Positions 1 through 64,000 of a DNA stretch of 64,000 nt are shown here, in pieces. The stretch spans positions 124,001 through 188,000 of the forward strand of contig NZ_CP053826.1 in NCBI RefSeq assembly GCF_013372125.1. The letters run 5' to 3'. Each line of letters opens with the position of its first letter. Position 1 is the first letter of the stretch. The notes beneath the pieces are model-generated. The model had not been told where the DNA came from. It did not search any database and saw only the letters and a list, made by a program, of their open reading frames with translations. The translations under genes and the position numbers were made by a program. Origin of the DNA: Campylobacter curvus. GTDB taxonomy: Bacteria; Campylobacterota; Campylobacteria; Campylobacterales; Campylobacteraceae.

Positions 1-1
1 G

Positions 2-367
2 TATTTCAACCGCTTGATGGACGATCCTGTAAATAGAAAATACAGCGACTCAAATACCTACCGCCTAGGAGTGGCGTATGACGCGAGCCAAAGGCTGAGA
101 CTAATGGCGGGCTTTGCCTACGATCAGGACGTTTCAAACGCCAGAAATACCGGACTTGAGCTACCAAATACCACCTCACGCGCGTATTCTTTTGGCATAA
201 ATTATAAAATTTCAGAGGCGCTTGAGGTCGCGCTTGGCTATGTCTATCAAGACAGACACCAAAAACGCGCCGAAAATATCCCAAACGGCCAAAACAGCAC
301 CATTTCGGGAGAATTTGGACGCGGGGCTATACAGATCTTGGCTACAAGCTTTAAATATAATTTTTAG
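2..367 (+). CDS. FadL/OmpP1-type outer-membrane porin, C-terminal part
   Basis: Only the last 121 residues are in the window; the reading frame is open to the left edge and the start lies outside. Alternating hydrophobic/polar residues in short strands (GVAYDASQRLRLMAGFAYD, YSFGINYKISEALEVALGYVY) and a C-terminal aromatic residue (FKYNF) are the marks of an outer-membrane beta-barrel. The strand pattern and the acyl-CoA ligase starting 8 bases downstream fit the FadL/OmpP1/TodX family, which imports long-chain fatty acids or other hydrophobic substrates. The family call is recognition by eye and the substrate is inferred from the neighbour. Confidence 0.75.
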   Translation, partial: YFNRLMDDPVNRKYSDSNTYRLGVAYDASQRLRLMAGFAYDQDVSNARNTGLELPNTTSRAYSFGINYKISEALEVALGYVYQDRHQKRAENIPNGQNSTISGEFGRGAIQILATSFKYNF

Positions 368-375
368 GCGAAAAT

Positions 376-2046
376 ATGCAGTATAAGTATCAAAATCTCT
401 ACGAAATGCTAAGCGACGTCGCAAAGCAGCGCTTTGGCTGCACGGCGATATTTGACGATAAGCAGAAGATAAAATACGGTGAGCTAAAAAGCAGCGTGGA
501 TAAGGCCGCGATGTATCTGCAGGCTATCGGCGTGAAATTTGGCGACAAGGTCGGCATGGCGGTCGTAAATTCTCAGGAATTCATCGTTGCTTATCTTGCC
601 GTGACTGCCATCGGAGCGGTCGCTGTGCCTATGAATACCTTTTTGAAATCGGAGGAATTCTCTTATATTTTAAACGACTGCGGCGCTGAAATTTTGTTTG
701 CTTCAAGTCAGCTTGCAAAAGAGCTTGCTCCGCTAAACGAGCTAAAGCAGCTACAAAAGATCATTTGGATAGGCGAAGTGCCGAAATCTTTGCAGGTAAC
801 AAGGCTCGAGCCTAAGCAAAATTTAGACGAAGAATACGGCGAGAGCGTCTATCTGGCACCGGCTTTGCAGCAAGAAAACGGCATCGACGCGCAGTATTTC
901 AGCCTGCAAGGTGCAAATGAGCGAAATATAAATTTTACCGATCTGTTCTCTCACAAATATACCCTAAGCATCTCCAAAACGCCCGAGATAGACGATCTGG
1001 TGCACATAATCTACACCTCAGGGACGACTGGTAAGCCAAAGGGCGCGATGATAAGCTATAAAAATATTTTCTCAAATATCGAGGGTGCTCACAATAGGTT
1101 CATCGTAAGATCAAGCGATAGATTTATCGTATTTTTACCGATGTTTCATAGCTTTACTCTAACGGCGATGATACTTTTGCCGATGTTCGTGGGAGCGTCG
1201 ATGGTGCTCATAAAGTCGGTCTTTCCTTTCTCAAACGTCCTAAAGCAGACGCTTTTAAAGCGAGTCACCGTATTTTTGGGCATCCCTGCGATATATACGG
1301 CTATCGGCAAGGCGAAAATTCCTTGGTATTTCAGGTGGTTCAATCGCATCCGTCTTTTTATCAGCGGTGCAGCTCCGCTGGCTAAGCAAACTATCGATGA
1401 TTTTAAGGTAAAATTCCCTCATGCCAGGCTGGTCGAGGGATACGGACTTAGCGAGTGCTCTCCCGTAGTCGCGGCAAATTTATATGACAAGCAAAAGAGC
1501 CTGAGCGTAGGGCCGCCGCTTGAGGGATACGAGGTCAAGATTGTAAATGACGAGATGATAGAGGTCGGCACCGGCGAGATAGGCGAGATCATCGTCAAGG
1601 GAGATTGCGTCATGCAGGGCTATTTTGGTATGCCAAACATAACGGACGAAACGATCATAAACGGCTGGCTGAAGACGGGCGATCTTGGCAAGGTCGATGA
1701 CGAGGGCTTCATCTACATCGTCGATCGTAAGAAAGATCTCATCATCTCAAAGGGCATAAATATCTATCCGCGCGAGATAGAGGAGGTGCTTTACAAGCTT
1801 GAAGAGGTCGAAGCCGCCGCAGTCATCGGTATAAAAGACGAGCACGCGGACGAGGAGGTGGCGGCCTTTATCCAGCTAAAAGAGGGTATGGATCTGGACG
1901 AAAAACAGGTCCGTGACTATCTTAAAAAGCATTTGGCGAATTTTAAAATTCCAAAGAGCATCTATTTTGCCGAGCAGTTACCTAGAAATGCGACCGGTAA
2001 GGTGCTAAAACGCGTGCTAAAAGAACAGGTAAAGGATAAAATTTAG
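376..2046 (+). CDS. Long-chain acyl-CoA ligase (AMP-forming), FadD-like
   Basis: A 556-residue member of the ANL adenylating superfamily, the usual length for fatty-acyl-CoA synthetases. It carries the P-loop YTSGTTGKPKGAMIS near residue 213, the GYGLSE motif near 355, GWLKTGDLG near 430, the hinge region DRKKDLIISKG near 450, and the C-terminal lysine motif NATGKVLKR near 540. It should activate a fatty acid to acyl-AMP and then acyl-CoA in the cytoplasm. It lies 8 bases after a FadL-type porin, so uptake and activation of a hydrophobic acid are probably coupled. The exact chain length cannot be read from the sequence. Confidence 0.85.
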   Translation: MQYKYQNLYEMLSDVAKQRFGCTAIFDDKQKIKYGELKSSVDKAAMYLQAIGVKFGDKVGMAVVNSQEFIVAYLAVTAIGAVAVPMNTFLKSEEFSYILNDCGAEILFASSQLAKELAPLNELKQLQKIIWIGEVPKSLQVTRLEPKQNLDEEYGESVYLAPALQQENGIDAQYFSLQGANERNINFTDLFSHKYTLSISKTPEIDDLVHIIYTSGTTGKPKGAMISYKNIFSNIEGAHNRFIVRSSDRFIVFLPMFHSFTLTAMILLPMFVGASMVLIKSVFPFSNVLKQTLLKRVTVFLGIPAIYTAIGKAKIPWYFRWFNRIRLFISGAAPLAKQTIDDFKVKFPHARLVEGYGLSECSPVVAANLYDKQKSLSVGPPLEGYEVKIVNDEMIEVGTGEIGEIIVKGDCVMQGYFGMPNITDETIINGWLKTGDLGKVDDEGFIYIVDRKKDLIISKGINIYPREIEEVLYKLEEVEAAAVIGIKDEHADEEVAAFIQLKEGMDLDEKQVRDYLKKHLANFKIPKSIYFAEQLPRNATGKVLKRVLKEQVKDKI

Positions 2047-3779
2047 TGCAATATCTGCTTGATTTTTTAAATTCCGATATCAAAAAAAGCAAAATTTCGG
2101 CTCTCATAAAATGTAGCGAGGAAGAGGCCAAAATTTTACGCCATTTAAGCAAGATTTATATCGAAGGCGTGGCTAATATAAGCGTCTATGACCTGCTTTG
2201 CACGGTATTTGGCTCGCAAGATTACAGGCATCTTTCGTATCTGAAATTTATAAAATCCTTGCTTGATTACGGCTGGATAGTGCAAAGCTACAATATCTTT
2301 AAAACGCCAGAAAATACGAATAAATCAAGCGGCACGAACCTGCTTGCGCTTTTGCACTCTGAAATTTCACTTTCGCCCTCATTCCTCAAAATTTTAGAGG
2401 AGGGCAGCACGAAGGTAGAGCTGCCAACGCCTAGCGCGTATGAGGATCATTTGGAGTATTTGAAAGATCAGTTTTTAAGGATCGAGCTTTACGCCAAAGC
2501 CGCGATGTTTCAAAGCGGAGTAAGCGACGCCAAAGCGCGCATAAAAACGCAGATAAACGAGCTTGAAGCGCGCATAAACGAACGCATAGAAATAAGCAAA
2601 ATTTCCATAAAAATCGAGCAAATTTTTAAGGACAACGCGCTTAGCGTAAAAGAACAGCTGATATTTTTAGCGCTTTTAAAAGAAGAATACGCTGGAGACT
2701 TTGAAAACGGGCGCGATCTAAATGCTCTCATCGGTCTCATAAGCGACGATGAATTCGAGCGCATCAAAAACCGCTCGCTGCTTGAGGACGGCTCCGCGCT
2801 CATCGAAAACGGACTGATCGATTATGACGAGGTTTTAAACGCCTTTGGTAACGTCAGCCGAAATTTTTTCATAAATGAGGAAATTTTACAAAGCATAATG
2901 CACCCTAAAAATGACAACGAGAGTAAAAAATTAAAGCTAGAAAGCCTCGTAAAAGAGCAAGAGATATTCGAGCTCATAGAGCCTGCGACGAGCCTTGAGG
3001 ATGTAGTGCTAAACGAAAAGACCAAAGAGCTTTTGGGTGCGATCTTGAAACAAGTCGATAAAAAGGTGCTCGCGCGGCTTAACAGCTGGGGGATCAAAAA
3101 TCGCCGCGGCATCGATGCCAAGATCATATTTTACGGAGAGCCCGGCACCGGTAAGACGATGAGCGCCATAGGCCTTGCAAAGAGCCTAAAAAAGCAGATA
3201 TTGAGCTTTGACTGCTCTAAAATTTTAAGCAAATATGTCGGCGAGAGTGAGCAAAACGTGCGTAAAATTTTCGATACATATAAAGAGATATGCAAAAAGA
3301 GCAAGAGCGAGCCGGTGCTGCTTTTAAACGAGGCCGATCAGTTTTTGAGCACCCGCGTGGAGAGCAGTAGCGGTGCGGAGAAAATGCACAATCAAATGCA
3401 AAATATATTTTTAGAGCAGATCGAGCGCTTCGAGGGCGTACTGATCGCTACGACGAATTTCCTCCAAAGCCTTGACAGCGCGTTTTCAAGGAGATTTGAC
3501 TATAAGATCGAGTTTAAAAAGCCGGACTTCAAGCAGCGTCTAGCCATCTGGCGTAAAATTTTGCCTGAAAATGCGAATTTCGAGGAAAATTTCAGCCTCG
3601 AGCGCTTGGCGGAATTTAACCTAAGTGGCGCTCAGATCGTGCTGGTGCTAAAAAATACCGCGCTGAAAGTAGCCGTCAAGGACGACGCTATATTTACCTT
3701 CGAGGACTTTAAGACTACGATCGAGCGCGAGCTGAATTCCGCCTTTGGCGAGGATAAAAGGGTCGGATTCAACTATTGA
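2046..3779 (+). CDS. AAA+ ATPase of unknown function
   Basis: A 577-residue protein starting with GTG, which overlaps the TAG of the acyl-CoA ligase by one base, so translation is probably coupled. The N-terminal ~330 residues are not recognised. The C-terminal part is a typical AAA domain: Walker A GEPGTGKT near residue 363, Walker B VLLLNEAD near 423 (Asn in place of the usual second Asp), and the arginine-finger region AFSRRFDYKI near 481. The arrangement resembles the ATPase found in other Campylobacter genomes that is annotated only as AAA family. Role unknown; remodelling or unfolding of a protein partner is the family default. Confidence 0.8.
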   Translation: MQYLLDFLNSDIKKSKISALIKCSEEEAKILRHLSKIYIEGVANISVYDLLCTVFGSQDYRHLSYLKFIKSLLDYGWIVQSYNIFKTPENTNKSSGTNLLALLHSEISLSPSFLKILEEGSTKVELPTPSAYEDHLEYLKDQFLRIELYAKAAMFQSGVSDAKARIKTQINELEARINERIEISKISIKIEQIFKDNALSVKEQLIFLALLKEEYAGDFENGRDLNALIGLISDDEFERIKNRSLLEDGSALIENGLIDYDEVLNAFGNVSRNFFINEEILQSIMHPKNDNESKKLKLESLVKEQEIFELIEPATSLEDVVLNEKTKELLGAILKQVDKKVLARLNSWGIKNRRGIDAKIIFYGEPGTGKTMSAIGLAKSLKKQILSFDCSKILSKYVGESEQNVRKIFDTYKEICKKSKSEPVLLLNEADQFLSTRVESSSGAEKMHNQMQNIFLEQIERFEGVLIATTNFLQSLDSAFSRRFDYKIEFKKPDFKQRLAIWRKILPENANFEENFSLERLAEFNLSGAQIVLVLKNTALKVAVKDDAIFTFEDFKTTIERELNSAFGEDKRVGFNY

Positions 3780-3781
3780 AT

Positions 3782-4756
3782 TTATTTTTCCATAACGCAG
3801 ATCTCGCGCCGAAAGATTGCTTTTATCGTATAAAAGCCTACGAAGCAGACGAAAAATACTAAAGCCGCAAACATCGCGATAGCGCACGCTAGCCAAAATT
3901 TCTCTCCTGTCATCTCAAATGCCCTAAAAAACGCTATGCTAGCCGCAGCTGTGGGGAAAGTAAAAGCCCACCACGATAGGAAAAATTTAAGCTTTAAAAA
4001 ATTTTTAAACATAAAAAGTATCAGCAAGGTAAAAAATAAAGTCAAATTTAGCAATATCTGCGCTACCAGACTAAATTCGCCAGTAAGCTTTATAAGTCCT
4101 GAAAATGCGAGCGAAGGTGGAGCGATCAAGATAAAAAGCGTGGGGATAAATTTTTGCGCGAGCCGTTCGTGAAAGATGAGGCGGTAAAAAATGATGGTAA
4201 AAAGCACGAGCCAAAAGAATGCCCCGACAGAGAAATAATACCACGCAAATACGCTTGTAGTGGGCGCGGCAAGGGGAACGATGAGGTTGCCTACGATCGG
4301 GATGAACCACGCGGGGTTACTTTGGGTAAGCAAGAGCTCTTTTTGTATCCAAAAAGCGACAACGTAAAGTGTCAAAAATGTCTGCACCGCAAGTCCGCCG
4401 TAAAGCAAAAATCCATAAATTTTACTTTCCTGAAAAAGGGCTGCGAGCAAAAGTAGCGATATAGAAAATGCAGCGAAAAAATTTATCCGCACGGGATGAG
4501 CGAACTCGACTCGCACGGCATTTGGATAACGTATGAATTTTAAGCAGTAAAAGACCGTAATGACTATAAAAAGCGCAGCTGTTAGCCATTTTAACAGCTC
4601 GCCTAAAATTTGCGAAATATCAAATAGTAAATTTAGCCGCTCGTAAGCTAGGGCTAGCCCGCTAAGCCCCATCGTAACGGCAAAAAACACGATCGGGAAA
4701 TTTGCAAGTTTGCTTAAATTAGTATTTTTTAAAATATCATTTTGATCTTCGTACAT
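3782..4756 (-). CDS. SLAC1/TehA (TDT) family membrane transporter
   Basis: A 324-residue, very hydrophobic protein with about ten predicted membrane helices. The stretch NPAWFIPIVGNLIVPLA near the middle is typical of the tellurite-resistance/dicarboxylate transporter (TDT) family, which includes TehA and the SLAC1 anion channels. It probably moves an anion across the inner membrane; the ion is unknown. The gene is convergent with the AAA+ ATPase (2 bases apart). It is divergent from the Crp/Fnr-type regulator upstream, so it could share the palindromic element between them. Confidence 0.75.
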   Translation of the reverse strand: MYEDQNDILKNTNLSKLANFPIVFFAVTMGLSGLALAYERLNLLFDISQILGELLKWLTAALFIVITVFYCLKFIRYPNAVRVEFAHPVRINFFAAFSISLLLLAALFQESKIYGFLLYGGLAVQTFLTLYVVAFWIQKELLLTQSNPAWFIPIVGNLIVPLAAPTTSVFAWYYFSVGAFFWLVLFTIIFYRLIFHERLAQKFIPTLFILIAPPSLAFSGLIKLTGEFSLVAQILLNLTLFFTLLILFMFKNFLKLKFFLSWWAFTFPTAAASIAFFRAFEMTGEKFWLACAIAMFAALVFFVCFVGFYTIKAIFRREICVMEK

Positions 4757-4808
4757 TTTTATTCCTTAAAATTTTTAGTGATTTTAACTAAAATTTATTG
4801 AAATTTCA

Positions 4809-4821
4809 GTGATTATGTCAC
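4809..4821. promoter_or_regulatory. Candidate Crp/Fnr-type operator, GTGAT-TAT-GTCAC
   Basis: This 13-base inverted repeat (GTGAT, three bases, GTCAC) lies about 100 bases before the Crp/Fnr-family gene and about 50 bases before the start of the divergent TDT transporter. An almost identical 13-mer, GTGAC-ATC-GTCAC, lies before the DUF2892 gene downstream of the regulator. Crp/Fnr-family proteins bind such dyads, usually with a different spacer. Assignment to this regulator is inference. Confidence 0.4.
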
Positions 4822-4922
4822 GTGATGAATTTTAGCTTAAAGCGCTTTATAAATAAATTCTCTTACCGAAATTTCAAACGAATATGACTACAATAAAAAA
4901 TCCTACTGCAAAAGAGGCGAAT

Positions 4923-5510
4923 ATGCTAAGCGACGAGTTTCAAAAGATATTATATGGTGAGTTCTTATCGAAATTTGATATCTCAAGTGAGGATAGGCGG
5001 ATACTCTTGCAAAATGCCGTGATAAAAACCTTTAAAAAAGGTGAGATCATATATCCAAAAGACGGCTGCTACGGCTACGCAATCGTAACAAGCGGCGAGA
5101 TAAGAGGCTACATCAGCACGAGTAATTTTAAAGAGATCACTGTTTTTAACCTTAAAAATGGTGATAGCTGCATACTTTGCGCGTTTTGCTCGCTGGGACT
5201 CTCGCAGTTAGAATTAAATTTGCAAATCATGCAAGATACACAAATAATCCTTATCCCAAAGCCCTTTTACAAGCAGCTTCGCGAGCGTTATCCGCAGGTG
5301 GCAAATCACACGCTCGAGCTCATATCGCGGCGTTTTAGCTCGGTCATGAATGTGATGGAGCAAGCACTCTTTACGCCGCTAACCGGGCGAATAATGAAAT
5401 TTTTAGAACAAAACGGCGCACAAAACGAGCTAAAAATCACGCACGAACAGATCGCAAACCACTTAGGCAGCGCACGCGAAGCGGTCTCGCGAGTGCTAAA
5501 GGAGCTATAA
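4923..5510 (+). CDS. Crp/Fnr family transcriptional regulator
   Basis: A 195-residue protein with an N-terminal cyclic-nucleotide-binding-like fold (about residues 15-115) and a C-terminal winged helix ending ITHEQIANHLGSAREAVSRV, the recognition-helix signature of Crp/Fnr proteins. Cysteines cluster in the N-terminal half (GDSCILCAFCSLG), so an Fe-S or thiol sensor is possible but not shown. I prefer the ATG at 4923 because AAAGAGG precedes it by five bases; an upstream in-frame ATG at 4884 has no clear ribosome binding site. The gene is followed by a DUF2892 mini-gene, and both are preceded by the same inverted repeat. Confidence 0.8.
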   Translation: MLSDEFQKILYGEFLSKFDISSEDRRILLQNAVIKTFKKGEIIYPKDGCYGYAIVTSGEIRGYISTSNFKEITVFNLKNGDSCILCAFCSLGLSQLELNLQIMQDTQIILIPKPFYKQLRERYPQVANHTLELISRRFSSVMNVMEQALFTPLTGRIMKFLEQNGAQNELKITHEQIANHLGSAREAVSRVLKEL

Positions 5511-5524
5511 AGCAAAAACGCGGC

Positions 5525-5549
5525 GTCATCACTTTAGTGACATCGTCAC
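5525..5549. promoter_or_regulatory. Candidate operator before DUF2892 gene, GTGAC-ATC-GTCAC
   Basis: The 13-base dyad GTGACATCGTCAC sits at 5537-5549, about 60 bases before the DUF2892 start. A second imperfect dyad (TCACTTTAGTGA, 5529-5540) overlaps it. The first element matches the one upstream of the Crp/Fnr-family gene in arms and spacer length, suggesting autoregulation plus control of this gene. Confidence 0.4.
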
Positions 5550-5607
5550 ATATTTAAAATTTAAGATCTGTTATCATTGTTTCAACGCTTTTAAAAAGGA
5601 AAATGCG

Positions 5608-5784
5608 ATGCAAAGCAAGAAAACTAGAATTTTTAGAGTGATTTTGGGAGTGTTGCTACTTGGCGTGGCGGCATATTTTAGTAGCTGGTGGATCGCCGTT
5701 ATCGCCATTGTGCCGCTGATCGTCGGGATAACGGGCTTTTGTCCGGCTTGTTATTTTTTAAATCGCTGCTCTTTGAAGCGTTAA
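5608..5784 (+). CDS. Small membrane protein, DUF2892 (YgaP-like TM domain)
   Basis: A 58-residue open frame that begins with ATG after AAAAAGGAAA. It has a basic N-terminus, two closely spaced hydrophobic segments (about residues 10-23 and 26-43) and the tail GFCPACYFLNRC with three cysteines. This pattern matches the DUF2892 domain, also found as the membrane tail of the rhodanese YgaP. In other bacteria such proteins are often linked to sulfur or nitrosative-stress genes. Its position behind a Crp/Fnr-family gene with a shared dyad suggests it is a target of that regulator. Function is unknown. Confidence 0.7.
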   Translation: MQSKKTRIFRVILGVLLLGVAAYFSSWWIAVIAIVPLIVGITGFCPACYFLNRCSLKR

Positions 5785-5924
5785 ATTTATCGCTTTTGAG
5801 CTAGAAATTTTGAGTGACAACAAGGCTTTTATCGTTTACGGCAGCTGACGCGTCGCTGGCGATTGGTTTGGCTGTTAAGGCGCAAATTTCAGGCATTTTG
5901 TAAAAGCATCAAAACATGGCTAAT

Positions 5925-7232
5925 TTAATTTATCTGCGCGAGCAGGCTTTGAATCTCCTCAAATTTATAAACTTCCTGTGCGTCTTGCTTTAAGAAATTT
6001 TCCATATATTCTTTTTTGGAGATCGCAAGATCGAGCTCCTTGTCGCTACCTCGCTGATACGCGCCGATACGCAGCAAGACCTCGTTCTCTTTTAGAAGCG
6101 AATAAAGCCGCTTAAATTTCATCGCATTTTGCCTGTGTTCGTTGCTTATCACGTCGCCCATCACGCGTGAGGCGGAATTTTGTATGTTGATAGGCGGGTA
6201 GATGCCAAAGTCCGTGAGCTCGCGGCTAAGCACGATGTGACCGTCTAATATCGAGCGGCTTTGATCGGCGATCGGATCGCTCATATCATCGCCCTCGACT
6301 AGCACCGTGAAAAAGGCCGTTATGCTACCTTTGCCCTCCTCTTTGCCCGCTCTTTCCATGAGCTGAGGCAAAAGCGTGAGCGAGCTTGGCGGATAGCCCT
6401 TTGACGTAGGCGGCTCGCCAAGAGCGAGACCTATCTCACGCTGAGCCATCGCAAAACGCGTGACGCTATCCATGATAAAAAGCACGTCATTGCCTTGATT
6501 TTTGAAGTATTCCGCCACGCTCATCGCGCAAAATGCACCGTATTTTCGCATCAGCGAGCTATCGTCGCTGGTAGCTACCACGATGACCGTGCCGTCTAAA
6601 TTCCCACCTAAATTTTTCTCGATAAACTCAGGCACTTCACGGCCGCGTTCGCCGATCAGCGCGACGACTTTGATAGGCGCTAGGGTATTTTTTACGATCA
6701 TGCCCATGAGAGTGGATTTGCCCACGCCTGAGCCCGCAAAGATGCCTAGTTTCTGGCCTTTGCCGCAGGTGAGTAGCCCGTCGATCGTCTTTATGCCGAC
6801 GCTAAAGGGTTCGTTTATAAGCCCCCTTTTCATCGCGTCGATCGGTGCTTTCATGATAGGCATGTATTCGCTGGTCTCGATCGCCCCTTTGCCGTCTACT
6901 GGCTTCATAAAGGGATCGACCACGCGCCCTAGTAAATTTCGCCCGACCGGGATATTCATACCTTGATCGCTGGCGTAGACGAAGTCACCTATCCTAAAGC
7001 CCTCCACGAAGCCAAACGGACTTATGAAAGCCCCGCCGCTTTTTATCTGCGTCACCATGCCAAGCCCGTTTTTGCTCTTATCTTTAGCTACGATACGAAC
7101 GATGTCGCCGATGCTTGGGCAAAGCCCGGTGATCTCGATATTTGTCGCGGTGATTTTAGTGATGATGCCAAACGTGTTGGATAAAGACAGCTCTTTGCTT
7201 TTCAGCTTTAAATTTAGGCGTTCTAGGTTCAA
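5925..7232 (-). CDS. fliI: Flagellar type III export ATPase FliI
   Basis: The 435-residue ATPase energises the flagellar protein export apparatus at the inner membrane. Walker A GSGVGKST is at residues 167-174, Walker B LFIMD at 251-255, and the FliI/F1-beta-like stretch [12 protein letters not shown] follows. The open frame extends further upstream, but that extension overlaps folE and does not look like FliI. The TTG at 7230-7232 overlaps the folE stop (TTGA), is preceded by AGGAAA at suitable spacing and gives [10 protein letters not shown], the expected N-terminus and family length. The folE-fliI coupling is conserved in Campylobacter. Confidence 0.93.
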
Positions 7233-7801
7233 AAGTGCGTTTCCTGCGGGGAATTTATCAGAGAGAAAAATTCTCGCCTGGTGTCGGCGTTTTTGATGAA
7301 GCAGCCGCGCAGTGCCGATGTCGTCGTAGTCGAGTTTATCTTTTGCACTCCGCGCATCTCGACGCACATGTGCCTAGCCTCGACCACTACGCCAACGCCC
7401 TTTGGCTCGATCACTTCGGCTAGTGCTTGGGCGATTTGCTCGGTCATTTGCTCTTGTATCTGCAAGCGGCGCGCGTAGATATTTACCATGCGCGGAATTT
7501 TGCTAAGCCCCACGACCTTGCCGTTTGGGATATAAGCCACATGTACGCGTCCGATTATAGGTAGCAGGTGATGCTCGCAAAGACTGTAAAATTCGATGTT
7601 TCGCATCAAGACCATTTCGTTGTTCGAGCTCGTAAACAGCGCGTCGTTTAGCACCTCTTTGGGATCTTCCTCGTAGCCGCTGGTTAGAAATTTAAACGCC
7701 TTATACACACGTGAGGGAGTTTTCAAAAGCCCTTCACGGTTTGGATCTTCGCCGATGATTTTTAGCATATTTTTTACGGAATTTTCAAAGCTTTCTTGCA
7801 T
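7229..7801 (-). CDS. folE: GTP cyclohydrolase I
   Basis: The 190-residue enzyme converts GTP to 7,8-dihydroneopterin triphosphate, the first step toward folate (and toward queuosine precursors). Zinc ligands Cys75 and His78 lie in SLCEHHLLP and the third, Cys146, in RHMCVEMRG; the spacing matches the E. coli enzyme. The C-terminal [10 protein letters not shown] block is also typical. The stop codon overlaps the fliI start, so the two are co-translated. It is divergent from tig with 134 bases between them. Confidence 0.95.
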
Positions 7802-7896
7802 AAATTTTCTCCGAAATTTTAAAAGACTATTTTACGTCAAAACGCCTTTTAGATGTATAAATTTTGCATTTAACTATGAAATAAGGGAAAATTTGC

Positions 7897-7902
7897 TATA
7901 TT
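7897..7902 (+). promoter_or_regulatory. Probable -10 element for tig-clpP operon
   Basis: TTTGCTATATTT before tig contains an extended -10 (TGCTATATT) about 35 bases before the start codon. Campylobacter sigma-70 promoters rely mainly on the -10 with a T-rich upstream region, and a recognisable -35 is absent here. Confidence 0.35.
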
Positions 7903-7935
7903 TCGCCTCAAATTTTTGTATTCAAAAGGAAATAG

Positions 7936-9261
7936 ATGAAAATCAATGCAAAACCAATCGATAGCGTAAATGTCGAAGTAAGCGCTAAAATAAAAAGCGA
8001 CGAGATAAAAGCGAGCGTAGAAAAGCTGGCTAAAAAGGCGGCTAAAACGATGAAAGTAGACGGGTTCAGACAAGGCCACGTCCCAGTCGCCATCGTGCTA
8101 AAACGTTATGAAAAAGAGCTTACTAGCGACGCCGAACAAGATATTTTAAGAGACGTTTTAAACGAAGCTATCAAAAAATCAGGTAAAAAAAGCGACGAGC
8201 TCATCGGTGAGCCGTTAATATCGAAATTTGACAGGAAAGATGACGGCATAGATGTCGAGCTGACAGCATCTTTCAAGCCTAGCGTAAGTGTCGAAGGCTA
8301 CGAGGCTTTGATACCGGAATTTTCAACTCCCAGAGTGCTTAAAAAGGATATCGACGAGAAGAAAAACGAGCTTTTGAAGATGTTCGCGCCGCTTGAAAAA
8401 GTAGAGGGCAAGAGAGCTCTTAAGGCGGGAGATTTTGCTAAATTTGACTTTGAGGGCTTTGTAGACGGTGAAGCGTTTGAGGGCGGAAAGGCCGAAAACT
8501 ATCTGCTTGAGATAGGCTCAGGTCAGTTCATACCCGGCTTTGAGGACGGCATGATAGGGCTAAAAACCGGCGAGAGCAAAGATATAGAGGTGACTTTCCC
8601 GGCTGAGTACGGCGCGGCTCATCTAGCCGGCAAGCCAGCGGTCTTTAAGGTAAAGATCAACGAAATTCAAGAAAGAAAGATCCCCGAGACGCTAGATGAA
8701 AATACCCTAAAAGCCATCATGCCAAACGAGGAAAAGCCAAGCGAAGAGCTACTTGAAGAGCGTATAAAAGATCAGATCCGTCAAGATAAAATTTTCAAGC
8801 TCATATCAGACGAGCTAAAGCCTAAATTTGCCGAGGCAGTCGTCGAGAAATTTAAATTTGACACTCCAAAAAATATCGTCGAGCAAGAGATAGACATGCA
8901 GTTTAGAAACGCATGGAACGGCTTTAGCGAGGACGAGAAGAAGAAATTTAGAGACGATAAAGACGCCGTGGCTAAAAAACGCGACGAATACAGAGAGGAC
9001 GCCGAGAAAAGCGTTCGTCTTACTTTCATCATTGACGAGCTAGCACGCGTTAGAGGCGTGAAAGTGAACGATCAAGAGGTCGTTCAGGCTGTGTATTTTG
9101 AGGCTTACAGAAGCGGTCGCGATCCGAAAGCTCATCTTGAAATGTATCGCAACCAAGGCATGCTCCCTGCGATCAAAATGTCGATGATCGAGGAGAAACT
9201 CTTTAACGAAATGTTTAGTAAAGAGGACAAAAAATCAAACAAAAAAGAGAAGGCGGAGTAA
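7936..9261 (+). CDS. tig: Trigger factor (ribosome-bound chaperone, PPIase)
   Basis: The 441-residue protein has the three trigger-factor parts. The N-terminal ribosome-binding domain has the signature GFRQGHVP at residues 43-50. An FKBP-type peptidyl-prolyl isomerase domain covers about 150-240 ([29 protein letters not shown]), and a helical C-terminal chaperone domain ends in a lysine-rich tail. It binds nascent chains at the ribosome exit tunnel. The stop overlaps the clpP start by one base (TAATG), so the pair is co-translated. Confidence 0.96.
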
Positions 9262-9851
9262 TGAGCTATTATGTTCCGGTCGTAGTCGAGAGGACTAGCA
9301 GGGGCGAAAGAAGCTACGACATATACTCTCGTCTTTTAAAAGACAGGATCGTCATGCTAAGCGGCGAGATAGAGGACGGTATGGCCGCTTCTATCGTGGC
9401 TCAGCTTTTGTTTTTGGAGGCCGAAGATCCTGAAAAAGACATCTACCTTTATATAAATTCTCCTGGCGGCGTGATAACCAGCGGGTTTAGTATCTTTGAT
9501 ACGATGAACTATATAAAGCCCGATGTCTGCACGATTTGTATCGGTCAGGCTGCGTCGATGGGTGCATTTTTGCTAAGCTGCGGGACTCCTGGTAAAAGAT
9601 ATGCTCTGCCAAATTCTCGCATAATGATACACCAGCCCCTTGGCGGCGCTAGAGGGCAGGCGAGCGATATAGAGATCCAAGCGCGTGAAATTTTACGCTT
9701 GAAAGAGATTTTGAATGGAATTTTGGCTAAAAATACCGGACAAAAGCTAAATAAGATCGTAAAAGATACTGAGCGCGACTTTTTCATGAGCTCGCACGAG
9801 GCTAAAGAATACGGGCTTATCGACAAAATTTTGGAGAAAAGCTTTAAATAA
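9261..9851 (+). CDS. clpP: ATP-dependent Clp protease proteolytic subunit
   Basis: The 196-residue serine peptidase has the catalytic triad Ser99 (GQAASMGAF), His124 (IMIHQPLGG) and Asp173 (ERDFFMS), the usual ClpP length and the INSPGG oxyanion motif. It forms the barrel degraded-protein chamber with ClpA/ClpX partners in the cytoplasm. It is translationally coupled to tig upstream. The ClpX/ClpA genes are not in the window. Confidence 0.96.
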
Positions 9852-9869
9852 CAAAAAGGAACGAAGGTC

Positions 9870-10907
9870 GTGGTAAAGATAGATAATGCTCCTGAGCCAA
9901 AAAAGAAAGAAACCGAGGCCAAAGAGCAAAATCCCAAAAAGAAAAAGGTAGATATTTATAAGTTTTCCGAGGATATTTTACACGAGCTTCGAGGCGATAA
10001 TATCCCGTCTATTCCTAGCAATTACTCCATATATTTTGAAAAAATGCTTGATGAGCAGTCGGATGAATTTAGAAAAGAGATAGGCGACATCCTCATCTCT
10101 CACTCCGAAAACATCTCTGATGGCGGCAGCATTAACATCGAAAAAGAGGTGAAACAAGGCTTCATTCAGATAAAAAGCATGCTTCAGGCCGTAGCTCTCA
10201 TTTATAAAAATTTAAACGTCATGAGAGCGATCATACAAAAACGTATGGAAAGCCTGGAAAACAATACTAATCTGCTTGCCTTACAAAACGTTCTAAGCGC
10301 TTTCAACCAAGACCTCATCAAGCTAAACGAGCTCATGGAGAAGCATCTTGATGTGATCAAGATCAGCTACGAAGAGGTCGGCAAGATGTTTAAGGCTATC
10401 GAAGAGCAGTCGATATATGACACCACATTTGAGGTCTATAACAAAAAATTCCTCGTAGCCACGATACAAAGCGAGATAGAATCGGTCAAGAGATACGGCT
10501 ATAACTCGTCGTTTTTACTCGTAAAGATCAAAGATAAATTTGCAAACAGGGTCAAAAATTTAAAAGAGCGCAACAATATGTTTAAAAGCATGTCGCAGCT
10601 ACTTTTAAGGACTTCGCGCAGAAGCGATATAGTCGCACATTATGGTGACGGATGCTTTGCTATGGTCATGAAATACACCGACGAAAACGGCGCGAAACAA
10701 GCTTGCAAAAGAATTTTAAATATGCTTACTTGCATGCCGTGGAAGATCGACGGCGAGGAGAACAACCTCGATGTGCAGATAGTTTCTAGTATGATAAGCA
10801 AAGACAAAAGCATGGAGGAGCTGCTCTCGGGCGCGCTTGATGCGCTTGCTACGACCGAGTTTGAAGAGCAGCCCGTATTTTTGGGCCACACGGACGGAGA
10901 GCAGTAA
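9870..10907 (+). CDS. Degenerate GGDEF-domain protein between clpP and def
   Basis: A 345-residue protein starting with GTG after AAAAAGGAACGA. The first ~45 residues are Lys/Glu-rich and probably disordered; the middle (about 60-180) is helical. From about residue 185 the sequence follows a GGDEF fold (SIYDTTFEVYNKKFLVATI, RRSDIVAHYGDGCF). The signature is GDGCF in place of GGDEF near residue 259, so cyclase activity is doubtful and a c-di-GMP-independent or binding role is more likely. It lies in the tig-clpP-x-def operon, two bases before def. Confidence 0.7.
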   Translation: MVKIDNAPEPKKKETEAKEQNPKKKKVDIYKFSEDILHELRGDNIPSIPSNYSIYFEKMLDEQSDEFRKEIGDILISHSENISDGGSINIEKEVKQGFIQIKSMLQAVALIYKNLNVMRAIIQKRMESLENNTNLLALQNVLSAFNQDLIKLNELMEKHLDVIKISYEEVGKMFKAIEEQSIYDTTFEVYNKKFLVATIQSEIESVKRYGYNSSFLLVKIKDKFANRVKNLKERNNMFKSMSQLLLRTSRRSDIVAHYGDGCFAMVMKYTDENGAKQACKRILNMLTCMPWKIDGEENNLDVQIVSSMISKDKSMEELLSGALDALATTEFEEQPVFLGHTDGEQ

Positions 10908-10909
10908 AT

Positions 10910-11434
10910 TTGGTCTTAGAAATTTTATCCTACCCGAACAAAAAACTTTACGAGGTCTCAAAAGAGGTCGAGCTCTTTGACGAGGAGCTACATAAACTGC
11001 TTGATGATATGTATGAGACGATGATAGCAAAGGACGGCATCGGCCTGGCGGCGATACAGGTGGGCGTCGCGAAACGGGTATTCATCGTAAATTTAAGCAA
11101 CGAAGAGGGCGTGCAGGATAAGGCCGATCTCATCGAGATCATCAATCCTAAATTCGAGCTAAAAGTCGGCGAATGCGTATATCAGGAGGGCTGCCTCAGC
11201 GTACCGGGCTTTTACGAAGATGTCAAGCGTGCCGAGCGCGTCAAGATAAAATTTCAAGATCGCTTCGGGCAGGAGCGCCAGATCGAGACGGACGGGCTTC
11301 TAGCCGTTGCCTTGCAGCACGAAAATGACCACCTCGACGGACATCTTTTCATCGAAAAGATCGGCTACAACAAACGTAAAAAATTCGAAAAAGAATACAA
11401 AAACAAAAAGAACAAAAAAGAACATAGATTATGA
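10910..11434 (+). CDS. def: Peptide deformylase
   Basis: The 174-residue metalloenzyme removes the formyl group from nascent N-terminal methionine. All three family motifs are present: GIGLAAIQ (residues 43-50), EGCLS (93-97, metal ligand Cys95) and HENDH (137-141, ligands His137 and His141, catalytic Glu138). The start is TTG at 10910, giving MVLEILSYPN, the standard N-terminus. The stop overlaps the comM start (ATGA). The lysine-rich tail is slightly longer than in E. coli. Confidence 0.96.
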   Translation: MVLEILSYPNKKLYEVSKEVELFDEELHKLLDDMYETMIAKDGIGLAAIQVGVAKRVFIVNLSNEEGVQDKADLIEIINPKFELKVGECVYQEGCLSVPGFYEDVKRAERVKIKFQDRFGQERQIETDGLLAVALQHENDHLDGHLFIEKIGYNKRKKFEKEYKNKKNKKEHRL

Positions 11435-12942
11435 AGTCCCTAAAATGCGCGGCTTATAGCGATGGTCTCAAGATCGTCGACGTCGAGTCCGTCTTTTCGC
11501 GCGGGCTTCCCGGTTTTAGTATCGTAGGCCTCGCCGGAGCTAGCATAAAAGAGAGCGCCGAGCGCGTCAAAGCGGCGTTGCAGGCTCTAAATTTCAGCTT
11601 TCCGGCTCAAAAGATCACTATAAACCTATCTCCCTCCGACCTTCCAAAGAGCGGCTCTCATTTTGACCTTGCGATCGCCCTTTTGATCGCGCTTCAAAAA
11701 TCAAGCGACCTTGAGAAAATTTTCGTTTTTGGCGAGCTCGGGCTTGACGGAAGCGTCAAAAATACGGCGAGCCTTTTTTCTATCTTGCTTTTTTTGAGCA
11801 CGCAGATCAAAAACGCCAAAGTGCTCGTGCCAAAGGACGTGGCCGTAAAGGCCTCGATGATACCAAACCTTGAAATTTTCGGCGTTTCTAGCCTGGAAGA
11901 GGCGATAAAATTTTTCCAAGACGAGGCATTTAAAGAGAGCTGTAAATTTAAAAACGTTCATCCTCTTTTTGAAAATGTCATCGAGATAAATGGCGAGAAA
12001 TATGTCCCAAACGTAAATTTCGAGCTTGATTTTAGCGATGTCATGGGGCAGACGCGAGCCAAAAGAGCCTGCGTGATAGCGGCTGCTGGCATGCATAATC
12101 TCATTTTCGAGGGCAGCCCGGGATGTGGCAAAAGCATGTGCGCTAAACGGCTGGTTTTCATCATGCCGCCTCAAAATTTGACCGAAATTTTAAGTGCCGC
12201 CGCATATCGTTCGCTAAATTTACAAGATAGCGAATTTTCATGTGTTCGCGCCTTTCGCAGCCCGCACCATACATCGACGAAGAGCTCGATATTTGGGGGT
12301 GGCTCAAACGTAGCAAAGATCGGCGAGATCGCGCTCGCAAACGGCGGCGTGCTATTTTTTGACGAATTTCCGCACTTTTCAAAGCAGATCGTAGAAAGCC
12401 TGCGCGAGCCGCTTGAGGACAACAAAATCCACATCGCAAGGGTAAATTCCAAAGTCACTTACGAGACGAAATTTATCTTTGTGGCCGCGCAAAATCCATG
12501 CCCGTGCGGGAATTTACTAAGTGCGGATCTAAACTGCCGCTGCAGCGAAAACGAGATAAAGCAGTATAAATCGCGAATTTCAGAGCCGATAATGGACCGC
12601 ATAGACTTGCACGTGCAAATGGAGGAAAATAGAAGCGCCGAGCGCGACAAGATCACCTCAAAGCAGATGAGCGAGCAGGTCTTGCGTGCGTTTAAATTTC
12701 AAAAAATGCGCGCTCAAAGCGAGCCAAACGGCAAGCTAAGCGATAGCGATGTCGCGAAATTTTGCCTGCTGCAAGATGGCGCCAAGGACGCGCTTGATAC
12801 GGCGGCTCAAAGATATGCGCTCTCGCAGCGCGGCGTAAAAAAGGTGCTGAAAGTCGCGCGCAGTATCGCTGATATCGATGAGAGTGAGAAGATAGCAAGG
12901 TCGCATATCCTAGAGGCCTTGAGCTTTCGAGTAAGGAGCTAG
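11431..12942 (+). CDS. comM: ComM/YifB-family AAA+ ATPase (Mg-chelatase-like)
   Basis: A 503-residue protein with the ComM layout: an N-terminal Lon-protease-like domain (about 1-170, GLPGFSIVGLAGASIKESAE) and an MCM/Mg-chelatase type AAA+ core with Walker A GSPGCGKS near 228 and Walker B VLFFDEF near 306. It also has the cysteine motif NPCPCGN and a C-terminal helical lid. In Vibrio and Haemophilus ComM is a branch-migration helicase that helps integrate DNA taken up by transformation, which suits naturally competent campylobacters. It overlaps def by four bases. Confidence 0.9.
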   Translation: MKSLKCAAYSDGLKIVDVESVFSRGLPGFSIVGLAGASIKESAERVKAALQALNFSFPAQKITINLSPSDLPKSGSHFDLAIALLIALQKSSDLEKIFVFGELGLDGSVKNTASLFSILLFLSTQIKNAKVLVPKDVAVKASMIPNLEIFGVSSLEEAIKFFQDEAFKESCKFKNVHPLFENVIEINGEKYVPNVNFELDFSDVMGQTRAKRACVIAAAGMHNLIFEGSPGCGKSMCAKRLVFIMPPQNLTEILSAAAYRSLNLQDSEFSCVRAFRSPHHTSTKSSIFGGGSNVAKIGEIALANGGVLFFDEFPHFSKQIVESLREPLEDNKIHIARVNSKVTYETKFIFVAAQNPCPCGNLLSADLNCRCSENEIKQYKSRISEPIMDRIDLHVQMEENRSAERDKITSKQMSEQVLRAFKFQKMRAQSEPNGKLSDSDVAKFCLLQDGAKDALDTAAQRYALSQRGVKKVLKVARSIADIDESEKIARSHILEALSFRVRS

Positions 12943-12943
12943 C

Positions 12944-14344
12944 ATGAAAAGGCTTTTTGAAAGCACCGCCGAGCTTGATGCGCGAGCGAGCGAGAAATTT
13001 GGGCTTGGCGATGAAATTTTGATGGAAAATGCAGCCGCAAGCATAGCAAATTTCATCCGTAAAAAATTTAAAAAGAAAGCTAAAATTTTAGGCGTTTGCG
13101 GCGCTGGTAACAACGGTGCGGACGTATTTGCCGCACTTCGTATGCTGGCGCTTGATTATGAAGCCAGCTTTTACGCCTGTGAAAAAGAGCTAAAGCCGCT
13201 AGCTGCCAAGCAGCGTCAAAGAGCGCTTGAAGCGGGAGTTTGCGAGACAAGCGAGATAGGCGAAGCAGCCTGCATCATAGACGGGATATTTGGCTCAGGG
13301 CTTAGCAGGCAGCTAGGAGCCGGTCACATAAAAACGATCGAAATTTTAAACAAAAACAAAGCCTACAAGGTCGCATGCGACGTCCCAAGCGGGCTTAACA
13401 AACAAGGTGCGATCCTTGGCGCATGCGTGAAGGCTGACGTCACGATATGTATGGGAGCGCGTAAAATAGGGCTTTACTCTGACGCGGCCAAGGACTATAC
13501 TGGCAAAATTTTGCTCGCAAGGCTTGGCGTGAGCTCTAAAAATTTCAGCGTGCAAAGCGAGGATCATCTACTCACTAGACGCGATATGAAGCTGCCTTTT
13601 CGCGGTAAAAACGACACCAACAAGGGCGATTTTGGCCATGTGTTCGTGCTAGCAGGAGAGCACAAGGGTGCTGCGATGATGGCGGCAAATGCGGCAAACG
13701 CCATAGGTGCGGGACTCGTTAGCGTCGTTAGCCAGAGTGAAATCTCATCTCTTGAAGAAAATATAATGCAAACAAAAAGCCTAAGTGCAAAGATGAATGC
13801 AGGTGCGCTTGGTATGGGGCTTGGTAGGCAAAACTACGCGGATCTGCCCCTTAGTGAGCTAGCTGGTAAAGCGCTTGTCATAGACGCTGATATGTGTTAT
13901 GAGCCGCGCGTGATCGAGCTTTTAAGATCAAACGAGAACATCGTCATCACGCCTCATCCGAAGGAATTTTGCTCGCTTTTGGCGTTGGCTGGTATCGCTC
14001 ATATCGACATTAAAACCTTGCAAAGCGATCGCTTTAAATTTGCGCGCGAGTGGAGCTTGAAATTTAAAAACGTCTTGCTTTTAAAGGGCGCAAATACGAT
14101 CATCGCGCAAAACGGCAGGCTTTATATCATGAGGCACGGCACGAGCGCTCTGGCAAAGGGCGGTAGCGGCGACGTGCTAAGCGGGCTTGTCGCAGGGCTT
14201 TTAGCGCAAGGATACTCGCCTCTTGATGCAGCCGTGACCGCGAGCCTCGCACATGCGCTTGGTGCGCGAAAATTTAAGAAAAACGACTACGCGCTAAGCC
14301 CTAAAAACATCATCGAGGGAGTAAAATGCCTACGAAAAAAATAG
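12944..14344 (+). CDS. nnrDE: Bifunctional NAD(P)H-hydrate epimerase / dehydratase
   Basis: The 466-residue fusion repairs damaged NAD(P)H. The N-terminal YjeF_N epimerase domain (about 1-205) has the Rossmann loop GAGNNGAD near 53. The C-terminal ADP-dependent dehydratase of the ribokinase-like fold (about 215-466) has GAGLVSVV and KGGSGDVLSG near 403, where the Asp of GSGD is catalytic in the family. The gene starts one base after comM ends and overlaps purN by 19 bases, so comM-nnr-purN are one operon with def upstream. Confidence 0.93.
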   Translation: MKRLFESTAELDARASEKFGLGDEILMENAAASIANFIRKKFKKKAKILGVCGAGNNGADVFAALRMLALDYEASFYACEKELKPLAAKQRQRALEAGVCETSEIGEAACIIDGIFGSGLSRQLGAGHIKTIEILNKNKAYKVACDVPSGLNKQGAILGACVKADVTICMGARKIGLYSDAAKDYTGKILLARLGVSSKNFSVQSEDHLLTRRDMKLPFRGKNDTNKGDFGHVFVLAGEHKGAAMMAANAANAIGAGLVSVVSQSEISSLEENIMQTKSLSAKMNAGALGMGLGRQNYADLPLSELAGKALVIDADMCYEPRVIELLRSNENIVITPHPKEFCSLLALAGIAHIDIKTLQSDRFKFAREWSLKFKNVLLLKGANTIIAQNGRLYIMRHGTSALAKGGSGDVLSGLVAGLLAQGYSPLDAAVTASLAHALGARKFKKNDYALSPKNIIEGVKCLRKK

Positions 14345-14901
14345 CCGTCCTCTTTAGCGGTAGCGGCTCGAATTTAGAGGCGATATTGTCGCAGTTGCAT
14401 GGTAAGATTTTTAACGGTGTGCGCCTTGAAGTGGCGCTCACGCTCACAAACAAGGCTGACGCTTATGGCATAGAAAGGGCGCGTAAATACGGCCTTACCA
14501 GCGTCGTCATCGAAAATAAAAATTTCGCCAGCAGGGAGGAATTTGACGCCGCTTTGGTAAATGAGATCAAAAAATACGACGTCGATCTCGTGGTTTTGGC
14601 TGGATTTATGAGGATCTTGAGTGAAATTTTCACCAGCCAGATAAGAGCGATAAACCTGCATCCCTCTATTTTGCCGCTGTTTAAGGGCGCTCATGCGATA
14701 AAAGAGAGCTTTGCTAGCGATATGCAAATCGGCGGCGTGAGCGTGCACTGGGTCAGTGCGGAGCTAGACGGCGGAAAGATCATCGCTCAGCGTGCTTTCG
14801 AGCGCGAAGATGGCATGAGCGAGCAGGAGTGGGAGGCTAAGATCCACGCTATCGAGCATGAAATCTTGCCTCAAAGCATAGTCAAAATTTTATGCAAATG
14901 A
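14326..14901 (+). CDS. purN: Phosphoribosylglycinamide formyltransferase
   Basis: The 191-residue enzyme transfers a formyl group from 10-formyl-THF to GAR in purine synthesis. The N-terminal GSGSNLEAI loop binds GAR phosphate, INLHPSILPLFKG near residue 107 carries the catalytic His, and VHWVSAELDGGKII follows with the conserved Asp. The ATG at 14326 lies inside the 3' end of the preceding nnr gene; the alternative downstream starts would remove the beta-1 strand, so the overlap is probably real. Confidence 0.93.
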   Translation: MPTKKIAVLFSGSGSNLEAILSQLHGKIFNGVRLEVALTLTNKADAYGIERARKYGLTSVVIENKNFASREEFDAALVNEIKKYDVDLVVLAGFMRILSEIFTSQIRAINLHPSILPLFKGAHAIKESFASDMQIGGVSVHWVSAELDGGKIIAQRAFEREDGMSEQEWEAKIHAIEHEILPQSIVKILCK

Positions 14902-14925
14902 TGAAATTTACAAATAAGGAACGAA

Positions 14926-15666
14926 ATGTTTGAATGGATGACTTCGCCTGAGGCGTGGATATCGCTGATGACGCTGACCGGGCTTGAGATAGTGCTTGGC
15001 ATCGATAATATCATTTTTATCGCGATCCTGGTAGGTAAACTGCCGCCAAATCAGCGCGACCGTGGGCGTATCTTAGGCCTTGCACTAGCGATGATGACTA
15101 GAATTTTGCTGTTGCTATCGCTATTTTGGATAATGAAACTGACAAAGCCACTCTTTAGCATTGTAAATTTCGAGATCACGGGGCGCGATTTGGTGCTGAT
15201 AATAGGAGGGCTCTTTTTGATAGCCAAATCCACGCTTGAAATTCACTCAAACATCATGGGCGAGCATGACGAGGTGAAAAAGGATCTCAAAAAAACGCAG
15301 GCGAATTTCATATTCATCGTTACCGAGATCGCTATTTTGGATATCGTTTTCTCGCTTGACAGCGTCATCACGGCCGTGGGCATGGCAAATCACATCGAGA
15401 TCATGATCCTAGCCGTGATCCTAGCCGTGGGCGTGATGATGTTTGCGTCAAAGGGCATTTCAAATTTCGTAGATGGCAACCCGACTATCAAAATTTTAGC
15501 ACTTGCGTTTTTGATACTCATAGGCTTCTCGCTCATAGGCGAGGGACTGGGACTGCACGTGCCAAAGGGCTATATCTATTTTGCTATGGCGTTTTCTTTG
15601 ACTGTGGAGCTCATAAATATCTACTCCAGGAAAAAGCAAAGCCAGATCGAAAAAGGAAAATCATGA
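14926..15666 (+). CDS. TerC/YoaE-family integral membrane protein
   Basis: A 246-residue membrane protein with about seven hydrophobic helices and the TerC signature LEIVLGIDNIIFI near the N-terminus, repeated in related form as ILDIVFSLDSVITA near residue 140. The paired acidic residues in these helices are thought to coordinate a metal ion; TerC proteins are linked to manganese export and membrane-protein metalation. The start ATG follows AAGGAACGAA. The gene overlaps the next one by four bases (ATGA). Confidence 0.85.
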   Translation: MFEWMTSPEAWISLMTLTGLEIVLGIDNIIFIAILVGKLPPNQRDRGRILGLALAMMTRILLLLSLFWIMKLTKPLFSIVNFEITGRDLVLIIGGLFLIAKSTLEIHSNIMGEHDEVKKDLKKTQANFIFIVTEIAILDIVFSLDSVITAVGMANHIEIMILAVILAVGVMMFASKGISNFVDGNPTIKILALAFLILIGFSLIGEGLGLHVPKGYIYFAMAFSLTVELINIYSRKKQSQIEKGKS

Positions 15667-16361
15667 AAAATTTCAAAATTTTATCCGCTTTGTTTGCCGC
15701 GAGCCTGGCTACATTGTCAGCTGGCGAACCGATACAAAAGGTAACGTCGGTGGATATTTACGTCTCGGATATCTACTCCTCAAGCGGGGGCAAACCCGAA
15801 TACATCAACGTCTATGACAAGATAAACGATCTTTTGATGTCAAGCGACGTCTCAAATCTACAAAAGGCGATAAAGATCGTCGAGGACGACCCTGCGCTAG
15901 TTAGTCCCAGCGCGCTGATGAGCATCGCGGCACGCGCGTATGATCTGGGACTACGCGATGAGGCGTCGTTTTGGTTTTATGCGGGCAAAGACCGCTTCAT
16001 CACCTTTGCCGATGTGATCGACGTCAAAGATCCGATGTTTAGGTCTACGATGGATATAAATTTAGCCTTCATGAAGCTCGTAGGCGATGTGATAAATCCA
16101 TACGCATTTTGCGATATCAAAAAGCAAGAAGAGATCGCTGCACGCTCGATCGCGTGGGTCAAAGCCCATCCTTACGAGGCGATTTTCATGGATAGGTTTC
16201 CGTCTAAATTTAGCGACAGGAAAGCCGCTCTGGCAAAGTCTGAGAGCTCGCTAGATGAGAAGCTCAAAAAGCAAAGCGGATATCTTGCCGATGCGAAAAA
16301 TAGGGTCGAATTTGAGCGTGCCCGTCAAGAAAACAACACGAACGAGAGATTTTGTTGGTAA
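15663..16361 (+). CDS. Exported protein of unknown function
   Basis: A 232-residue protein with a clear signal peptide (KNFKILSALFAASLATLSAG, cleavage near residue 21). The mature part is mostly helical (residues ~60-120: LQKAIKIVEDDPALVSPSAL, ARAYDLGLRDEASFWFYAG), reminiscent of short TPR/Sel1-like arrays but without clear repeats. It ends in Cys-Trp. It overlaps the TerC-family gene by four bases, so it may work with that transporter. I do not recognise a family; periplasmic location is the safest statement. Confidence 0.7.
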   Translation: MKNFKILSALFAASLATLSAGEPIQKVTSVDIYVSDIYSSSGGKPEYINVYDKINDLLMSSDVSNLQKAIKIVEDDPALVSPSALMSIAARAYDLGLRDEASFWFYAGKDRFITFADVIDVKDPMFRSTMDINLAFMKLVGDVINPYAFCDIKKQEEIAARSIAWVKAHPYEAIFMDRFPSKFSDRKAALAKSESSLDEKLKKQSGYLADAKNRVEFERARQENNTNERFCW

Positions 16362-16417
16362 AATTTGCTTGCCTATGATGCGCGTATTGACTCGCTCGTG
16401 CAAAATTTAGGACAAAA

Positions 16418-17758
16418 ATGGATCTCACAAAAGAGCCGGTAAATCGGCTCATCATCACTTTAGCCGTGCCTGCCGGGACGGCGATGATGTTTAATACGCT
16501 TTATAACGTGACCGGGACGTTTTTTGCCGGGACGATCTCCACGTCCGCAGTCGCCGGGCTGTCGATGAGCTTTTTGCTCTATCTTAGCATCGTTGGCATA
16601 GGGCTTGGATTTGGCTCGGCGCTGACGGCGCTCATTGGCAACTCGCTAGGCGCCGGGCGTGAGTTTTTAGCTAGAATTTACGCTGCAAAGGGCGTCATCT
16701 TTGTGCTGATGTTTGCCGTTACTATGGGTGTTTTTGGCTTTTTCATAGCTCCCAAACTGCTTGTATTTTTGGGTGCAAACGACGAATTTTTAGACGAAGC
16801 GCTCGAATATATAAGGGTGATTTTCCTTGCTTCGCCGTTTTTTCTGCTCATAAAGTCGCTAAATGGTATCCTAGTCGCGCTAGGCGATACGAAAACTTAC
16901 AGGAATTGGCTATTTTATGGCTTTTTCATCAACATAGCCTTTTGTTTCATAAATGTTAAAATTTTAGATCTAGACGTTGGCGGCATAGCGTTCGTGACGG
17001 CTAGCGTGCAGTTCTTAGGAGCGATATTTTTATTTGTTAAAGTCTATAAAAGCGGCATGATAAATTTCAGCTCTCTTAAAATTTTCCTGCCTGACGCTAG
17101 GATCTACGCTAAAATTTTAAAACAAGCCGTGCCCGCGTGTCTAAACTACCTCTCGATGTCGCTTGGAGGGCTTGTGCTGTTAAAATTTATCAGCCTTTAC
17201 GGCACTAGCGCGGTCGCAGGGTATGGCATCGCTCTTCGCATCGAGCAGATAGTCGTGCTACCAACGATCGGCATCGCTGCGGCCGTGCTTAGTGTGATAT
17301 CTCGAAATTTCGGTGCTCGCGAATATGCCCGTGTGCAAGAGTGCTACAAAAACGCACTTAGGATCTTGCTTTATTATTGCCTCTTTGCCTGCGCTTTTTG
17401 CGTGCTTTGCGGAAGCTACATAGTGCGGCTATTTGACGCGAACGCTCAGGTGGTTTATGTCGCGCAGAGCTATTTGCTGGTAAATTCCTTCGCTTACATC
17501 GGATACGGCGTCATAAACGTCTCCGGAAGCGCGCTTCAAGCGGTGAAAAGGCCGAGCATGGTTTTCGTGCTAAACGCGATCAGGCAGCTTGTCTTGCAAA
17601 TTTGCTTGTATTCGTTCGTGGTTTTTGTCTTAAATGGCGACATCACATATATCTGGCGCGCGATGTTTTTCAACGTCTACCTCATCGCAGGCTGCTTTCT
17701 TTTGTGGACGATCTTTGTTTTAAGGAGGGCTCATGCGGCTTCAAGACGAACTACGTGA
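16418..17758 (+). CDS. MATE-family multidrug efflux transporter
   Basis: A 446-residue membrane protein with twelve hydrophobic segments in two pseudo-symmetric halves. The N-terminus EPVNRLIITLAVPAGTAMM and the GLGFGSALTALIGNSLGAG stretch are typical of MatE domains; the second half repeats the pattern (FGAREYARV, LFDANAQVV). It exports cationic drugs or metabolites using Na+ or H+. The ribosome binding site and start of the decayed alkylation-repair gene lie inside its 3' end, so the two were once co-translated. Confidence 0.9.
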   Translation: MDLTKEPVNRLIITLAVPAGTAMMFNTLYNVTGTFFAGTISTSAVAGLSMSFLLYLSIVGIGLGFGSALTALIGNSLGAGREFLARIYAAKGVIFVLMFAVTMGVFGFFIAPKLLVFLGANDEFLDEALEYIRVIFLASPFFLLIKSLNGILVALGDTKTYRNWLFYGFFINIAFCFINVKILDLDVGGIAFVTASVQFLGAIFLFVKVYKSGMINFSSLKIFLPDARIYAKILKQAVPACLNYLSMSLGGLVLLKFISLYGTSAVAGYGIALRIEQIVVLPTIGIAAAVLSVISRNFGAREYARVQECYKNALRILLYYCLFACAFCVLCGSYIVRLFDANAQVVYVAQSYLLVNSFAYIGYGVINVSGSALQAVKRPSMVFVLNAIRQLVLQICLYSFVVFVLNGDITYIWRAMFFNVYLIAGCFLLWTIFVLRRAHAASRRTT

Positions 17759-17953
17759 AATTTTATACGATTTAAGAGATGAGAAATTTGCAAATTTGCT
17801 TTTGAGGCGGTATTGGGGCTCAGATTTATAATATGAGAAGATATTTTGTGTAGTAGCTTTTTAGACGAAGGTGAGCTGGATGGATTTTTGCGAGATTGTC
17901 TAAACGAAAAAGATGATAGATACTATGTCAAAATGGCTATGGCTTGGGCTTAA
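17733..17953 (+). pseudogene. Remnant of a DNA alkylation repair (AlkD-like) gene
   Basis: An ATG with a strong ribosome binding site (AAGGAGGG) opens a frame reading MRLQDELREILYDLRDEKFA, which then ends after 32 codons. A second piece at 17855-17953 reads SFLDEGELDGFLRDCL and DDRYYVKMAMAWA before a stop, which resembles the conserved YYVxMAxAW helix of AlkD-like HEAT-repeat glycosylases. Most of the ~230-residue gene is missing between the pieces, so internal deletion plus frameshift is the likely history. Family assignment rests on this motif only. Confidence 0.6.
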
Positions 17954-17983
17954 AATTTGAAGCGGCGCTAGGGCTAAATTTTC

Positions 17984-18012
17984 TTGACATTAAAAGCGAT
18001 TTTAGCTAAAAT
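17984..18012 (+). promoter_or_regulatory. tRNA-cluster promoter
   Basis: TTGACA (17984-17989), a 17-base spacer and TAAAAT (18007-18012) form a near-consensus sigma-70 promoter about 44 bases before the first tRNA. A good -35 is unusual for Campylobacter, but typical for stable-RNA genes. Confidence 0.75.
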
Positions 18013-18055
18013 GCCATTTTTCAATGAGGTAGTGGCACATAACTCACAACTCAGG

Positions 18056-18133
18056 CGGGGTGTAGCGCAGGCTGGTTAGCGCATCTGGTTTGGGACCAGA
18101 GGGCCGAAGGTTCGAATCCTTTCACCCCGACCA
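18056..18133 (+). tRNA. tRNA-Pro (TGG)
   Basis: Cloverleaf with acceptor CGGGGTG/CACCCCG, anticodon loop TTTGGGA giving TGG, T-loop TTCGAAT and encoded CCA. First of five tandem tRNAs. Confidence 0.96.
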
Positions 18134-18142
18134 TTTCAAAAT

Positions 18143-18220
18143 GGTGAGTGTAGCTCAGTCGGTTAGAGCATCAGATTGTGGTCCTGAGGGTCGTGGGTTC
18201 GATTCCCATCACTCACCCCA
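18143..18220 (+). tRNA. tRNA-His (GTG)
   Basis: Acceptor GTGAGTG/CACTCAC preceded by the extra G(-1) opposite C73, which is the hallmark of tRNA-His; anticodon GTG in TTGTGGT; T-loop TTCGATT; CCA encoded. Confidence 0.96.
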
Positions 18221-18226
18221 TTTTGG

Positions 18227-18303
18227 GCGCTCGTAGCTCAATTGGATAGAGCGACAGACTTCGGATCTGTAGGTTATGGGTTCGACTCCTATCGGGCGCG
18301 CCA
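18227..18303 (+). tRNA. tRNA-Arg (TCG)
   Basis: Acceptor GCGCTCG pairs with CGGGCGC (one G-T wobble), anticodon stem ACAGA/TCTGT with loop CTTCGGA gives TCG; T-loop TTCGACT; CCA encoded. Confidence 0.95.
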
Positions 18304-18314
18304 CTTTGTTTAAT

Positions 18315-18391
18315 GCGCTCATAGCTCAGCTGGATAGAGCAACGGCCTTCTAAGCCGTAGGCCTCAGGTTCGAATCCTGATGGGCGTACCA
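18315..18391 (+). tRNA. tRNA-Arg (TCT)
   Basis: Acceptor GCGCTCA/TGGGCGT with wobble pairs, anticodon stem ACGGC/GCCGT with loop CTTCTAA gives TCT; T-loop TTCGAAT; CCA encoded. The 5' half is close to the preceding tRNA-Arg, suggesting duplication. Confidence 0.95.
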
Positions 18392-18406
18392 TTTATCATT
18401 GTTTGT

Positions 18407-18491
18407 GCGGATGTGGTGAAATTGGCAGACACACCAGACTTAGGATCTGGCGCCTCACGGCATGGAGGTTCAAGTCCTCTCATCCGCACCA
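18407..18491 (+). tRNA. tRNA-Leu (TAG)
   Basis: An 85-base class II tRNA with a long variable arm (GCCTCACGGC), acceptor GCGGATG/CATCCGC, anticodon loop CTTAGGA giving TAG, and encoded CCA. Confidence 0.95.
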
Positions 18492-18494
18492 TCT

Positions 18495-18523
18495 TTTTAA
18501 TCACCCCTAGATAGCGATTAAAA
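18495..18523 (+). terminator. Weak hairpin after tRNA cluster
   Basis: Perfect 8-base arms TTTTAATC/GATTAAAA with a 13-base loop follow the last tRNA. The stem is AT-rich and no T-run follows, so it is a weak terminator candidate. Confidence 0.35.
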
Positions 18524-18578
18524 TCCCAAATATACTCTTAAATTTTACTTTTGATTTTGTAATGTTTTTTATTTAAGG

Positions 18579-18778
18579 GGCTCTTTTATAATAAATCATT
18601 GATATTTGCTTCGCTTCTGCTTTGCAGTTGCAAACGAAGTGAAGTGTCTTGAAAAGCTGCGAGCAAAGCGAAGCAGAAACATCGGCGGTGATAAGCTCGC
18701 TAGTAAGGTTTGACTCGAATGCTGTTCGCATTCTCCTGCTTTGAAAGCTGAAAATCAATGAAATATTGTAGTAGAGCC
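18579..18778. repeat. Interspersed repeat copy A (MITE-like)
   Basis: A 200-base non-coding element between the tRNA cluster and pflA. Its ends are imperfect inverted repeats (GGCTCTTTTATAATA at the left, the complement of GGCTCTACTACAATA at the right; 20 of 25 bases match). They are the same ends as copy D at 41211-41402, including the inner block CATTGAT and the right-hand CTGAAAATCAATGAAATATTG. The middle carries its own inverted segments (GCTTCGCTTCTGC / GCGAAGCAGAA) and shares ATCGGCGGTGATA with the other copies. It has no plausible gene. The remaining bases of this gap show nothing else. Confidence 0.7.
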
Positions 18779-18818
18779 TTTTATTAAAGCGTTAATAAAT
18801 TTTTTGAAGCTGCAAATT

Positions 18819-21188
18819 TTACTTCACCATTCCAAGCTGTGCCTGGCACGCACTTTTATAAGCGCTCGTGAAATTCGAGCTCACGCACTCCTCAAGATAC
18901 GGCTTTGCAAGCTCGGGTCGTTTCATACGGATGTAAATTTCGCCTATTAAATTTAGCGCATGTAGCCTATCTTCGGGCTTTAGCTTCATATTTAGTATAA
19001 ATTTCGCCTCATCAAGCGCCTCGGCGAGATTGTCTATTTTGAGCGATGCGGACGCGTATGAGAAATTTAGCTTCGGTGAGAACGTATCTATCTTGACGCG
19101 AGTTTGCAGCTCGAGCGCCTTTTTAGCATAGGAGCTCACTATGGCGTAGTCGTTGCTGTTTAGCCCGTAGTCGCTTAGAGCTACGTAGGTTTCGATTATC
19201 TTAAAGTCCTGCCCGCGTAGCTGCTCGATCGCACTTAGCGTCGCGACCGCCTCCTCGAAGCGCTTTAGCTTTAATAGCGAGTAAAAGCGGTCAAACAGCA
19301 CCGGCGTCGGGTCGCTATACTCTACGCCAGCACCCAGTGAGAGCGCATCATTTGCCGCTTTTATGGTGGCTTCGTAGTCCTTTTGCTGATACAAAATTTT
19401 ACTTAAATTTACCAGCCACTCGACGCGATCCTCTAAATTTTCATCCTTGGCGTGAGATTTGGCGAGCGCTAAAGCCTCGTTATATCTAGCCGTCCTAAAA
19501 TAGCAGTTAAAAAGCTTGAACTGCGGGAGCGAAATTTTATCCACATCGTAGTTTTCGAGTAAATTTACGACCGCTTGGCAGTCATCGTCTATAAATCCCT
19601 GCTTGGCAAGCTCATACGCAGCCGTGTTTAAAAGCTCCATGCCTTGCGTTACGTTCATCTCCTTGACCGCGCTCGTATAGCTTAGCGCGTCAGCGTATCT
19701 GCGCTCTTTTATGTCTAGCGCGATCTGACTAATAAGCGCCTTTTTGCCGATGTCGGAGTCGCCGTATTTTTGCATGAGATCCGCGTAATGCTCGTGAAGC
19801 TTGGTCGAGTTGTCCTCTTTGACCTCGAAAAACAGTCCGTCCAGCGTTCTTGTGACCTCATCGACGTATTCGCCGTATTTAAACTCGTTTTCATAGCGTT
19901 TTAGGTATTCGTAGGCCTTTTTGGTGTCTTTCGTCTTGGCTAAATTTATACCGATGTTTTTTAGCGCCGTCTCGTAAAATTCGCTCTGGCGGTTACTGTT
20001 GTTTACGATGATCTCATAGATCCTGGCCGCGACATCCGGCATATTTTTACTCGCAAATACGTTGGCTAAATTCATAGCTCGTTGCGGGTTGTTCATAAAA
20101 AATTTCTCATTAGCGTTTAAAATTTTGATGATGAAATTTTTAGCCTCGTTGAATTTCTCTTTGTCGATATTGGCATCCACGAGCGCTAGCGCGGCGCGAC
20201 TGGCCACATCGACGTCGGCGGTATTGTAAAGCACGTTTTCATAAATTCCCATCGCTTCTTTTTGTTTGCCGAATCTATAAAGATAATCGGCGTAATCAAG
20301 CATCGTAAGCTTTGTGAATTTAGACTTTTCATGCTCGGCCATCAGGATATCTAGCATGTATTTGGCGTCGCTTGCTATGCCGTCTTTTAAATAAGCGCGG
20401 GCGATGAGGTAAAGTACTTCAGCATAGTTCTCATCGGACGGGAATTTACGTATCCAGGCCCTGCCTTCGCTCACCAGCTCGTTTGGCGTCACACCCTCAA
20501 ACTCGTCTGCATGCTCGAAAATTTTATCAAGCGCTCTTAGATGATAGAGTAAAAATTCGCTCGCAAAGAGGCTTTGAGGATGGCGCTGCATGGCTGTTTG
20601 CGTATCGTGAGCGACGTTTTCGTAAGAGCCGTTGTCGTAGGCTCTTTTTATGCTGATGTAAAGATCTATGTCGTTGCTGTCCATGCCCTCGATCGGTGCT
20701 TTGTTCAGATCGAGCGCTCCGATGCTAGGATAGAGCAAGTTGCTAAAATCCGGTGCGAAATTTAGCCCGTTTGGCTTTATTTTGTCAAATTCTCTTAAAT
20801 TTGGATCGATGATGATGCTAAAGTGCTTTGATATCGTGCTACTTGAGTTATAGACCTTGTTGCTGTCATATAGCTCGATGGGGATATTCAGCAGTCTGGA
20901 ATTCGCCTTTGGTAAAACGATGATAAAAAGCTTGCCGTCTTGTTTTTTGTATTTTATATCCATCAGCGGAAGCACGGTGTCCTCGATATGAGGCAAGATC
21001 CCGTCGTCTAGCATACAAACGTATCGCTTCGTGTCGTAGGCTAAAATTTGCTCCACGCACTCGAATTCTTTTTCGTCGCTTAGTTGAAGCACGCTATATG
21101 GCTTGCCGCTTTGCGCGCCGCTGTTTAAACTGAGATTAAAAGCTAGCAAAAATATCGGAAAAAATAAAATCGATAAGGCTTTTTTCAT
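18819..21188 (-). CDS. pflA: Flagellar motor scaffold protein PflA (TPR-rich, exported)
   Basis: A 789-residue protein with a signal peptide (KKALSILFFPIFLLAFNLSL) followed by a beta-rich N-terminal part and a long array of helical TPR-like repeats from about residue 180 to the end (for example YLIARAYLKDGIASDAKYML, ALNLIGEIYIRMKRPELAKP). Length, signal peptide and its place directly downstream of nuoN match PflA of C. jejuni. There it is part of the periplasmic disk scaffold of the flagellar motor and is needed for rotation. It starts 29 bases after nuoN and is likely transcribed with the nuo operon. Confidence 0.85.
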   Translation of the reverse strand: MKKALSILFFPIFLLAFNLSLNSGAQSGKPYSVLQLSDEKEFECVEQILAYDTKRYVCMLDDGILPHIEDTVLPLMDIKYKKQDGKLFIIVLPKANSRLLNIPIELYDSNKVYNSSSTISKHFSIIIDPNLREFDKIKPNGLNFAPDFSNLLYPSIGALDLNKAPIEGMDSNDIDLYISIKRAYDNGSYENVAHDTQTAMQRHPQSLFASEFLLYHLRALDKIFEHADEFEGVTPNELVSEGRAWIRKFPSDENYAEVLYLIARAYLKDGIASDAKYMLDILMAEHEKSKFTKLTMLDYADYLYRFGKQKEAMGIYENVLYNTADVDVASRAALALVDANIDKEKFNEAKNFIIKILNANEKFFMNNPQRAMNLANVFASKNMPDVAARIYEIIVNNSNRQSEFYETALKNIGINLAKTKDTKKAYEYLKRYENEFKYGEYVDEVTRTLDGLFFEVKEDNSTKLHEHYADLMQKYGDSDIGKKALISQIALDIKERRYADALSYTSAVKEMNVTQGMELLNTAAYELAKQGFIDDDCQAVVNLLENYDVDKISLPQFKLFNCYFRTARYNEALALAKSHAKDENLEDRVEWLVNLSKILYQQKDYEATIKAANDALSLGAGVEYSDPTPVLFDRFYSLLKLKRFEEAVATLSAIEQLRGQDFKIIETYVALSDYGLNSNDYAIVSSYAKKALELQTRVKIDTFSPKLNFSYASASLKIDNLAEALDEAKFILNMKLKPEDRLHALNLIGEIYIRMKRPELAKPYLEECVSSNFTSAYKSACQAQLGMVK

Positions 21189-21217
21189 GCCGACATTATA
21201 GCTAAGTTTTGCATTTT

Positions 21218-22708
21218 TTAAAATCCGGCCGCCGAAACGAAATACCCGATATATCCTAGTATGGGCTGGGCCAGTAAAAAGGCGAAAACAGTGCCTATGA
21301 CGGCTATGCCGACGATGACTTTAAGCGCCATGGAGACGTTTGCGACGTATAAATTTTTATCAGTCACTACGGGCTCTTTTAAAAACATATAGACTATGAG
21401 CTTTAGGTAATAATATATCGCGATGGCGGAATTTAGCATGATGATGGCGCTAAGGACTATGTAGCCGGAATTTATGAGAGAGCTTAGCAAAAACATCTTT
21501 CCCCAAAATACGCTAAAAGGCGGGATGCCCGCTAGTGCGACCATAAAGATCGCCATTATCACGGCGTAGCTTGGTAAAATTTTGATCAGTCCTGCAAATT
21601 TCTCGAACGGATGCTTGAAGCGCTTGTCCCAGCAGACCTTGTCGTCGCATCTTGCTACCCAAAGCATCGCGAATGCGCCTAAATTTGCAAAGACGAACAT
21701 GATCCAGTAAAAAAACAGCGCTATATTTGCATGCGTATCGCCGACGACTAGCGCGCAAAGCACGACACCAGCATGCGCTATGGAGCTAAAAGCCAGCATG
21801 CGCTTGACATCTCTTTGCACCAAAGCCATGATGTTTGCAAGGCTCATCGTAGCTACTGCGACGATGTAAAGCATGTCTTTGACCCAGAGCATCCCTGAAG
21901 TGCTTAGCATCTCAAAAAAGCGTAGAGCCACGATAAAGCCCGCGACCTTCGGCACTATAGACATATAGCCTGCCAGCGGAGCGTTTGAGCCTTCATAAAC
22001 GTCAGGCACCCATGTGTGAAAAGGGATCAAAGATAGCTTAAAGCCGATAGCCGAGGCTATGAATACGCAGCCAATCAGCGCCGTGAGGCTTTGCTGGAGG
22101 TTGAAATTTTTGATAGATTGCCCGATCTGCGCGAGGTCAATCGAACCTCCCGTCAGGTAAAGCATCGCGACGCCAAACGCAAAAAAGCCCGCAGAGAGTG
22201 AGCCCATCGTGAAGTATTTTATCGCCGCTTCTATGCTTTTGGCCTTGTTATGAAGGGCGATGAGCGTATAAAGCGCCAGCGAGCTGGTCTCAAGCCCGAT
22301 AAAGATGAGAAGCAGGTTGTTTGAGCTCACCATAAACTCAAAACCAGCGATCATAAACAAAAACAGCGCATAGTATTCGGCGATGGTGTATTCAAAATAC
22401 TCCTTGGTGCTAAGCGCTAAAGGTATGAAAAGGGCTGAAGCCAGCAAGATGATGAGCTGAGAGACTAGTGAGATGCCATCTACTAAGAGCATATCAAAAA
22501 AGCTAACGCTAAGCCCGTGAAAATCAAGCACGAGCCCCACGTTCACAAATATCGCAATGATGCAAAACACCGAGTAAAAGCTGCGCGAGAGATCCTTTTT
22601 TATCACGCCTACGCAAAGGATGAACAGTGCGAAAACTATCATGCTAAGCATCGGTGCGACCGAAGATATCGAAAGCTCGCTCATATTTAGCTGCGCCATC
22701 TCGTTCAT
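21218..22708 (-). CDS. nuoN: NADH-quinone oxidoreductase-like subunit N
   Basis: A 496-residue antiporter-like proton-pumping subunit of the complex I membrane arm, with about 14 hydrophobic helices. The characteristic LSAGFFAFGVAMLYLTGG and KLSLIPFHTWVPDVYEG segments carry the conserved lysines and the discontinuous-helix region. Overlap of four bases with nuoM. The start chosen gives MNEMAQLNMSEL; internal Met residues a few codons later are possible alternatives. Confidence 0.95.
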   Translation of the reverse strand: MNEMAQLNMSELSISSVAPMLSMIVFALFILCVGVIKKDLSRSFYSVFCIIAIFVNVGLVLDFHGLSVSFFDMLLVDGISLVSQLIILLASALFIPLALSTKEYFEYTIAEYYALFLFMIAGFEFMVSSNNLLLIFIGLETSSLALYTLIALHNKAKSIEAAIKYFTMGSLSAGFFAFGVAMLYLTGGSIDLAQIGQSIKNFNLQQSLTALIGCVFIASAIGFKLSLIPFHTWVPDVYEGSNAPLAGYMSIVPKVAGFIVALRFFEMLSTSGMLWVKDMLYIVAVATMSLANIMALVQRDVKRMLAFSSIAHAGVVLCALVVGDTHANIALFFYWIMFVFANLGAFAMLWVARCDDKVCWDKRFKHPFEKFAGLIKILPSYAVIMAIFMVALAGIPPFSVFWGKMFLLSSLINSGYIVLSAIIMLNSAIAIYYYLKLIVYMFLKEPVVTDKNLYVANVSMALKVIVGIAVIGTVFAFLLAQPILGYIGYFVSAAGF

Positions 22709-24225
22709 CGCTCGCTCCTTGCTGAATTTGGCCGTGAAATTTTGTCTTTATCATCCTGCAAAACGGCTCGCTTTTGCATTTTTGAGATGATATTTTGCGT
22801 GCTGATATCAATCGGCTTTAGGAGGAAATTTGGATACACTCCAAGCGCGATGACTAGCAAGCAAAGCGGCACGATAGCGATGAGCTCTTTAAAATTTAGA
22901 TCCTTTAGGGCTAAATTTCGCTCGTTTTTGCACTCTCCAAAAAATACTCTGCGATATAAGCTCAGCATATAAATAGCGCCTACTATTATGCCTATGCCCC
23001 CAAAAAACGCAAACACCGCGTTTGTTTTAAATACCCCAAGTAAGCTTAAAAACTCGCCCACAAAGCCTATCGTAAGCGGCAGTCCGATACTGCCTAGTAA
23101 GATGACGCCAAATATAAGCGCAAAGCGAGGCATAACATGAGCCAGCCCGCCAAATTCGGTTATCAGCTTCGTATGGCGCCTGTCATATATCATGCCTACC
23201 AGTAAAAACAGCGCACCGCTAACTATGCCGTGGCTGATCATCAAAAATATCGCCCCTGCGATACCGATGGAATTTAGCGAGAAAATTCCAAGTATTATGA
23301 CGCCCATGTGCGAGATCGAGCTATAGGCGATCACCTGCTTCATATCATCTTGCGCGTATGCGATGAGTGCGGTATAGACGACCATTATGACGCCAAGCGT
23401 GCAAAGGACGCCGTAAAGCTGGACGCTAGCGTCCGCAAAGAGTGGCAAACAAAGCCTGACAAAGCCGTAAGTGCCCATCTTTAAAAGCACCGCCGCAAGC
23501 AGCACCGAGCCTATGGTAGGAGCCTGTCCGTGTGCGTAAGGAAGCCAGGTATGAAACGGAAACATCGGCGTTTTTACGGCAAACGCAAATGCAAACGCTA
23601 CAAACAGCCAGATCTGCACATCTTTTGAGAGCTCCAGGCCGTACCAGTCAAGCAGACTAAAGCTCCATGCGCCGCTTGATTTGAAATTTAGATACGCCAT
23701 GAAAATGATGCCTATCAGCATAAAAACCGAGCCTAAAAACGTATAGATGAAAAATTTCACCGCAGCGTAGATCCTCTTGCCGCTGCCCCAAGCACCGATG
23801 ATATAAAGCATCGGAAGCAAGCTAAGCTCCCAAAATAGATAAAACATTATCATATCAAGGCTGGCAAACACGCCCATCATCGTCATCTCTAAAAACAGCA
23901 CGCTGATGATAAGATGCTTTAAATTTTCTTTGACGCTAAGTGCAAAGAGCGCTACCAGGCTCATAAACGCGCTCATTACGATGAGGCTTAGCGAGATCGC
24001 GTCTACGCCGACAAGATAGCTTATGCCAAGTGTAGGTAGTAGTGCGCTTTGACTCATGAGCTCAAACTCATACGCCCCAAAATCCGCCCGAAACCACGCG
24101 AAAAGAGTCAGGATGAGCTCTATGAAAGCTATGCTCACTCCGTAAAATTTTATGCTTCGCTCCTCGATCAAAAAGCCTAGCATCGCGCCGATAGCGGGGA
24201 AAAATATGATTAGCGTGAGCATCAT
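22705..24225 (-). CDS. nuoM: NADH-quinone oxidoreductase-like subunit M
   Basis: A 506-residue antiporter-like subunit. MFYLFWELSLLPMLYIIGAW is the conserved helix with the essential glutamate and KTPMFPFHTWLPYAHGQAP the conserved lysine/histidine segment. Its C-terminus is extended by a polar cytoplasmic tail (KDKISRPNSARSER). Overlaps both neighbours by four bases, so nuoL-M-N are co-translated. Confidence 0.95.
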   Translation of the reverse strand: MMLTLIIFFPAIGAMLGFLIEERSIKFYGVSIAFIELILTLFAWFRADFGAYEFELMSQSALLPTLGISYLVGVDAISLSLIVMSAFMSLVALFALSVKENLKHLIISVLFLEMTMMGVFASLDMIMFYLFWELSLLPMLYIIGAWGSGKRIYAAVKFFIYTFLGSVFMLIGIIFMAYLNFKSSGAWSFSLLDWYGLELSKDVQIWLFVAFAFAFAVKTPMFPFHTWLPYAHGQAPTIGSVLLAAVLLKMGTYGFVRLCLPLFADASVQLYGVLCTLGVIMVVYTALIAYAQDDMKQVIAYSSISHMGVIILGIFSLNSIGIAGAIFLMISHGIVSGALFLLVGMIYDRRHTKLITEFGGLAHVMPRFALIFGVILLGSIGLPLTIGFVGEFLSLLGVFKTNAVFAFFGGIGIIVGAIYMLSLYRRVFFGECKNERNLALKDLNFKELIAIVPLCLLVIALGVYPNFLLKPIDISTQNIISKMQKRAVLQDDKDKISRPNSARSER

Positions 24226-26063
24226 GCGCCTCCTGCGAGCAAAAATATAAAGCTTAAAAGTATCGCAAAGCCAGCGACCATGAGGCGTAGCATACGCGTG
24301 AGCTCGCCGCTTTGCATTTTATTCGCGTTAAATGCGAAGGCGTTTATCAGCTTTGAGATGCCGTCGACGCTCTTATCGATGACGGCTTCGTCCATTTTGC
24401 GGCAAAATTTAGCCGCTTTGGTGTAGTTTTTGATGACGAATCTATCGTAAAATTTTGGTATGAAATAGGCATTTTGTAAAATTTTATAAATTTTTAGTTC
24501 GCCAAGCTCCTCTTTGAATATTTGCTTTTTATAGGCAAATATCGTAAACAGCGTGCTAAGCGTGATCGATATCAGCGTGAGCAAGATGAGCGTGACCTCA
24601 CTTTCATACTCTAAATTTAGCTCAAATTTTGGCAGCACGGAGGACAAAGCCAGGCTAAGATCGCTTCCAAACCAGCCAGATATCAGCGCGAGCACGCCAA
24701 GCACGCCCATAGCCGTAAGCATGAAATTTTTAGCCTCATGCGGATGAAATTTAAATTTAGCCTCGCCAAAAAATACCAGCATAAGTAGCCTGAAGCTATA
24801 AAACGCCGTCATCAGCGCGCCTGCAAAAAGCACTACCCAGAGTATGTATCCGCCGTTTGCAAAGGCGACTTCTAAAATTTTATCTTTCGAGAAAAAGCCC
24901 GCAAACGGGTAAAATCCCGCCAAAGCGACCGAGCCGATAGCCATCAAAACGGCCGTAGGCTTCATAAATTTATAAAGTCCGCCCATTTTTTTGATGTCAA
25001 GCTCGTCTCTCATCGCGTGCATCACGTTGCCAGCGCCCAAAAACAGAAGCGACTTGAAAAAAGCGTGCGTCATCAGGTGAAAGAGCGCGACCCAATACGC
25101 CCCAAGCCCCGCTGCGACGAACATATATCCAAGCTGCGAGAGTGTGGAGTAGGCGATGATCTTTTTTAGATCGTTATGCACGAGTGCGATGGAGGCCGCA
25201 AAGACCGCCACGAATGCGCCAAGATAGGCGATAAAGGTCGAAATTTCAGGCGCTTGAGCAAATATGGCGTTAGCGCGCACGACCAGATACACACCCGCTG
25301 TCACCATCGTCGCTGCGTGGATGAGCGCGGAGACGGGAGTCGGGCCCTCCATGGCGTTTGCCAGCCAGGTATGAAACGGAAACTGCGCGCTTTTACCCAT
25401 CGCGCCGATAAACAAAAACGCCGCGATGAAATTTAGCGCCTGATGGCTGACAGTCGGCGCGTCCGCAAAGACATCGCTAAATTTTAGCGAGCCAAATTCT
25501 TTGAATATAAAAAATATGCCAAGCAGTATGCCAAGATCGGCTATCCTATTCATCACGAAAGCCTCGTTGGCCGCGGCGTTGGCGCTAGATCTTTGATACC
25601 AAAAACCAATAAGTAGCCACGAGCAAAGCCCTACGCCCTCCCAGCCGATGAAAAGCCCTACGAAGTTGTCGCTCATGACTAAAAACATCATGCAAAAGAC
25701 GAAAAGCCCAAGATAGCTGAAATACCGGTTGAAGCCATCGTCTTTGCCCATGTAGCCGATCGAGTAGATATGCACTATCGTTGAGACCACGCCCACTACG
25801 CACATCATCGTAGCGCTCACGGCATCGATCGTAAAGCCGAAATTCAGCCTCAGCCCGTCGACCCAGATGAAGTCTTTCAGTAAAATTTGTATCGGCGTGC
25901 CGTCAAATACTATCGTCGCTTGCATCAGCGAGGCGGTAGCGCTGCAAAGTATGAGGAAAGAGCAGACCAGCCCCACGAAATTTAGCCTTTTTGCGTGCGA
26001 CAAGGCGGCGGCGAAAATGAAGCTAAGAAGCGGGAAAAATAAAGATATGCAAAATAGCGCCAT
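24222..26063 (-). CDS. nuoL: NADH-quinone oxidoreductase-like subunit L
   Basis: The 613-residue distal antiporter-like subunit with the conserved core (FIGWEGVGLCSWLLIGFW, KSAQFPFHTWLANAMEGP, ALIHAATMVTAGVYL) and the long C-terminal part that forms the lateral helix along the membrane arm in complex I. It starts one base before nuoK ends on this strand. Length is normal for the family. Confidence 0.96.
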   Translation of the reverse strand: MALFCISLFFPLLSFIFAAALSHAKRLNFVGLVCSFLILCSATASLMQATIVFDGTPIQILLKDFIWVDGLRLNFGFTIDAVSATMMCVVGVVSTIVHIYSIGYMGKDDGFNRYFSYLGLFVFCMMFLVMSDNFVGLFIGWEGVGLCSWLLIGFWYQRSSANAAANEAFVMNRIADLGILLGIFFIFKEFGSLKFSDVFADAPTVSHQALNFIAAFLFIGAMGKSAQFPFHTWLANAMEGPTPVSALIHAATMVTAGVYLVVRANAIFAQAPEISTFIAYLGAFVAVFAASIALVHNDLKKIIAYSTLSQLGYMFVAAGLGAYWVALFHLMTHAFFKSLLFLGAGNVMHAMRDELDIKKMGGLYKFMKPTAVLMAIGSVALAGFYPFAGFFSKDKILEVAFANGGYILWVVLFAGALMTAFYSFRLLMLVFFGEAKFKFHPHEAKNFMLTAMGVLGVLALISGWFGSDLSLALSSVLPKFELNLEYESEVTLILLTLISITLSTLFTIFAYKKQIFKEELGELKIYKILQNAYFIPKFYDRFVIKNYTKAAKFCRKMDEAVIDKSVDGISKLINAFAFNANKMQSGELTRMLRLMVAGFAILLSFIFLLAGGA

Positions 26064-26064
26064 T

Positions 26065-26367
26065 TCAGTCCCTCATATTATTCATCGAGCTTAGCTCTAT
26101 GCTGCCCGTCTTTTTATACCAAAGTATCAGCAGCCCAAGCCCCACTGCGACCTCGCTCGCTGCGACTGCGACGATGAAAAGCGCAAAAATTTGCCCCGTG
26201 ATGTCGTTATAAAATTTAGATATCGCAGCCAGCGCGACGTTTGCGGCATTTAGTAAAATTTCACTCGAGAAAAAGAGCATTATGAGGTTGTTTCGCTTCA
26301 TTATGCCGATGAGTCCTAAAACAAACATCAGCGCGGCTACGACCAGATAGTGTGAAAGCGTGATCAT
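26065..26367 (-). CDS. nuoK: NADH-quinone oxidoreductase-like subunit K
   Basis: A 100-residue, three-helix membrane subunit. The middle helix NNLIMLFFSSEILLNAANVALA carries the conserved membrane glutamate (SSEILLNA) and the third AAASEVAVGLG-like region the second one, both part of the proton pathway. Coupled to nuoJ by a four-base overlap. Confidence 0.95.
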   Translation of the reverse strand: MITLSHYLVVAALMFVLGLIGIMKRNNLIMLFFSSEILLNAANVALAAISKFYNDITGQIFALFIVAVAASEVAVGLGLLILWYKKTGSIELSSMNNMRD

Positions 26368-26897
26368 AGCAGCTCCTGTGTCTGGCTTTTGATGTCCATC
26401 TTTTTATGCACGAGCACGATACCAGCGACCATCGCTACTAGCAGCATGATGGCTGTCAGCTCAAAGGCGATTAGGTATTTGCCAAAGAGCATGAGGCCGA
26501 TGAGCTCGATATTGCCAAGCTCTTGCGCGCTTTGCTGTGCGGCTAAATTTTGACCTATCACAGGGCTTGAAAACACGATGACTAAAAGTAGCGCGATAAA
26601 CACGCTAAGCGTGTAGATAAGGCGCTTTGAAGCTAGCGAATAGCTCTCGTTCACATCGCGGCTAATGTCAAAAAACATCATACTAAAGGCGTAAAGCACC
26701 ATCACGGCGCCCGTATAGACGATGATCTGAACGACGCCTAAAAACTCCGCTCCTAGCAAGAAAAATAGCGCGCAGATGAATATCATGCCCCCGGCCAGCG
26801 CGCTCATCGCGTGAAGGACGTTTTTACTAAATACGCTCACGCCAAAGCAGCCAAGGCTGAGCGCACTAAAGAGATAAAAGGCGATGGCTTCATACAT
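26364..26897 (-). CDS. nuoJ: NADH-quinone oxidoreductase-like subunit J
   Basis: A 177-residue membrane subunit with five hydrophobic helices; [19 protein letters not shown] is the characteristic TM3 containing the conserved Tyr and the pi-bulge region. It overlaps nuoI by eight bases and nuoK by four. Confidence 0.94.
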
Positions 26898-27585
26898 CTT
26901 GGCTCTCCTTGTTCGCTTTCTCGTCCGCTTCTTTGGCGTTTAAATTTAGCGCCCGTGCGCTTGCGGTCGGAATTTCGTCCGTTTCATCTAAATTTTCATC
27001 CTCCAAGTAGGCGTTTGGATTTTGCTTCACGAGCGCGTCCGCATTTGGCGGTAGGCTTCCGTAGCCTTCAAATTCCACTTGCTCGCTTAAATTTTTATCT
27101 TTCGTCAAAAAGTCGTCTTTCATGCCAAAATACGCCCTTTGTTCGCTTGCAAATTCGTATCGGTCACCGTGGACGATGGCAAGCTCGGGGCAAACATCCG
27201 CACAAAATCCGCAATACACGCATCTGCCTAAATTTATCGAGTATTTTAGCGTCACTTTGCGGCCGTTTTCATCAAGCGCCGTTTGCATCGCGATGCAGTT
27301 GCTGACGCAAATTTTCTCGCACAGCCCGCATCCTATGCACCGCTCGTTTTCGCTCTCTATAAACCTCATCAGCCTATGCACGCCCCTATATCTAGCGTCA
27401 AGCTCTATCTTTTGCAAGGGGTATTTTAGGGTGTGCGACTTTGTAAAAAGCATCTCGCGCAAGACTACCCAAAGTCCGGTGAATAGCTCGCTTTTAAAGG
27501 TGCGCGAGATAAAGCGCTTGAATTTATCAAAATTCGTATCGACACTCGCTCGTTCGTCTAATAAAATATATTTTTTCTCGGCCAT
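26890..27585 (-). CDS. nuoI: NADH-quinone oxidoreductase-like subunit I (2x[4Fe-4S])
   Basis: A 231-residue ferredoxin-like subunit of the peripheral arm. Two cluster motifs are visible: [11 protein letters not shown] followed by a distal Cys, and [15 protein letters not shown]. They hold clusters N6a and N6b on the path to NuoB. The C-terminal ~60 residues are acidic and longer than in E. coli NuoI, as seen in campylobacters. Confidence 0.95.
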
Positions 27586-27592
27586 TTTTACC

Positions 27593-28585
27593 TCAAATCA
27601 ACGCTATGCCCGTTATCAGCACATTTACAAGCGCTAGCGGGAGTAAAATTTTCCAGCAAAGCACCATCAGCTGATCGGGCCTAAGATGTGGCCAAGCTGC
27701 GCGCGTCCAAAGGAAAAAGAAAAACACGCAGCTTGCCTTAAATATCATCATCAAGCCGCCGGGAACGAACCAAAACGAGTTGAACCCGCCTAAAAATATC
27801 AGCGTTATGACGATGCTTGAGGCGATCATGTTGGCGTATTCGCCGATGAAAAACATCGCCCAGCGCATGCCGCTATATTCGGTGCCGTATCCTGCGACTA
27901 TCTCGGTCTCGTTTTCGGTCAGACAAAACGGCGTACGGTTGCACTCGACAAAGCTCGCCATCAAAAACAGCACGAAAGCTAGCGGCTGCTTGAAAACGAA
28001 CCAGCCAAAGATGCCTTTTTGATAGTTATTTATGTCTATGAGCGAGAGCGAACCTGTTATCATGATGACGCTAAGTAGCGCCAGCCCAGAGACCACTTCA
28101 AAGCTTATTAGCCCCATCACGGCGCGTGCTGCGGCGATGAGGGCAAATTTATTGTAGCTAGCAAGCCCTGCCATAAGTGGCGAAAATGCGCACACCGAGG
28201 CTACGCCCATCACGTAAAGCACGCCTATATTGATATCAGCCAGTATCGGCCTGATCGTATGCCCGAAAAGCTCGAATTCCGGTAAAAACGGTATCGGTGC
28301 TAGCGCTGCAAACGCCGCGATAGCCGAGATCAGCGGCGCGATCAAAAATATAAAGCGGTTTGCATTTGCAGGCACGATGTCCTCTTTGGTAAAAAGCTTT
28401 ATCATATCGGCCACTATCTGCAAGACCCCGACCGGTCCGACCATATCAGGGCCGATACGGCGCTGCATATAGGCTAGCACCTTGCGCTCGGCGTATGTCG
28501 CTAGCCCCGCCAGGCACGCTATGACCGCCAGTATCACTACGGCTTTTATGAACGTTTCGATGATAAAAAATAGCCCCTCACTCAT
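27593..28585 (-). CDS. nuoH: NADH-quinone oxidoreductase-like subunit H
   Basis: A 330-residue membrane subunit that forms the quinone chamber with NuoB and NuoD. The conserved stretches [17 protein letters not shown] near the N-terminus and [20 protein letters not shown] in the second half (acidic residues of the E-channel) are present. It overlaps nuoG by eight bases. Confidence 0.96.
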
Positions 28586-30917
28586 CGCTCGCCTCTTTTG
28601 ATCTTAAAATTTGCACGTTTGCAAAGCGCGCGCCTTTAAAAATTTCATCCGTTCGTATCTTTTCGTCAAAATCGCCCAGATAAGCCCACTCGCCGCTTAG
28701 ATCCTTATCCAGCTTCACCAGGATCGCTATCTCGTCCTCGCCTTTTTTTATGATCGCCGCGTCGTTTTGATCTAGCTTGAATTTCGCTAGGAATTCAGCG
28801 CTCGCGTAAAGCGCACCGACCTCGTTTAGCAGCTTCGTGCGGTTTGTAAATTTTGAAAACTGGCGGATAGGGTTTGCTTTGTAAATGCAAATTTCGCCGT
28901 CATTTTGCAAAATTTCAGCCTTTTTGCAGCTAAATGCCTTGAAATTTGAGATATCAAGATCATCTTGTGCCAAAACGCTTAAATTTTCAAGCTCGTATCC
29001 ACGGTGAGCCTTGCCGTCATTATCGTAAAAATTTTTAAAATCGTCAAATTTAACCGCCTTAAAGCCGCTATTTTTAGGCAGCTCATGCGTGTAGTCTATC
29101 GTGTAGCGCGCTCTAAGGCCAAGAGCGTTTGCAAGATCGTTCAAAAAATACCCCTCGTGAGCCAGCGCCGCATTTGTCGGTACTACGGCTTTGTTTATGC
29201 TGGTAAATGTGCCCTCTTGCTGATTTAGCGCACCGGCGTCTATGTCGCCCTCAAAGACGCTGAATTTAAAGTCACCCTCCTCGTTGTAGCCAAGCGTTTT
29301 GCCGTTTTTTGGCTCGCTTGAGAGCGTGCAGATTTTAGCTACTCCTAGCGAGTTGGTGCGAGGCGGGATCAAAACGAGCTTAAAATCCGTGTATCTTTGT
29401 ATCGCTCCTGCTAAGGCCGCTAGCTCTTTTGCGTGCGGCGAGAGGTAAAGATCCTCGCCTAGGATGAGGACTGAATTTTGTTTGTTTGCGCTTAAAGCCT
29501 CAAGCCTGCTCTCATCTACGCCAAGCTCGCTTGCGAGGTCGCTCGGGCTAAATTCCGCCAGCTTGGCAGATAAATTTTTAGCGAATTTTTGCAAAAGCAA
29601 GAGCAAAATTTTACCCTCCGCCCCCGGCTCATGGGCTATGACATCAAAAATTTTAGAGTAATTTCGCACGATCTCATCGCCCAAAGGATGAAAATAAAGC
29701 CCGCTCGCTTTGTTCATAACAAGCGCGTTATTTACTTTGTAGCCGGTGTTTGGGCTATCATATCTTAAAAAGCTGCCAGCAACTACGATAAAATCAGCCT
29801 TTGCGATACTCTCGAAGTTGCCGTTATAAAGGCTCGTGCCGCTAAATTTTGAAAACTCCTCTAAAAATGTCGCGTAAGCGTATGCCTCTTCATTTATCAA
29901 ATTTAGACTAAATTTCTCTCGCAAACGCTCCAGTATCAGCGCCTCTTCGTTTGTTATGAAGCTATTGAATCTTATATTTTTTATCTCGCCTTGCTTGAAG
30001 GCGGACACGATCTCTTCAAATTTCGCCTCGTTTTTCGCCGCATTTTCGTTGTGAAAGTCAAAGCCGTAACGCGCAGCCGTGTTTATCTCGCCAAAATGAA
30101 ATTCGTTATTCACGCGGTAGATGCGCTTTGCCCTATCGCCGATGCCTTTTGGCTTGACCTCGTAGTAGATGAGCTCGCAGTCGCTTGAATGCGGGTTTGC
30201 AGCCGGGATCTTTTCTAGCTCCCAAACGTTTGAGGTGTATTGAAAGTCAGAGCTTACCAGCGCGCCGACCGGGCAGACGCTTGTGCATTCGCCGCAAAAC
30301 GAGCACTCGAGCACGTCGCCTACGCTTGGGGCGATGAGGCTTTTTTGAAATTTGCTCCAAACGGCGAATGCGTCTTTTGGCATGCTCTCTTTTAGCTCCT
30401 TTGCGACTTGATCCGCGCCTCTAGGCGTCGTTTTTAGCGCGCTCTCGCCGATCTTATCCTTGCAAACCGTGATACACCTCTCGCAGACTATGCAAAGAGC
30501 CGGATCGTAGTTGATGAGACCCCATTTTTTGTGCGGTTTGTGACTATCTTTTATCGCGAATTTTTGCGAATTCACCCGCATTCTGGCGGCGAAATTTTGC
30601 AGTTCGCACTCGCCGCTTTTGTCGCAGACCCCGCATTGTAAAGGGTGATTCACGCAGTAAGTTTGCATGATAGCTTCGCGCTCGGCGTCGATCTCGGCGG
30701 TATTTGTTATGACGTTCATGCCCTCTTTGGCCTTGGCGTTGCAGCTATAAACGCGCTTGCCATCGGCCTCGACCATGCAAAGGCGACAGGCTAGGGTAGG
30801 CGAACAGCCGCTGAGGTAGCAAAGTGCAGGGATGAATATCCCCTCGCGGCGCGCGACGTTTAGTATGTATTCGCCCTCGCTTGCTTCGCAGATTTGGCCG
30901 TTTATGCTTAGTCTCAT
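28578..30917 (-). CDS. nuoG: NADH-quinone oxidoreductase-like subunit G
   Basis: A 779-residue iron-sulfur subunit. The N-terminal [2Fe-2S] ferredoxin domain has CYLSGCSPTLACRLC plus the distal Cys in RVYSC. It is followed by the His/Cys [4Fe-4S] motif HPLQCGVCDKSGEC, and two ferredoxin motifs CIVCERCITVC and CSFCGECTSVCPVGA. The rest is a molybdopterin-oxidoreductase-like domain without cofactor motifs I can see. In this operon it would receive electrons from the non-canonical entry module. Confidence 0.94.
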   Translation of the reverse strand: MRLSINGQICEASEGEYILNVARREGIFIPALCYLSGCSPTLACRLCMVEADGKRVYSCNAKAKEGMNVITNTAEIDAEREAIMQTYCVNHPLQCGVCDKSGECELQNFAARMRVNSQKFAIKDSHKPHKKWGLINYDPALCIVCERCITVCKDKIGESALKTTPRGADQVAKELKESMPKDAFAVWSKFQKSLIAPSVGDVLECSFCGECTSVCPVGALVSSDFQYTSNVWELEKIPAANPHSSDCELIYYEVKPKGIGDRAKRIYRVNNEFHFGEINTAARYGFDFHNENAAKNEAKFEEIVSAFKQGEIKNIRFNSFITNEEALILERLREKFSLNLINEEAYAYATFLEEFSKFSGTSLYNGNFESIAKADFIVVAGSFLRYDSPNTGYKVNNALVMNKASGLYFHPLGDEIVRNYSKIFDVIAHEPGAEGKILLLLLQKFAKNLSAKLAEFSPSDLASELGVDESRLEALSANKQNSVLILGEDLYLSPHAKELAALAGAIQRYTDFKLVLIPPRTNSLGVAKICTLSSEPKNGKTLGYNEEGDFKFSVFEGDIDAGALNQQEGTFTSINKAVVPTNAALAHEGYFLNDLANALGLRARYTIDYTHELPKNSGFKAVKFDDFKNFYDNDGKAHRGYELENLSVLAQDDLDISNFKAFSCKKAEILQNDGEICIYKANPIRQFSKFTNRTKLLNEVGALYASAEFLAKFKLDQNDAAIIKKGEDEIAILVKLDKDLSGEWAYLGDFDEKIRTDEIFKGARFANVQILRSKEASDE

Positions 30918-31631
30918 TTAGCTTTTACTCACTTTTACGAGCTTGAAGTCATAGCCCTCGAATTCGCTCATGCCAACGATAGCGATCGTCCCTTTCATGC
31001 CGCTATCTAGTCTAAATTTACGTTTAGCGTTGAAATTTGGCGCGCTTAGCGTCACTTCATCGCCGTCTTTTACTTTCGCGACGATGCTAAACTGCACGCC
31101 GCCTACGACCTCGTCGCTATCTTTACGGTCAAGGTAGATGACGCTGCCGTCAAAATTTTCAAGCTCTTTTAGCTCGCTTAAATTTCCGTTCGTCTCGTAT
31201 TCTTGCTCTTTGCCGCCGGCTAGGATCACGTTTTTGCCTAAAATTTCCAAAAATTCAAATAGCATTTTTGAGTCCGGATGAGTGAAAAAGGAGCTGTCGA
31301 TGATGATGTTTCGCGCGTCTTTTAGCCACTCGCCAAGCTCCTCGAACTCCTCCTCGCCTACATTGCACTCGCCGCTTAAAAAGCCCTCGTCAAGTGAGCC
31401 AAAGTATCCGTCGTCTAAATTTAGCGTGTATTTGCAAAGAAGCGCCAAAACGTAGCTGATAGAGCCTATCTCGCAGCGAATTAGATTCTCGCTGCCAAGC
31501 GCGCCGTCTTCTATGCAGGAGATATATCTAAAATCGCACTCTTTAAGCTCGTTTGCTAGCGCCCTGTCCGTTAGGCTCAGCAGGTTTGCGAGGCTTAGGC
31601 TCTTTGCTTTGGTGAATTTAGAAAATTTCAT
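30918..31631 (-). CDS. Non-canonical complex I protein at the nuoF position
   Basis: A 237-residue acidic soluble protein directly before nuoG and overlapping the 76-residue gene upstream by four bases. It lacks every NuoF hallmark: no glycine-rich NADH or FMN loop and no CxxCxxC cluster motif. In C. jejuni the equivalent gene (Cj1574c) replaces nuoF, and complex I there is reported to take electrons from flavodoxin instead of NADH. The same role is inferred from position; the fold is unrecognised. Confidence 0.75.
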   Translation of the reverse strand: MKFSKFTKAKSLSLANLLSLTDRALANELKECDFRYISCIEDGALGSENLIRCEIGSISYVLALLCKYTLNLDDGYFGSLDEGFLSGECNVGEEEFEELGEWLKDARNIIIDSSFFTHPDSKMLFEFLEILGKNVILAGGKEQEYETNGNLSELKELENFDGSVIYLDRKDSDEVVGGVQFSIVAKVKDGDEVTLSAPNFNAKRKFRLDSGMKGTIAIVGMSEFEGYDFKLVKVSKS

Positions 31632-31858
31632 TTTGCTACCTTTTTTATTATCAAAGTCCAGTCGGTTTGGTTGAATTTAAGCGAATTCATCACTTCGCAG
31701 TTTAGGTTATAGGCTAAATTTATCGCGTTTTTGACGCCGCTAAAGTCGCCTATCTCAAACAAAAATACGATCACCTCTCCGCTTTGGGCGTTTCTTGCGG
31801 TTTCGCCCAGTGCGCTTAAAAACCTATCTTTTAGATGCCTTAGATCGACTCGCCTCAT
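31628..31858 (-). CDS. Non-canonical complex I protein at the nuoE position
   Basis: A 76-residue protein between nuoD and the nuoF-position gene, overlapping both by four bases. It has one cysteine and so cannot hold the NuoE [2Fe-2S] cluster. The segment EVIVFLFEIGDFSGVKNAIN and the tail FNQTDWTLIIKKV suggest a small alpha/beta fold. It corresponds to Cj1575c in C. jejuni. It probably forms, with its neighbour, the docking site for a reduced flavodoxin or ferredoxin. Confidence 0.75.
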   Translation of the reverse strand: MRRVDLRHLKDRFLSALGETARNAQSGEVIVFLFEIGDFSGVKNAINLAYNLNCEVMNSLKFNQTDWTLIIKKVAK

Positions 31859-33084
31859 CTATCCACCTCGCCCAGGATGATGTTGGTGCTGCCTATGATA
31901 GCGGCGATGTCGGCTATGTATTGGCCCACGAGCAAGTCCTCGTATATCGCGCAGTGCCAGAAGCTTGGTGTGCGGATCTTTAGGCGGTAAGGGCTGGCTT
32001 CGCCTTGGGAGTTGATATAAATTCCAAGCTCGCCCTTTGGCGACTCGCTCGCGAAGTAAATTTCACCTCGTTTTGGCTTTATGCCCTGGGTGATGAGGAC
32101 AAAATGCTGCATCAGTGAGTAGTTTTGCGTCATGATCTGCTCTTTTGAGGGGCTAACGAATTCCGGCGCATCGGCTAAAATTTCACGCGAGCTTGCGCGG
32201 TAAAGCTTCTCGCACTGCTTTAAAATTTTGACACACTCTTTCATCTCGCGCATGTAAAGCACGTATCTGGCGTAGCAATCCCCCGCCACGGCGTATGGCA
32301 CTTCAAAGTCTATCTCGTCATAGACTAGGTAGGGCTGCTCTTTCCTGATGTCCCATTTCACGCCGCTAGCTCGCAACATGACACCCGAGCAGCCGCTGCT
32401 AAGGGCCAGCTCTTTTGATATGACGCCAACGTTTTCAAGGCGCATTTTCCAAATTCTGTTTTCGCTTAGCAGATCCTCGTAAATTTTGATATCTTTTGGA
32501 AATTTCTCGCAAAATTTCAGCATCTCTTCAAGCCACCCATCAGGCAGATCAAGCGGCATACCGCCTATCCTGACCGCGCTGTGCGTGAGTCTGGCGCCGC
32601 AGTATTTTTCGATCATGTCAAGCACGTATTCGCGCTCTCTAAAAGCGTATAAAAACACGGTCATCGCACCGATGTCAAGCGCATGCGTGGCTAGAAACAA
32701 AAGATGCGAGCTGATTCGGTTTAGCTCTAGTAAGATCACTCTTATTATCTGCGCACGGCGTGGTACTTTGATCTCGCAAAGTCTCTCCACCGCCTCGCAA
32801 AATGCGTAGTTGTTGGCCGCCGAGGCGATGTAGTCTACACGGTCGGTGACCGGGATGAACTCTTGATACGTCATGTTTTCAGCCATCTTTTCGATGCCTC
32901 GGTGCATGAAGCCGACCTCCGGCATCGCGCGCACGACCTTTTCGCCGTCAAGCTCGAGCACGAGCTTTAGCTGCCCGTGAGCGCTTGGGTGCTGCGGACC
33001 GAAATTTAGTATCATCTTGCCGTCGTTTCGCTCGAATTCGATGTTTTCAAAAAACGGCGTTAGGCGGTTTGGAGCTTGACTCAC
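31855..33084 (-). CDS. nuoD: NADH-quinone oxidoreductase-like subunit D
   Basis: The 409-residue 49-kDa subunit that lines the quinone site. NFGPQHPSAHGQLKLVLELDGE with the quinone-binding His, PEVGFMHRGIEKMAE and the C-terminal IGSTNIILGEVDR are all diagnostic. It is a separate gene from nuoC (four-base overlap), unlike the nuoCD fusion of enterobacteria. Confidence 0.97.
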   Translation of the reverse strand: MSQAPNRLTPFFENIEFERNDGKMILNFGPQHPSAHGQLKLVLELDGEKVVRAMPEVGFMHRGIEKMAENMTYQEFIPVTDRVDYIASAANNYAFCEAVERLCEIKVPRRAQIIRVILLELNRISSHLLFLATHALDIGAMTVFLYAFREREYVLDMIEKYCGARLTHSAVRIGGMPLDLPDGWLEEMLKFCEKFPKDIKIYEDLLSENRIWKMRLENVGVISKELALSSGCSGVMLRASGVKWDIRKEQPYLVYDEIDFEVPYAVAGDCYARYVLYMREMKECVKILKQCEKLYRASSREILADAPEFVSPSKEQIMTQNYSLMQHFVLITQGIKPKRGEIYFASESPKGELGIYINSQGEASPYRLKIRTPSFWHCAIYEDLLVGQYIADIAAIIGSTNIILGEVDR

Positions 33085-33875
33085 GGCCGCTCCTTTAAAA
33101 TTTCGCTCTCGCTGCGTTTTACTCTTTTTACGAATTTCACTCCGCTAACTTCTTGATACTCCTGCGAAATTTCGCTTTTGCTTGGTTGCTCGCCCTTTGA
33201 GACTTCGTGATAGATCCTGGAAAATTCAAACGTATCTTTTTCATCGATGAAGGCCGGATCGCGATTTTCCGCGCCTATCTCGTCTCTGTGCTCGCGTCCG
33301 AAAATTTTATCGACCTCGTACCACGCGGCAAATTCGTCTCCTTGTAGCGGATAGCTCTTTAAAAGCGGGTGCGAGTACCAGTCATCGGGCATTATTAGGC
33401 GCTTTAAATTCGGGTGTCCGCTTAGCAAGACGCCCGAGAGATCATACATCTCGCGCTCCGCCCAGTTGGCGCTTTTGTAAATTTCACTCACGCTTTTTAG
33501 CGCTTCACCTTTTGCTACGAAGCATTTCACGCGCACTCTTTTGTTTTTTGAGATGCTAAGCAGCTGGTAAAACACCTCGTAGCCGCCGCGATCTGCTATA
33601 AAATCCACCGCCGCCAGCTCGCTGAGCTGCTCGTAGCCATAGGTCTTTAAAATTTCAAGCGTTTTGAAATTTTGTCCGGCATCGATGATGACTACGAGCT
33701 GCCCCAGCTCTACGAAGCTTTCTAAAATTTCAACGCCTTTTTCTTGTAAAATTTTGACTTCAGGCTCGAAAATGCTGCCCTCTACGCCTTGCCTCTCGAC
33801 CTTGGGCACGACGTAAAACCTATCGTCATAATACTGCTTTTTTTGCGCGTTTTTTCTATCTTTGTAGGCTCTCAT
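33081..33875 (-). CDS. nuoC: NADH-quinone oxidoreductase-like subunit C
   Basis: A 264-residue 30-kDa subunit. The core [40 protein letters not shown] and [20 protein letters not shown] is the family signature; N- and C-terminal extensions are polar and longer than in E. coli. Overlaps nuoB and nuoD by four bases each. Confidence 0.95.
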
Positions 33876-34384
33876 GCCTCAAGCCTTTTTGCACTTTGCG
33901 CTCTAAAAGCGCTTTGGCGACGGATCTTTTTTTGCAATATCATGAGAGCGTATTGTAGCGTCTCGGGGCGCGGCGCACAGCCTGGGAGGTAGATATCCAC
34001 GGGGATTATACGATCTACGCCTTGGACTGTGGAGTAGGTGTTGAACATCCCGCCGGTGTTCGCGCAGCTTCCCATTGAGATGACCCATTTTGGCTCGGGC
34101 ATTTGATCGTATAGCCTGCGGGTAAATTCCGCGTGTTTTTTGGTGAGGGTGCCTGCGATGATCATGACCTCCGAGTGGCGAGGAGAGGCTCTAAATATCG
34201 TGCCGAAGCGATCAAAGTCGTATCTGCTAGCTCCGCTTGCCATCATCTCTATCGCACAGCACGCTAGCCCGTAGCTAAGCGCCCAAAGCGAGTTGGAGCG
34301 GCCCCATTGCACGAGCCTATCGACCGTCGTCAAAACTATCGGTAGGCCACCGTTTGCAGCGTAATTTACTTGATGCTTTGCCAC
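33872..34384 (-). CDS. nuoB: NADH-quinone oxidoreductase-like subunit B
   Basis: The 170-residue subunit that binds cluster N2, the last electron carrier before quinone. Ligands Cys42 and Cys43 (tandem), Cys107 (SMGSCAN) and Cys136 (LPGCAPRPE) are all present. The start lies 19 bases inside nuoA. Confidence 0.97.
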
Positions 34385-34755
34385 TCAAACACCCCTTTCC
34401 TCCATGCATAGATGAAGCCGATGAGTAAAAGCGTTACAAAAAGTAGCATCTCTATGAGCCCGAACGCTCCAAGTAGCCTAAAATCCACCGCCCAAGGATA
34501 TATAAAGATAATCTCGACATCAAAAAGTATGAACAAAATCGCGTAAAAAAAGTAATGGATATTGATCTTGTTTGGCTGCTTTACGACCTCGGGGCCGCAC
34601 TCGTAGATGCCGGATTTCAAGCGCTCGGTGTTACGATTTGCGAGCTTTTTGCCGATGCACGAGGATAAAAACGTTATCAGCACGAACGAGCAAGTCGCTA
34701 GAACCAAAATCATAAAAGCGCCCAGATACGGGCTCGCAAGCTGCGAATGAGACAT
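34366..34755 (-). CDS. nuoA: NADH-quinone oxidoreductase-like subunit A
   Basis: First gene of the operon: a 129-residue subunit with three membrane helices and the conserved loop SGIYECGPE, then [20 protein letters not shown]. The loop between helices 1 and 2 takes part in quinone-site coupling. It overlaps nuoB by 19 bases. Confidence 0.95.
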
Positions 34756-34784
34756 AAATTCAGCCTTTATTAGTATGTTTAAGA

Positions 34785-34790
34785 ATTTTA
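34785..34790 (-). promoter_or_regulatory. Probable -10 element for the nuo operon
   Basis: On the minus strand AGATAAAATTC lies about 30 bases before the nuoA start, with an AT-rich upstream region. It is the best -10 (TAAAAT) in this 104-base gap. Confidence 0.35.
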
Positions 34791-34859
34791 TCTAATTTAT
34801 TTTTATCCGAGGTTAAAGACATTTTGCCGCCGCGCTTTAACCGACTTTATGTGTAAATT

Positions 34860-36500
34860 TTACTCTTTTATCTTTTCTACCGCGTCTTTGCTGGCTATTT
34901 GCCGCTCGTCACCTACTAGCTCTCTTATCGCGCCGTCTTTTGCCAAGATGATACGATCTGCAACATCAAAATACGCGTCATCGTGGCTTATGGCGACTAT
35001 CGTAACGCCATTTTGCTTTAACATCGGTAAAATTTCGCGGTAAAATACGCGCTTGAATATCGGATCTTGATCCGCCGCCCATTCGTCAAGCACCAGCAGG
35101 CTACGATTTTCCAGTAGTGCGATGAGCAGGCTAAGACGCTTTCTTTGACCCTGAGAAAGAGCCGTGGTGCTCAGCCTTTGCTCGATGATCTGCACCTTTT
35201 TGTCTATCTCAAGCAGCTTTAAAAGCTCGTTCGCGTCTTTTTCGCTTGCAAATTTGCTCCCCTCGCCAAGCGTTTGCGAAAAGAGATAAAAGTCCGAAAA
35301 TATCGCGCTTACGTTTGACTGATAGCTGCGTAAATTTTCATCGTTCAGCCTCACGCCGTCCACTAAAATTTCACCGCTACTGGGGCGTAAAAGCCCGCAC
35401 AGTATGTTTGAAAACGTGCTTTTGCCGCTACCGTTTTTGCCTATGACAAATATCAGCTCACCGCGCTCTATGCGTAAATTCACATCCGTGAGGCTGAAAT
35501 TTTTATCCGGATAGCTAAAATTAACGTTTTTAAATTCTATGCTTTTCCACTGCTTGCTAAAGCTGTCAGTAAAGCCAAAGCTCTCTTTGAACGGGGCTAA
35601 ATTTAGATTTAGAATTTTATCCAAGCTCACTTTGGCGCTTAATGCCGTCGGGATGGAGGCTACCATGCTGATGAAAGAGCCTCTTAAAAATAGTATGGTC
35701 AGGCTCACGGTGACTGCCGTCTGCAGGCTCGCCCAGCCAAGACCGACGCACAAAAACACGCACATGCCGACAGCTCCAAGCAGCATGATGTTGGTAAAGT
35801 TATCCGAAAGTGCGTGATAAACGTCTGCTCGCACCATGCTTTGGCGCTTTTTCATGCCTATTTCGTTAAGCTCGTCAAAGCAAAGCTTGGCGCGGTGCTG
35901 ATTTAGCGTGAGTTCGCGGTGTCCTTCCACGACGTCGTTGTAGCTTTGCTGAAGCGCGTCGTCATCGCGTCTTGAGAGCGTGTAGTAGTGATGGATCTTT
36001 TTCATAAAAAACGCACTTAGCACCATCGTAGCCGCTATCCAGATCGCGACGAAGACGAAAAGCTTTGGCGAGATGTAGCATAGATAAATGCTCGAAGCCA
36101 CGATGAAAACGGAGCCTTGGATGAGCCCGGTCGCTGTCATGAAGGCAAATGTGATCGTTTTTATATCGTTGTTCAGGCTGGCTATGATCTTTGCTTTGCC
36201 GATCGCGTCTATCTGCGCGTTTGGCGTGTCTAAGACCTGCTTTACCAAGTGGCGTCTGATCTCGTAGATGAGCTTGTGACCAAAATTCGTAAGAGAGATG
36301 TTGGCATAGACCGAGGTTGCCAAAAACAGCAACAAAAGGCCGATGAACTGTACCGCCACCATCACGTCGAATTTCTGTGCGGCTAGTAGTTTTTCGTTTA
36401 TATAAGAGAGCACACCGATGCCAAAGCCGCTGAAAATGAACGTCAAAATGACGATTTTTATGATAGAAAATTTATTGTTTTTTATTAGAGTTTTTATCAT
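34860..36500 (-). CDS. ABC exporter, cyclic-peptide/siderophore type (SyrD/PvdE/YojI-like)
   Basis: A 546-residue fused half-transporter: six membrane helices in the first ~300 residues, then an ATPase with Walker A GKNGSGKST near 353, a divergent signature LSQGQRKRL near 448 and Walker B LLVLDEWAADQDP near 470. The DEWAADQDP wording is characteristic of the cyclic-peptide exporter group that includes SyrD, PvdE and microcin-exporter YojI. It would move a small peptide or siderophore into the periplasm. It is a single gene on the minus strand, divergent from the exported hydrolase; the adenylating cassette lies 1.5 kb away. Substrate unknown. Confidence 0.8.
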   Translation of the reverse strand: MIKTLIKNNKFSIIKIVILTFIFSGFGIGVLSYINEKLLAAQKFDVMVAVQFIGLLLLFLATSVYANISLTNFGHKLIYEIRRHLVKQVLDTPNAQIDAIGKAKIIASLNNDIKTITFAFMTATGLIQGSVFIVASSIYLCYISPKLFVFVAIWIAATMVLSAFFMKKIHHYYTLSRRDDDALQQSYNDVVEGHRELTLNQHRAKLCFDELNEIGMKKRQSMVRADVYHALSDNFTNIMLLGAVGMCVFLCVGLGWASLQTAVTVSLTILFLRGSFISMVASIPTALSAKVSLDKILNLNLAPFKESFGFTDSFSKQWKSIEFKNVNFSYPDKNFSLTDVNLRIERGELIFVIGKNGSGKSTFSNILCGLLRPSSGEILVDGVRLNDENLRSYQSNVSAIFSDFYLFSQTLGEGSKFASEKDANELLKLLEIDKKVQIIEQRLSTTALSQGQRKRLSLLIALLENRSLLVLDEWAADQDPIFKRVFYREILPMLKQNGVTIVAISHDDAYFDVADRIILAKDGAIRELVGDERQIASKDAVEKIKE

Positions 36501-36699
36501 CCGCTTACCTGTAAATTTTAAAAAATTTTAGCATAGCATACTTAAGTGCATTTAAAATAGACACGTATCAATAAAATAGATAGGCCGCCCGTTTAGCCCG
36601 ATTTAACGATCTTGCTAACTGATTTTGCATTTTAATTTGAGCGGTTTAAAATTTATAAGTTTGTGGTATGGTAAAACAAAATCCGCCAAAGGAGCAACC

Positions 36700-37584
36700 A
36701 TGAAAATACGAAATTTATTGATCGCGGCTTTTGTGACGATCGGCGTCAATGCGCTCGCTAAAGAAGCCAAGCATCATTATTTCGCACAAACATCTAAAAG
36801 CTATCAAAGTAAAACCGACTATGGAAATAACGAGGCTGTGGGGCATTATGTAAATTCTAAGGATACGAAAATTTATTATGAAATTTACGGCAAAGGAAGT
36901 CCGATCGTGCTGCTACACGGAGGGCTGGTAGGCTCGCCTGCTGATATGAGCGAGCTGGCAGACAAGCTAAGGGAAGATCGAAAAGTGATCTTGGTAGCCA
37001 CAAGAGGGCACGGCAGATCCCAAATAGGCGAGGTCGTGCCAAGCTTTGAGCAAAAGGCTGATGACATAAATGCCGTTTTAGACGATCTTGGTATCTCGAG
37101 GTCCGATATCATCGGCTTTAGCGACGGTGCTTATACGGCGTATCTTTTCGCTAAAAAATATCCGCAAAAGGTAAGAAACCTCGTAGCTATAGGTGCTGGA
37201 GTGTGGGAGAAGGGCTTTGTGCAGGGTAGTAGGGCGCAGATGAAGACGTTTGAGGATCTAAAAAATCTCGATAAGCGCTACTGGAACGAACAGCTTGATG
37301 GCGTCAGACCCGAGCCCGAGCGCATTTTGTTGTGGTTCGAGCAGGTCATGGAGTATTACGACTCGGCGTCAGTCGGCGAAGAGGTGTTTAAAAACGTAAA
37401 TGCAAAAACGCTCATGATAGTCGGAGAAAAGGACGCAAACGTACCTCTTGATACGGTCATCGCCGCTTATGAGATGCTGCCAAATGCGCAGCTTGGCATC
37501 GTCCCGAACGCTCCGCATCCCGTACTACTAACGGATTTTGACATAGTTTGGCCGATGATAAGTAAATTTCTTTCTAAGCAGTAA
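36700..37584 (+). CDS. Exported alpha/beta hydrolase
   Basis: A 294-residue protein. I start at ATG 36700 because AAAGGAG precedes it at the right distance and it gives a signal peptide (KIRNLLIAAFVTIGVNALA); the open frame 25 codons further up has no such site. The fold is clear: oxyanion region LLHGGLVG near 71, nucleophile Ser141 in GFSDGA, acid Asp245 in VGEKDANVP and His273 in NAPHP. The mature enzyme would act in the periplasm on an ester, lactone or amide. Upstream, the divergent ABC exporter suggests processing of the exported compound, but this is inference. Confidence 0.8.
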   Translation: MKIRNLLIAAFVTIGVNALAKEAKHHYFAQTSKSYQSKTDYGNNEAVGHYVNSKDTKIYYEIYGKGSPIVLLHGGLVGSPADMSELADKLREDRKVILVATRGHGRSQIGEVVPSFEQKADDINAVLDDLGISRSDIIGFSDGAYTAYLFAKKYPQKVRNLVAIGAGVWEKGFVQGSRAQMKTFEDLKNLDKRYWNEQLDGVRPEPERILLWFEQVMEYYDSASVGEEVFKNVNAKTLMIVGEKDANVPLDTVIAAYEMLPNAQLGIVPNAPHPVLLTDFDIVWPMISKFLSKQ

Positions 37585-37649
37585 ATTCTCCGGTGCTTGA
37601 GACCGGTAGAAGCGCTTGATGTTGTTGGTTTACGTTAGCGAGATTAAGA

Positions 37650-37871
37650 TTTTAAAAACGTTGATGTGTGCACTTTTCTTGTCAGTGAAGTGCGAGAGTT
37701 AGTAGCCGTATAGCACGATTTTGTCTGTTTGGCTTTGTCTCGCCGCTCTTCAAGGCGCTTTGTGATTTGCACTCGCACAAATCAGTCGGTCTTATGGCTT
37801 TTTTGTTTCTGTCGCGAAAATCGCCGCCGATAAGTCCTCCAATAGATTTGACTTCGCTAGGACGTTTAAAA
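37650..37871. repeat. Interspersed repeat copy B (diverged)
   Basis: Non-coding stretch between the hydrolase and the GNAT gene. Ends are short imperfect inverted repeats (TTTTAAAAACGT / ACGTTTAAAA). It shares with copies C and D the block TATAGCACGATTTTG near 37710, GCGAAAATCGCC near 37814 and ATAGATTTGACTTCGCTAGG near 37843, with about 70 bases of extra unrelated sequence between. It is older or rearranged. From 37872 to the GNAT gene I see nothing further. A small hairpin (CCGGT/ACCGG, 37591-37607) lies between the hydrolase stop and this repeat. Confidence 0.55.
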
Positions 37872-38029
37872 TTTTACTTGGTATCTGTTGTTTTGCCTAG
37901 AGCACGAGAATTTAGATCTTGCCTTTACTTGCCCTTTTTTTGCCACCCATCTTGTAAAATTTGCCGCTTTTACAAAAACTAAATTCAGTCCAAATTTAAT
38001 TCAACCCAGCCGCACCAAATTCGCCAAAT

Positions 38030-38497
38030 TTACTCGCCCGTATAGATCATAATATCGCTCATTTCTGCGAAGCCAAGCTTTTCATAAAGCCCTTTTGCGG
38101 CGTTCGAGCTTTCCAGATAAATTTTCTCCACGCCCTGCTCGCGCGCTCGCTCTATGAGCCAGCACACGATCCGCCGCCCTATACCACGCCGCCTGGCATG
38201 CGCTCGCACGTAGATATTCATCAGATACGCGCACTGACCGCTTGGGTTTTCGGGCGAGGGTAGCTCGGTCTGAAAGCACACCCCGCCGCAGCCTAAAATT
38301 CGCCCCTCCTCATACGCAAAGCAGGCGACGTGCTCCCCACTAGCAAGCCTAGCCTCGTAGTAGCGGCGGTTTGCTTCGAGTAGCGCCGACACGTCCGCAT
38401 CGGGGGCTAGCTCAAACACCTCGCGCAACACCTCTTCGCGCAGGGCGAGCAGCAGGGGCATCTCATCCGCGTAAATTCGCCGCACCCTGGCCGTCAT
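38030..38497 (-). CDS. GNAT-family N-acetyltransferase
   Basis: A 155-residue GCN5-related acetyltransferase. The acetyl-CoA pyrophosphate loop is visible as RRRGIGRRIV near residue 101, preceded by the strand LMNIYVRAHA and followed by IYLESSNAAKGLYEKLGF, the usual motif B. It is translationally coupled to the adenylating enzyme (ATGA overlap) and so is the last gene of a three-gene cassette. A natural reading is that it acylates the amino group of the product or substrate of that enzyme. Base composition is clearly GC-richer than the flanking genes, suggesting transfer. Confidence 0.85.
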   Translation of the reverse strand: MTARVRRIYADEMPLLLALREEVLREVFELAPDADVSALLEANRRYYEARLASGEHVACFAYEEGRILGCGGVCFQTELPSPENPSGQCAYLMNIYVRAHARRRGIGRRIVCWLIERAREQGVEKIYLESSNAAKGLYEKLGFAEMSDIMIYTGE

Positions 38498-40251
38498 TTT
38501 CCGCCATCCTTCATCGGTATGGGCAGCTTCGCCGCGTCCGGCTTGCCGCTCGTATTTAGCGGCATTTGCGGCAGTCTAATGAAAAACTCCGGTATCATGA
38601 ACTCCGTTAAATTTCGCGCGAGCTCGCTTTTTAGCGCGCGAAGGCTTAGATTTTCGCCCTCCGCCACGACGTAGGCGACCATATACGCTAGCCCCACCTC
38701 ATCGGTAAATGCTCGCACGATCGCCTGGGACACGCCCGCACACCGCCGTAAGCGCGCCTCGACTTCGGCTACCTCCGTACGCTTGCCGCAGATCATCACC
38801 TGCGTGTCCTTGCGGTGCAAAAATGCGATGTCGCCGCTTGGCAGCAGGTAGCCAAGATCGCCGCTTCGATACATCCTGTCACCATCCGGCAAGCTCTCAA
38901 ACGCCCTGTTTTCCGCGTCGTGCTCGCCGATGTAGCCCTCCGATACGCCGTCACCGTAAATGCAAATTTCGCCCTTTTCGCCCGCCGGTAGCTCCTCTCC
39001 GTGCTCGTTTAAAATTTTGATCCGCGCCCCCTTGACCGCGCACCCGATCGGATATGTGCCGTCCTTTAAGACCGCGCCGCCGTTGCAGCGATAGTAGCTC
39101 GCGCACACCGTGGTTTCGGAGGGGCCGTAAGTGTTGTAAATTTCAGCTTGCGCCAGCAGGCGGCTAACATACGCTCCTCGCAGCACGTCGCCGCCGCTGA
39201 TGAGAAGCCGCAGGGATCGCGGGATGCGGGGCAGCTCGTTCATCTGCGCCAAAAGATAGGGAAAGCCGCTTAACATCGTTACATTGTGCCGCGCGACGAA
39301 TTTCATCAGCGCGCCGATATCCGCCTTGTCGTTTTGGCTCGCGATCGCCAGCGCCGCGCCGTTTAGCAAGCTCGCGAACACCTCCTCGACGAAGATGTCA
39401 AACGAGCACACGCTTTGTTGAAGCATCACGTCGCCTGCGCGCGGATGAAATTCGCTCGCAAACGCGCGCACGTAGTGGCAGACGTTGCGGTTCGTGACGC
39501 AAACGCCCTTTGGCCGCCCCGTCGTGCCCGAGGTGTAGAGCACATAAGCGGGCGCATCCGGACTTTGATTTTCGGGTTCATAATTTTGATCGCTTTGGTC
39601 GGTAAATTCGTGGATTTTATCGGCAAAATTTGACGGTTCGATTTGGTTTTCGGCGGTGCAAATTTGTTCGGTTTTGTCTTGCGGCGCGGCGTTTTGTAGC
39701 GTGAAGTTTTCAGCCGACACACCAGCCTCGCTTACTTCATATTCTTGCGCAGTCGCGGTCAAATTTATACTTGACTTTAGATTGTTTTCGTTTTTTAAAT
39801 CGCAAATTTTGTGTGCGATCCGCTCTGCGCTTGGCTCATTTTTATCGTAAAATTTATCATTTTGCGACCCGCCCGTACCCCCAAATTTACAAATTTCATC
39901 TATAAATTTTAGCTCAAAGCCCTCAAGCCGCGGTGCAAATTTGCGCTGCGTCACGATAAAATCGACATTCGCCTCGCTCATCATAGTAGCGATCCTGCCA
40001 GTCGGGAAATCGGGCTCTGCCGGGACATAGCGCGCGCCGTATTTTAGCACCGCAAATATCGTGGCGATCATCTGCGCGCCGTGGCTCATCACGATGCCCG
40101 CGCTGTTTAAATTTGACGGGAAATGCGCGGCGATAGCATCCACCATCTGGCTAAGCCGGGCAAACGTGAGCGTCCCGCCATCCTCGATGATCGCAGGCTC
40201 GTCCCCGTACGCCGCCACGACGTCTTTAAAAACCGAGTAAATCGTCTGCAT
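38494..40251 (-). CDS. Stand-alone amino-acid adenylating enzyme (NRPS A-domain/DltA-like)
   Basis: A 585-residue ANL-superfamily enzyme without attached carrier or condensation domain. Core motifs: YTSGTTGRPKG at 239-249, FDIFVEE at 284 (its Asp is where amino-acid adenylating domains bind the substrate amino group), NTYGPSETT near 374, YRSGDLG near 461 and NTSGKPD near 566 with the catalytic lysine. Residues ~124-232 are a polar, low-complexity insertion before the A3 motif, encoded by visibly AT-richer DNA. Start ATG 40249-40251 sits three bases after the esterase stop with AGGTG as binding site; an earlier in-frame ATG overlaps the esterase. No carrier protein gene is seen in the window. 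Confidence 0.85.
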   Translation of the reverse strand: MQTIYSVFKDVVAAYGDEPAIIEDGGTLTFARLSQMVDAIAAHFPSNLNSAGIVMSHGAQMIATIFAVLKYGARYVPAEPDFPTGRIATMMSEANVDFIVTQRKFAPRLEGFELKFIDEICKFGGTGGSQNDKFYDKNEPSAERIAHKICDLKNENNLKSSINLTATAQEYEVSEAGVSAENFTLQNAAPQDKTEQICTAENQIEPSNFADKIHEFTDQSDQNYEPENQSPDAPAYVLYTSGTTGRPKGVCVTNRNVCHYVRAFASEFHPRAGDVMLQQSVCSFDIFVEEVFASLLNGAALAIASQNDKADIGALMKFVARHNVTMLSGFPYLLAQMNELPRIPRSLRLLISGGDVLRGAYVSRLLAQAEIYNTYGPSETTVCASYYRCNGGAVLKDGTYPIGCAVKGARIKILNEHGEELPAGEKGEICIYGDGVSEGYIGEHDAENRAFESLPDGDRMYRSGDLGYLLPSGDIAFLHRKDTQVMICGKRTEVAEVEARLRRCAGVSQAIVRAFTDEVGLAYMVAYVVAEGENLSLRALKSELARNLTEFMIPEFFIRLPQMPLNTSGKPDAAKLPIPMKDGGK

Positions 40252-40253
40252 TT

Positions 40254-40949
40254 TCACCTGCCTAGTAGCCACGTAATGCCCGCTGCCGTGCGCTGGATGG
40301 CGTTTTGAAAGTGATTGCCCTCGTTTAGCTCGAAAGTCGTTTGGATACCGCTATTCGCGTAAAATCGCGCGATTTGCTCGGTGTTTTCCTGCACGCTTTG
40401 AAGCACGGGATTTTTCGCCATGCGCTCCTTGTCGCCCAGCGAAAAATATACGCACTCAGGCGGCGCCTTCATCTCGTGCGTGAGGGCGAATTCTTTAAAA
40501 TTTGTAAACCAAAGCGAGCCCGAGACGCTCGCAACCCGCGAGAAAAAGGGGCTTTGATAGAGCACGTAGAGCGCAAACAGCCCCGCTAGCGAATACCCCG
40601 CAAGCCCGCTCCAAGCCGCCCGTCCTTTGACGAGCTCCCCCGCTCGCGGCGCGATTTGCTCCGTCAAAAGCCGCAGATACTCATCCGCTCCGCCCGTGCA
40701 TGGCGCATCGCCCTTAAACAGCGGCGGCATCGCCCACGGTGACATATCGTGATCCCAGTTTAGACCCCCGATCGCCACGAGCGTGAAGTCCGCCGCGCAC
40801 CTCTCGCGCACCTCCGCCAGCACGCGCTCGCCCTCGTTTTCAAATGTGTTTAGATAGATGACGGGTCTGCCTGCCGCGTCGCTCGGATAGAGCGTGACCC
40901 TTTTGCTCTGCACGCTAAATTCGTGCTTTTCGTAGGTTTTGTTCTGCAT
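40254..40949 (-). CDS. IroE/Fes-like alpha/beta-hydrolase esterase
   Basis: A 231-residue hydrolase with nucleophile Ser120 in GYSLAGLFA, followed by RVASVSGSLWF, acid candidate Asp173 in LGDKE and His213 in EGNHFQNA. This layout is that of the COG2819 group, whose known members include IroE and BesA, hydrolases of trilactone siderophores. No signal peptide is present, so it acts in the cytoplasm. It is the first gene of the GC-rich cassette, preceded by AAGGAG nine bases from the ATG, and the adenylating gene follows after one ribosome-binding-site length. It could release or edit the product of the adenylating enzyme. Confidence 0.8.
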   Translation of the reverse strand: MQNKTYEKHEFSVQSKRVTLYPSDAAGRPVIYLNTFENEGERVLAEVRERCAADFTLVAIGGLNWDHDMSPWAMPPLFKGDAPCTGGADEYLRLLTEQIAPRAGELVKGRAAWSGLAGYSLAGLFALYVLYQSPFFSRVASVSGSLWFTNFKEFALTHEMKAPPECVYFSLGDKERMAKNPVLQSVQENTEQIARFYANSGIQTTFELNEGNHFQNAIQRTAAGITWLLGR

Positions 40950-40983
40950 TTTTCATCGCTCCTTGCCCGCTTGCTGGTAAAAA

Positions 40984-40989
40984 TTATAA
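40984..40989 (-). promoter_or_regulatory. -10 element of the esterase-adenylation-GNAT cassette, at edge of repeat C
   Basis: On the minus strand TTTTATAATTTTT, 35 bases before the esterase start, contains a perfect TATAAT. It abuts the terminal repeat of copy C, so the element supplies the upstream promoter region. No good -35 is visible. Confidence 0.45.
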
Positions 40990-41166
40990 AAGTGTTGATA
41001 GTCTTAAACGAACGCTTCGCAAATCTTATTTGCTCCACAAAGCGCCGAACATATAGCACGATTTGCGCGGTCAGCTACCGCTTCCCTGCAAATCGGCGGC
41101 GATAGTGTCTCTTCATAAGATTTGACTACGCTAAGGTATTTAAAATTTTAGAAATCAATACTTTTT
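40989..41166. repeat. Interspersed repeat copy C
   Basis: A 178-base element with short terminal inverted repeats AAAAGTGTTGAT / ATCAATACTTTT (11 of 12). Its core (41015-41140) aligns without long gaps to the core of copy D (41242-41369): GCTTCGCAAA at the left, CCGAACATATAGCACGATTT in the middle, AAATCGGCG and TTTGACT.CGCT at the right. The termini are unlike those of A and D, so it is a subfamily. It has no coding potential. Confidence 0.7.
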
Positions 41167-41210
41167 TAAAAACGGAGCCAAATTATACTAATATCGATAG
41201 ATAAAATCAA

Positions 41211-41402
41211 ATGGCTCTGTTACAATAAATCATTGACGCTTGCTTCGCAAACCTTGCTCGCTCCGCAAAGCACCGAACATATAGCACGATTTTCGCGTTC
41301 AGCCTTACGGCTTCTCTGAAAATCGGCGTTGATAGCGTCGCTTCACAAAGTTTGACTTCGCTTCGAACGCTGAAAATCAATGAAATATTGTAACAGAGCC
41401 AT
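41211..41402. repeat. Interspersed repeat copy D, MITE-like with near-perfect terminal inverted repeats
   Basis: A 192-base element that starts ATGGCTCTGTTACAATA and ends with its exact complement TATTGTAACAGAGCCAT. Counting 26 bases from each end, 24 match. The interior shares its core with copy C and the ends with copy A. It contains no gene, and no transposase with these ends is in the window. The ends and size are those of a non-autonomous miniature inverted-repeat transposable element. Only 44 bases separate it from copy C. Confidence 0.8.
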
Positions 41403-41408
41403 AAAATA

Positions 41409-41449
41409 AAATTTAGGCCGAGCCGTCAAAGCCGAGCGTGCCTAAATTT
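41409..41449 (-). terminator. Terminator of the HemN-like gene
   Basis: On the minus strand the arms AAATTTAGGC and GCCTAAATTT (perfect, 10 bases) enclose a GC-rich loop directly at the stop codon and are followed by TTTATTTTAT, the expected T-rich tail. Confidence 0.6.
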
Positions 41450-42812
41450 ACATAGCTGCACGTGGTTGGATGATGGCTCTTTCGTAGTCGACCTCGGTAT
41501 CTTCGCTCATGATGTGTAGGTTTTTGCTGCGTTTGATCTTTGCGTCATCCTTAAATATCGCGCGCACCTTGTCCATGCCCGCGTAAAAATCGCGCATCAG
41601 CACCACGCAAATGTAGCGGCCGAAAAATGTCGGCTTTATGCAGCCATTTTCCTCGTATATTGCATTTACGAGCTTTAGTAAATTTAGCTCGACAAATAGG
41701 TCTTTGTGAATGTTGGCTCGGTTGTTTCCGTTGTATTTTAGGATGTCGACGGCTCCGTCAAAAAGCTCCGTCAAAAAGATGTATTTTAGCCTTTCTTTTT
41801 TACTAAAGCCGCATTTTGCGATGACCGGGCTCGTGTGCTCTTTTATCTTGCGGCCGTAATCGAGCAGATTGAACGCATTTATCACGAGCTCGCCGTCAAG
41901 GAAGCTGAACGCTCCACTGCCAACGCCTACGTATTCGTGGTTTGAGCCCACGTATTCGTCTCGCATATCGGCTGAGCTTTGGTTTGAAAATGCCCAAGCG
42001 TTGCTTTGATGATACCTACCGCGGCTGAATTCATCTACGATGATCTCGTAAAATTCTCGCTCGTTATCGACGTTTGAGACGCCAAGCGACCTGGCGATAT
42101 TTTCTCTTGTCAGGTCTGATTTCATTAGCGGATAGAGCGTGATTTGCTGCGGGGCGATGGATTTTGAAATTTCGATATCATTTATGAGCTGCTCTTTTGT
42201 TTGATTTGGCAGGTTAAAGATGAGATCAAGACTAATGACCGGGAGGAAATTTAGCGCCTTTTCAAGCCTTGCTCGCACCTCTTTGGAGCTGCCGAATTTC
42301 TCAAATCTACCCACGCGCTTTAAGGTGTCGTCATCAAAGCTTTGTACGCCTACGCTTAGACGGTCGATAAGCCCGTCAAATCGCCTCAGGCTATCGGGTG
42401 AGATATGGTTTGGATCGCTTTCTGCAGAGATGTCCTCGATATCAAAAAGCTCCTTCGCAAGGCGTAGAGTTTTTTCGAGCTCTACCTCGTTTATCAGCGT
42501 AGTGCCGCCGCCTACGTAAAGCGAGCTAAAGTTAAATCCAGCGTCCTTTACCTGCCTCATCTCCTCGCGTAAATTTTCAAAATAGATCTTAGCCAGCTCT
42601 TGTTCGTAGTGGTATTTGTGAAACGAGCAGTAAGGGCAAAATGTGTGGCAAAACGGTACATGAGCGTAGAGCATGTATTTTTTGCCCTCGCGTGGCGTTT
42701 TGTTGTAGGTCGTAGTTAGGATGTCTATGTTAAATTCGTTGTATAAAGACTTTTGTATAGAGTTATGTGCGTAGTTTACGGCAAAGCTCTCGACAATACT
42801 TTTAAAACCCAT
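41448..42812 (-). CDS. HemN-like radical SAM oxidoreductase
   Basis: A 454-residue radical SAM enzyme with the cluster motif C-x3-C-x2-C at Cys55, Cys59 and Cys62 (HVPFCHTFCPYCSF), the GGGTT S-adenosylmethionine motif near 104 and the HemN-type pattern SVGVQSFDDDTLKRVGR. A C-terminal HemN_C-like domain follows. It belongs to the coproporphyrinogen-oxidase-like group, whose members include true HemN, heme chaperones (HemW) and heme-degrading ChuW/HutW. The N-terminal extension of ~45 residues before the cluster is longer than in HemW. It is a single gene with its own terminator; I would not assign a specific reaction. Confidence 0.75.
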   Translation of the reverse strand: MGFKSIVESFAVNYAHNSIQKSLYNEFNIDILTTTYNKTPREGKKYMLYAHVPFCHTFCPYCSFHKYHYEQELAKIYFENLREEMRQVKDAGFNFSSLYVGGGTTLINEVELEKTLRLAKELFDIEDISAESDPNHISPDSLRRFDGLIDRLSVGVQSFDDDTLKRVGRFEKFGSSKEVRARLEKALNFLPVISLDLIFNLPNQTKEQLINDIEISKSIAPQQITLYPLMKSDLTRENIARSLGVSNVDNEREFYEIIVDEFSRGRYHQSNAWAFSNQSSADMRDEYVGSNHEYVGVGSGAFSFLDGELVINAFNLLDYGRKIKEHTSPVIAKCGFSKKERLKYIFLTELFDGAVDILKYNGNNRANIHKDLFVELNLLKLVNAIYEENGCIKPTFFGRYICVVLMRDFYAGMDKVRAIFKDDAKIKRSKNLHIMSEDTEVDYERAIIQPRAAM

Positions 42813-42944
42813 AATTAATTACCTTGAATAAGCAGTGTTTAAATAATTCGGGTTAGGATACCTAAAATTTTATAAATTTTTACTTGTATCGGCGCCTGAA
42901 ATTTACTATGTTGGACAAATTTAGCCCGAAATTTAGGACTAAAT

Positions 42945-43442
42945 TTATTTTAAATTTTTAAAATTTATAGGCAGTTCGAGATTTAAGGCTTTGACCAGGC
43001 GGATGCACTCTTGCAGGTCGTCTATGCTTTTACCGCTGACTCTGACCTCTTCGCCGCGTATGGTGGCTGTGACTTTGAGCTTGGCGTCCTTTATGGCCTT
43101 TGTGATCTTTTTGGAATTTTCAGTATCTAGCGTATCGTTTAGCTTGAGCGTGGCTTTTATATTGCCACCGCTGGCACTCTCGCGCTTACTTTCGCTAAGT
43201 GCGACAGGCGGGATGTTTCGCTTGATGAGCTTTGAGATGACGATGTCTTTTAGCGCATCGACTTTGTTGTCGCTACTGCTTAGGATCGTGATCGTTTTGT
43301 CTTTTTCACTTAGCTCGATCTGTGCTGTGACGCCCTTGAAATCATACCTGGCCGCAAGCTCTTTTTTAGAGGTTTCCAGGGCGTTTTTGACCTCCATCAT
43401 ATCTACCTGCGCGCTTATGTCAAAGCTATGTTCGCTCGCCAT
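42945..43442 (-). CDS. yajQ: YajQ-family nucleotide-binding protein (UPF0234)
   Basis: A 165-residue protein starting [15 protein letters not shown] and containing the conserved SYDFKG-type segment [15 protein letters not shown] and the C-terminal [15 protein letters not shown]. The family binds nucleotides, in some species c-di-GMP. Two ATGs are adjacent; the second (43440-43442) has better spacing from AAGGAG and gives the family's usual start. The first overlaps the stop of the upstream dehydrogenase (ATGA). Confidence 0.9.
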
Positions 43443-44377
43443 CATCTCTCCTTTATAAAATCTTCGATATTTTTTACTATGAGCTTTATGAGCTTCTCAC
43501 GCGCCTCTTTGCTCGCCCATGCGATATGCGGCGTGATGATGAGGTTAGCGCTGTTTTTTAGGTGTAAAAACGGATGATTTGGCCTCATCGGCTCACTTTG
43601 CAACACATCGATGCAAGCGCGTAAATTTTTACTGTCTATCGCTCTTGCGAGGGCGTTTTCATCGACTATGCCACCGCGCCCGAAATTCATCAAAACGGCT
43701 CCTTCTTTCATTAAATTTAGCTCACGCTCGCCGATCAGCGCTTTCGTGTTTTCATTTAGCGGAGCGTGGATGCTTATGATATCACAAATTTTAAGCAGTT
43801 CGTTTAGCTCGAGACGTGTGAATTCGCCGTTTTGATTTTTGCCGCTCGTGGAGTAGTAAAAGATATTCGCTCCAAATGCCAAGGCGATCCTGGCCACGCC
43901 TCGCCCTATCTCGCCAAGTCCGATGATACCGAAATTTTTACCTGAAATTTCGCCTATGCCTTTGCTTAAATTCGTGAAAATTTCACTCTTCACCCACTCG
44001 CCGCTTTTGACGTAGTCATCGTAAAATTTTATCTCGTTACAAAGTGCGAGCAAGCAGGCAAAAGTATGCTGCACTACGCTGTTTGTCGAGTAGCCGGCGA
44101 CGTTTTTTACAGCCACGCCTTTTTGAGCGGCGTAGCTCATATCGACATTGTTTGTTCCTGTCGCGCTCACGCAGACGAGCTTTAAATTTTCGCACTCGTC
44201 CATCACGTTTTTATCGATGACGACTTTATTTGTGATGACTACATCGGCGTTTTTTAGGCGTGCGATAGTTTCGTCCTTGCTAGTCACTGCGTAGCTGATA
44301 AACTCGCCAAATCTCTTAAAAATGCTCAAATCGACGTCGTTTCCAAGTGTCAAGGCGTCCAGGCAGACTATTTTCAT
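43442..44377 (-). CDS. D-2-hydroxyacid dehydrogenase (NAD-dependent)
   Basis: A 311-residue enzyme that interconverts a 2-hydroxyacid and a 2-ketoacid. The Rossmann motif [16 protein letters not shown] starts near 150, the catalytic Arg is at 234 ([10 protein letters not shown]) and the catalytic His at 284 (TPHIAWAS). It lies between yajQ and the glutathionylspermidine-synthase-like gene and overlaps both by four bases, as in C. jejuni (Cj0372-Cj0374). Its substrate is not known. Confidence 0.9.
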
Positions 44378-45552
44378 TTTATGTAATGTCCTACGAATTT
44401 TGAAGTGTTGTTGATGATCTCACCGCCTCTGCGAAAGCCTAGCGCGCAGCCCTCATATGCGAAAAATACGCCCGCTTGATAGCTTTGATCTTTAGCGTCT
44501 TTGTTAAATTCATAAAATTCTTGATAGACCGCGCGGTTTGAGCCGTAGATCCCGCCATTTTCGCTACTTACCTCGCCATTTGCCTCGATGATGCTCACGT
44601 TTTCGCCCTCACGGCCAAATATCGGCTTTTTGACGCATTTTTTACCGACTATCGGCTCGTTTGAAGTCTCGAGCAGTAGCGGATGGTTCGGGTAAAGATC
44701 CCACAAAATTTTGAGTATGCCTTTGCTTTGAAAAAGCAGCGTATATGCGGGATTTAGTATGATGGCTTTTTGATTTTCGATGATGTTTTTTAGTATGAGC
44801 GCCAGCTCGCCTTCCTCGATCGCGATATCCTCCCAAGGCACGAGCTTAAACCAATACTCGAAATTTCCATCGCCTTTAAATATCCCGTTCTCGTCGCTAA
44901 ATTCCACCTCGTCCACGTATGCAAAATCAGTCGTGAAGCCGGCTTCACTCGCCGCACTTTGCAGTAGCTTCGTCGTGTTTTCATCCTCTATGCTGCCAGC
45001 GACCGAGCTAAATAAAATTTTCCAGCCCTCGTAATATTTGCTAAAATCGGCCGTATCGCCGTTTAAAACGACAAGCCGCTTGAAATTTTCGACCAGGGCG
45101 GCGTATAGATCGTTAAACTGCGAGCTCTCGTCCATTTTGTTAAATTTTAACATCGCCCACTGGATGATCGCAGTCTCAAATACCGCAGTCGGCGTGTCGG
45201 CGTTAAACTCGATCAGCTTTATGCCCTTGCCATCAAGCCCGCCCGCTAGATCAAAACGTCCGTAAAGATGCCAGTGCACCTCGTTCTCCCAGCTGTCTTT
45301 GATGAGATCGATGAGGTTAAAAGGGATACCGACCTCGTGAAAGAGGTTGTTGTCGATGATGTACTGGGCTGCTGCGACGAACATATCGTATAGCTCGTTC
45401 GCCGCTTCGTAATACGCCTGTGCCTGCTCATCGCTCACCTCTACGATCTCGTCCGCGACGTAGTCGCTGTTGTCGGCATCAGTATGCCAAGCAAAGCCGA
45501 TCTGCTCTAAAAATTCTTTATTCAAAGGCTCTATTTTTTTTAAATTTATCAT
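44374..45552 (-). CDS. Glutathionylspermidine synthase-like ATP-grasp enzyme
   Basis: A 392-residue ATP-grasp protein. The block IKLIEFNADTPTAVFETAII and the C-terminal VGKKCVKKPIFGREGENVSI are the family signatures (metal and ATP binding). The open frame extends 16 codons upstream into the lipoprotein gene, but the ATG at 45552 directly follows that gene's stop and gives MINLKKIEPLNKEF, the expected N-terminus. Family members without the amidase domain have unproven substrates; peptide-amine ligation is likely. Confidence 0.85.
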   Translation of the reverse strand: MINLKKIEPLNKEFLEQIGFAWHTDADNSDYVADEIVEVSDEQAQAYYEAANELYDMFVAAAQYIIDNNLFHEVGIPFNLIDLIKDSWENEVHWHLYGRFDLAGGLDGKGIKLIEFNADTPTAVFETAIIQWAMLKFNKMDESSQFNDLYAALVENFKRLVVLNGDTADFSKYYEGWKILFSSVAGSIEDENTTKLLQSAASEAGFTTDFAYVDEVEFSDENGIFKGDGNFEYWFKLVPWEDIAIEEGELALILKNIIENQKAIILNPAYTLLFQSKGILKILWDLYPNHPLLLETSNEPIVGKKCVKKPIFGREGENVSIIEANGEVSSENGGIYGSNRAVYQEFYEFNKDAKDQSYQAGVFFAYEGCALGFRRGGEIINNTSKFVGHYIK

Positions 45553-45553
45553 C

Positions 45554-46165
45554 TTAACCCCCGAAAAATCCGCTCGAAGAGCCGGAGCTTTTTGAGCCAC
45601 CTCCGAAAAATCCGCTCTTTGAAGCGCCTCTTGGACTTGTCACCGTGCTCCTTGCTTTGTTGAAGCTATCGACGCTTCTCATGTATGTGCTTGGGTTTTT
45701 ATAGGCGGTTTGCCTTTGGCTTTGAAAATTTTGGTTGCCAAAGAGTTTGTTGCCTATCCAGCTGCCGATTATCGCGCCTGCCGCAGAGCTTAGTAAAATT
45801 TCGCCAAGGCCGGCACCGCCGCTACTTAGCTGGGCATCCGGCTTTGTCAAATTTGACGTTCCGTTGTCGATTTTGGCGTTTTCCTCGGCTACTAATGCGT
45901 CCATTTCCTCTTTTGACAAAATTCTTTCCGTGCCGTCAAGCTGCTTTAAAACTACACGCGTTTCGCTGCTTGGATACTCCTCAAGCACTTTGTATTTGCC
46001 GGGTTCGGTCTCCTCGATGACGACGAACGCACCCGTTTTTTGCGCCACTTCGTTCATTGCGTTGGTTTGCTCGTCCTTCCTGTCGCATCCGGCTAGTCCT
46101 GCCATCACGACCGCACCAAAGCCGCCAATAGCCGCATAAGTCGCTATCTTTTTTATATGTTTCAT
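45554..46165 (-). CDS. UPF0323 lipoprotein
   Basis: A 203-residue protein with a lipoprotein signal peptide ending in the lipobox LAGC (Cys27). The mature part holds a short folded segment (GKYKVLEEYPSSETRVVLKQ), a hydrophobic patch LLSSAAGAIIGSWIGNKLFG, and a Ser/Gly/Phe-rich tail with repeated GFFGGGS motifs. UPF0323 proteins are found mainly in epsilonproteobacteria and sit next to the ATP-grasp gene, as here. Function is unknown; the location is the cell envelope. Confidence 0.88.
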   Translation of the reverse strand: MKHIKKIATYAAIGGFGAVVMAGLAGCDRKDEQTNAMNEVAQKTGAFVVIEETEPGKYKVLEEYPSSETRVVLKQLDGTERILSKEEMDALVAEENAKIDNGTSNLTKPDAQLSSGGAGLGEILLSSAAGAIIGSWIGNKLFGNQNFQSQRQTAYKNPSTYMRSVDSFNKARSTVTSPRGASKSGFFGGGSKSSGSSSGFFGG

Positions 46166-46795
46166 CTATTCTGTCACCTCTTGTAAAGTTTTATTTTTTC
46201 TGATCAGTATCACGCCGTTTTTAAATTTTATGAATTTTGAGTGATTTATCCGTTTTATTATCTTGTTTTGCACCTTTTTGATATTCTTTGGTTGCGGCGT
46301 CAAGGAGCGCAGATATTCGCCCAGGCTTATCCATTTTTTCTCACCGTCCTCGTCTATCTGCGCTTCGATGGCGGGCTCGTCGTTTTTATGCGTCAAAAAT
46401 GGCTTTTGCATCGCGTTTAGAAACTGCATCAGCTTCTCGTCGCGCTCTTTGTAAATTTGCGAAATTTCGTTTTTGCGCTCTATGAGCATCTGCTCTTTTT
46501 CTTTAAATAGCCGCTCTTTGTCGGCCTGAAGGTTTAAATTTGCCGCTTTCATCTCGCTAAGTTCGGTCAAGAGATATTTTACAAATTCATCGTTGTTTGC
46601 GGATTTTGGAGTTTTTGTAGTAGGCTTTTTGACAGATTTTATTTCGGGCTCTTGCGCGTTTTCGTCATTTAAGATGACGAATTTTTGTCCGTTTTTTTCT
46701 ACGGCCTTTAAAGAACCTCGCCTTATGCGGTTATAGACCGCCTCTTTTGTTATGCCTAAAATTTCAGCTGCTTGGCCAACAGGTAGCTTTTGCAT
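46166..46795 (-). CDS. Helix-turn-helix DNA-binding protein with coiled coil
   Basis: A 209-residue protein. Residues 5-35 (LPVGQAAEILGITKEAVYNR) form an excisionase/MerR-like helix-turn-helix. Residues ~75-125 are a charged coiled coil (LQADKERLFKEKEQMLIERK), suited to dimerisation. The C-terminus (~170-205) is strongly basic. It abuts the UPF0323 lipoprotein gene (no gap), so the two are one transcript. Target sites are unknown. Confidence 0.75.
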   Translation of the reverse strand: MQKLPVGQAAEILGITKEAVYNRIRRGSLKAVEKNGQKFVILNDENAQEPEIKSVKKPTTKTPKSANNDEFVKYLLTELSEMKAANLNLQADKERLFKEKEQMLIERKNEISQIYKERDEKLMQFLNAMQKPFLTHKNDEPAIEAQIDEDGEKKWISLGEYLRSLTPQPKNIKKVQNKIIKRINHSKFIKFKNGVILIRKNKTLQEVTE

Positions 46796-46874
46796 AGATT
46801 TTTCCGTTTAAGATAAATTTTAAGATTATGACAAGGCATTATAAACAAAGAAGGCTAAAACAAGAGTTAAACAA

Positions 46875-46894
46875 GGCGGCGTTTTAGCGCCACC
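46875..46894 (-). terminator. rpsU terminator
   Basis: Minus-strand hairpin with seven-base arms GGTGGCG/CGCCGCC (one wobble), loop CTAAAA, followed by TTGTTTAACTCTTGTTTT. A normal intrinsic terminator nine bases after rpsU. Confidence 0.7.
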
Positions 46895-46903
46895 GTGTTT
46901 TGG

Positions 46904-47116
46904 TTAGAGTCTTGACTCGTAACGTCTAAGCATATAAAGACGTTTGAGCATTTTTTTACGAGCTGAAATCTTTTGCTTTTTGCGAATTTCAGTCATAGGT
47001 TCAAAAAAGCGTCTCGCTCTGACCTCTGTTACGATGAGATTGCGATCTACTTGTTTTTTGAACTTTCTGTAAGCTTCGTCAAAAGACTCGTTCGGATGCA
47101 CCTTGATTCCCGGCAC
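46904..47116 (-). CDS. rpsU: 30S ribosomal protein S21
   Basis: The 70-residue protein begins [20 protein letters not shown] after a GTG start at 47114-47116 and ends in the basic tail [12 protein letters not shown]. Two GTGs four codons upstream extend the frame, but the family's length and N-terminus favour the later one. It helps mRNA selection on the small subunit. A promoter and terminator of its own frame the gene. Confidence 0.93.
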
Positions 47117-47153
47117 GATCCTCACCACCTTTCAGTAAAATTTTGAGATTTGG

Positions 47154-47159
47154 ATTATA
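47154..47159 (-). promoter_or_regulatory. rpsU -10 element
   Basis: On the minus strand AAGATATAATCC carries a perfect TATAAT 37 bases before the rpsU start. Confidence 0.6.
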
Positions 47160-47212
47160 TCTTAAAAATTTTAAATTTACAAATTTTCAAGATAGATTAA
47201 CTTTGACAGGAC

Positions 47213-47218
47213 TATAAT
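47213..47218 (+). promoter_or_regulatory. ccoG -10 element
   Basis: A perfect TATAAT in GACTATAATC, 37 bases before the ccoG start codon; TTGACA lies only two bases upstream and is too close to be a -35. Confidence 0.55.
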
Positions 47219-47255
47219 CTTTAAAATATTACGTATTTGTTTCTAAGGAGCGTTT

Positions 47256-48629
47256 ATGACCTTGCCGAAAAATTTTTCACCCTGTCACAGCTATACGAAG
47301 CGGCGATATATCGTATTTGCCATTATTTCGGTCATCGCTCTTATTTTGCCATTTATCCGTGTAGATGGCAATCATCTATTTTTGCTAAATTTCGACAAAA
47401 GCCAGCTTCATCTATTTTTTGTGAAATTTGATATGCAAGAGCTTTATTTGATGCCGTTTTTGTTCATCATCTTATTTTTATTCGTATTTTTTGTAACGAC
47501 GCTGGCAGGGCGCATTTGGTGCGGCTGGAGCTGTCCGCAGACAATATTTCGCGTGATCTTTCGAGATCTTTTGCAGACTAAAATTTTAAAGATAAACAGA
47601 AGCGTCCAAAATAAGCAGCAAGCGGCAAAGGGGCAAATTTTAAAGCAAATTTCAGCCATTTTCATATGGGCTATCATCTGCGTGCTCATAGCCTCGAATT
47701 TTTTATGGTATTTCGTGCCACCGGAGGATTTTTTCGCTTATTTAAAGGATGGTTCCGAGCATAAAATTTTGATAGGATTTCTCGCCTGTATCGTACTTTG
47801 GCTCGTTTATGACGTCGCGATCTTGGCTGAGAATTTTTGCATCTATGTTTGCCCGTATGCGAGGGTGCAGTCGGTGATGTTTGACAGCGATACGATCCAA
47901 GTCATCTACAACGAACAGCGTGGCGGTAAAATTTACGATAAAGGTGTAAAGCTTTACAAAAAGCCACCGGATCCCGAAAGTCAATGCACCGGCTGTGAGG
48001 CTTGCGTGAGAATTTGCCCGACTCATATCGATATAAGAAAAGGTATGCAGCTTGAGTGCATAAACTGTCTTGAATGCTCTGACGCATGTGCAAAAGTAAT
48101 GGCGAAATTTAGCCTTCCTTCGCTGATAGACTGGACGAGCGATAACTCACAAAAAACTCACCGAAAGGTAAAATTTATACGCTTTAGAACGGTAGCTTAT
48201 CTCGTTATCTTAATCGTAGCTTTTGTCGGACTTATCCTAATGAGCGGCAAAAAAGAGCATATGCTTTTAAATATCAACCGCACCAGCGAACTTTACAGCG
48301 TGGGTAGGGACGGAAGCGTTGAAAATTCTTATGTATTTTTGTTTCAAAATACCGATAATAAGGAGCATGAATATTATTTTGACACTAATGACACAAATTT
48401 AAAAATAGTCCGCCCAAACAGCCCAGTGCGCATAAAAGCCGGTGCGAAGCAAAAGACGATAGTCACGCTAAGATCGCTAAATTTAAACCAAAATTTCAAA
48501 AATGATATGCCGGTTTCTATTATGATAAACGCATTTGCAATAGACGAGCAACGTAAAATAAACGTAAATCGTGAAACTATATTTGTGTATCCTAAAAAAA
48601 TACGCTACAATAATGAGTTTAAAAATTAA
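47256..48629 (+). CDS. ccoG: CcoG (RdxA/FixG-like), cytochrome cbb3 oxidase assembly protein
   Basis: A 457-residue membrane iron-sulfur protein with about five hydrophobic helices. It has the early cysteine motif WCGWSCPQT near 88, two ferredoxin-type motifs from residue 243 (CTGCEACVRICP and CINCLECSDAC), and a C-terminal Ig-like periplasmic domain after the last helix. CcoG reduces Cu(II) for delivery to the cbb3 oxidase. The ATG at 47256 is preceded by AAGGAG. The next gene (cmeR) follows after 12 bases, so cmeR is probably expressed from the same transcript. Confidence 0.93.
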   Translation: MTLPKNFSPCHSYTKRRYIVFAIISVIALILPFIRVDGNHLFLLNFDKSQLHLFFVKFDMQELYLMPFLFIILFLFVFFVTTLAGRIWCGWSCPQTIFRVIFRDLLQTKILKINRSVQNKQQAAKGQILKQISAIFIWAIICVLIASNFLWYFVPPEDFFAYLKDGSEHKILIGFLACIVLWLVYDVAILAENFCIYVCPYARVQSVMFDSDTIQVIYNEQRGGKIYDKGVKLYKKPPDPESQCTGCEACVRICPTHIDIRKGMQLECINCLECSDACAKVMAKFSLPSLIDWTSDNSQKTHRKVKFIRFRTVAYLVILIVAFVGLILMSGKKEHMLLNINRTSELYSVGRDGSVENSYVFLFQNTDNKEHEYYFDTNDTNLKIVRPNSPVRIKAGAKQKTIVTLRSLNLNQNFKNDMPVSIMINAFAIDEQRKINVNRETIFVYPKKIRYNNEFKN

Positions 48630-48641
48630 TAGGAGAAATTT

Positions 48642-49259
48642 ATGAATATTTCAGAAAAGGGCAAAAAGAGATACGAGATCATAATGCAAACGGGTCTCGA
48701 GCTGTTTTTGGAGAAAGGCTACGAGCATACGAGCCTTAGCGATATAGTCGCCAAAGGTGGAGGTTCGCTTGCTAGCGTTTATAAGTATTTTACTAACAAA
48801 GAGGGACTTTTTGCCGCGATAATGGAGAAAAATTTCGATGATTTTTGTAAGGAGCTCGATGAGAAGGTAAATTTAAAGTCTTCAAAGAGCTTGGAGGAAA
48901 TTTTATATAGGTTTGGATTGCTTTATTTCGATATATTTTGCAAGCCTTACTCCATAGCGCTTTCTAGGCTCATAATAAGCGAATGCTATAAAAATAAGGA
49001 GCTTGGTGAGCGATTTAACGTAAATATAATCAAAAGAACATGTGGAATTTTGACTAAATAATTCTCAAGAGACGATGTCGCACCGCATATAAAAGAGTAT
49101 GACTACGAGGAGCTTGCACTGAAATTTTGCGCTCTTATACGAGAGCCCTATCACCTAAGCGGCGTGATACTAGGCGAAGGCATAAAATTGAGCGAGACCC
49201 AAAAAGAGAAGATGATCCAAAGCGTAGTCGATCTGTTTTTACACGGAATTTATAAATAA
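48642..49259 (+). pseudogene. cmeR: cmeR, TetR-type repressor of cmeABC, interrupted by in-frame stop
   Basis: The frame starts at ATG 48642 (AGGAGAAATTT before it) with the TetR helix-turn-helix: YEHTSLSDIVAKGGGSLASV, YKYFTNKEGLF. At codon 140 (49059-49061) a TAA stops translation. The same frame continues without any shift to a TAA at 49257-49259 with FSRDDVAPHIKEYDY and HLSGVILGEGIKLSE, a normal TetR C-terminal half. The full frame of 205 codons equals the length of CmeR, so a single base substitution is the simplest explanation. The product would be a 139-residue fragment with the DNA-binding domain but a truncated ligand/dimer domain. A sequencing error cannot be excluded. Confidence 0.8.
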
Positions 49260-49415
49260 AACCTCGGCCTAAGTTAGCCTTAAAGGCAAAATTTTAATTG
49301 CATATGCGGTCGTGGTCACTTTTTAGCAGAGTTTAAAATCGTTTTAAATTTAAACGGCCGTTTTGATTGCGTTTGGGCGAGCGAATAATATAACTAAAAT
49401 TTTTTAATAATATTA

Positions 49416-49444
49416 TTGACTTGTTTAATATTTAAAAGTATAAT
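49416..49444 (+). promoter_or_regulatory. cmeABC promoter
   Basis: TTGACT (49416-49421), a 17-base spacer and TATAAT (49439-49444) form a consensus sigma-70 promoter about 75 bases before cmeA, in the 259-base gap after cmeR. Confidence 0.8.
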
Positions 49445-49464
49445 CGTCCATTCTAAACAGGTGA

Positions 49465-49480
49465 TGTAATGTATATTACT
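49465..49480. promoter_or_regulatory. Probable CmeR operator
   Basis: TGTAATGTATATTACT contains perfect arms GTAAT/ATTAC and matches 13 of 16 positions of the inverted repeat TGTAATAAATATTACA reported as the CmeR site of C. jejuni cmeABC. It lies about 20 bases after the TATAAT, in the start region of the transcript, where bound repressor would block RNA polymerase. Confidence 0.7.
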
Positions 49481-49518
49481 TTAGTCTCAGGCAATAAAAT
49501 TTACAAGGAGAATTTTAA

Positions 49519-50658
49519 ATGGGCAAGCTTACAAATTTATCGCTCGCTTTAGCTGTGGCTGTGTTTTTTACGGGCTGCTTGGATGATCTAAACATCTTTA
49601 AAAAAGACAAAGCTCAAGCGGCAGCATCTGCTATGCCAGCAGCACATGTTGATGTCGTAGTCGCTAAAAAAGGCGATTATCCGATGAGCTTTAACTATCC
49701 TGCTCGCATACAAAGCGAACAAGATGTGATCATCAAGCCAAAGGTTTCAGGAACGCTCTTGAAACAAAATTTCAAAGCCGGCGATACCGTAAAAGAGGGT
49801 CAAGTGCTTTTTGTCATCGATCCTGAGAAGTATCAAGCCACTTATGAGTCCTCAAAAGCGAGCATAGCGCAAGCCGAGGCGAATTTAAAAAATGCCAAAA
49901 ACGAGATGGAGCGTGTCAAAAAGCTCTTCGCTCAAAAAGCTCTTTCTCAAAAAGATTATGACTCCGCACTTGCCACGTATGAAAGTGCCGACGCTACGCT
50001 AAAAAGCGCGGTCGCATCTACTAAAAGTGCTAAGCTGGACCTTGGCTATACGAACGTCACGGCTCCATTTAGCGGCGTGGTGGGCGAAAATTTAGTCGAT
50101 GTGGGAGCGTACGTAGCAGCGGGCAGTAGCGAGCTGGTGAGGCTAACCAAGATCGATCCTATCGATGTTAGGTTTTATATATCCGATATAGACGAGCTAA
50201 ACAGAGCTAAGAATATAGATCAAAACAGCTGGGAGCAGATAAATAAAGAAGCCATACTGACCGTAGACGGGCAAAATTTCGAAGGTAAAGTAAAATTTAT
50301 AGATAGCACCGTCGATGTAAATAGCGGCGGCGTTTTAGCCAAGGCTGAATTTGAAAACAAAGACGGCAAGCTTTTGCCCGGAGTGTTCGCCAGAATTTCG
50401 ATGAACGGCTTTGTGCAAAAAGATAGCTTTGCTATCCCTCAAGTGGCTATACTTCAAGATACCGTTAGCCCTTATGTCTATCTAGTAAAAGACGGCAAAG
50501 TAGTCAAAAAAAGTATAAAGATCATATATCAAACCGTTACTGAAGCCTACGTGAAAGAAGGGCTAGAAGAGGGCGACGTGATCATACTAAATAACTTCAA
50601 AAAGATAGGCCCGGGCTCTAGCGTCCAGCCTGATACGCAAGGCAAGGAGAACAAGTAA
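49519..50658 (+). CDS. cmeA: RND efflux periplasmic adaptor CmeA
   Basis: A 379-residue membrane-fusion lipoprotein: signal peptide with lipobox FTGC (Cys20), a split lipoyl domain (about 60-90 and 180-210), a helical hairpin between them (YESSKASIAQAEANLKNAKN) and beta-barrel/membrane-proximal domains. It links CmeB in the inner membrane to CmeC. The ATG follows AAGGAGAATTTTAA. The stop overlaps the cmeB start (TAATG). Confidence 0.93.
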   Translation: MGKLTNLSLALAVAVFFTGCLDDLNIFKKDKAQAAASAMPAAHVDVVVAKKGDYPMSFNYPARIQSEQDVIIKPKVSGTLLKQNFKAGDTVKEGQVLFVIDPEKYQATYESSKASIAQAEANLKNAKNEMERVKKLFAQKALSQKDYDSALATYESADATLKSAVASTKSAKLDLGYTNVTAPFSGVVGENLVDVGAYVAAGSSELVRLTKIDPIDVRFYISDIDELNRAKNIDQNSWEQINKEAILTVDGQNFEGKVKFIDSTVDVNSGGVLAKAEFENKDGKLLPGVFARISMNGFVQKDSFAIPQVAILQDTVSPYVYLVKDGKVVKKSIKIIYQTVTEAYVKEGLEEGDVIILNNFKKIGPGSSVQPDTQGKENK

Positions 50659-53600
50659 TGTTTTCTAAATTTTTTATCAATCGCCCGATATTTGCCGCGG
50701 TCATATCGATAATCATCGTTATCGCAGGATTCGTGTCGATCAGGGGATTGCCGATAGAAGAGTATCCAAAGCTCACTCCTCCTGAGGTAAGCGTCAGCGC
50801 CTCCTATACGGGAGCAAACGCAGAGATCATAGCAAGCACGGTGGCTTCGATCCTTGAAGACGAGATAAACGGTGTTGAAAATATGATCTACATGCAAAGC
50901 ACCTCAAGCTCGAGCGGTACTATGAGTATAAGCGTGTATTTCAATATCGGCTCAAATTCCAAGCAAGCGACTATCGACGTCAATAACCGCGTCCAAGCGG
51001 CCCTTGCTCGTTTGCCTCAAGAAGTGCAGCAAGTAGGCGTCACCGTCAGAGAAAGAAGTAGCTCTATCCTAGAGGTCGTAGCATTTACGACGGATGATCC
51101 CAGTATGAATAAGCGCGACTTGGCAAACTACGTCTTGCTAAACATTTCAGATGAGATAAAACGTGTAAAAGGCGTGGGTGACGTAGCTGTCATAGGAAAT
51201 CAAAGCTATGCGATGAGAATTTGGCTAAAGCCTGACGAGCTATCTAAATTTAACATAAGCGTATCCGAAGTCTTAAGCGCCATAGAAACTCAAAATTCTC
51301 AATACGCGGCAGGAACTATCGGCGAGCCGCCTTTGCAAGATGCTAAAAATCCTTATGTTTATTCGATAAAGTCCGACGGACGTTACTCTAAGCCTGAAGA
51401 ATTTGAAAATATCGTCTTAAGGGCAAATAGCGACGGCACGATGTTAAAGCTCAAGCAAGTGGCCGATGTCGATATAGGTATGCAAAGCTACTCATTTAAC
51501 GGCTTTTTGAATAACCAAACCATGGTGCCGATGCTCGTATTTTTACAAAACGACGCAAACGCACTTCAGACCGCACAATCAGTCGCTCAAAGGCTAAACG
51601 AGCTATCTGCCAGCTATCCGGAAGGGTTTAAGCATACGGTCTCTTACGATACTACGACATTCGTTCAGGTCTCTATCGAAGAGGTCGTAAAGACCTTTAT
51701 CGAAGCGATGCTGCTTGTTATGATAGTTATGTATTTTTTCTTAAAGAGTATAAGAGCGACCATCATACCGATGCTAGCGGTACCGGTATCTATCATAGGA
51801 ACGTTTGCCGGATTTTACGCGATGGGATTTTCGATAAATTTGATAACTCTTTTTGCGCTCATCCTTGCCATCGGTATCGTCGTTGACGATGCGATAATCG
51901 TTATAGAAAACGTAGAGCGTATAATGCACGAAGAGCCCGATATAAGCGTAAAAGACGCAGCTATCAAGGCTATGGAAGAGGTCGCTACGCCGGTCATCTC
52001 GATCGTGCTCGTTCTCTCGGCGGTTTTTGTGCCGGTTGCTTTTATGGAGGGCTTTGTCGGCGTTATACAAAGGCAGTTTGCGCTTACGCTCGTCGTTTCG
52101 GTATGTCTATCCGGCTTTGTGGCGCTTACGCTCACGCCGGCGCTCGCGGCTATCATGCTAAAGCGCGGCGAAAACAAACCGTTTTGGATAGTTCAGAAAT
52201 TTAACGACTTCTTCGACTGGAGCACGAGGATGTTTTCAGCAGGCGTGGCCAAAGTGCTCAGACACGTCATACCAAGCCTTATCATCGTTGCAGTCGTTAT
52301 CTTTGCCATGAGCGGACTTTTTAAAACGCTTCCTTCAAGCCTCGTGCCAAGTGAAGATAAAGGTTACTTTATGGTCATATCATCTCTACCACCCGCTTCA
52401 GCGATCGCTAGGACGGTAAAAGAGAATCAAAAGATGACCGAGACGCTGATGGCTGATCCAAATATCGAGAGGATTACTGGATTTGCAGGGTATGATTTGC
52501 TAGCCGGAGCGCTTCGCGAAAATTCTATGGTATTTTTCGTACGCACTACCGACTGGAGCAAGAGAAAGACTGCAGATAGCAGCATAGACGCGCTAGTCAA
52601 TAAATATAACGGAGTGTTTTATCCGTCAAAAGAGAGCTTGAGCTTTGCGGTGAATTTACCACCGATAATGGGTCTATCTATGACAGGCGGCTTTGAGATG
52701 TATCTGCAAAACAGAAGCGGCAAAAGCTACCAGCAAATCGAAGAAGACGTCTTGAAAGTAGTCGCCAAGGCTAGGACTCGTCCTGAGCTGACAAGCGTTA
52801 GAACGACACTTGAGACGAATTTCCCGCGATATGACATAAGCGTAGACTATGAAAAGGCAAATTTGCTAGGAGTGAGCAAATCGGATATATTTAATACGCT
52901 TGCAGCGACGATAGGCTCATGCTACGTAAATGACTTTAGCATGCTCGGCAAGACCTACCGCGTCTATGTGAGGGCTAAGGATACCTTTAGGAATTCGCCC
53001 GAAGATCTGAGGAGTATTTTCGTAAAAAGCTCAAACGGAGATATGGTCTCTTTAAATTCCGTAGCGACTCTTACAAGAAGCATGGGACCTGATATAGTCG
53101 ATAGGTTCAACCTTTTCCCTGCGGCTAAGGTCTTGGGCGATCCGGCCTCTGGCTACACCTCCGGCGATGCGCTAAATGCTATCCAAGAGGTCGTCAAAGA
53201 GACGCTAAGTGACGCCGAATACTCAGTCGCATGGTCAGGGACCGCGTATCAGGAGGTTAATGCCTCCGGAACGGGAACTACAGCGTTCATCTTTGGTATG
53301 GTTTTTGTCTTCTTGATCCTAGCGGCTCAATACGAGCGCTGGCTCATACCGCTTGCAGTCATCACAGCCGTGCCTTTTGCGGTCTTTGGCTCGCTTCTTG
53401 CGACATGGGCTAGAGGACTTACGAACGATGTTTATTTTCAGGTCGGTCTGCTTTTGCTCATCGGTCTATCGGCTAAAAATGCGATCTTGATCGTGGAATT
53501 TGCGATGCAAGAGCGCGAGAGCGGCAAGAGCGTATTCGATGCAGCTATCAGTGCAGCAAAGCTTAGGTTTCGTCCTATCGTCATGACCTCTATCGCATTT

Positions 53601-53813
53601 ACGCTTGGCGTTTTTCCGATGGTCATCTCGACCGGCGCGGGCGCAGCCAGCAGGCACTCATTAGGCACAGGCGTTGTAGGCGGCATGATAGCGGCAACTA
53701 CGATTTCGATATTTTTCGTGCCTTTATTTTATTATTTACTTGAAAATTTAAATGAGAGATTCTGGAACAAAGGCAAGGTTGTTAAACGCGACGGAGGTGA
53801 AGTAAATGCGTAA
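50658..53813 (+). CDS. cmeB: RND multidrug transporter CmeB
   Basis: A 1051-residue HAE1-type resistance-nodulation-division pump with twelve membrane helices and two large periplasmic loops. The proton-relay pair Asp410-Asp411 lies in GIVVDDAIIVIEN, and the helix-10 lysine region reads GLSAKNAILIVEFA. It starts FSKFFINRPIFAAVISIIIV, as AcrB-like pumps do. It exports drugs and bile salts with CmeA and CmeC, using the proton gradient. Overlaps cmeC by eight bases. Confidence 0.96.
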   Translation: MFSKFFINRPIFAAVISIIIVIAGFVSIRGLPIEEYPKLTPPEVSVSASYTGANAEIIASTVASILEDEINGVENMIYMQSTSSSSGTMSISVYFNIGSNSKQATIDVNNRVQAALARLPQEVQQVGVTVRERSSSILEVVAFTTDDPSMNKRDLANYVLLNISDEIKRVKGVGDVAVIGNQSYAMRIWLKPDELSKFNISVSEVLSAIETQNSQYAAGTIGEPPLQDAKNPYVYSIKSDGRYSKPEEFENIVLRANSDGTMLKLKQVADVDIGMQSYSFNGFLNNQTMVPMLVFLQNDANALQTAQSVAQRLNELSASYPEGFKHTVSYDTTTFVQVSIEEVVKTFIEAMLLVMIVMYFFLKSIRATIIPMLAVPVSIIGTFAGFYAMGFSINLITLFALILAIGIVVDDAIIVIENVERIMHEEPDISVKDAAIKAMEEVATPVISIVLVLSAVFVPVAFMEGFVGVIQRQFALTLVVSVCLSGFVALTLTPALAAIMLKRGENKPFWIVQKFNDFFDWSTRMFSAGVAKVLRHVIPSLIIVAVVIFAMSGLFKTLPSSLVPSEDKGYFMVISSLPPASAIARTVKENQKMTETLMADPNIERITGFAGYDLLAGALRENSMVFFVRTTDWSKRKTADSSIDALVNKYNGVFYPSKESLSFAVNLPPIMGLSMTGGFEMYLQNRSGKSYQQIEEDVLKVVAKARTRPELTSVRTTLETNFPRYDISVDYEKANLLGVSKSDIFNTLAATIGSCYVNDFSMLGKTYRVYVRAKDTFRNSPEDLRSIFVKSSNGDMVSLNSVATLTRSMGPDIVDRFNLFPAAKVLGDPASGYTSGDALNAIQEVVKETLSDAEYSVAWSGTAYQEVNASGTGTTAFIFGMVFVFLILAAQYERWLIPLAVITAVPFAVFGSLLATWARGLTNDVYFQVGLLLLIGLSAKNAILIVEFAMQERESGKSVFDAAISAAKLRFRPIVMTSIAFTLGVFPMVISTGAGAASRHSLGTGVVGGMIAATTISIFFVPLFYYLLENLNERFWNKGKVVKRDGGEVNA

Positions 53814-55191
53814 TATAGCTATTTTTATCATCGCTTTGTTTATGGCCGGCTGCTCGTTTAGACCGGCTATGCCAGAGACTAATACCACGTTTGAGTATAA
53901 ATACGAAAGCAGCGACATCAATGATTATTGGTGGAAGGAATTTAACGACGAGAGGCTAAACGCACTGGTCGAGGACGCCCTTAAAAACAATATCGATCTA
54001 AAGCTCGCCTATATAAATTTACAAAAAGCGGCTTTGACGCTTAAAAATTCCAAGGCCGACCTTTTCCCGACTGTGGGCATAAACGCCGAAGCGAGCAAGG
54101 CCAGGACGAGCGGCGAGACTTACACCGGGCAAGATAATATAAAATACGATAGCTTCTCGCTTAATGCCGTGCTAAACTACGAGGTCGATCTTTGGGGCAG
54201 GGTGCGAAACTCTATCGCCTCATCGGATGCGCTTTTGCAAGCTAGTAAGTATGACTACGCAAACTCAAGGTTAACTATCGCCTCAAACGTAGCTCAAGCT
54301 TACTTCACGCTGGTTTCTTTGAGGATGCAAGAGCGTGTGCTGGAAGATACCCTTGCCAGCTATATTGACACGATGAACTACCGCAAAAAGCAGCTGGATG
54401 CGGGCAGCATAACGCAAATGGTATATCTACAAAGCGTAGCGTCGGTCCAAAGTGCGCAGATCAGCCTCACTGACGTGAAAAATTCCATCGTAAGCGCTTC
54501 AAATTCTCTAGCTATACTTTGTGCGAAGAGCAATGACGAAATTTTAAACCAGATCGTAGCTACTAGCGCCACACTACCTGATGCACCGCAGGTAAACGCC
54601 GGCATCAGCTCTGATATCTTGCTTCGTAGAAGCGATGTGGCGAGCGCTTACGAGAGTCTAAAAAGCTCGAACGCACTGATCGGCGTGGCTAAAGCGGCTT
54701 ATTTTCCTACGCTTTCTTTGACCGGAATTTTCGGCTTTAGCTCTAGTGAGCTTGATAGATTATTCGTGCAAAATGCCAATGTCTGGTCGTTAGCCGGCTC
54801 TTTGGCACAAACTGTATTTGACTACGGCAGACGGGCAAATAACGTAGAGATCGCCGAGCTTACTCAAAGTGCAAACGCTCTAAGCTATGAAAAGACGATA
54901 AAAACGGCTCTTGGCGAGGTTAAAGTCGCCCTAGAGGACCGTAAAAACGCTATGCAAGTCTGGCAAGATACAAAAAGGCTGCTAAGCTCTCAAGATGAAA
55001 TTTATCGCTTGGCAAAGGCTCAATACGACGCCGGATACAGCGATCATCTCACTTTCCTCGATGCGCAGCGAAATTTGCTGAGCACTAGACTAAGCGCGAT
55101 AAGCGCACAGCTAAATTTAGATAACGCGGCCATTGAAATTTACAAGGTATTTGGCGGCGGATTTAAGGCCGAACAAACGGATCAGAAATAG
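53806..55191 (+). CDS. cmeC: Outer-membrane efflux channel CmeC
   Basis: A 461-residue TolC-family lipoprotein: lipobox MAGC (Cys16), YWWKEFNDERLNALVEDAL at the start of the first repeat and two OEP repeats of long helices with barrel strands (residues ~60-260 and ~270-450). The conserved DLWGRVRNSI and YFPTLSLTG motifs are present. It is the outer-membrane exit for CmeAB. Confidence 0.94.
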   Translation: MRNIAIFIIALFMAGCSFRPAMPETNTTFEYKYESSDINDYWWKEFNDERLNALVEDALKNNIDLKLAYINLQKAALTLKNSKADLFPTVGINAEASKARTSGETYTGQDNIKYDSFSLNAVLNYEVDLWGRVRNSIASSDALLQASKYDYANSRLTIASNVAQAYFTLVSLRMQERVLEDTLASYIDTMNYRKKQLDAGSITQMVYLQSVASVQSAQISLTDVKNSIVSASNSLAILCAKSNDEILNQIVATSATLPDAPQVNAGISSDILLRRSDVASAYESLKSSNALIGVAKAAYFPTLSLTGIFGFSSSELDRLFVQNANVWSLAGSLAQTVFDYGRRANNVEIAELTQSANALSYEKTIKTALGEVKVALEDRKNAMQVWQDTKRLLSSQDEIYRLAKAQYDAGYSDHLTFLDAQRNLLSTRLSAISAQLNLDNAAIEIYKVFGGGFKAEQTDQK

Positions 55192-55211
55192 AATTTACAA
55201 AAGGAGCGGAT

Positions 55212-55439
55212 ATGACTAAAATTTTAAATTTTTTATTCTCTTGGGGCTTTTTCGCCTTCGCCATAGTCCTTGGCGTGGCGTTTTGGTTTTTGATAGATTA
55301 TTTAGAGCAGTTCAGGCTGGAGTCATCGTTTGTGGATATCGGGATGATATTTATGATGGCGGCGGTTTTTGGCATAGTTTTTTACGCTATCGCCGCGATC
55401 TTCGTGATTCCGATCAGAGCGGCCAGACGAAAGGCCTAG
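55212..55439 (+). CDS. Small two-helix membrane protein after cmeC
   Basis: A 75-residue protein with two hydrophobic segments (about 12-30 and 42-67) joined by an acidic loop (DYLEQFRLESSFVDIG) and a basic tail (RAARRKA). It starts 20 bases after cmeC behind AAAAGGAGCG, so it is likely the fourth gene of the efflux operon. Small membrane proteins can modulate RND pumps (AcrZ with AcrB), but I see no sequence likeness; the function is unknown. Confidence 0.65.
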   Translation: MTKILNFLFSWGFFAFAIVLGVAFWFLIDYLEQFRLESSFVDIGMIFMMAAVFGIVFYAIAAIFVIPIRAARRKA

Positions 55440-55458
55440 GCTAAATTTGGAACGAGCA

Positions 55459-55493
55459 TTGCTTTACCTCTTAAAATTTAGGAGGTAAAGCAA
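55459..55493 (+). promoter_or_regulatory. Hairpin that buries the ribosome binding site of the next gene
   Basis: TTGCTTTACCTC (55459-55470) is the exact complement of GAGGTAAAGCAA (55482-55493). With four more inner pairs (one G-T) the stem is 16 bases with a three-base loop. The right arm contains the AGGAGG binding site and ends directly at the ATG at 55494. Translation would need the stem opened by heat, a protein, an RNA or a ribosome. A terminator for the cme operon is the alternative, but no T-run follows. Confidence 0.65.
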
Positions 55494-56538
55494 ATGCAAA
55501 GTCTAAATAGCGATTATGTTCCGTCCTACTCAAATTCTTACGCTTCGTACAACACAAACAAAATAATCAAAGACATAAAAGAATCAAATTTCGAGTCAAA
55601 TCTAAATTCTGTCAGTAATGTAAAATCAGTCTATGACACTCCCACAAAATATGGCTTTAATGTTGATAGTAAAGGCTTTTTCGGAGCTGACTTTAATAAA
55701 GCAGCCGGCATCCCTCAAAATGTTAAAATTCATATAAAGACTATGGATATGGCAGTAGATTATGCCAGTAACGAAAAAACAGGACTTGAGTCGATAGAAG
55801 CTATCTCTAGAGCTTGGAAATTTTTTAAAGCCTATACGAACAATGCGATAGATCTAAGTGGAGATACCAATATAACTCAGGAGCAAATGCTTTCTATGCC
55901 GGCTGGCTATAGTCATGATGACAGTATATTTGGAAATTTAGTTAAAATTTATCAGACTAGAAATGATACGAGAGAACAAAACGATCTATTACAAATAGAA
56001 AATTTATCCGATGGAAGCATGAAAACTGGATTTTCATACGCTTTTGGAGTATCCTCGCCCGCTGATATAGAAAAGGGAAGCCTAGATATCATCCATAATG
56101 AAAAAAGAGGATATATAGAAGTCGTCGGACTAACCCAAAATAACGATCTTGATACGACTACCGTCGGAGAGTTATTTCATAATTTAATTATATTACGAAG
56201 CCACTACCTCTGAGGCTCACAAACAATCAGGATCTCTTAGCGTAACCCAGCAAGTAAAAAACTACTACGACTTCCTAAAAAGCGGTAAAAGCCTAGAGCA
56301 ATACATGAGCCAAAGCGATCCTGATTTTAGGACCAGGAAAATAGCCGCCTACACGGGAACTGACATCGATACTGCCGGTAGAGCGTTTGACGAGCTGCTT
56401 AAAATTTTAGACGAATACAGCAAGAAATTTTATGATTTGCATAAGAGGTTTATCGATGACTTTCTAGCAGGGAAAGAAAATGCTTTAAAGGCGGAGTTTC
56501 CGGCTAAAAATTTAGCCTTTGAAATTTCACACCTGTAA
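55494..56538 (+). pseudogene. Frameshifted gene of unknown function
   Basis: The frame opens at ATG 55494 behind AGGAGG and runs 239 codons to a stop at 56213. From about 56191 a second frame continues the protein: YYEATTSEAHKQSGSLSVTQ, then MSQSDPDFRTRKIAAYTGTD and a natural end at 56538. Dropping one base in the AATTATATTA run near 56190 joins the two into ~347 residues. The N-terminus is rich in Asn, Ser and Tyr (SYSNSYASYNTNKIIKD); the rest is mostly helical. I do not recognise the family. Composition is more AT-rich than neighbours. Sequencing error or phase-type slippage are alternatives to decay. Confidence 0.6.
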
Positions 56539-56556
56539 ATTTTAATGTAGATTTAG

Positions 56557-56591
56557 AATTTAGCCTGCAAATTCACTTTACAGGCTAAATT
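56557..56591. terminator. Bidirectional terminator between convergent genes
   Basis: Arms AATTTAGCCTG / CAGGCTAAATT are a perfect 11-base inverted repeat with a 13-base loop, placed between the plus-strand frameshifted gene and the minus-strand nifU. It can serve both directions; T-tails are short. Confidence 0.6.
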
Positions 56592-56596
56592 TCACG

Positions 56597-57589
56597 TCAT
56601 ACAGGCATCACCCTGATATGCGGGCTTAAATTCTCTTGAAGTACGTTTTCTATAGCGTATAGCGTTCCGCCGGCTCCACTCGCACAGCCTGAGCAGGCTC
56701 CCAGGTAGCGGATATAAACGTCGACATTTTGATCGTTGTCTTTTCTGATGTCTAAAATTTCGAGGTTACCACCGTCCATCATCAGCATCGGGCGGATCTC
56801 TTGATCTATTACGCTTTCGACCGCTTTTAGCTGCCCGACCAATGTCATCTCGTCAAAGCTTAGGTCGCTTAGGTTGTTACTAGCTTGTGCGTTGGCTTGG
56901 GCTTTTAGCCTCTCTTGCTCCATTTCAGCACGAGTATCGCGCAAGATATCGACTAGATAATACTCGCGTTTCTCGTGTCCGCCAGGGCGTACACAGGACT
57001 TACAAAATGCGCCGGCTTTGGTGTATTGCGTGATCTCTTCGACCGTGTGAAGGTCGTTTAGGCGGATGACCTCTTTTATCGTGCCTAGGCTCACGCGCGC
57101 ACACTCGCACACGATGATCTCGTCCTCAAAATGTTCAGGATCTACACCCTTGTAGCTCGCTGCGGCAGCCTTGATGACGTCATAGGCCATGACCGAGCAG
57201 TGCATCTTTTGCGGTGGGACAGCCGGAGTGTCGGGATTGTCGCGCATAGCTTTTTCGACGTCGATGTTAGTGATCTTGACTGCCTCGTCGACAGTTTTGC
57301 CGATACAAAGCTCGGCCATCGTATCGGAGCTGGCGATCGCAGTCCCGCAGCCAAAGCTCTTAAATTTCGCATCGATTATCGTGTCAGTCTTCTCATCGAC
57401 CAGCCAATAAAGCCTCACCGCATCGCCGCAGCTTTCTGCACCAAAGTCCGCTACGATGAGCTTTGCATTTGCCTTTTTAGCGTCCTCTTCGGTCAGCTCG
57501 CCCATAAATCTAGGATTATTCATCCTATCTTGCACTACCTGAGAGTATTCGTCCCAGATAGAGCCGCCTATCAAACTATTTTTTGCCAT
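56597..57589 (-). CDS. nifU: Iron-sulfur cluster scaffold NifU
   Basis: The 330-residue three-domain NifU: an IscU-like domain with Cys54, Cys81 and Cys131; a BFD-type [2Fe-2S] ferredoxin domain with Cys161, Cys163, Cys196 and Cys199; and the C-terminal NifU domain with CSGC (Cys299, Cys302). With NifS it is the main Fe-S assembly system in campylobacters, which lack ISC. It follows nifS by 85 bases. Confidence 0.96.
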   Translation of the reverse strand: MAKNSLIGGSIWDEYSQVVQDRMNNPRFMGELTEEDAKKANAKLIVADFGAESCGDAVRLYWLVDEKTDTIIDAKFKSFGCGTAIASSDTMAELCIGKTVDEAVKITNIDVEKAMRDNPDTPAVPPQKMHCSVMAYDVIKAAAASYKGVDPEHFEDEIIVCECARVSLGTIKEVIRLNDLHTVEEITQYTKAGAFCKSCVRPGGHEKREYYLVDILRDTRAEMEQERLKAQANAQASNNLSDLSFDEMTLVGQLKAVESVIDQEIRPMLMMDGGNLEILDIRKDNDQNVDVYIRYLGACSGCASGAGGTLYAIENVLQENLSPHIRVMPV

Positions 57590-57674
57590 TTTCTTCCTTT
57601 GCGGTTACGGTATTGTCTCGTGAGTATCTTTTAAATCTACCTCGCGATACCGCCACCTTTTCTTTTTCTAAAAT

Positions 57675-58874
<1,200 letters not shown>

Positions 58875-58880
58875 TTAATT

Positions 58881-58921
58881 AGGATAGATTTTATCCTTTT
58901 TATTTTTGATGGGATATTATA
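58881..58921 (-). promoter_or_regulatory. nifS promoter and leader palindrome
   Basis: On the minus strand GTTATAATATCC gives a perfect TATAAT (58916-58921) about 50 bases before the nifS start. Downstream of it, in the presumed leader, AGGATA/TATCCT (58881-58897, five-base loop) forms a perfect palindrome that could be an operator or a small hairpin. Confidence 0.45.
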
Positions 58922-59150
58922 ACAAATTTGATAAAAGATAGTTTAAATTTTTGGGCTAATTTTTTCAATTTCTACTAAATTTTGATAGTAAAAATATATT
59001 GAAATTCTTTATCAATATTTGAATTTATCGCTATCCAGGTGTTTTATTATAAAAAAGGGCTAAAAATATCTGAATATTAAAATTTTTTCTTAAGAAATTT
59101 TGTCTAAAAGCCTTAAAATTTTGATTTTTAAAATTTTAGTAAAAATTACT

Positions 59151-59220
59151 ATCTTAAATATATATCTTTATATGTATATAAAATCTTAACGATATATATG
59201 GTATCTTAACAATATAAAAA
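59151..59220. repeat. Three ATCTTAA direct repeats upstream of the TonB receptor
   Basis: ATCTTAA starts at 59151, 59183 and 59203. The last two are part of a 20-base direct repeat (ATCTTAACgATATA / ATCTTAACaATATA), two helical turns apart. Direct repeats upstream of a metallophore receptor are typical of AraC-type activator sites. The rest of the 398-base gap between nifS and the receptor is very AT-rich, with no gene and no clear Fur box by eye. Confidence 0.45.
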
Positions 59221-59296
59221 ATAAATTTTAAATATTTGCTAAGCAAACAAATCCTAAAATCACATGAAATTTACTTTACATTATCAAGGAGTTATC

Positions 59297-61501
59297 ATGA
59301 AAAAGTATATGGGGAGGGGTAGCAACCTACTTTCTATCGTGGCGTGTTGCGCGATATTTTTTGCCGTGAATGCCGGCGCGATAGAGGAGAAAAAGCTACA
59401 AGCCGTCGAGGTAAATAGCGCAGCCGATAGGATAAGTGAAAGCGGTATAGCAGAGGGAATTTTAAATAAATCTGTCGCCAGCGGCCCGCTCGCAGGCAAA
59501 AAGATACAAGACACGCCCTATCAGATAAATACCGTCTCAAGGCAGCTGATGGATAATCAAATGGCGCAGCAGCCGCAAGATTTGATAAAATTTTTCCCTT
59601 CGGCGCAGATCCAGTATCGCTTCGGTCCCGAGATAGGTCGCCCAGAGACTCGTGGCTTTCAAGCTGACGTTATAGGAAATATGCTTTGGGACGGCTTTTA
59701 TGTGCTTCCGATGACCTCGATACCGATGGCTATGTTTGAGAGCGTGCAGGTTCAAAACGGCCTAGCAGGCTCGCTTTACGGCGGTCAGGCGCCAAGCGGT
59801 ATATTTAGCTACACCAGAAAGCGCCCTGTGGAGCTGCAAAATATCATTTGGAGCGATTACAGCTCTCGCGAGCACCTAGGCATCGGCCTTGATACGTCTG
59901 ATAAATTTGAAAAGATCGGTTATCGCAGTGTATTTTACTACTCAAACGGTGAGAAGCAAACGAAACAAAGTAAGTATTCAAGAAGGCTTGCTAGTTTGGG
60001 ACTTGATTTTTATCTGACCGATGAGCTTACCTTGGAGACGAATTATAGTTATTTTCGTCACAAGATGTTTGGCATGCCCACTAGCTTTGCTATAAAATCG
60101 ACTAACGGAAATTTAAATTTTGCTATTCCAGACCCAGTCGAAAATACCGCTGCGGGACTTGGTCAGCCGTTCGCGGGAAGCGTGCTTACTACTCAAACCG
60201 CAAGCGCCAAATTTAAATACGCACCTAATGAAAAATGGTATTTCGAGGGTGGCTATCAGTGGCATTCGCCGGTTAGAAATATGAATACCGCACGAAATAC
60301 ATTTATAAATGCTAAAAGCGACTATACGGTAAGCTACAGCGAGCGAGACGGCGGAGTGCCAAACCCGGAGGTCAGAAGTTATTTCGTAAAGACTACGACG
60401 GATTTTGAGACAGCATGGATAAAGCATAACTTTGCCGCCGCGTTTAACGGCTATCGCCAAATTTCATATACCAGGCCAAACAGAGCAGGCTCAAACAACA
60501 ACATCGGCATGTCAAATCTATATGATCCTATCGTTTTGCCGGAGCCAAATTTAGCAAGAGGCGGTGGAGCTAAGCGAAAGAGCGGATACACTGATATGAA
60601 CAATGTCTCTGTCGTCGATGATATCGCATTCAACGATAAATTCAACCTTGTTTTGTCACTGTCAAAGTCATGGTTTAGCAGTGAAAGTATCAAAACAAAC
60701 GGCGATAAGGTCAAAAATTATTCGCAAAATGGTAACAGCTACGCGGCGAGCTTTATCTATAAACCCGTTGAAAATTTAAGCCTTTACGTTACATATGCCG
60801 ACAGTATCAGGGCTGGAAGCTCGTTTACATATCAAAGCACGCATCCGCTTTATCCTAATCAAACCGTTTATCTAAAGCCAAATCGTAGCAAACAATACGA
60901 GATCGGCGCAAAGGCAAGGGTAGGTGAGACCGATATTTCAACTGCGCTCTTTAAGATAGAGCGGCCGATAGCTTATGAGAGTGTCGGCAGTAGTGGGTAT
61001 TCGGAATTTGCCGAGCAGGGTAAGCAGGTAAATCAAGGATTTGAAATGACTGCCGGCGGTAAACTAACGCAAGATTTGGGTATTTTTGGCGGATTTATGC
61101 TACTTAATGCAAAACTAAAAGAGACCAAAAATGCATACGCGGAGAATAAAATAGTCATCGGCCAGCCAAAATTTCGCGCAAACGTCTTGTTTGATTACAC
61201 CGTGCCAAGTACGAACAAGCTCGCATTTAGCGCAAATTTCCACTATACAGGCAAAAAATACGCCGATGAGATCAATAATCACAGGGTGGATGGCTACTTC
61301 TTGACCGACCTTGGCGTAAGATACGTCACCAAGCAGTGGCTAGGCAAGGAGACGATTTTGAGATTTAACGTAAATAACGTTTTTAACGAGAAATACTGGG
61401 CTAGCTTGTATCCAAACAGCGTAGACGGGACTAGCAACTCGACTTGGTTTTTCCTGGGTCAAAGCAGGACATTTATGCTTTCAGCACAGGTCAAATTCTA
61501 A
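59297..61501 (+). CDS. TonB-dependent siderophore receptor
   Basis: A 734-residue outer-membrane receptor. The ATG at 59297 is preceded by AAGGAG and gives a signal peptide (LLSIVACCAIFFAVNAGA); an upstream ATG at 59264 has no binding site. The plug domain (about 50-180) contains QDTPYQINTVSRQLMDNQ and the barrel follows to the C-terminal aromatic residue in LSAQVKF. A receptor of the ferric-siderophore class; the ligand is unknown. It heads an operon-like run with a methyltransferase, a FecCD permease and an ATPase. Confidence 0.9.
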   Translation: MKKYMGRGSNLLSIVACCAIFFAVNAGAIEEKKLQAVEVNSAADRISESGIAEGILNKSVASGPLAGKKIQDTPYQINTVSRQLMDNQMAQQPQDLIKFFPSAQIQYRFGPEIGRPETRGFQADVIGNMLWDGFYVLPMTSIPMAMFESVQVQNGLAGSLYGGQAPSGIFSYTRKRPVELQNIIWSDYSSREHLGIGLDTSDKFEKIGYRSVFYYSNGEKQTKQSKYSRRLASLGLDFYLTDELTLETNYSYFRHKMFGMPTSFAIKSTNGNLNFAIPDPVENTAAGLGQPFAGSVLTTQTASAKFKYAPNEKWYFEGGYQWHSPVRNMNTARNTFINAKSDYTVSYSERDGGVPNPEVRSYFVKTTTDFETAWIKHNFAAAFNGYRQISYTRPNRAGSNNNIGMSNLYDPIVLPEPNLARGGGAKRKSGYTDMNNVSVVDDIAFNDKFNLVLSLSKSWFSSESIKTNGDKVKNYSQNGNSYAASFIYKPVENLSLYVTYADSIRAGSSFTYQSTHPLYPNQTVYLKPNRSKQYEIGAKARVGETDISTALFKIERPIAYESVGSSGYSEFAEQGKQVNQGFEMTAGGKLTQDLGIFGGFMLLNAKLKETKNAYAENKIVIGQPKFRANVLFDYTVPSTNKLAFSANFHYTGKKYADEINNHRVDGYFLTDLGVRYVTKQWLGKETILRFNVNNVFNEKYWASLYPNSVDGTSNSTWFFLGQSRTFMLSAQVKF

Positions 61502-61528
61502 GCAAATTTAGTCTAAATTTAGCCCATT

Positions 61529-61562
61529 CGGCAGTGGCTTAGCTGCTGCCGATCTAAATTTT
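61529..61562 (+). terminator. Hairpin between receptor and methyltransferase
   Basis: CGGCAG/CTGCCG arms (61529-61534 and 61546-61551) with an 11-base loop, followed by ATCTAAATTTTT. It could be an attenuating terminator that lowers expression of the downstream genes relative to the receptor. Confidence 0.5.
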
Positions 61563-61623
61563 TAAAGGTATTTGATGCTTTTAAAAATTTAGATCTTGGT
61601 TTGATCTATCATGGGAGAAAAAC

Positions 61624-62508
61624 ATGCAAGGACTACTAAACTGGGAGGCGATAAGAGAGCTTAGATTTGCCGATCTATCGGACGCAAACGGCAGGGTGAA
61701 CCGCATTAACTGGGACGATGTGGCGGATATGTATAACGAGATGGTAAAGCTTGAGCGCGACTTCACGCTAAAACAGGTCGAAATTTTGCCCGTCACGAGC
61801 GCAGATAGCGTCGCGGACATCGGCTGTGGCACGGGTAGGCTGAGCGTACCGATAGCGCGCATCGCAAAAAGCGTGACCGCCGTCGATGCGTTTGCTAAAA
61901 TGCTGCACCACTGCGAGGCAAACGCCAAGGAGGCGGGCGTGAAAAATATAAAATTCCTTAAAAAAAGTTGGCTCGATAGTGACGCGACGGAAGTTATCGG
62001 ACGCCACGACGTCGTCATCGCCTCGCGTTCGCTAGGGCTTGGCGACATCAAAAAGCTAAACAAGATCGCGCGAAAATTCGTCTGCCTGATCTGCTTTTTA
62101 GATGACGAGCCAAGCTTGCGGCAAATTCAGCTTGATCTGCTCGATGGCGTCGCGCAGGATGCACCAAAAACTAGCGGCAAAGACGCCGTCAAAAATGCTC
62201 GCCAAGATACGAGCAAAAATAATAGGATGTTTGGCTACAACGTCACTTTCAACATGCTTTACGACATGGGCGCAAACGTAAATGTCCGCGTACTGGACGA
62301 CGGCTACGAGGCGGTATTTGCGAGCAAGGAGGAGGCATACGCGCACTTTAAATTTGCAGGCGACGTGCCCGCTAAAAGGGAGAAAATTTACCGCGCAAAT
62401 GTAGATAAATATCTGCAAAAATTTGAGGGCGGATACCGATTTTTCCGACCGACCAAAAGCTACGTGATGTGGTGGGACGCGCGCGAGCTCGCTGACAGGG
62501 CGGGCTGA
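61624..62508 (+). CDS. Class I SAM-dependent methyltransferase in metallophore uptake operon
   Basis: A 294-residue methyltransferase with motif I VADIGCGTGRLSV at 63-75, an acidic end of strand beta-2 (VTAVDAFAKML) and a loop SLGLGDIKKLNKI. The C-terminal half (FEGGYRFFRPTKSYVMWWDA) is not recognised. No signal peptide, so cytoplasmic. It lies between the TonB receptor and the FecCD permease, 28 bases before the latter, so it may modify or dismantle the imported metallophore. The function is inferred from place only. Confidence 0.75.
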   Translation: MQGLLNWEAIRELRFADLSDANGRVNRINWDDVADMYNEMVKLERDFTLKQVEILPVTSADSVADIGCGTGRLSVPIARIAKSVTAVDAFAKMLHHCEANAKEAGVKNIKFLKKSWLDSDATEVIGRHDVVIASRSLGLGDIKKLNKIARKFVCLICFLDDEPSLRQIQLDLLDGVAQDAPKTSGKDAVKNARQDTSKNNRMFGYNVTFNMLYDMGANVNVRVLDDGYEAVFASKEEAYAHFKFAGDVPAKREKIYRANVDKYLQKFEGGYRFFRPTKSYVMWWDARELADRAG

Positions 62509-62536
62509 TAAATCGCCCAAATCAAAAAGGAAAATT

Positions 62537-63547
62537 TTGAACAACACAAAGATCATCATTTTACTCTGCGTGCTCGTCGTTATTTTCGCGTTTGCGTCGA
62601 TCGGCGCGGGCAGATACGGGCTAAATTTCACCCAGATAGCGCAAAATTTACAGACATTTTTCTTTGGCGGCGAGCCCGCAGACGCGCAGGCCTATACTAT
62701 CATCACGCAGATACGCTTGCCGCGCATACTTTTTGCCCTGCTCGTGGGGGCTGCGCTTGCCGCTAGCGGCGCGGTGTATCAAGGGCTCTTTCGCAACCCT
62801 CTCGTCTCGCCCGATATACTTGGCGTCAGCAGTGGTGCGGCGGTGGGAGCTAGCATCGCGATCATCTTGTCGCTGCCAAATTTTGGCGTGCAGGTCATGG
62901 CGTTTGCTTTTGGGCTGGGCGCGGTCGTGCTGGTCGTATTTCTAAGCTCGCTCATCGCAAAAGGTAAGATAAACGTGCTCGTGATGGTGCTTTGCGGCGT
63001 CGTGATCTCCTCGCTTTTTGGAGCGGCTAGCTCGCTGCTTAAATTTCTAGCTGATAGCGACGATAAGCTGCCTGAGATCACGTTTTGGCTCATGGGCAGC
63101 CTCGCTCGCACGGGCGGATACGCAAACGTCGCCTACCTGGCGTGCGTGGTCGCGCTTTGCTTCGTGCCGCTTTTTTTACTGCGCTGGCGGCTAAACATCC
63201 TGGCATTTGGCGAGGACGAGGCCAAGAGCATGGGTGTGAATGTGAAATTTTACAACTTCGTCATCATCTGCGCATCCACGCTTTTGACGGCTAGCTGCGT
63301 GGCGTTTTGTGGCATCGTGGGCTGGATAGGACTCGTGATCCCGCACATCGCGCGATTTGCGGTGGGAGCGGACTTTAAGACGCTACTACCAGTCTCGATG
63401 CTAGGCGGCGGGCTGTTTTTGCTCGTCGTCGATACCGCCGCACGTAGCATACTAGCCAGCGAAGTGCCTCTTGGCGTGCTCACATCGCTCGTTGGCGCAC
63501 CGGTCTTCATCTATCTGCTTTATCGTAGCAAAAAGGGCTGGCTGTGA
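62537..63547 (+). CDS. FecCD/BtuC-type ABC permease
   Basis: A 336-residue permease with about ten helices, starting with TTG after AAAAAGGAAAA. Characteristic stretches are LPRILFALLVGAALAASGAV, NPLVSPDILGVSSGAAVGAS and GWIGLVIPHIARFAVG. The family imports siderophores, heme or cobalamin from a periplasmic binding protein. Its stop overlaps the ATPase start (GTGA). Confidence 0.92.
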   Translation: MNNTKIIILLCVLVVIFAFASIGAGRYGLNFTQIAQNLQTFFFGGEPADAQAYTIITQIRLPRILFALLVGAALAASGAVYQGLFRNPLVSPDILGVSSGAAVGASIAIILSLPNFGVQVMAFAFGLGAVVLVVFLSSLIAKGKINVLVMVLCGVVISSLFGAASSLLKFLADSDDKLPEITFWLMGSLARTGGYANVAYLACVVALCFVPLFLLRWRLNILAFGEDEAKSMGVNVKFYNFVIICASTLLTASCVAFCGIVGWIGLVIPHIARFAVGADFKTLLPVSMLGGGLFLLVVDTAARSILASEVPLGVLTSLVGAPVFIYLLYRSKKGWL

Positions 63548-64000
63548 AATTTAAGATCCAAAATTTAAGCTGCGGATATGGTGAAAAGTGCGTTGTAGAG
63601 GGGTTTGACGCTGCGCTTGATGACGGCGAAATTTTATGCGTGCTGGGTGCGAACGGCATAGGCAAGACGACGCTTTTTAAGTCCGTTTTGGGCTTTTTAA
63701 AGCCCCTTGGCGGCAGCGTTTTTGCGGAGCATGAGCAGCTTCTTAGCCTTAGCGATAAAGAGCGCGCAAAGCTCGTTAGCTACGTGCCGCAAGCTCACAC
63801 GCCGCCGTTTCCTTTTAAAGTCATGGACGTCGTGATAATGGGCAGATCGCCGCACCTTGGGCTGTTTGAAAGCCCGTCAAAAAGGGACTTTGCTATCGCT
63901 GAGGCGACACTTCATAAGCTTGGTATGAGTGCGTTTAGGGATAAAATTTACACCGATCTAAGCGGCGGCGAGCGTCAAATGGTGCTCATCGCCAGAGCCC
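63544..64000 (+). CDS. FecE/FhuC-type ABC ATPase, 5' part
   Basis: The first 152 codons are in the window; the end lies outside. GTG start overlapping the permease stop. Walker A GANGIGKTTL near residue 33, Q-loop SYVPQAHTPPFPF near 80 and the signature LSGGERQ near 140 are present. It powers the FecCD permease upstream. A periplasmic binding protein gene should follow outside the window. Confidence 0.92.
   Translation, partial: MKFKIQNLSCGYGEKCVVEGFDAALDDGEILCVLGANGIGKTTLFKSVLGFLKPLGGSVFAEHEQLLSLSDKERAKLVSYVPQAHTPPFPFKVMDVVIMGRSPHLGLFESPSKRDFAIAEATLHKLGMSAFRDKIYTDLSGGERQMVLIARA

Follow-up and report, generated by a model that had tools for sequence, protein, structure and literature searches.

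Gene content, phylogeny and flanking loci show that a GC-rich operon of Campylobacter curvus is, as far as sequence can tell, one copy, acquired by horizontal transfer, of a module that is widespread yet rare, in which a stand-alone amino-acid adenylation (A) enzyme is paired with a GNAT acetyltransferase and an IroE-like hydrolase is a frequent third gene. The operon lies within a 64,000-nt stretch of contig NZ_CP053826.1 (hereafter, the window). It is tight and occupies 38030-40949, with start and stop codons that overlap or sit a few bases apart:

38030-38497, minus strand: GNAT acetyltransferase (155 aa; PF00583, E 3.6e-19)
38494-40272, minus strand: stand-alone A enzyme (592 aa; PF00501, E 7.5e-70, and PF13193)
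40254-40949, minus strand: IroE/BES/EstB-like serine hydrolase, or esterase (231 aa; PF00756, E 2.1e-7)

The start codon of the A gene is GTG or, alternatively, ATG at 40251. The GNAT, A and esterase genes have GC contents of 0.588, 0.553 and 0.576 and GC3 values of 0.686, 0.663 and 0.698, against a mean GC3 of 0.549 (sd 0.061, maximum 0.671) for the 46 other window ORFs of at least 150 aa. The gene calls and this comparison bear out the three-gene GC-rich cassette described in the first-pass annotation. The cassette is richer in GC than both of its sides, yet ORF 62537-63547 matches the A gene in GC3. The A gene also holds one AT-rich segment:

39565-39882, minus strand: 106-aa insert ahead of the A3 P-loop

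The GC content of this insert is 0.434, versus 0.578 for the rest of the gene. It is missing from 13 other alignment rows, and two carry a shorter insert nearby. A dispersed element was rejected as its source, since the genome holds no second copy.

The A and GNAT genes form a core common to all 30 loci read, from Campylobacterota, Bacillota, Bacteroidota and Spirochaetota, and the esterase is present in 23 of them. The GNAT adjoins the A gene in every locus (in L084 as a 50-residue remnant). This set includes two near-identical pairs (L044/L045 and L046/L098), a close pair (L050/L052) and L092, in which the A gene is broken and which was left out of the 29 A rows. In four genome sets, the module was found in at least 2 of 397, 12 of 397, 4 of 393 and 2 of 241 genomes, these counts being lower bounds because 3, 3, up to 4 and up to 6 candidates were scored per genome. 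In the tree, from which two NRPS outgroup rows (branches of 5-10, probably misframed) and the L094 paralogue were left out, the window copy nested with Lachnospiraceae having the same gene order. Just one further copy was found in the genus; the two Campylobacter copies were not sisters, and tree tests indicated separate transfers; in the GNAT tree, a single Campylobacter origin was not rejected (p 0.32). The A, N and E distances were correlated (r 0.64, 0.62 and 0.49), with none of 5000 permutations as high. Judged by these comparisons, the module is one that has moved between very different gut and mouth bacteria. No relative of it was found in viral contigs. The fused A-GNAT protein of L048 had weak matches in 37 phage records (23-32% identity), nearly all of them to the A domain only, and one reached 25% identity over 84% of the query. 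The A domain of G005 matched 61 plasmid records, all below 60% identity and named as NRPS in the 15 rows shown. A phage, plasmid or defence link was rejected on these grounds and on the lack of any PADLOC match for the trio. A literature search, mostly outside subscription journals, found no paper on the module, and none by its specificity code.

The surroundings of the cassette comprise the following features:

34860-36500, minus strand: ABC exporter of the cyclic-peptide type, left flank (TIGR01194, 343.3 bits, cut-off 286.2)
36625-37584, plus strand: alpha/beta hydrolase gene (PF00561), with a signal-like N-terminus by eye
37816-37876, no strand: repeat B, a 61-nt remnant of a C-type element
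about 40975-41179, no strand: repeat C, a MITE-like element related to D (ends by eye)
41211-41402, no strand: repeat D, a MITE-like element, a complete inverted repeat with 26-nt terminal inverted repeats
41448-42812, minus strand: HemN-like radical SAM gene, right flank (NF006385)

The HemN-like gene has a strong match in 47 of the 48 genus genomes and a weak one in G061 (68% complete). In G012, the trio is missing and the cassette flanks are directly adjacent. This arrangement, the patchy distribution and the non-sister Campylobacter copies uphold the transferred islet proposed in the first-pass annotation; the cassette is not universal and vertically inherited with normal composition, and the family searches made did not identify the A domain as an established enzyme tied to one particular partner. 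The gene combination that the annotation did not recognise is indeed a stand-alone A domain with a GNAT and an IroE-like esterase, but it is no oddity of this site, as it recurs as a module in four phyla. The ABC exporter adjoins the HemN-like gene in three of seven relatives without the trio at that site and was therefore rejected as a partner of the module. The alpha/beta hydrolase, an additional gene at the window site, was likewise rejected, since neither the remaining trio loci nor the site loci of the seven relatives contained a match to it. Repeats B, C and D are members of a family of inverted-repeat (MITE-like) elements, about 190 bp long, that is scattered through the genome, with at least 53 match rows at no fewer than 40 genome places, the window site included (lower bounds, since 40 of 137 candidates were scored). 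An exact 8-bp target duplication was seen in 9 of the 22 element copies examined, and none was seen at D. The earlier claim that the islet borders coincide with repeats is true, but given this genome-wide dispersal the coincidence is weak evidence by itself, and B, C and D are common copies rather than dedicated borders. A repeat-bordered mobile element as a special structure was rejected for the same reason and because repeat B is only a remnant.

The window A protein exceeds the TIGR01733 cut-off (319.7 versus 317.4 bits; L048, 352.8 bits). Its pocket, DIESIGTVCK, follows the single pattern common to all 29 aligned A domains (D-I-E-S/D-I/V-G-T-V-C-K), with D235, I236, E239, S/D278, I/V299, G301, T322, V330 and C331 in every one of the 29 rows; K517 is present in 28, the remaining row being cut short. 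Asp235 for the amine and Lys517 for the carboxylate are both present, as in amino-acid adenylation. The predicted substrate is ornithine or lysine, a call drawn from about ten residues. According to PMC11253843, the lysine epsilon-amine is held in Pls_A by Glu217, Ser256 and Thr301, and this spacing agrees with the module pocket exactly at 239 and 278 and within one residue at 322. PMC10522769 gives Asp217 and Glu221 as essential in the ornithine enzyme PosA (code DMEHNGTVSK); by the same source, Ile236 differs from the residues of lysine synthetases (Ala) and ornithine synthetases (Met). Pls and PosA share Asp235 and Glu239 with the module, and PosA also Thr322. However, both carry a carrier and a membrane domain, according to that text, and neither domain was found in the module.

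The A8 position, Lys434, is occupied by methionine in all 29 module rows, versus lysine in all 13 control rows of A domains (these represent 12 different domains, as L003 and L057 are one and the same locus; no control row came from L013) and isoleucine in 4 of 4 acyl-CoA-ligase-like rows. PMC11253843 assigns K434 to the thiolation half-reaction, and its replacement suggests that thiolation may have been lost. Neither a carrier nor a condensation domain was observed beside the cassette, in agreement with the first-pass annotation, and a motif search near the module gave no credible carrier ORF. The window genome gave no condensation domain, and in all PF00668 had no match in 11 of the 14 trio genomes, G000 and G005 included, the other three having such domains elsewhere in the genome; these absences are less sure because many trio genomes are MAGs. 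Together with the replaced A8 lysine, they set the module apart from NRPS modules. Three loci (L048, L050 and L052) encode the A enzyme and the GNAT as one protein, with 22, 53 and 52 residues, respectively, between the A10 motif and the first GNAT motif, a gap shorter than a carrier domain, so that the fusions have no room for one. The window GNAT scored 69.6 bits against PF00583 (Acetyltransf_1; cut-off 20.7) and has the motif PSPEN, replaced by PSPDN in most relatives, one or the other being present in 28 of 28 members. The esterase gave profile matches to BES (2qm0), IroE (2gzr) and EstB (6gun), the printed alignments covering mainly the nucleophile region; these matches and its Ser and GNH motifs make it IroE-like in sequence, a siderophore ester being one candidate substrate. 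No signal peptide was seen in it by eye.

Our best reading, which we put forward tentatively and with somewhat less than even confidence, is that of a carrier-independent adenylation and N-acetylation module with an accessory IroE-like hydrolase. The A domain would make ornithyl- or lysyl-AMP and hand the activated acyl group straight on, with no carrier involved, to an acceptor that offers an amine or a hydroxyl, or would let it close to a lactam. The GNAT, kept beside the A domain, would use acetyl-CoA to acetylate an amino group of the intermediate or product, and the hydrolase would cleave an ester- or amide-linked form of the product for release, recycling or detoxification. The amino-acid activation and N-acylation suggested in the first-pass annotation are supported as an inference; the small metabolite or siderophore part that it proposed is conjectural. 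Two points speak against this reading: the target of the GNAT may be the enzyme instead of the product, and the esterase is missing from seven of the 30 loci. We consider doubtful the more specific proposal of a carrier-free adenylate-acetyltransferase, as one enzyme or a tight pair, that would activate ornithine or lysine as the adenylate and N-acetylate it. The resulting acetylated lactam, amide or ester of the diamino acid would serve bacteria of four phyla as a common small signal or antimetabolite and be switched off by its own hydrolase.

It is also conceivable, if unlikely, that the GNAT switches its partner A domain off by acetylating K517, the catalytic lysine of motif A10, as AcuA does to AcsA. 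PMC11255334 describes AcuA as encoded beside acsA, in complex with AcsA and acetylating Lys549 in motif A10, and PMC8007912 describes NRPS lysine acetylation that blocks aminoacyl-AMP formation. The co-occurrence and fusion of A and GNAT would fit regulation equally well, and the AcuA-AcsA pair resembles the module in coupling a GNAT to an acyl-adenylate-forming enzyme. However, AcsA, according to PMC11255334, makes acetyl-CoA, whereas the module has an amino-acid pocket and direct fusions in three loci; a permanent cis fusion would tend toward self-inactivation, and the PSPDN/PSPEN motif kept in all 28 GNAT members could be a specific acceptor site. Inspection by eye of the N-terminal 45-60 residues of the neighbouring ORFs showed no recurrent deacetylase; the sole candidates were two sirtuin-like ORFs, both in L091. 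A detoxification or resistance cassette, controlled by HxlR, carried on mobile DNA and inactivating a natural product or electrophile, is rather improbable. It would account for the HxlR genes near the module in 10 of the 30 loci, the UvrA-like genes in four, the radical SAM mobile pair protein B in three (in L048, TIGR04470, 423 bits, cut-off 410) and the IS1595 transposase gene close to the G005 copy. However, none of the HxlR, UvrA-like or radical SAM genes turned up in the module loci of Campylobacter (two) or Bacteroidota (six), activation of an amino acid by an intact A domain would offer no obvious resistance step, and the missing PADLOC match also argues against it.

Siderophore-type metabolism, in which an ornithine-based ester is synthesised or imported and then undergoes N-acetylation and hydrolysis, as in the handling of triacetylfusarinine C by SidD, SidG and EstB, appears improbable. 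The best solved relatives of the esterase are siderophore esterases, EstB among them, and in G058 a lone esterase (47% identity) adjoins an NMT1-like ABC transport gene. The steps attributed to SidD, SidG and EstB in PMC10500206, namely ornithine joining, N-acetylation and IroE-like ester hydrolysis, are of the same kind as those proposed for the module. However, SidD is described there as an NRPS whose ornithine is first hydroxylated and acylated, whereas no recurrent N-hydroxylase, receptor or transporter was found beside the module by all-against-all BLAST of the neighbours in 14 loci and inspection of further loci by eye. The loci without an esterase and the module hosts, which we take to be mostly anaerobes, also count against this explanation. 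Very improbable, in our view, is a hidden carrier: the module would then be a normal fragment of a type II NRPS, its A domain charging a carrier encoded apart from it (the fatty-acid ACP or another). DltA-type stand-alone A domains load carriers in this way, and the window genome has two PF01648 (PPTase-family) hits. DltA resembles the module enzyme in being a stand-alone amino-acid A domain, but the window A protein scores far under the cut-off for that family (TIGR01734, 222 bits, cut-off 559.85), and no DltC-like carrier was seen near the module. The A8 methionine, against the lysine kept in every control, the fusions without a carrier, the motif search near the module and the 11 of 14 genomes in which no condensation domain was found all oppose a hidden carrier.

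Among the known systems closest to the module is streptothricin biosynthesis, in which Maruyama and colleagues are said to have described, in 2012, an A domain that stands alone, uses the diamino acid beta-lysine and itself forms amide bonds. The module is similar in its stand-alone A domain, for which a diamino acid is predicted, and acetyltransferases act on the beta-lysine of streptothricin. However, the streptothricin A domain belongs to a full antibiotic pathway, whereas the module has no other recurrent biosynthetic gene and has A-GNAT fusions in three loci. With no more than three genes, and two where A and GNAT are fused, the module is small enough to be directly testable. A domains are almost everywhere read as parts of carrier-based assembly lines, and a conserved A family without the thiolation lysine, sometimes fused to a GNAT and travelling alone among distant gut and mouth bacteria, would amount to a minimal way of making small metabolites from amino acids that needs no carrier.

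The three genes that the first-pass annotation had placed within the cassette were indeed found in the single-contig genome (G000; 1,974,918 bases; window at C1:124001-188000), where they nearly overlap one another on one strand. The cassette and the repeats that flank it (B on one side, C and D on the other) are as follows:

38030-38497, minus strand, GNAT gene
38494-40272, minus strand, stand-alone adenylation (A) gene
40254-40949, minus strand, IroE-like esterase gene
repeat B, 61-nt remnant
about 40975-41179 (ends set by eye), repeat C, of a type related to D
41211-41402, repeat D, complete element, about 190 bp long, its inverted ends 26 nt each

The annotation was also right that these genes are GC-richer than their surroundings: their GC3 is 0.66-0.70, whereas the 46 other window ORFs of at least 150 aa average 0.549 (sd 0.061, maximum 0.671). 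The GNAT and esterase genes ranked second and third for codon-usage distance among window ORFs of this size; the A gene was not among the ten ORFs listed. Composition alone would be modest evidence for a foreign cassette. The A domain is split at 39565-39882, in the loop before the P-loop, by an AT-rich, low-complexity insert of 106 aa, which is absent from the 13 other aligned A members and for which no second copy was found in the G000 genome.

Seven relatives were compared around the HemN-like radical SAM gene that borders the site (41448-42812, minus strand), and the trio was absent there from these relatives. In G012 (L105), this gene directly adjoins the ABC exporter plus nuoAB, and in G011 (L102) and G014 (L099) a single other gene lies between it and the exporter; nuoAB was not found at the site in L099, nor was the ABC gene found within the stretches fetched from G022, G004, G063 and G005. 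Since the flanks are near or adjacent in three of these relatives without the trio at this position, the trio and an alpha/beta hydrolase gene are extra at the site. The window exporter (34860-36500, minus strand) is of the cyclic-peptide export type (TIGR01194, above cut-off), but it is present at the site in three of the seven relatives without the trio, and was therefore rejected as part of the module.

The suggestion that repeats mark the borders of a transferred unit held only insofar as copies lie on both sides: B, C and D are MITE-like elements of a family dispersed in the genome, and the flanking copies define no mobile unit. The family gave 53 match rows in G000, counted as at least 40 places including its own site (40 of 137 candidates scored). 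In C, D and the copies of 20 other stretches retrieved from the genome, the ends resemble GGCTCTGTTATAATAAATCATTGA; of these 22 copies, 9 carry an exact 8-bp duplication at their ends, and D carries none. The presence of copies on both flanks of the cassette may have to do with the way DNA gains entry to this genome or persists in it. A fragmentary match to a MITE-like element was also observed at 18540-18803, directly behind five tRNA genes (18056-18491).

The three-gene set recurs in further phyla and, among the genus genomes searched, in one other (G005). When the A protein was searched against 41 genomes, G000 among them, its sole close relative was that of G005 (61%, 478 bits), the remaining same-genus matches reaching at most 132 bits. 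In a set of 48 genomes of the genus that again included G000, the GNAT had one strong relative, in G005 (44%, 125 bits), and the esterase had two, in G058 (47%) and G005 (38%), with further matches of at most 38 bits. The G058 esterase (L036 9754-10470) is a lone gene near an NMT1-like ABC transport gene, and an IS1595-family transposase gene (L034 6233-6934) lies near the G005 trio. A 14-row A profile at 1e-90 matched at least 5 of 397 Campylobacterota genomes; G000 and G005 alone scored 787-829 bits, and the other three matches (312-341 bits) lay in NRPS-like frames of 2,204-4,356 codons. For the family of the L043 genome, at least 12 of 397 genomes matched; for the order of the L049 genome the figure was at least 4 of 393, and for that of the L046 genome at least 2 of 241 (centre genome counted in each). 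All these profile counts are lower bounds, since scoring was confined to the few top candidates of each genome. A scan of genome contigs yielded 12 loci from Lachnospiraceae, other Clostridia or Bacillota, Ileibacterium, Treponema, Muribaculaceae and Bacteroides, and no relatives were found in viral contigs.

In all 30 loci compared (the window, G005, L043-L054, L082-L093 and L095-L098), the GNAT gene adjoins the A gene, L084 retaining only a 50-residue remnant, and 23 have an esterase match above 50 bits; among the seven negative loci, L043 keeps a C-terminal remnant and the L093 contig is only partial. In L092 the A gene is broken into pieces. The A and GNAT genes are fused in one frame in L048, L050 and L052 (642, 673 and 672 aa), with 22, 53 and 52 residues, respectively, between the A10 motif and the first GNAT motif. 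The recurrent neighbours are an HxlR gene (10/30), a UvrA-like gene (4/30) and radical SAM mobile pair protein B (3/30), other neighbours varying between loci; HxlR, UvrA-like and radical SAM mobile pair genes were not found in the two Campylobacter and six Bacteroidota loci. A 31st locus (L094, 5496-7058) was left out, as a second A copy (43%) in the Bacteroidales genome G414 with no GNAT nearby; this diverged paralogue may be catalytically dead, since its P-loop and pocket Asp/Glu are altered (by eye).

A tree of 29 A rows grouped the window sequence with L086, L087, L089, L093, L050 and L052 (100/98), a clade in which every esterase-bearing locus is ordered esterase-A-GNAT, as in the window. 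G005 branched in a separate clade (97/96), in which every esterase-bearing locus has the order A-GNAT-esterase. Forcing the Campylobacter rows together was rejected for A (p 2.4e-5) and the esterase (p 5.7e-66), and was not rejected for the short GNAT (p 0.32). The tree and the two rejections therefore indicate that the trio arrived in Campylobacter at least two separate times, most likely from Bacillota. The A genes of the window's clade mates have a GC content of 0.46-0.58, and the G005 trio genes are close to their local value (0.42-0.47 versus 0.457). The A, GNAT and esterase distances correlate (species history not controlled for), a pattern that joint inheritance of the three genes would produce.

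Pocket positions were numbered by counting along the alignments from GrsA residues that are in part presumed, with the spacing cross-checked with Pls_A and PosA. D235, I236, E239, G301, T322, V330 and C331 are present in all 29 aligned A members. At position 278, 26 members carry S and 3 carry D; at 299, 27 carry I and 2 carry V. K517 is present in 28, the remaining row being cut short. The pocket was also compared with what we take to be the bacitracin lysine code, the letters of which gave no match as a literature search term. Pls_A is reported to hold the lysine epsilon-amine with E217, S256 and T301 (PMC11253843), the first two corresponding exactly to positions 239 and 278 and the third to 322 to within one residue. 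In PosA, D217 and E221 are described as essential for ornithine, and chain length is tied to position 236, with Phe for diaminopropionate/diaminobutyrate, Met for ornithine and Ala for lysine (PMC10522769). The Ile at 236, neither Met nor Ala, suggests ornithine or lysine as the predicted substrate, with no choice between the two.

The A8 lysine of the thiolation half-reaction (K434 in PMC11253843) is replaced with Met in 29/29 module members; the same position is Lys in 13/13 control rows (12 distinct Campylobacterota A domains, stand-alone or NRPS) and Ile in 4/4 acyl-CoA-ligase-like rows. The first-pass annotation had noted the lack of carrier and condensation domains, and the searches agreed: neither G000 nor G005 gave a condensation domain, a domain that 3 of 14 trio genomes do have, and a motif search, limited in power as only L010 was convincing among the control loci, turned up no credible carrier ORF in the vicinity of the module. 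PPTase-family genes occur in 13 of the 14 trio genomes, with one match in G005 and two in G000 (C1:484246-484437, outside the window, and 827479). A hidden carrier is a less likely explanation.

The esterase profile matches are BES, IroE, fungal EstB and a ferric enterobactin esterase, and its serine motif G-x-S-x-x-G is conserved in 24/24 rows and GNH in 22/24; siderophore-type metabolism is a less likely reading, as is a detoxification cassette. The GNAT carries PSPDN (26/28 rows) or PSPEN (2/28), and its top match among solved structures, 3mgd, is annotated as a predicted acetyltransferase. Among the rival readings, the strongest is that the GNAT would acetylate the A domain to regulate it, for which the AcuA-AcsA pair sets a precedent (PMC11255334). 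What the sequences show is the module itself, its transfer, the fusions, the pocket, the A8 change and the missing partners. In the carrier-free route that we propose, the A domain would form a diamino-acid adenylate, the activated acyl group would be handed over without a carrier, the GNAT would carry out N-acetylation and the hydrolase would cleave an ester or amide. No paper on such a module was found in the literature searched, most subscription papers being outside its scope. We see the module as an A-domain enzyme that has departed from the carrier system.
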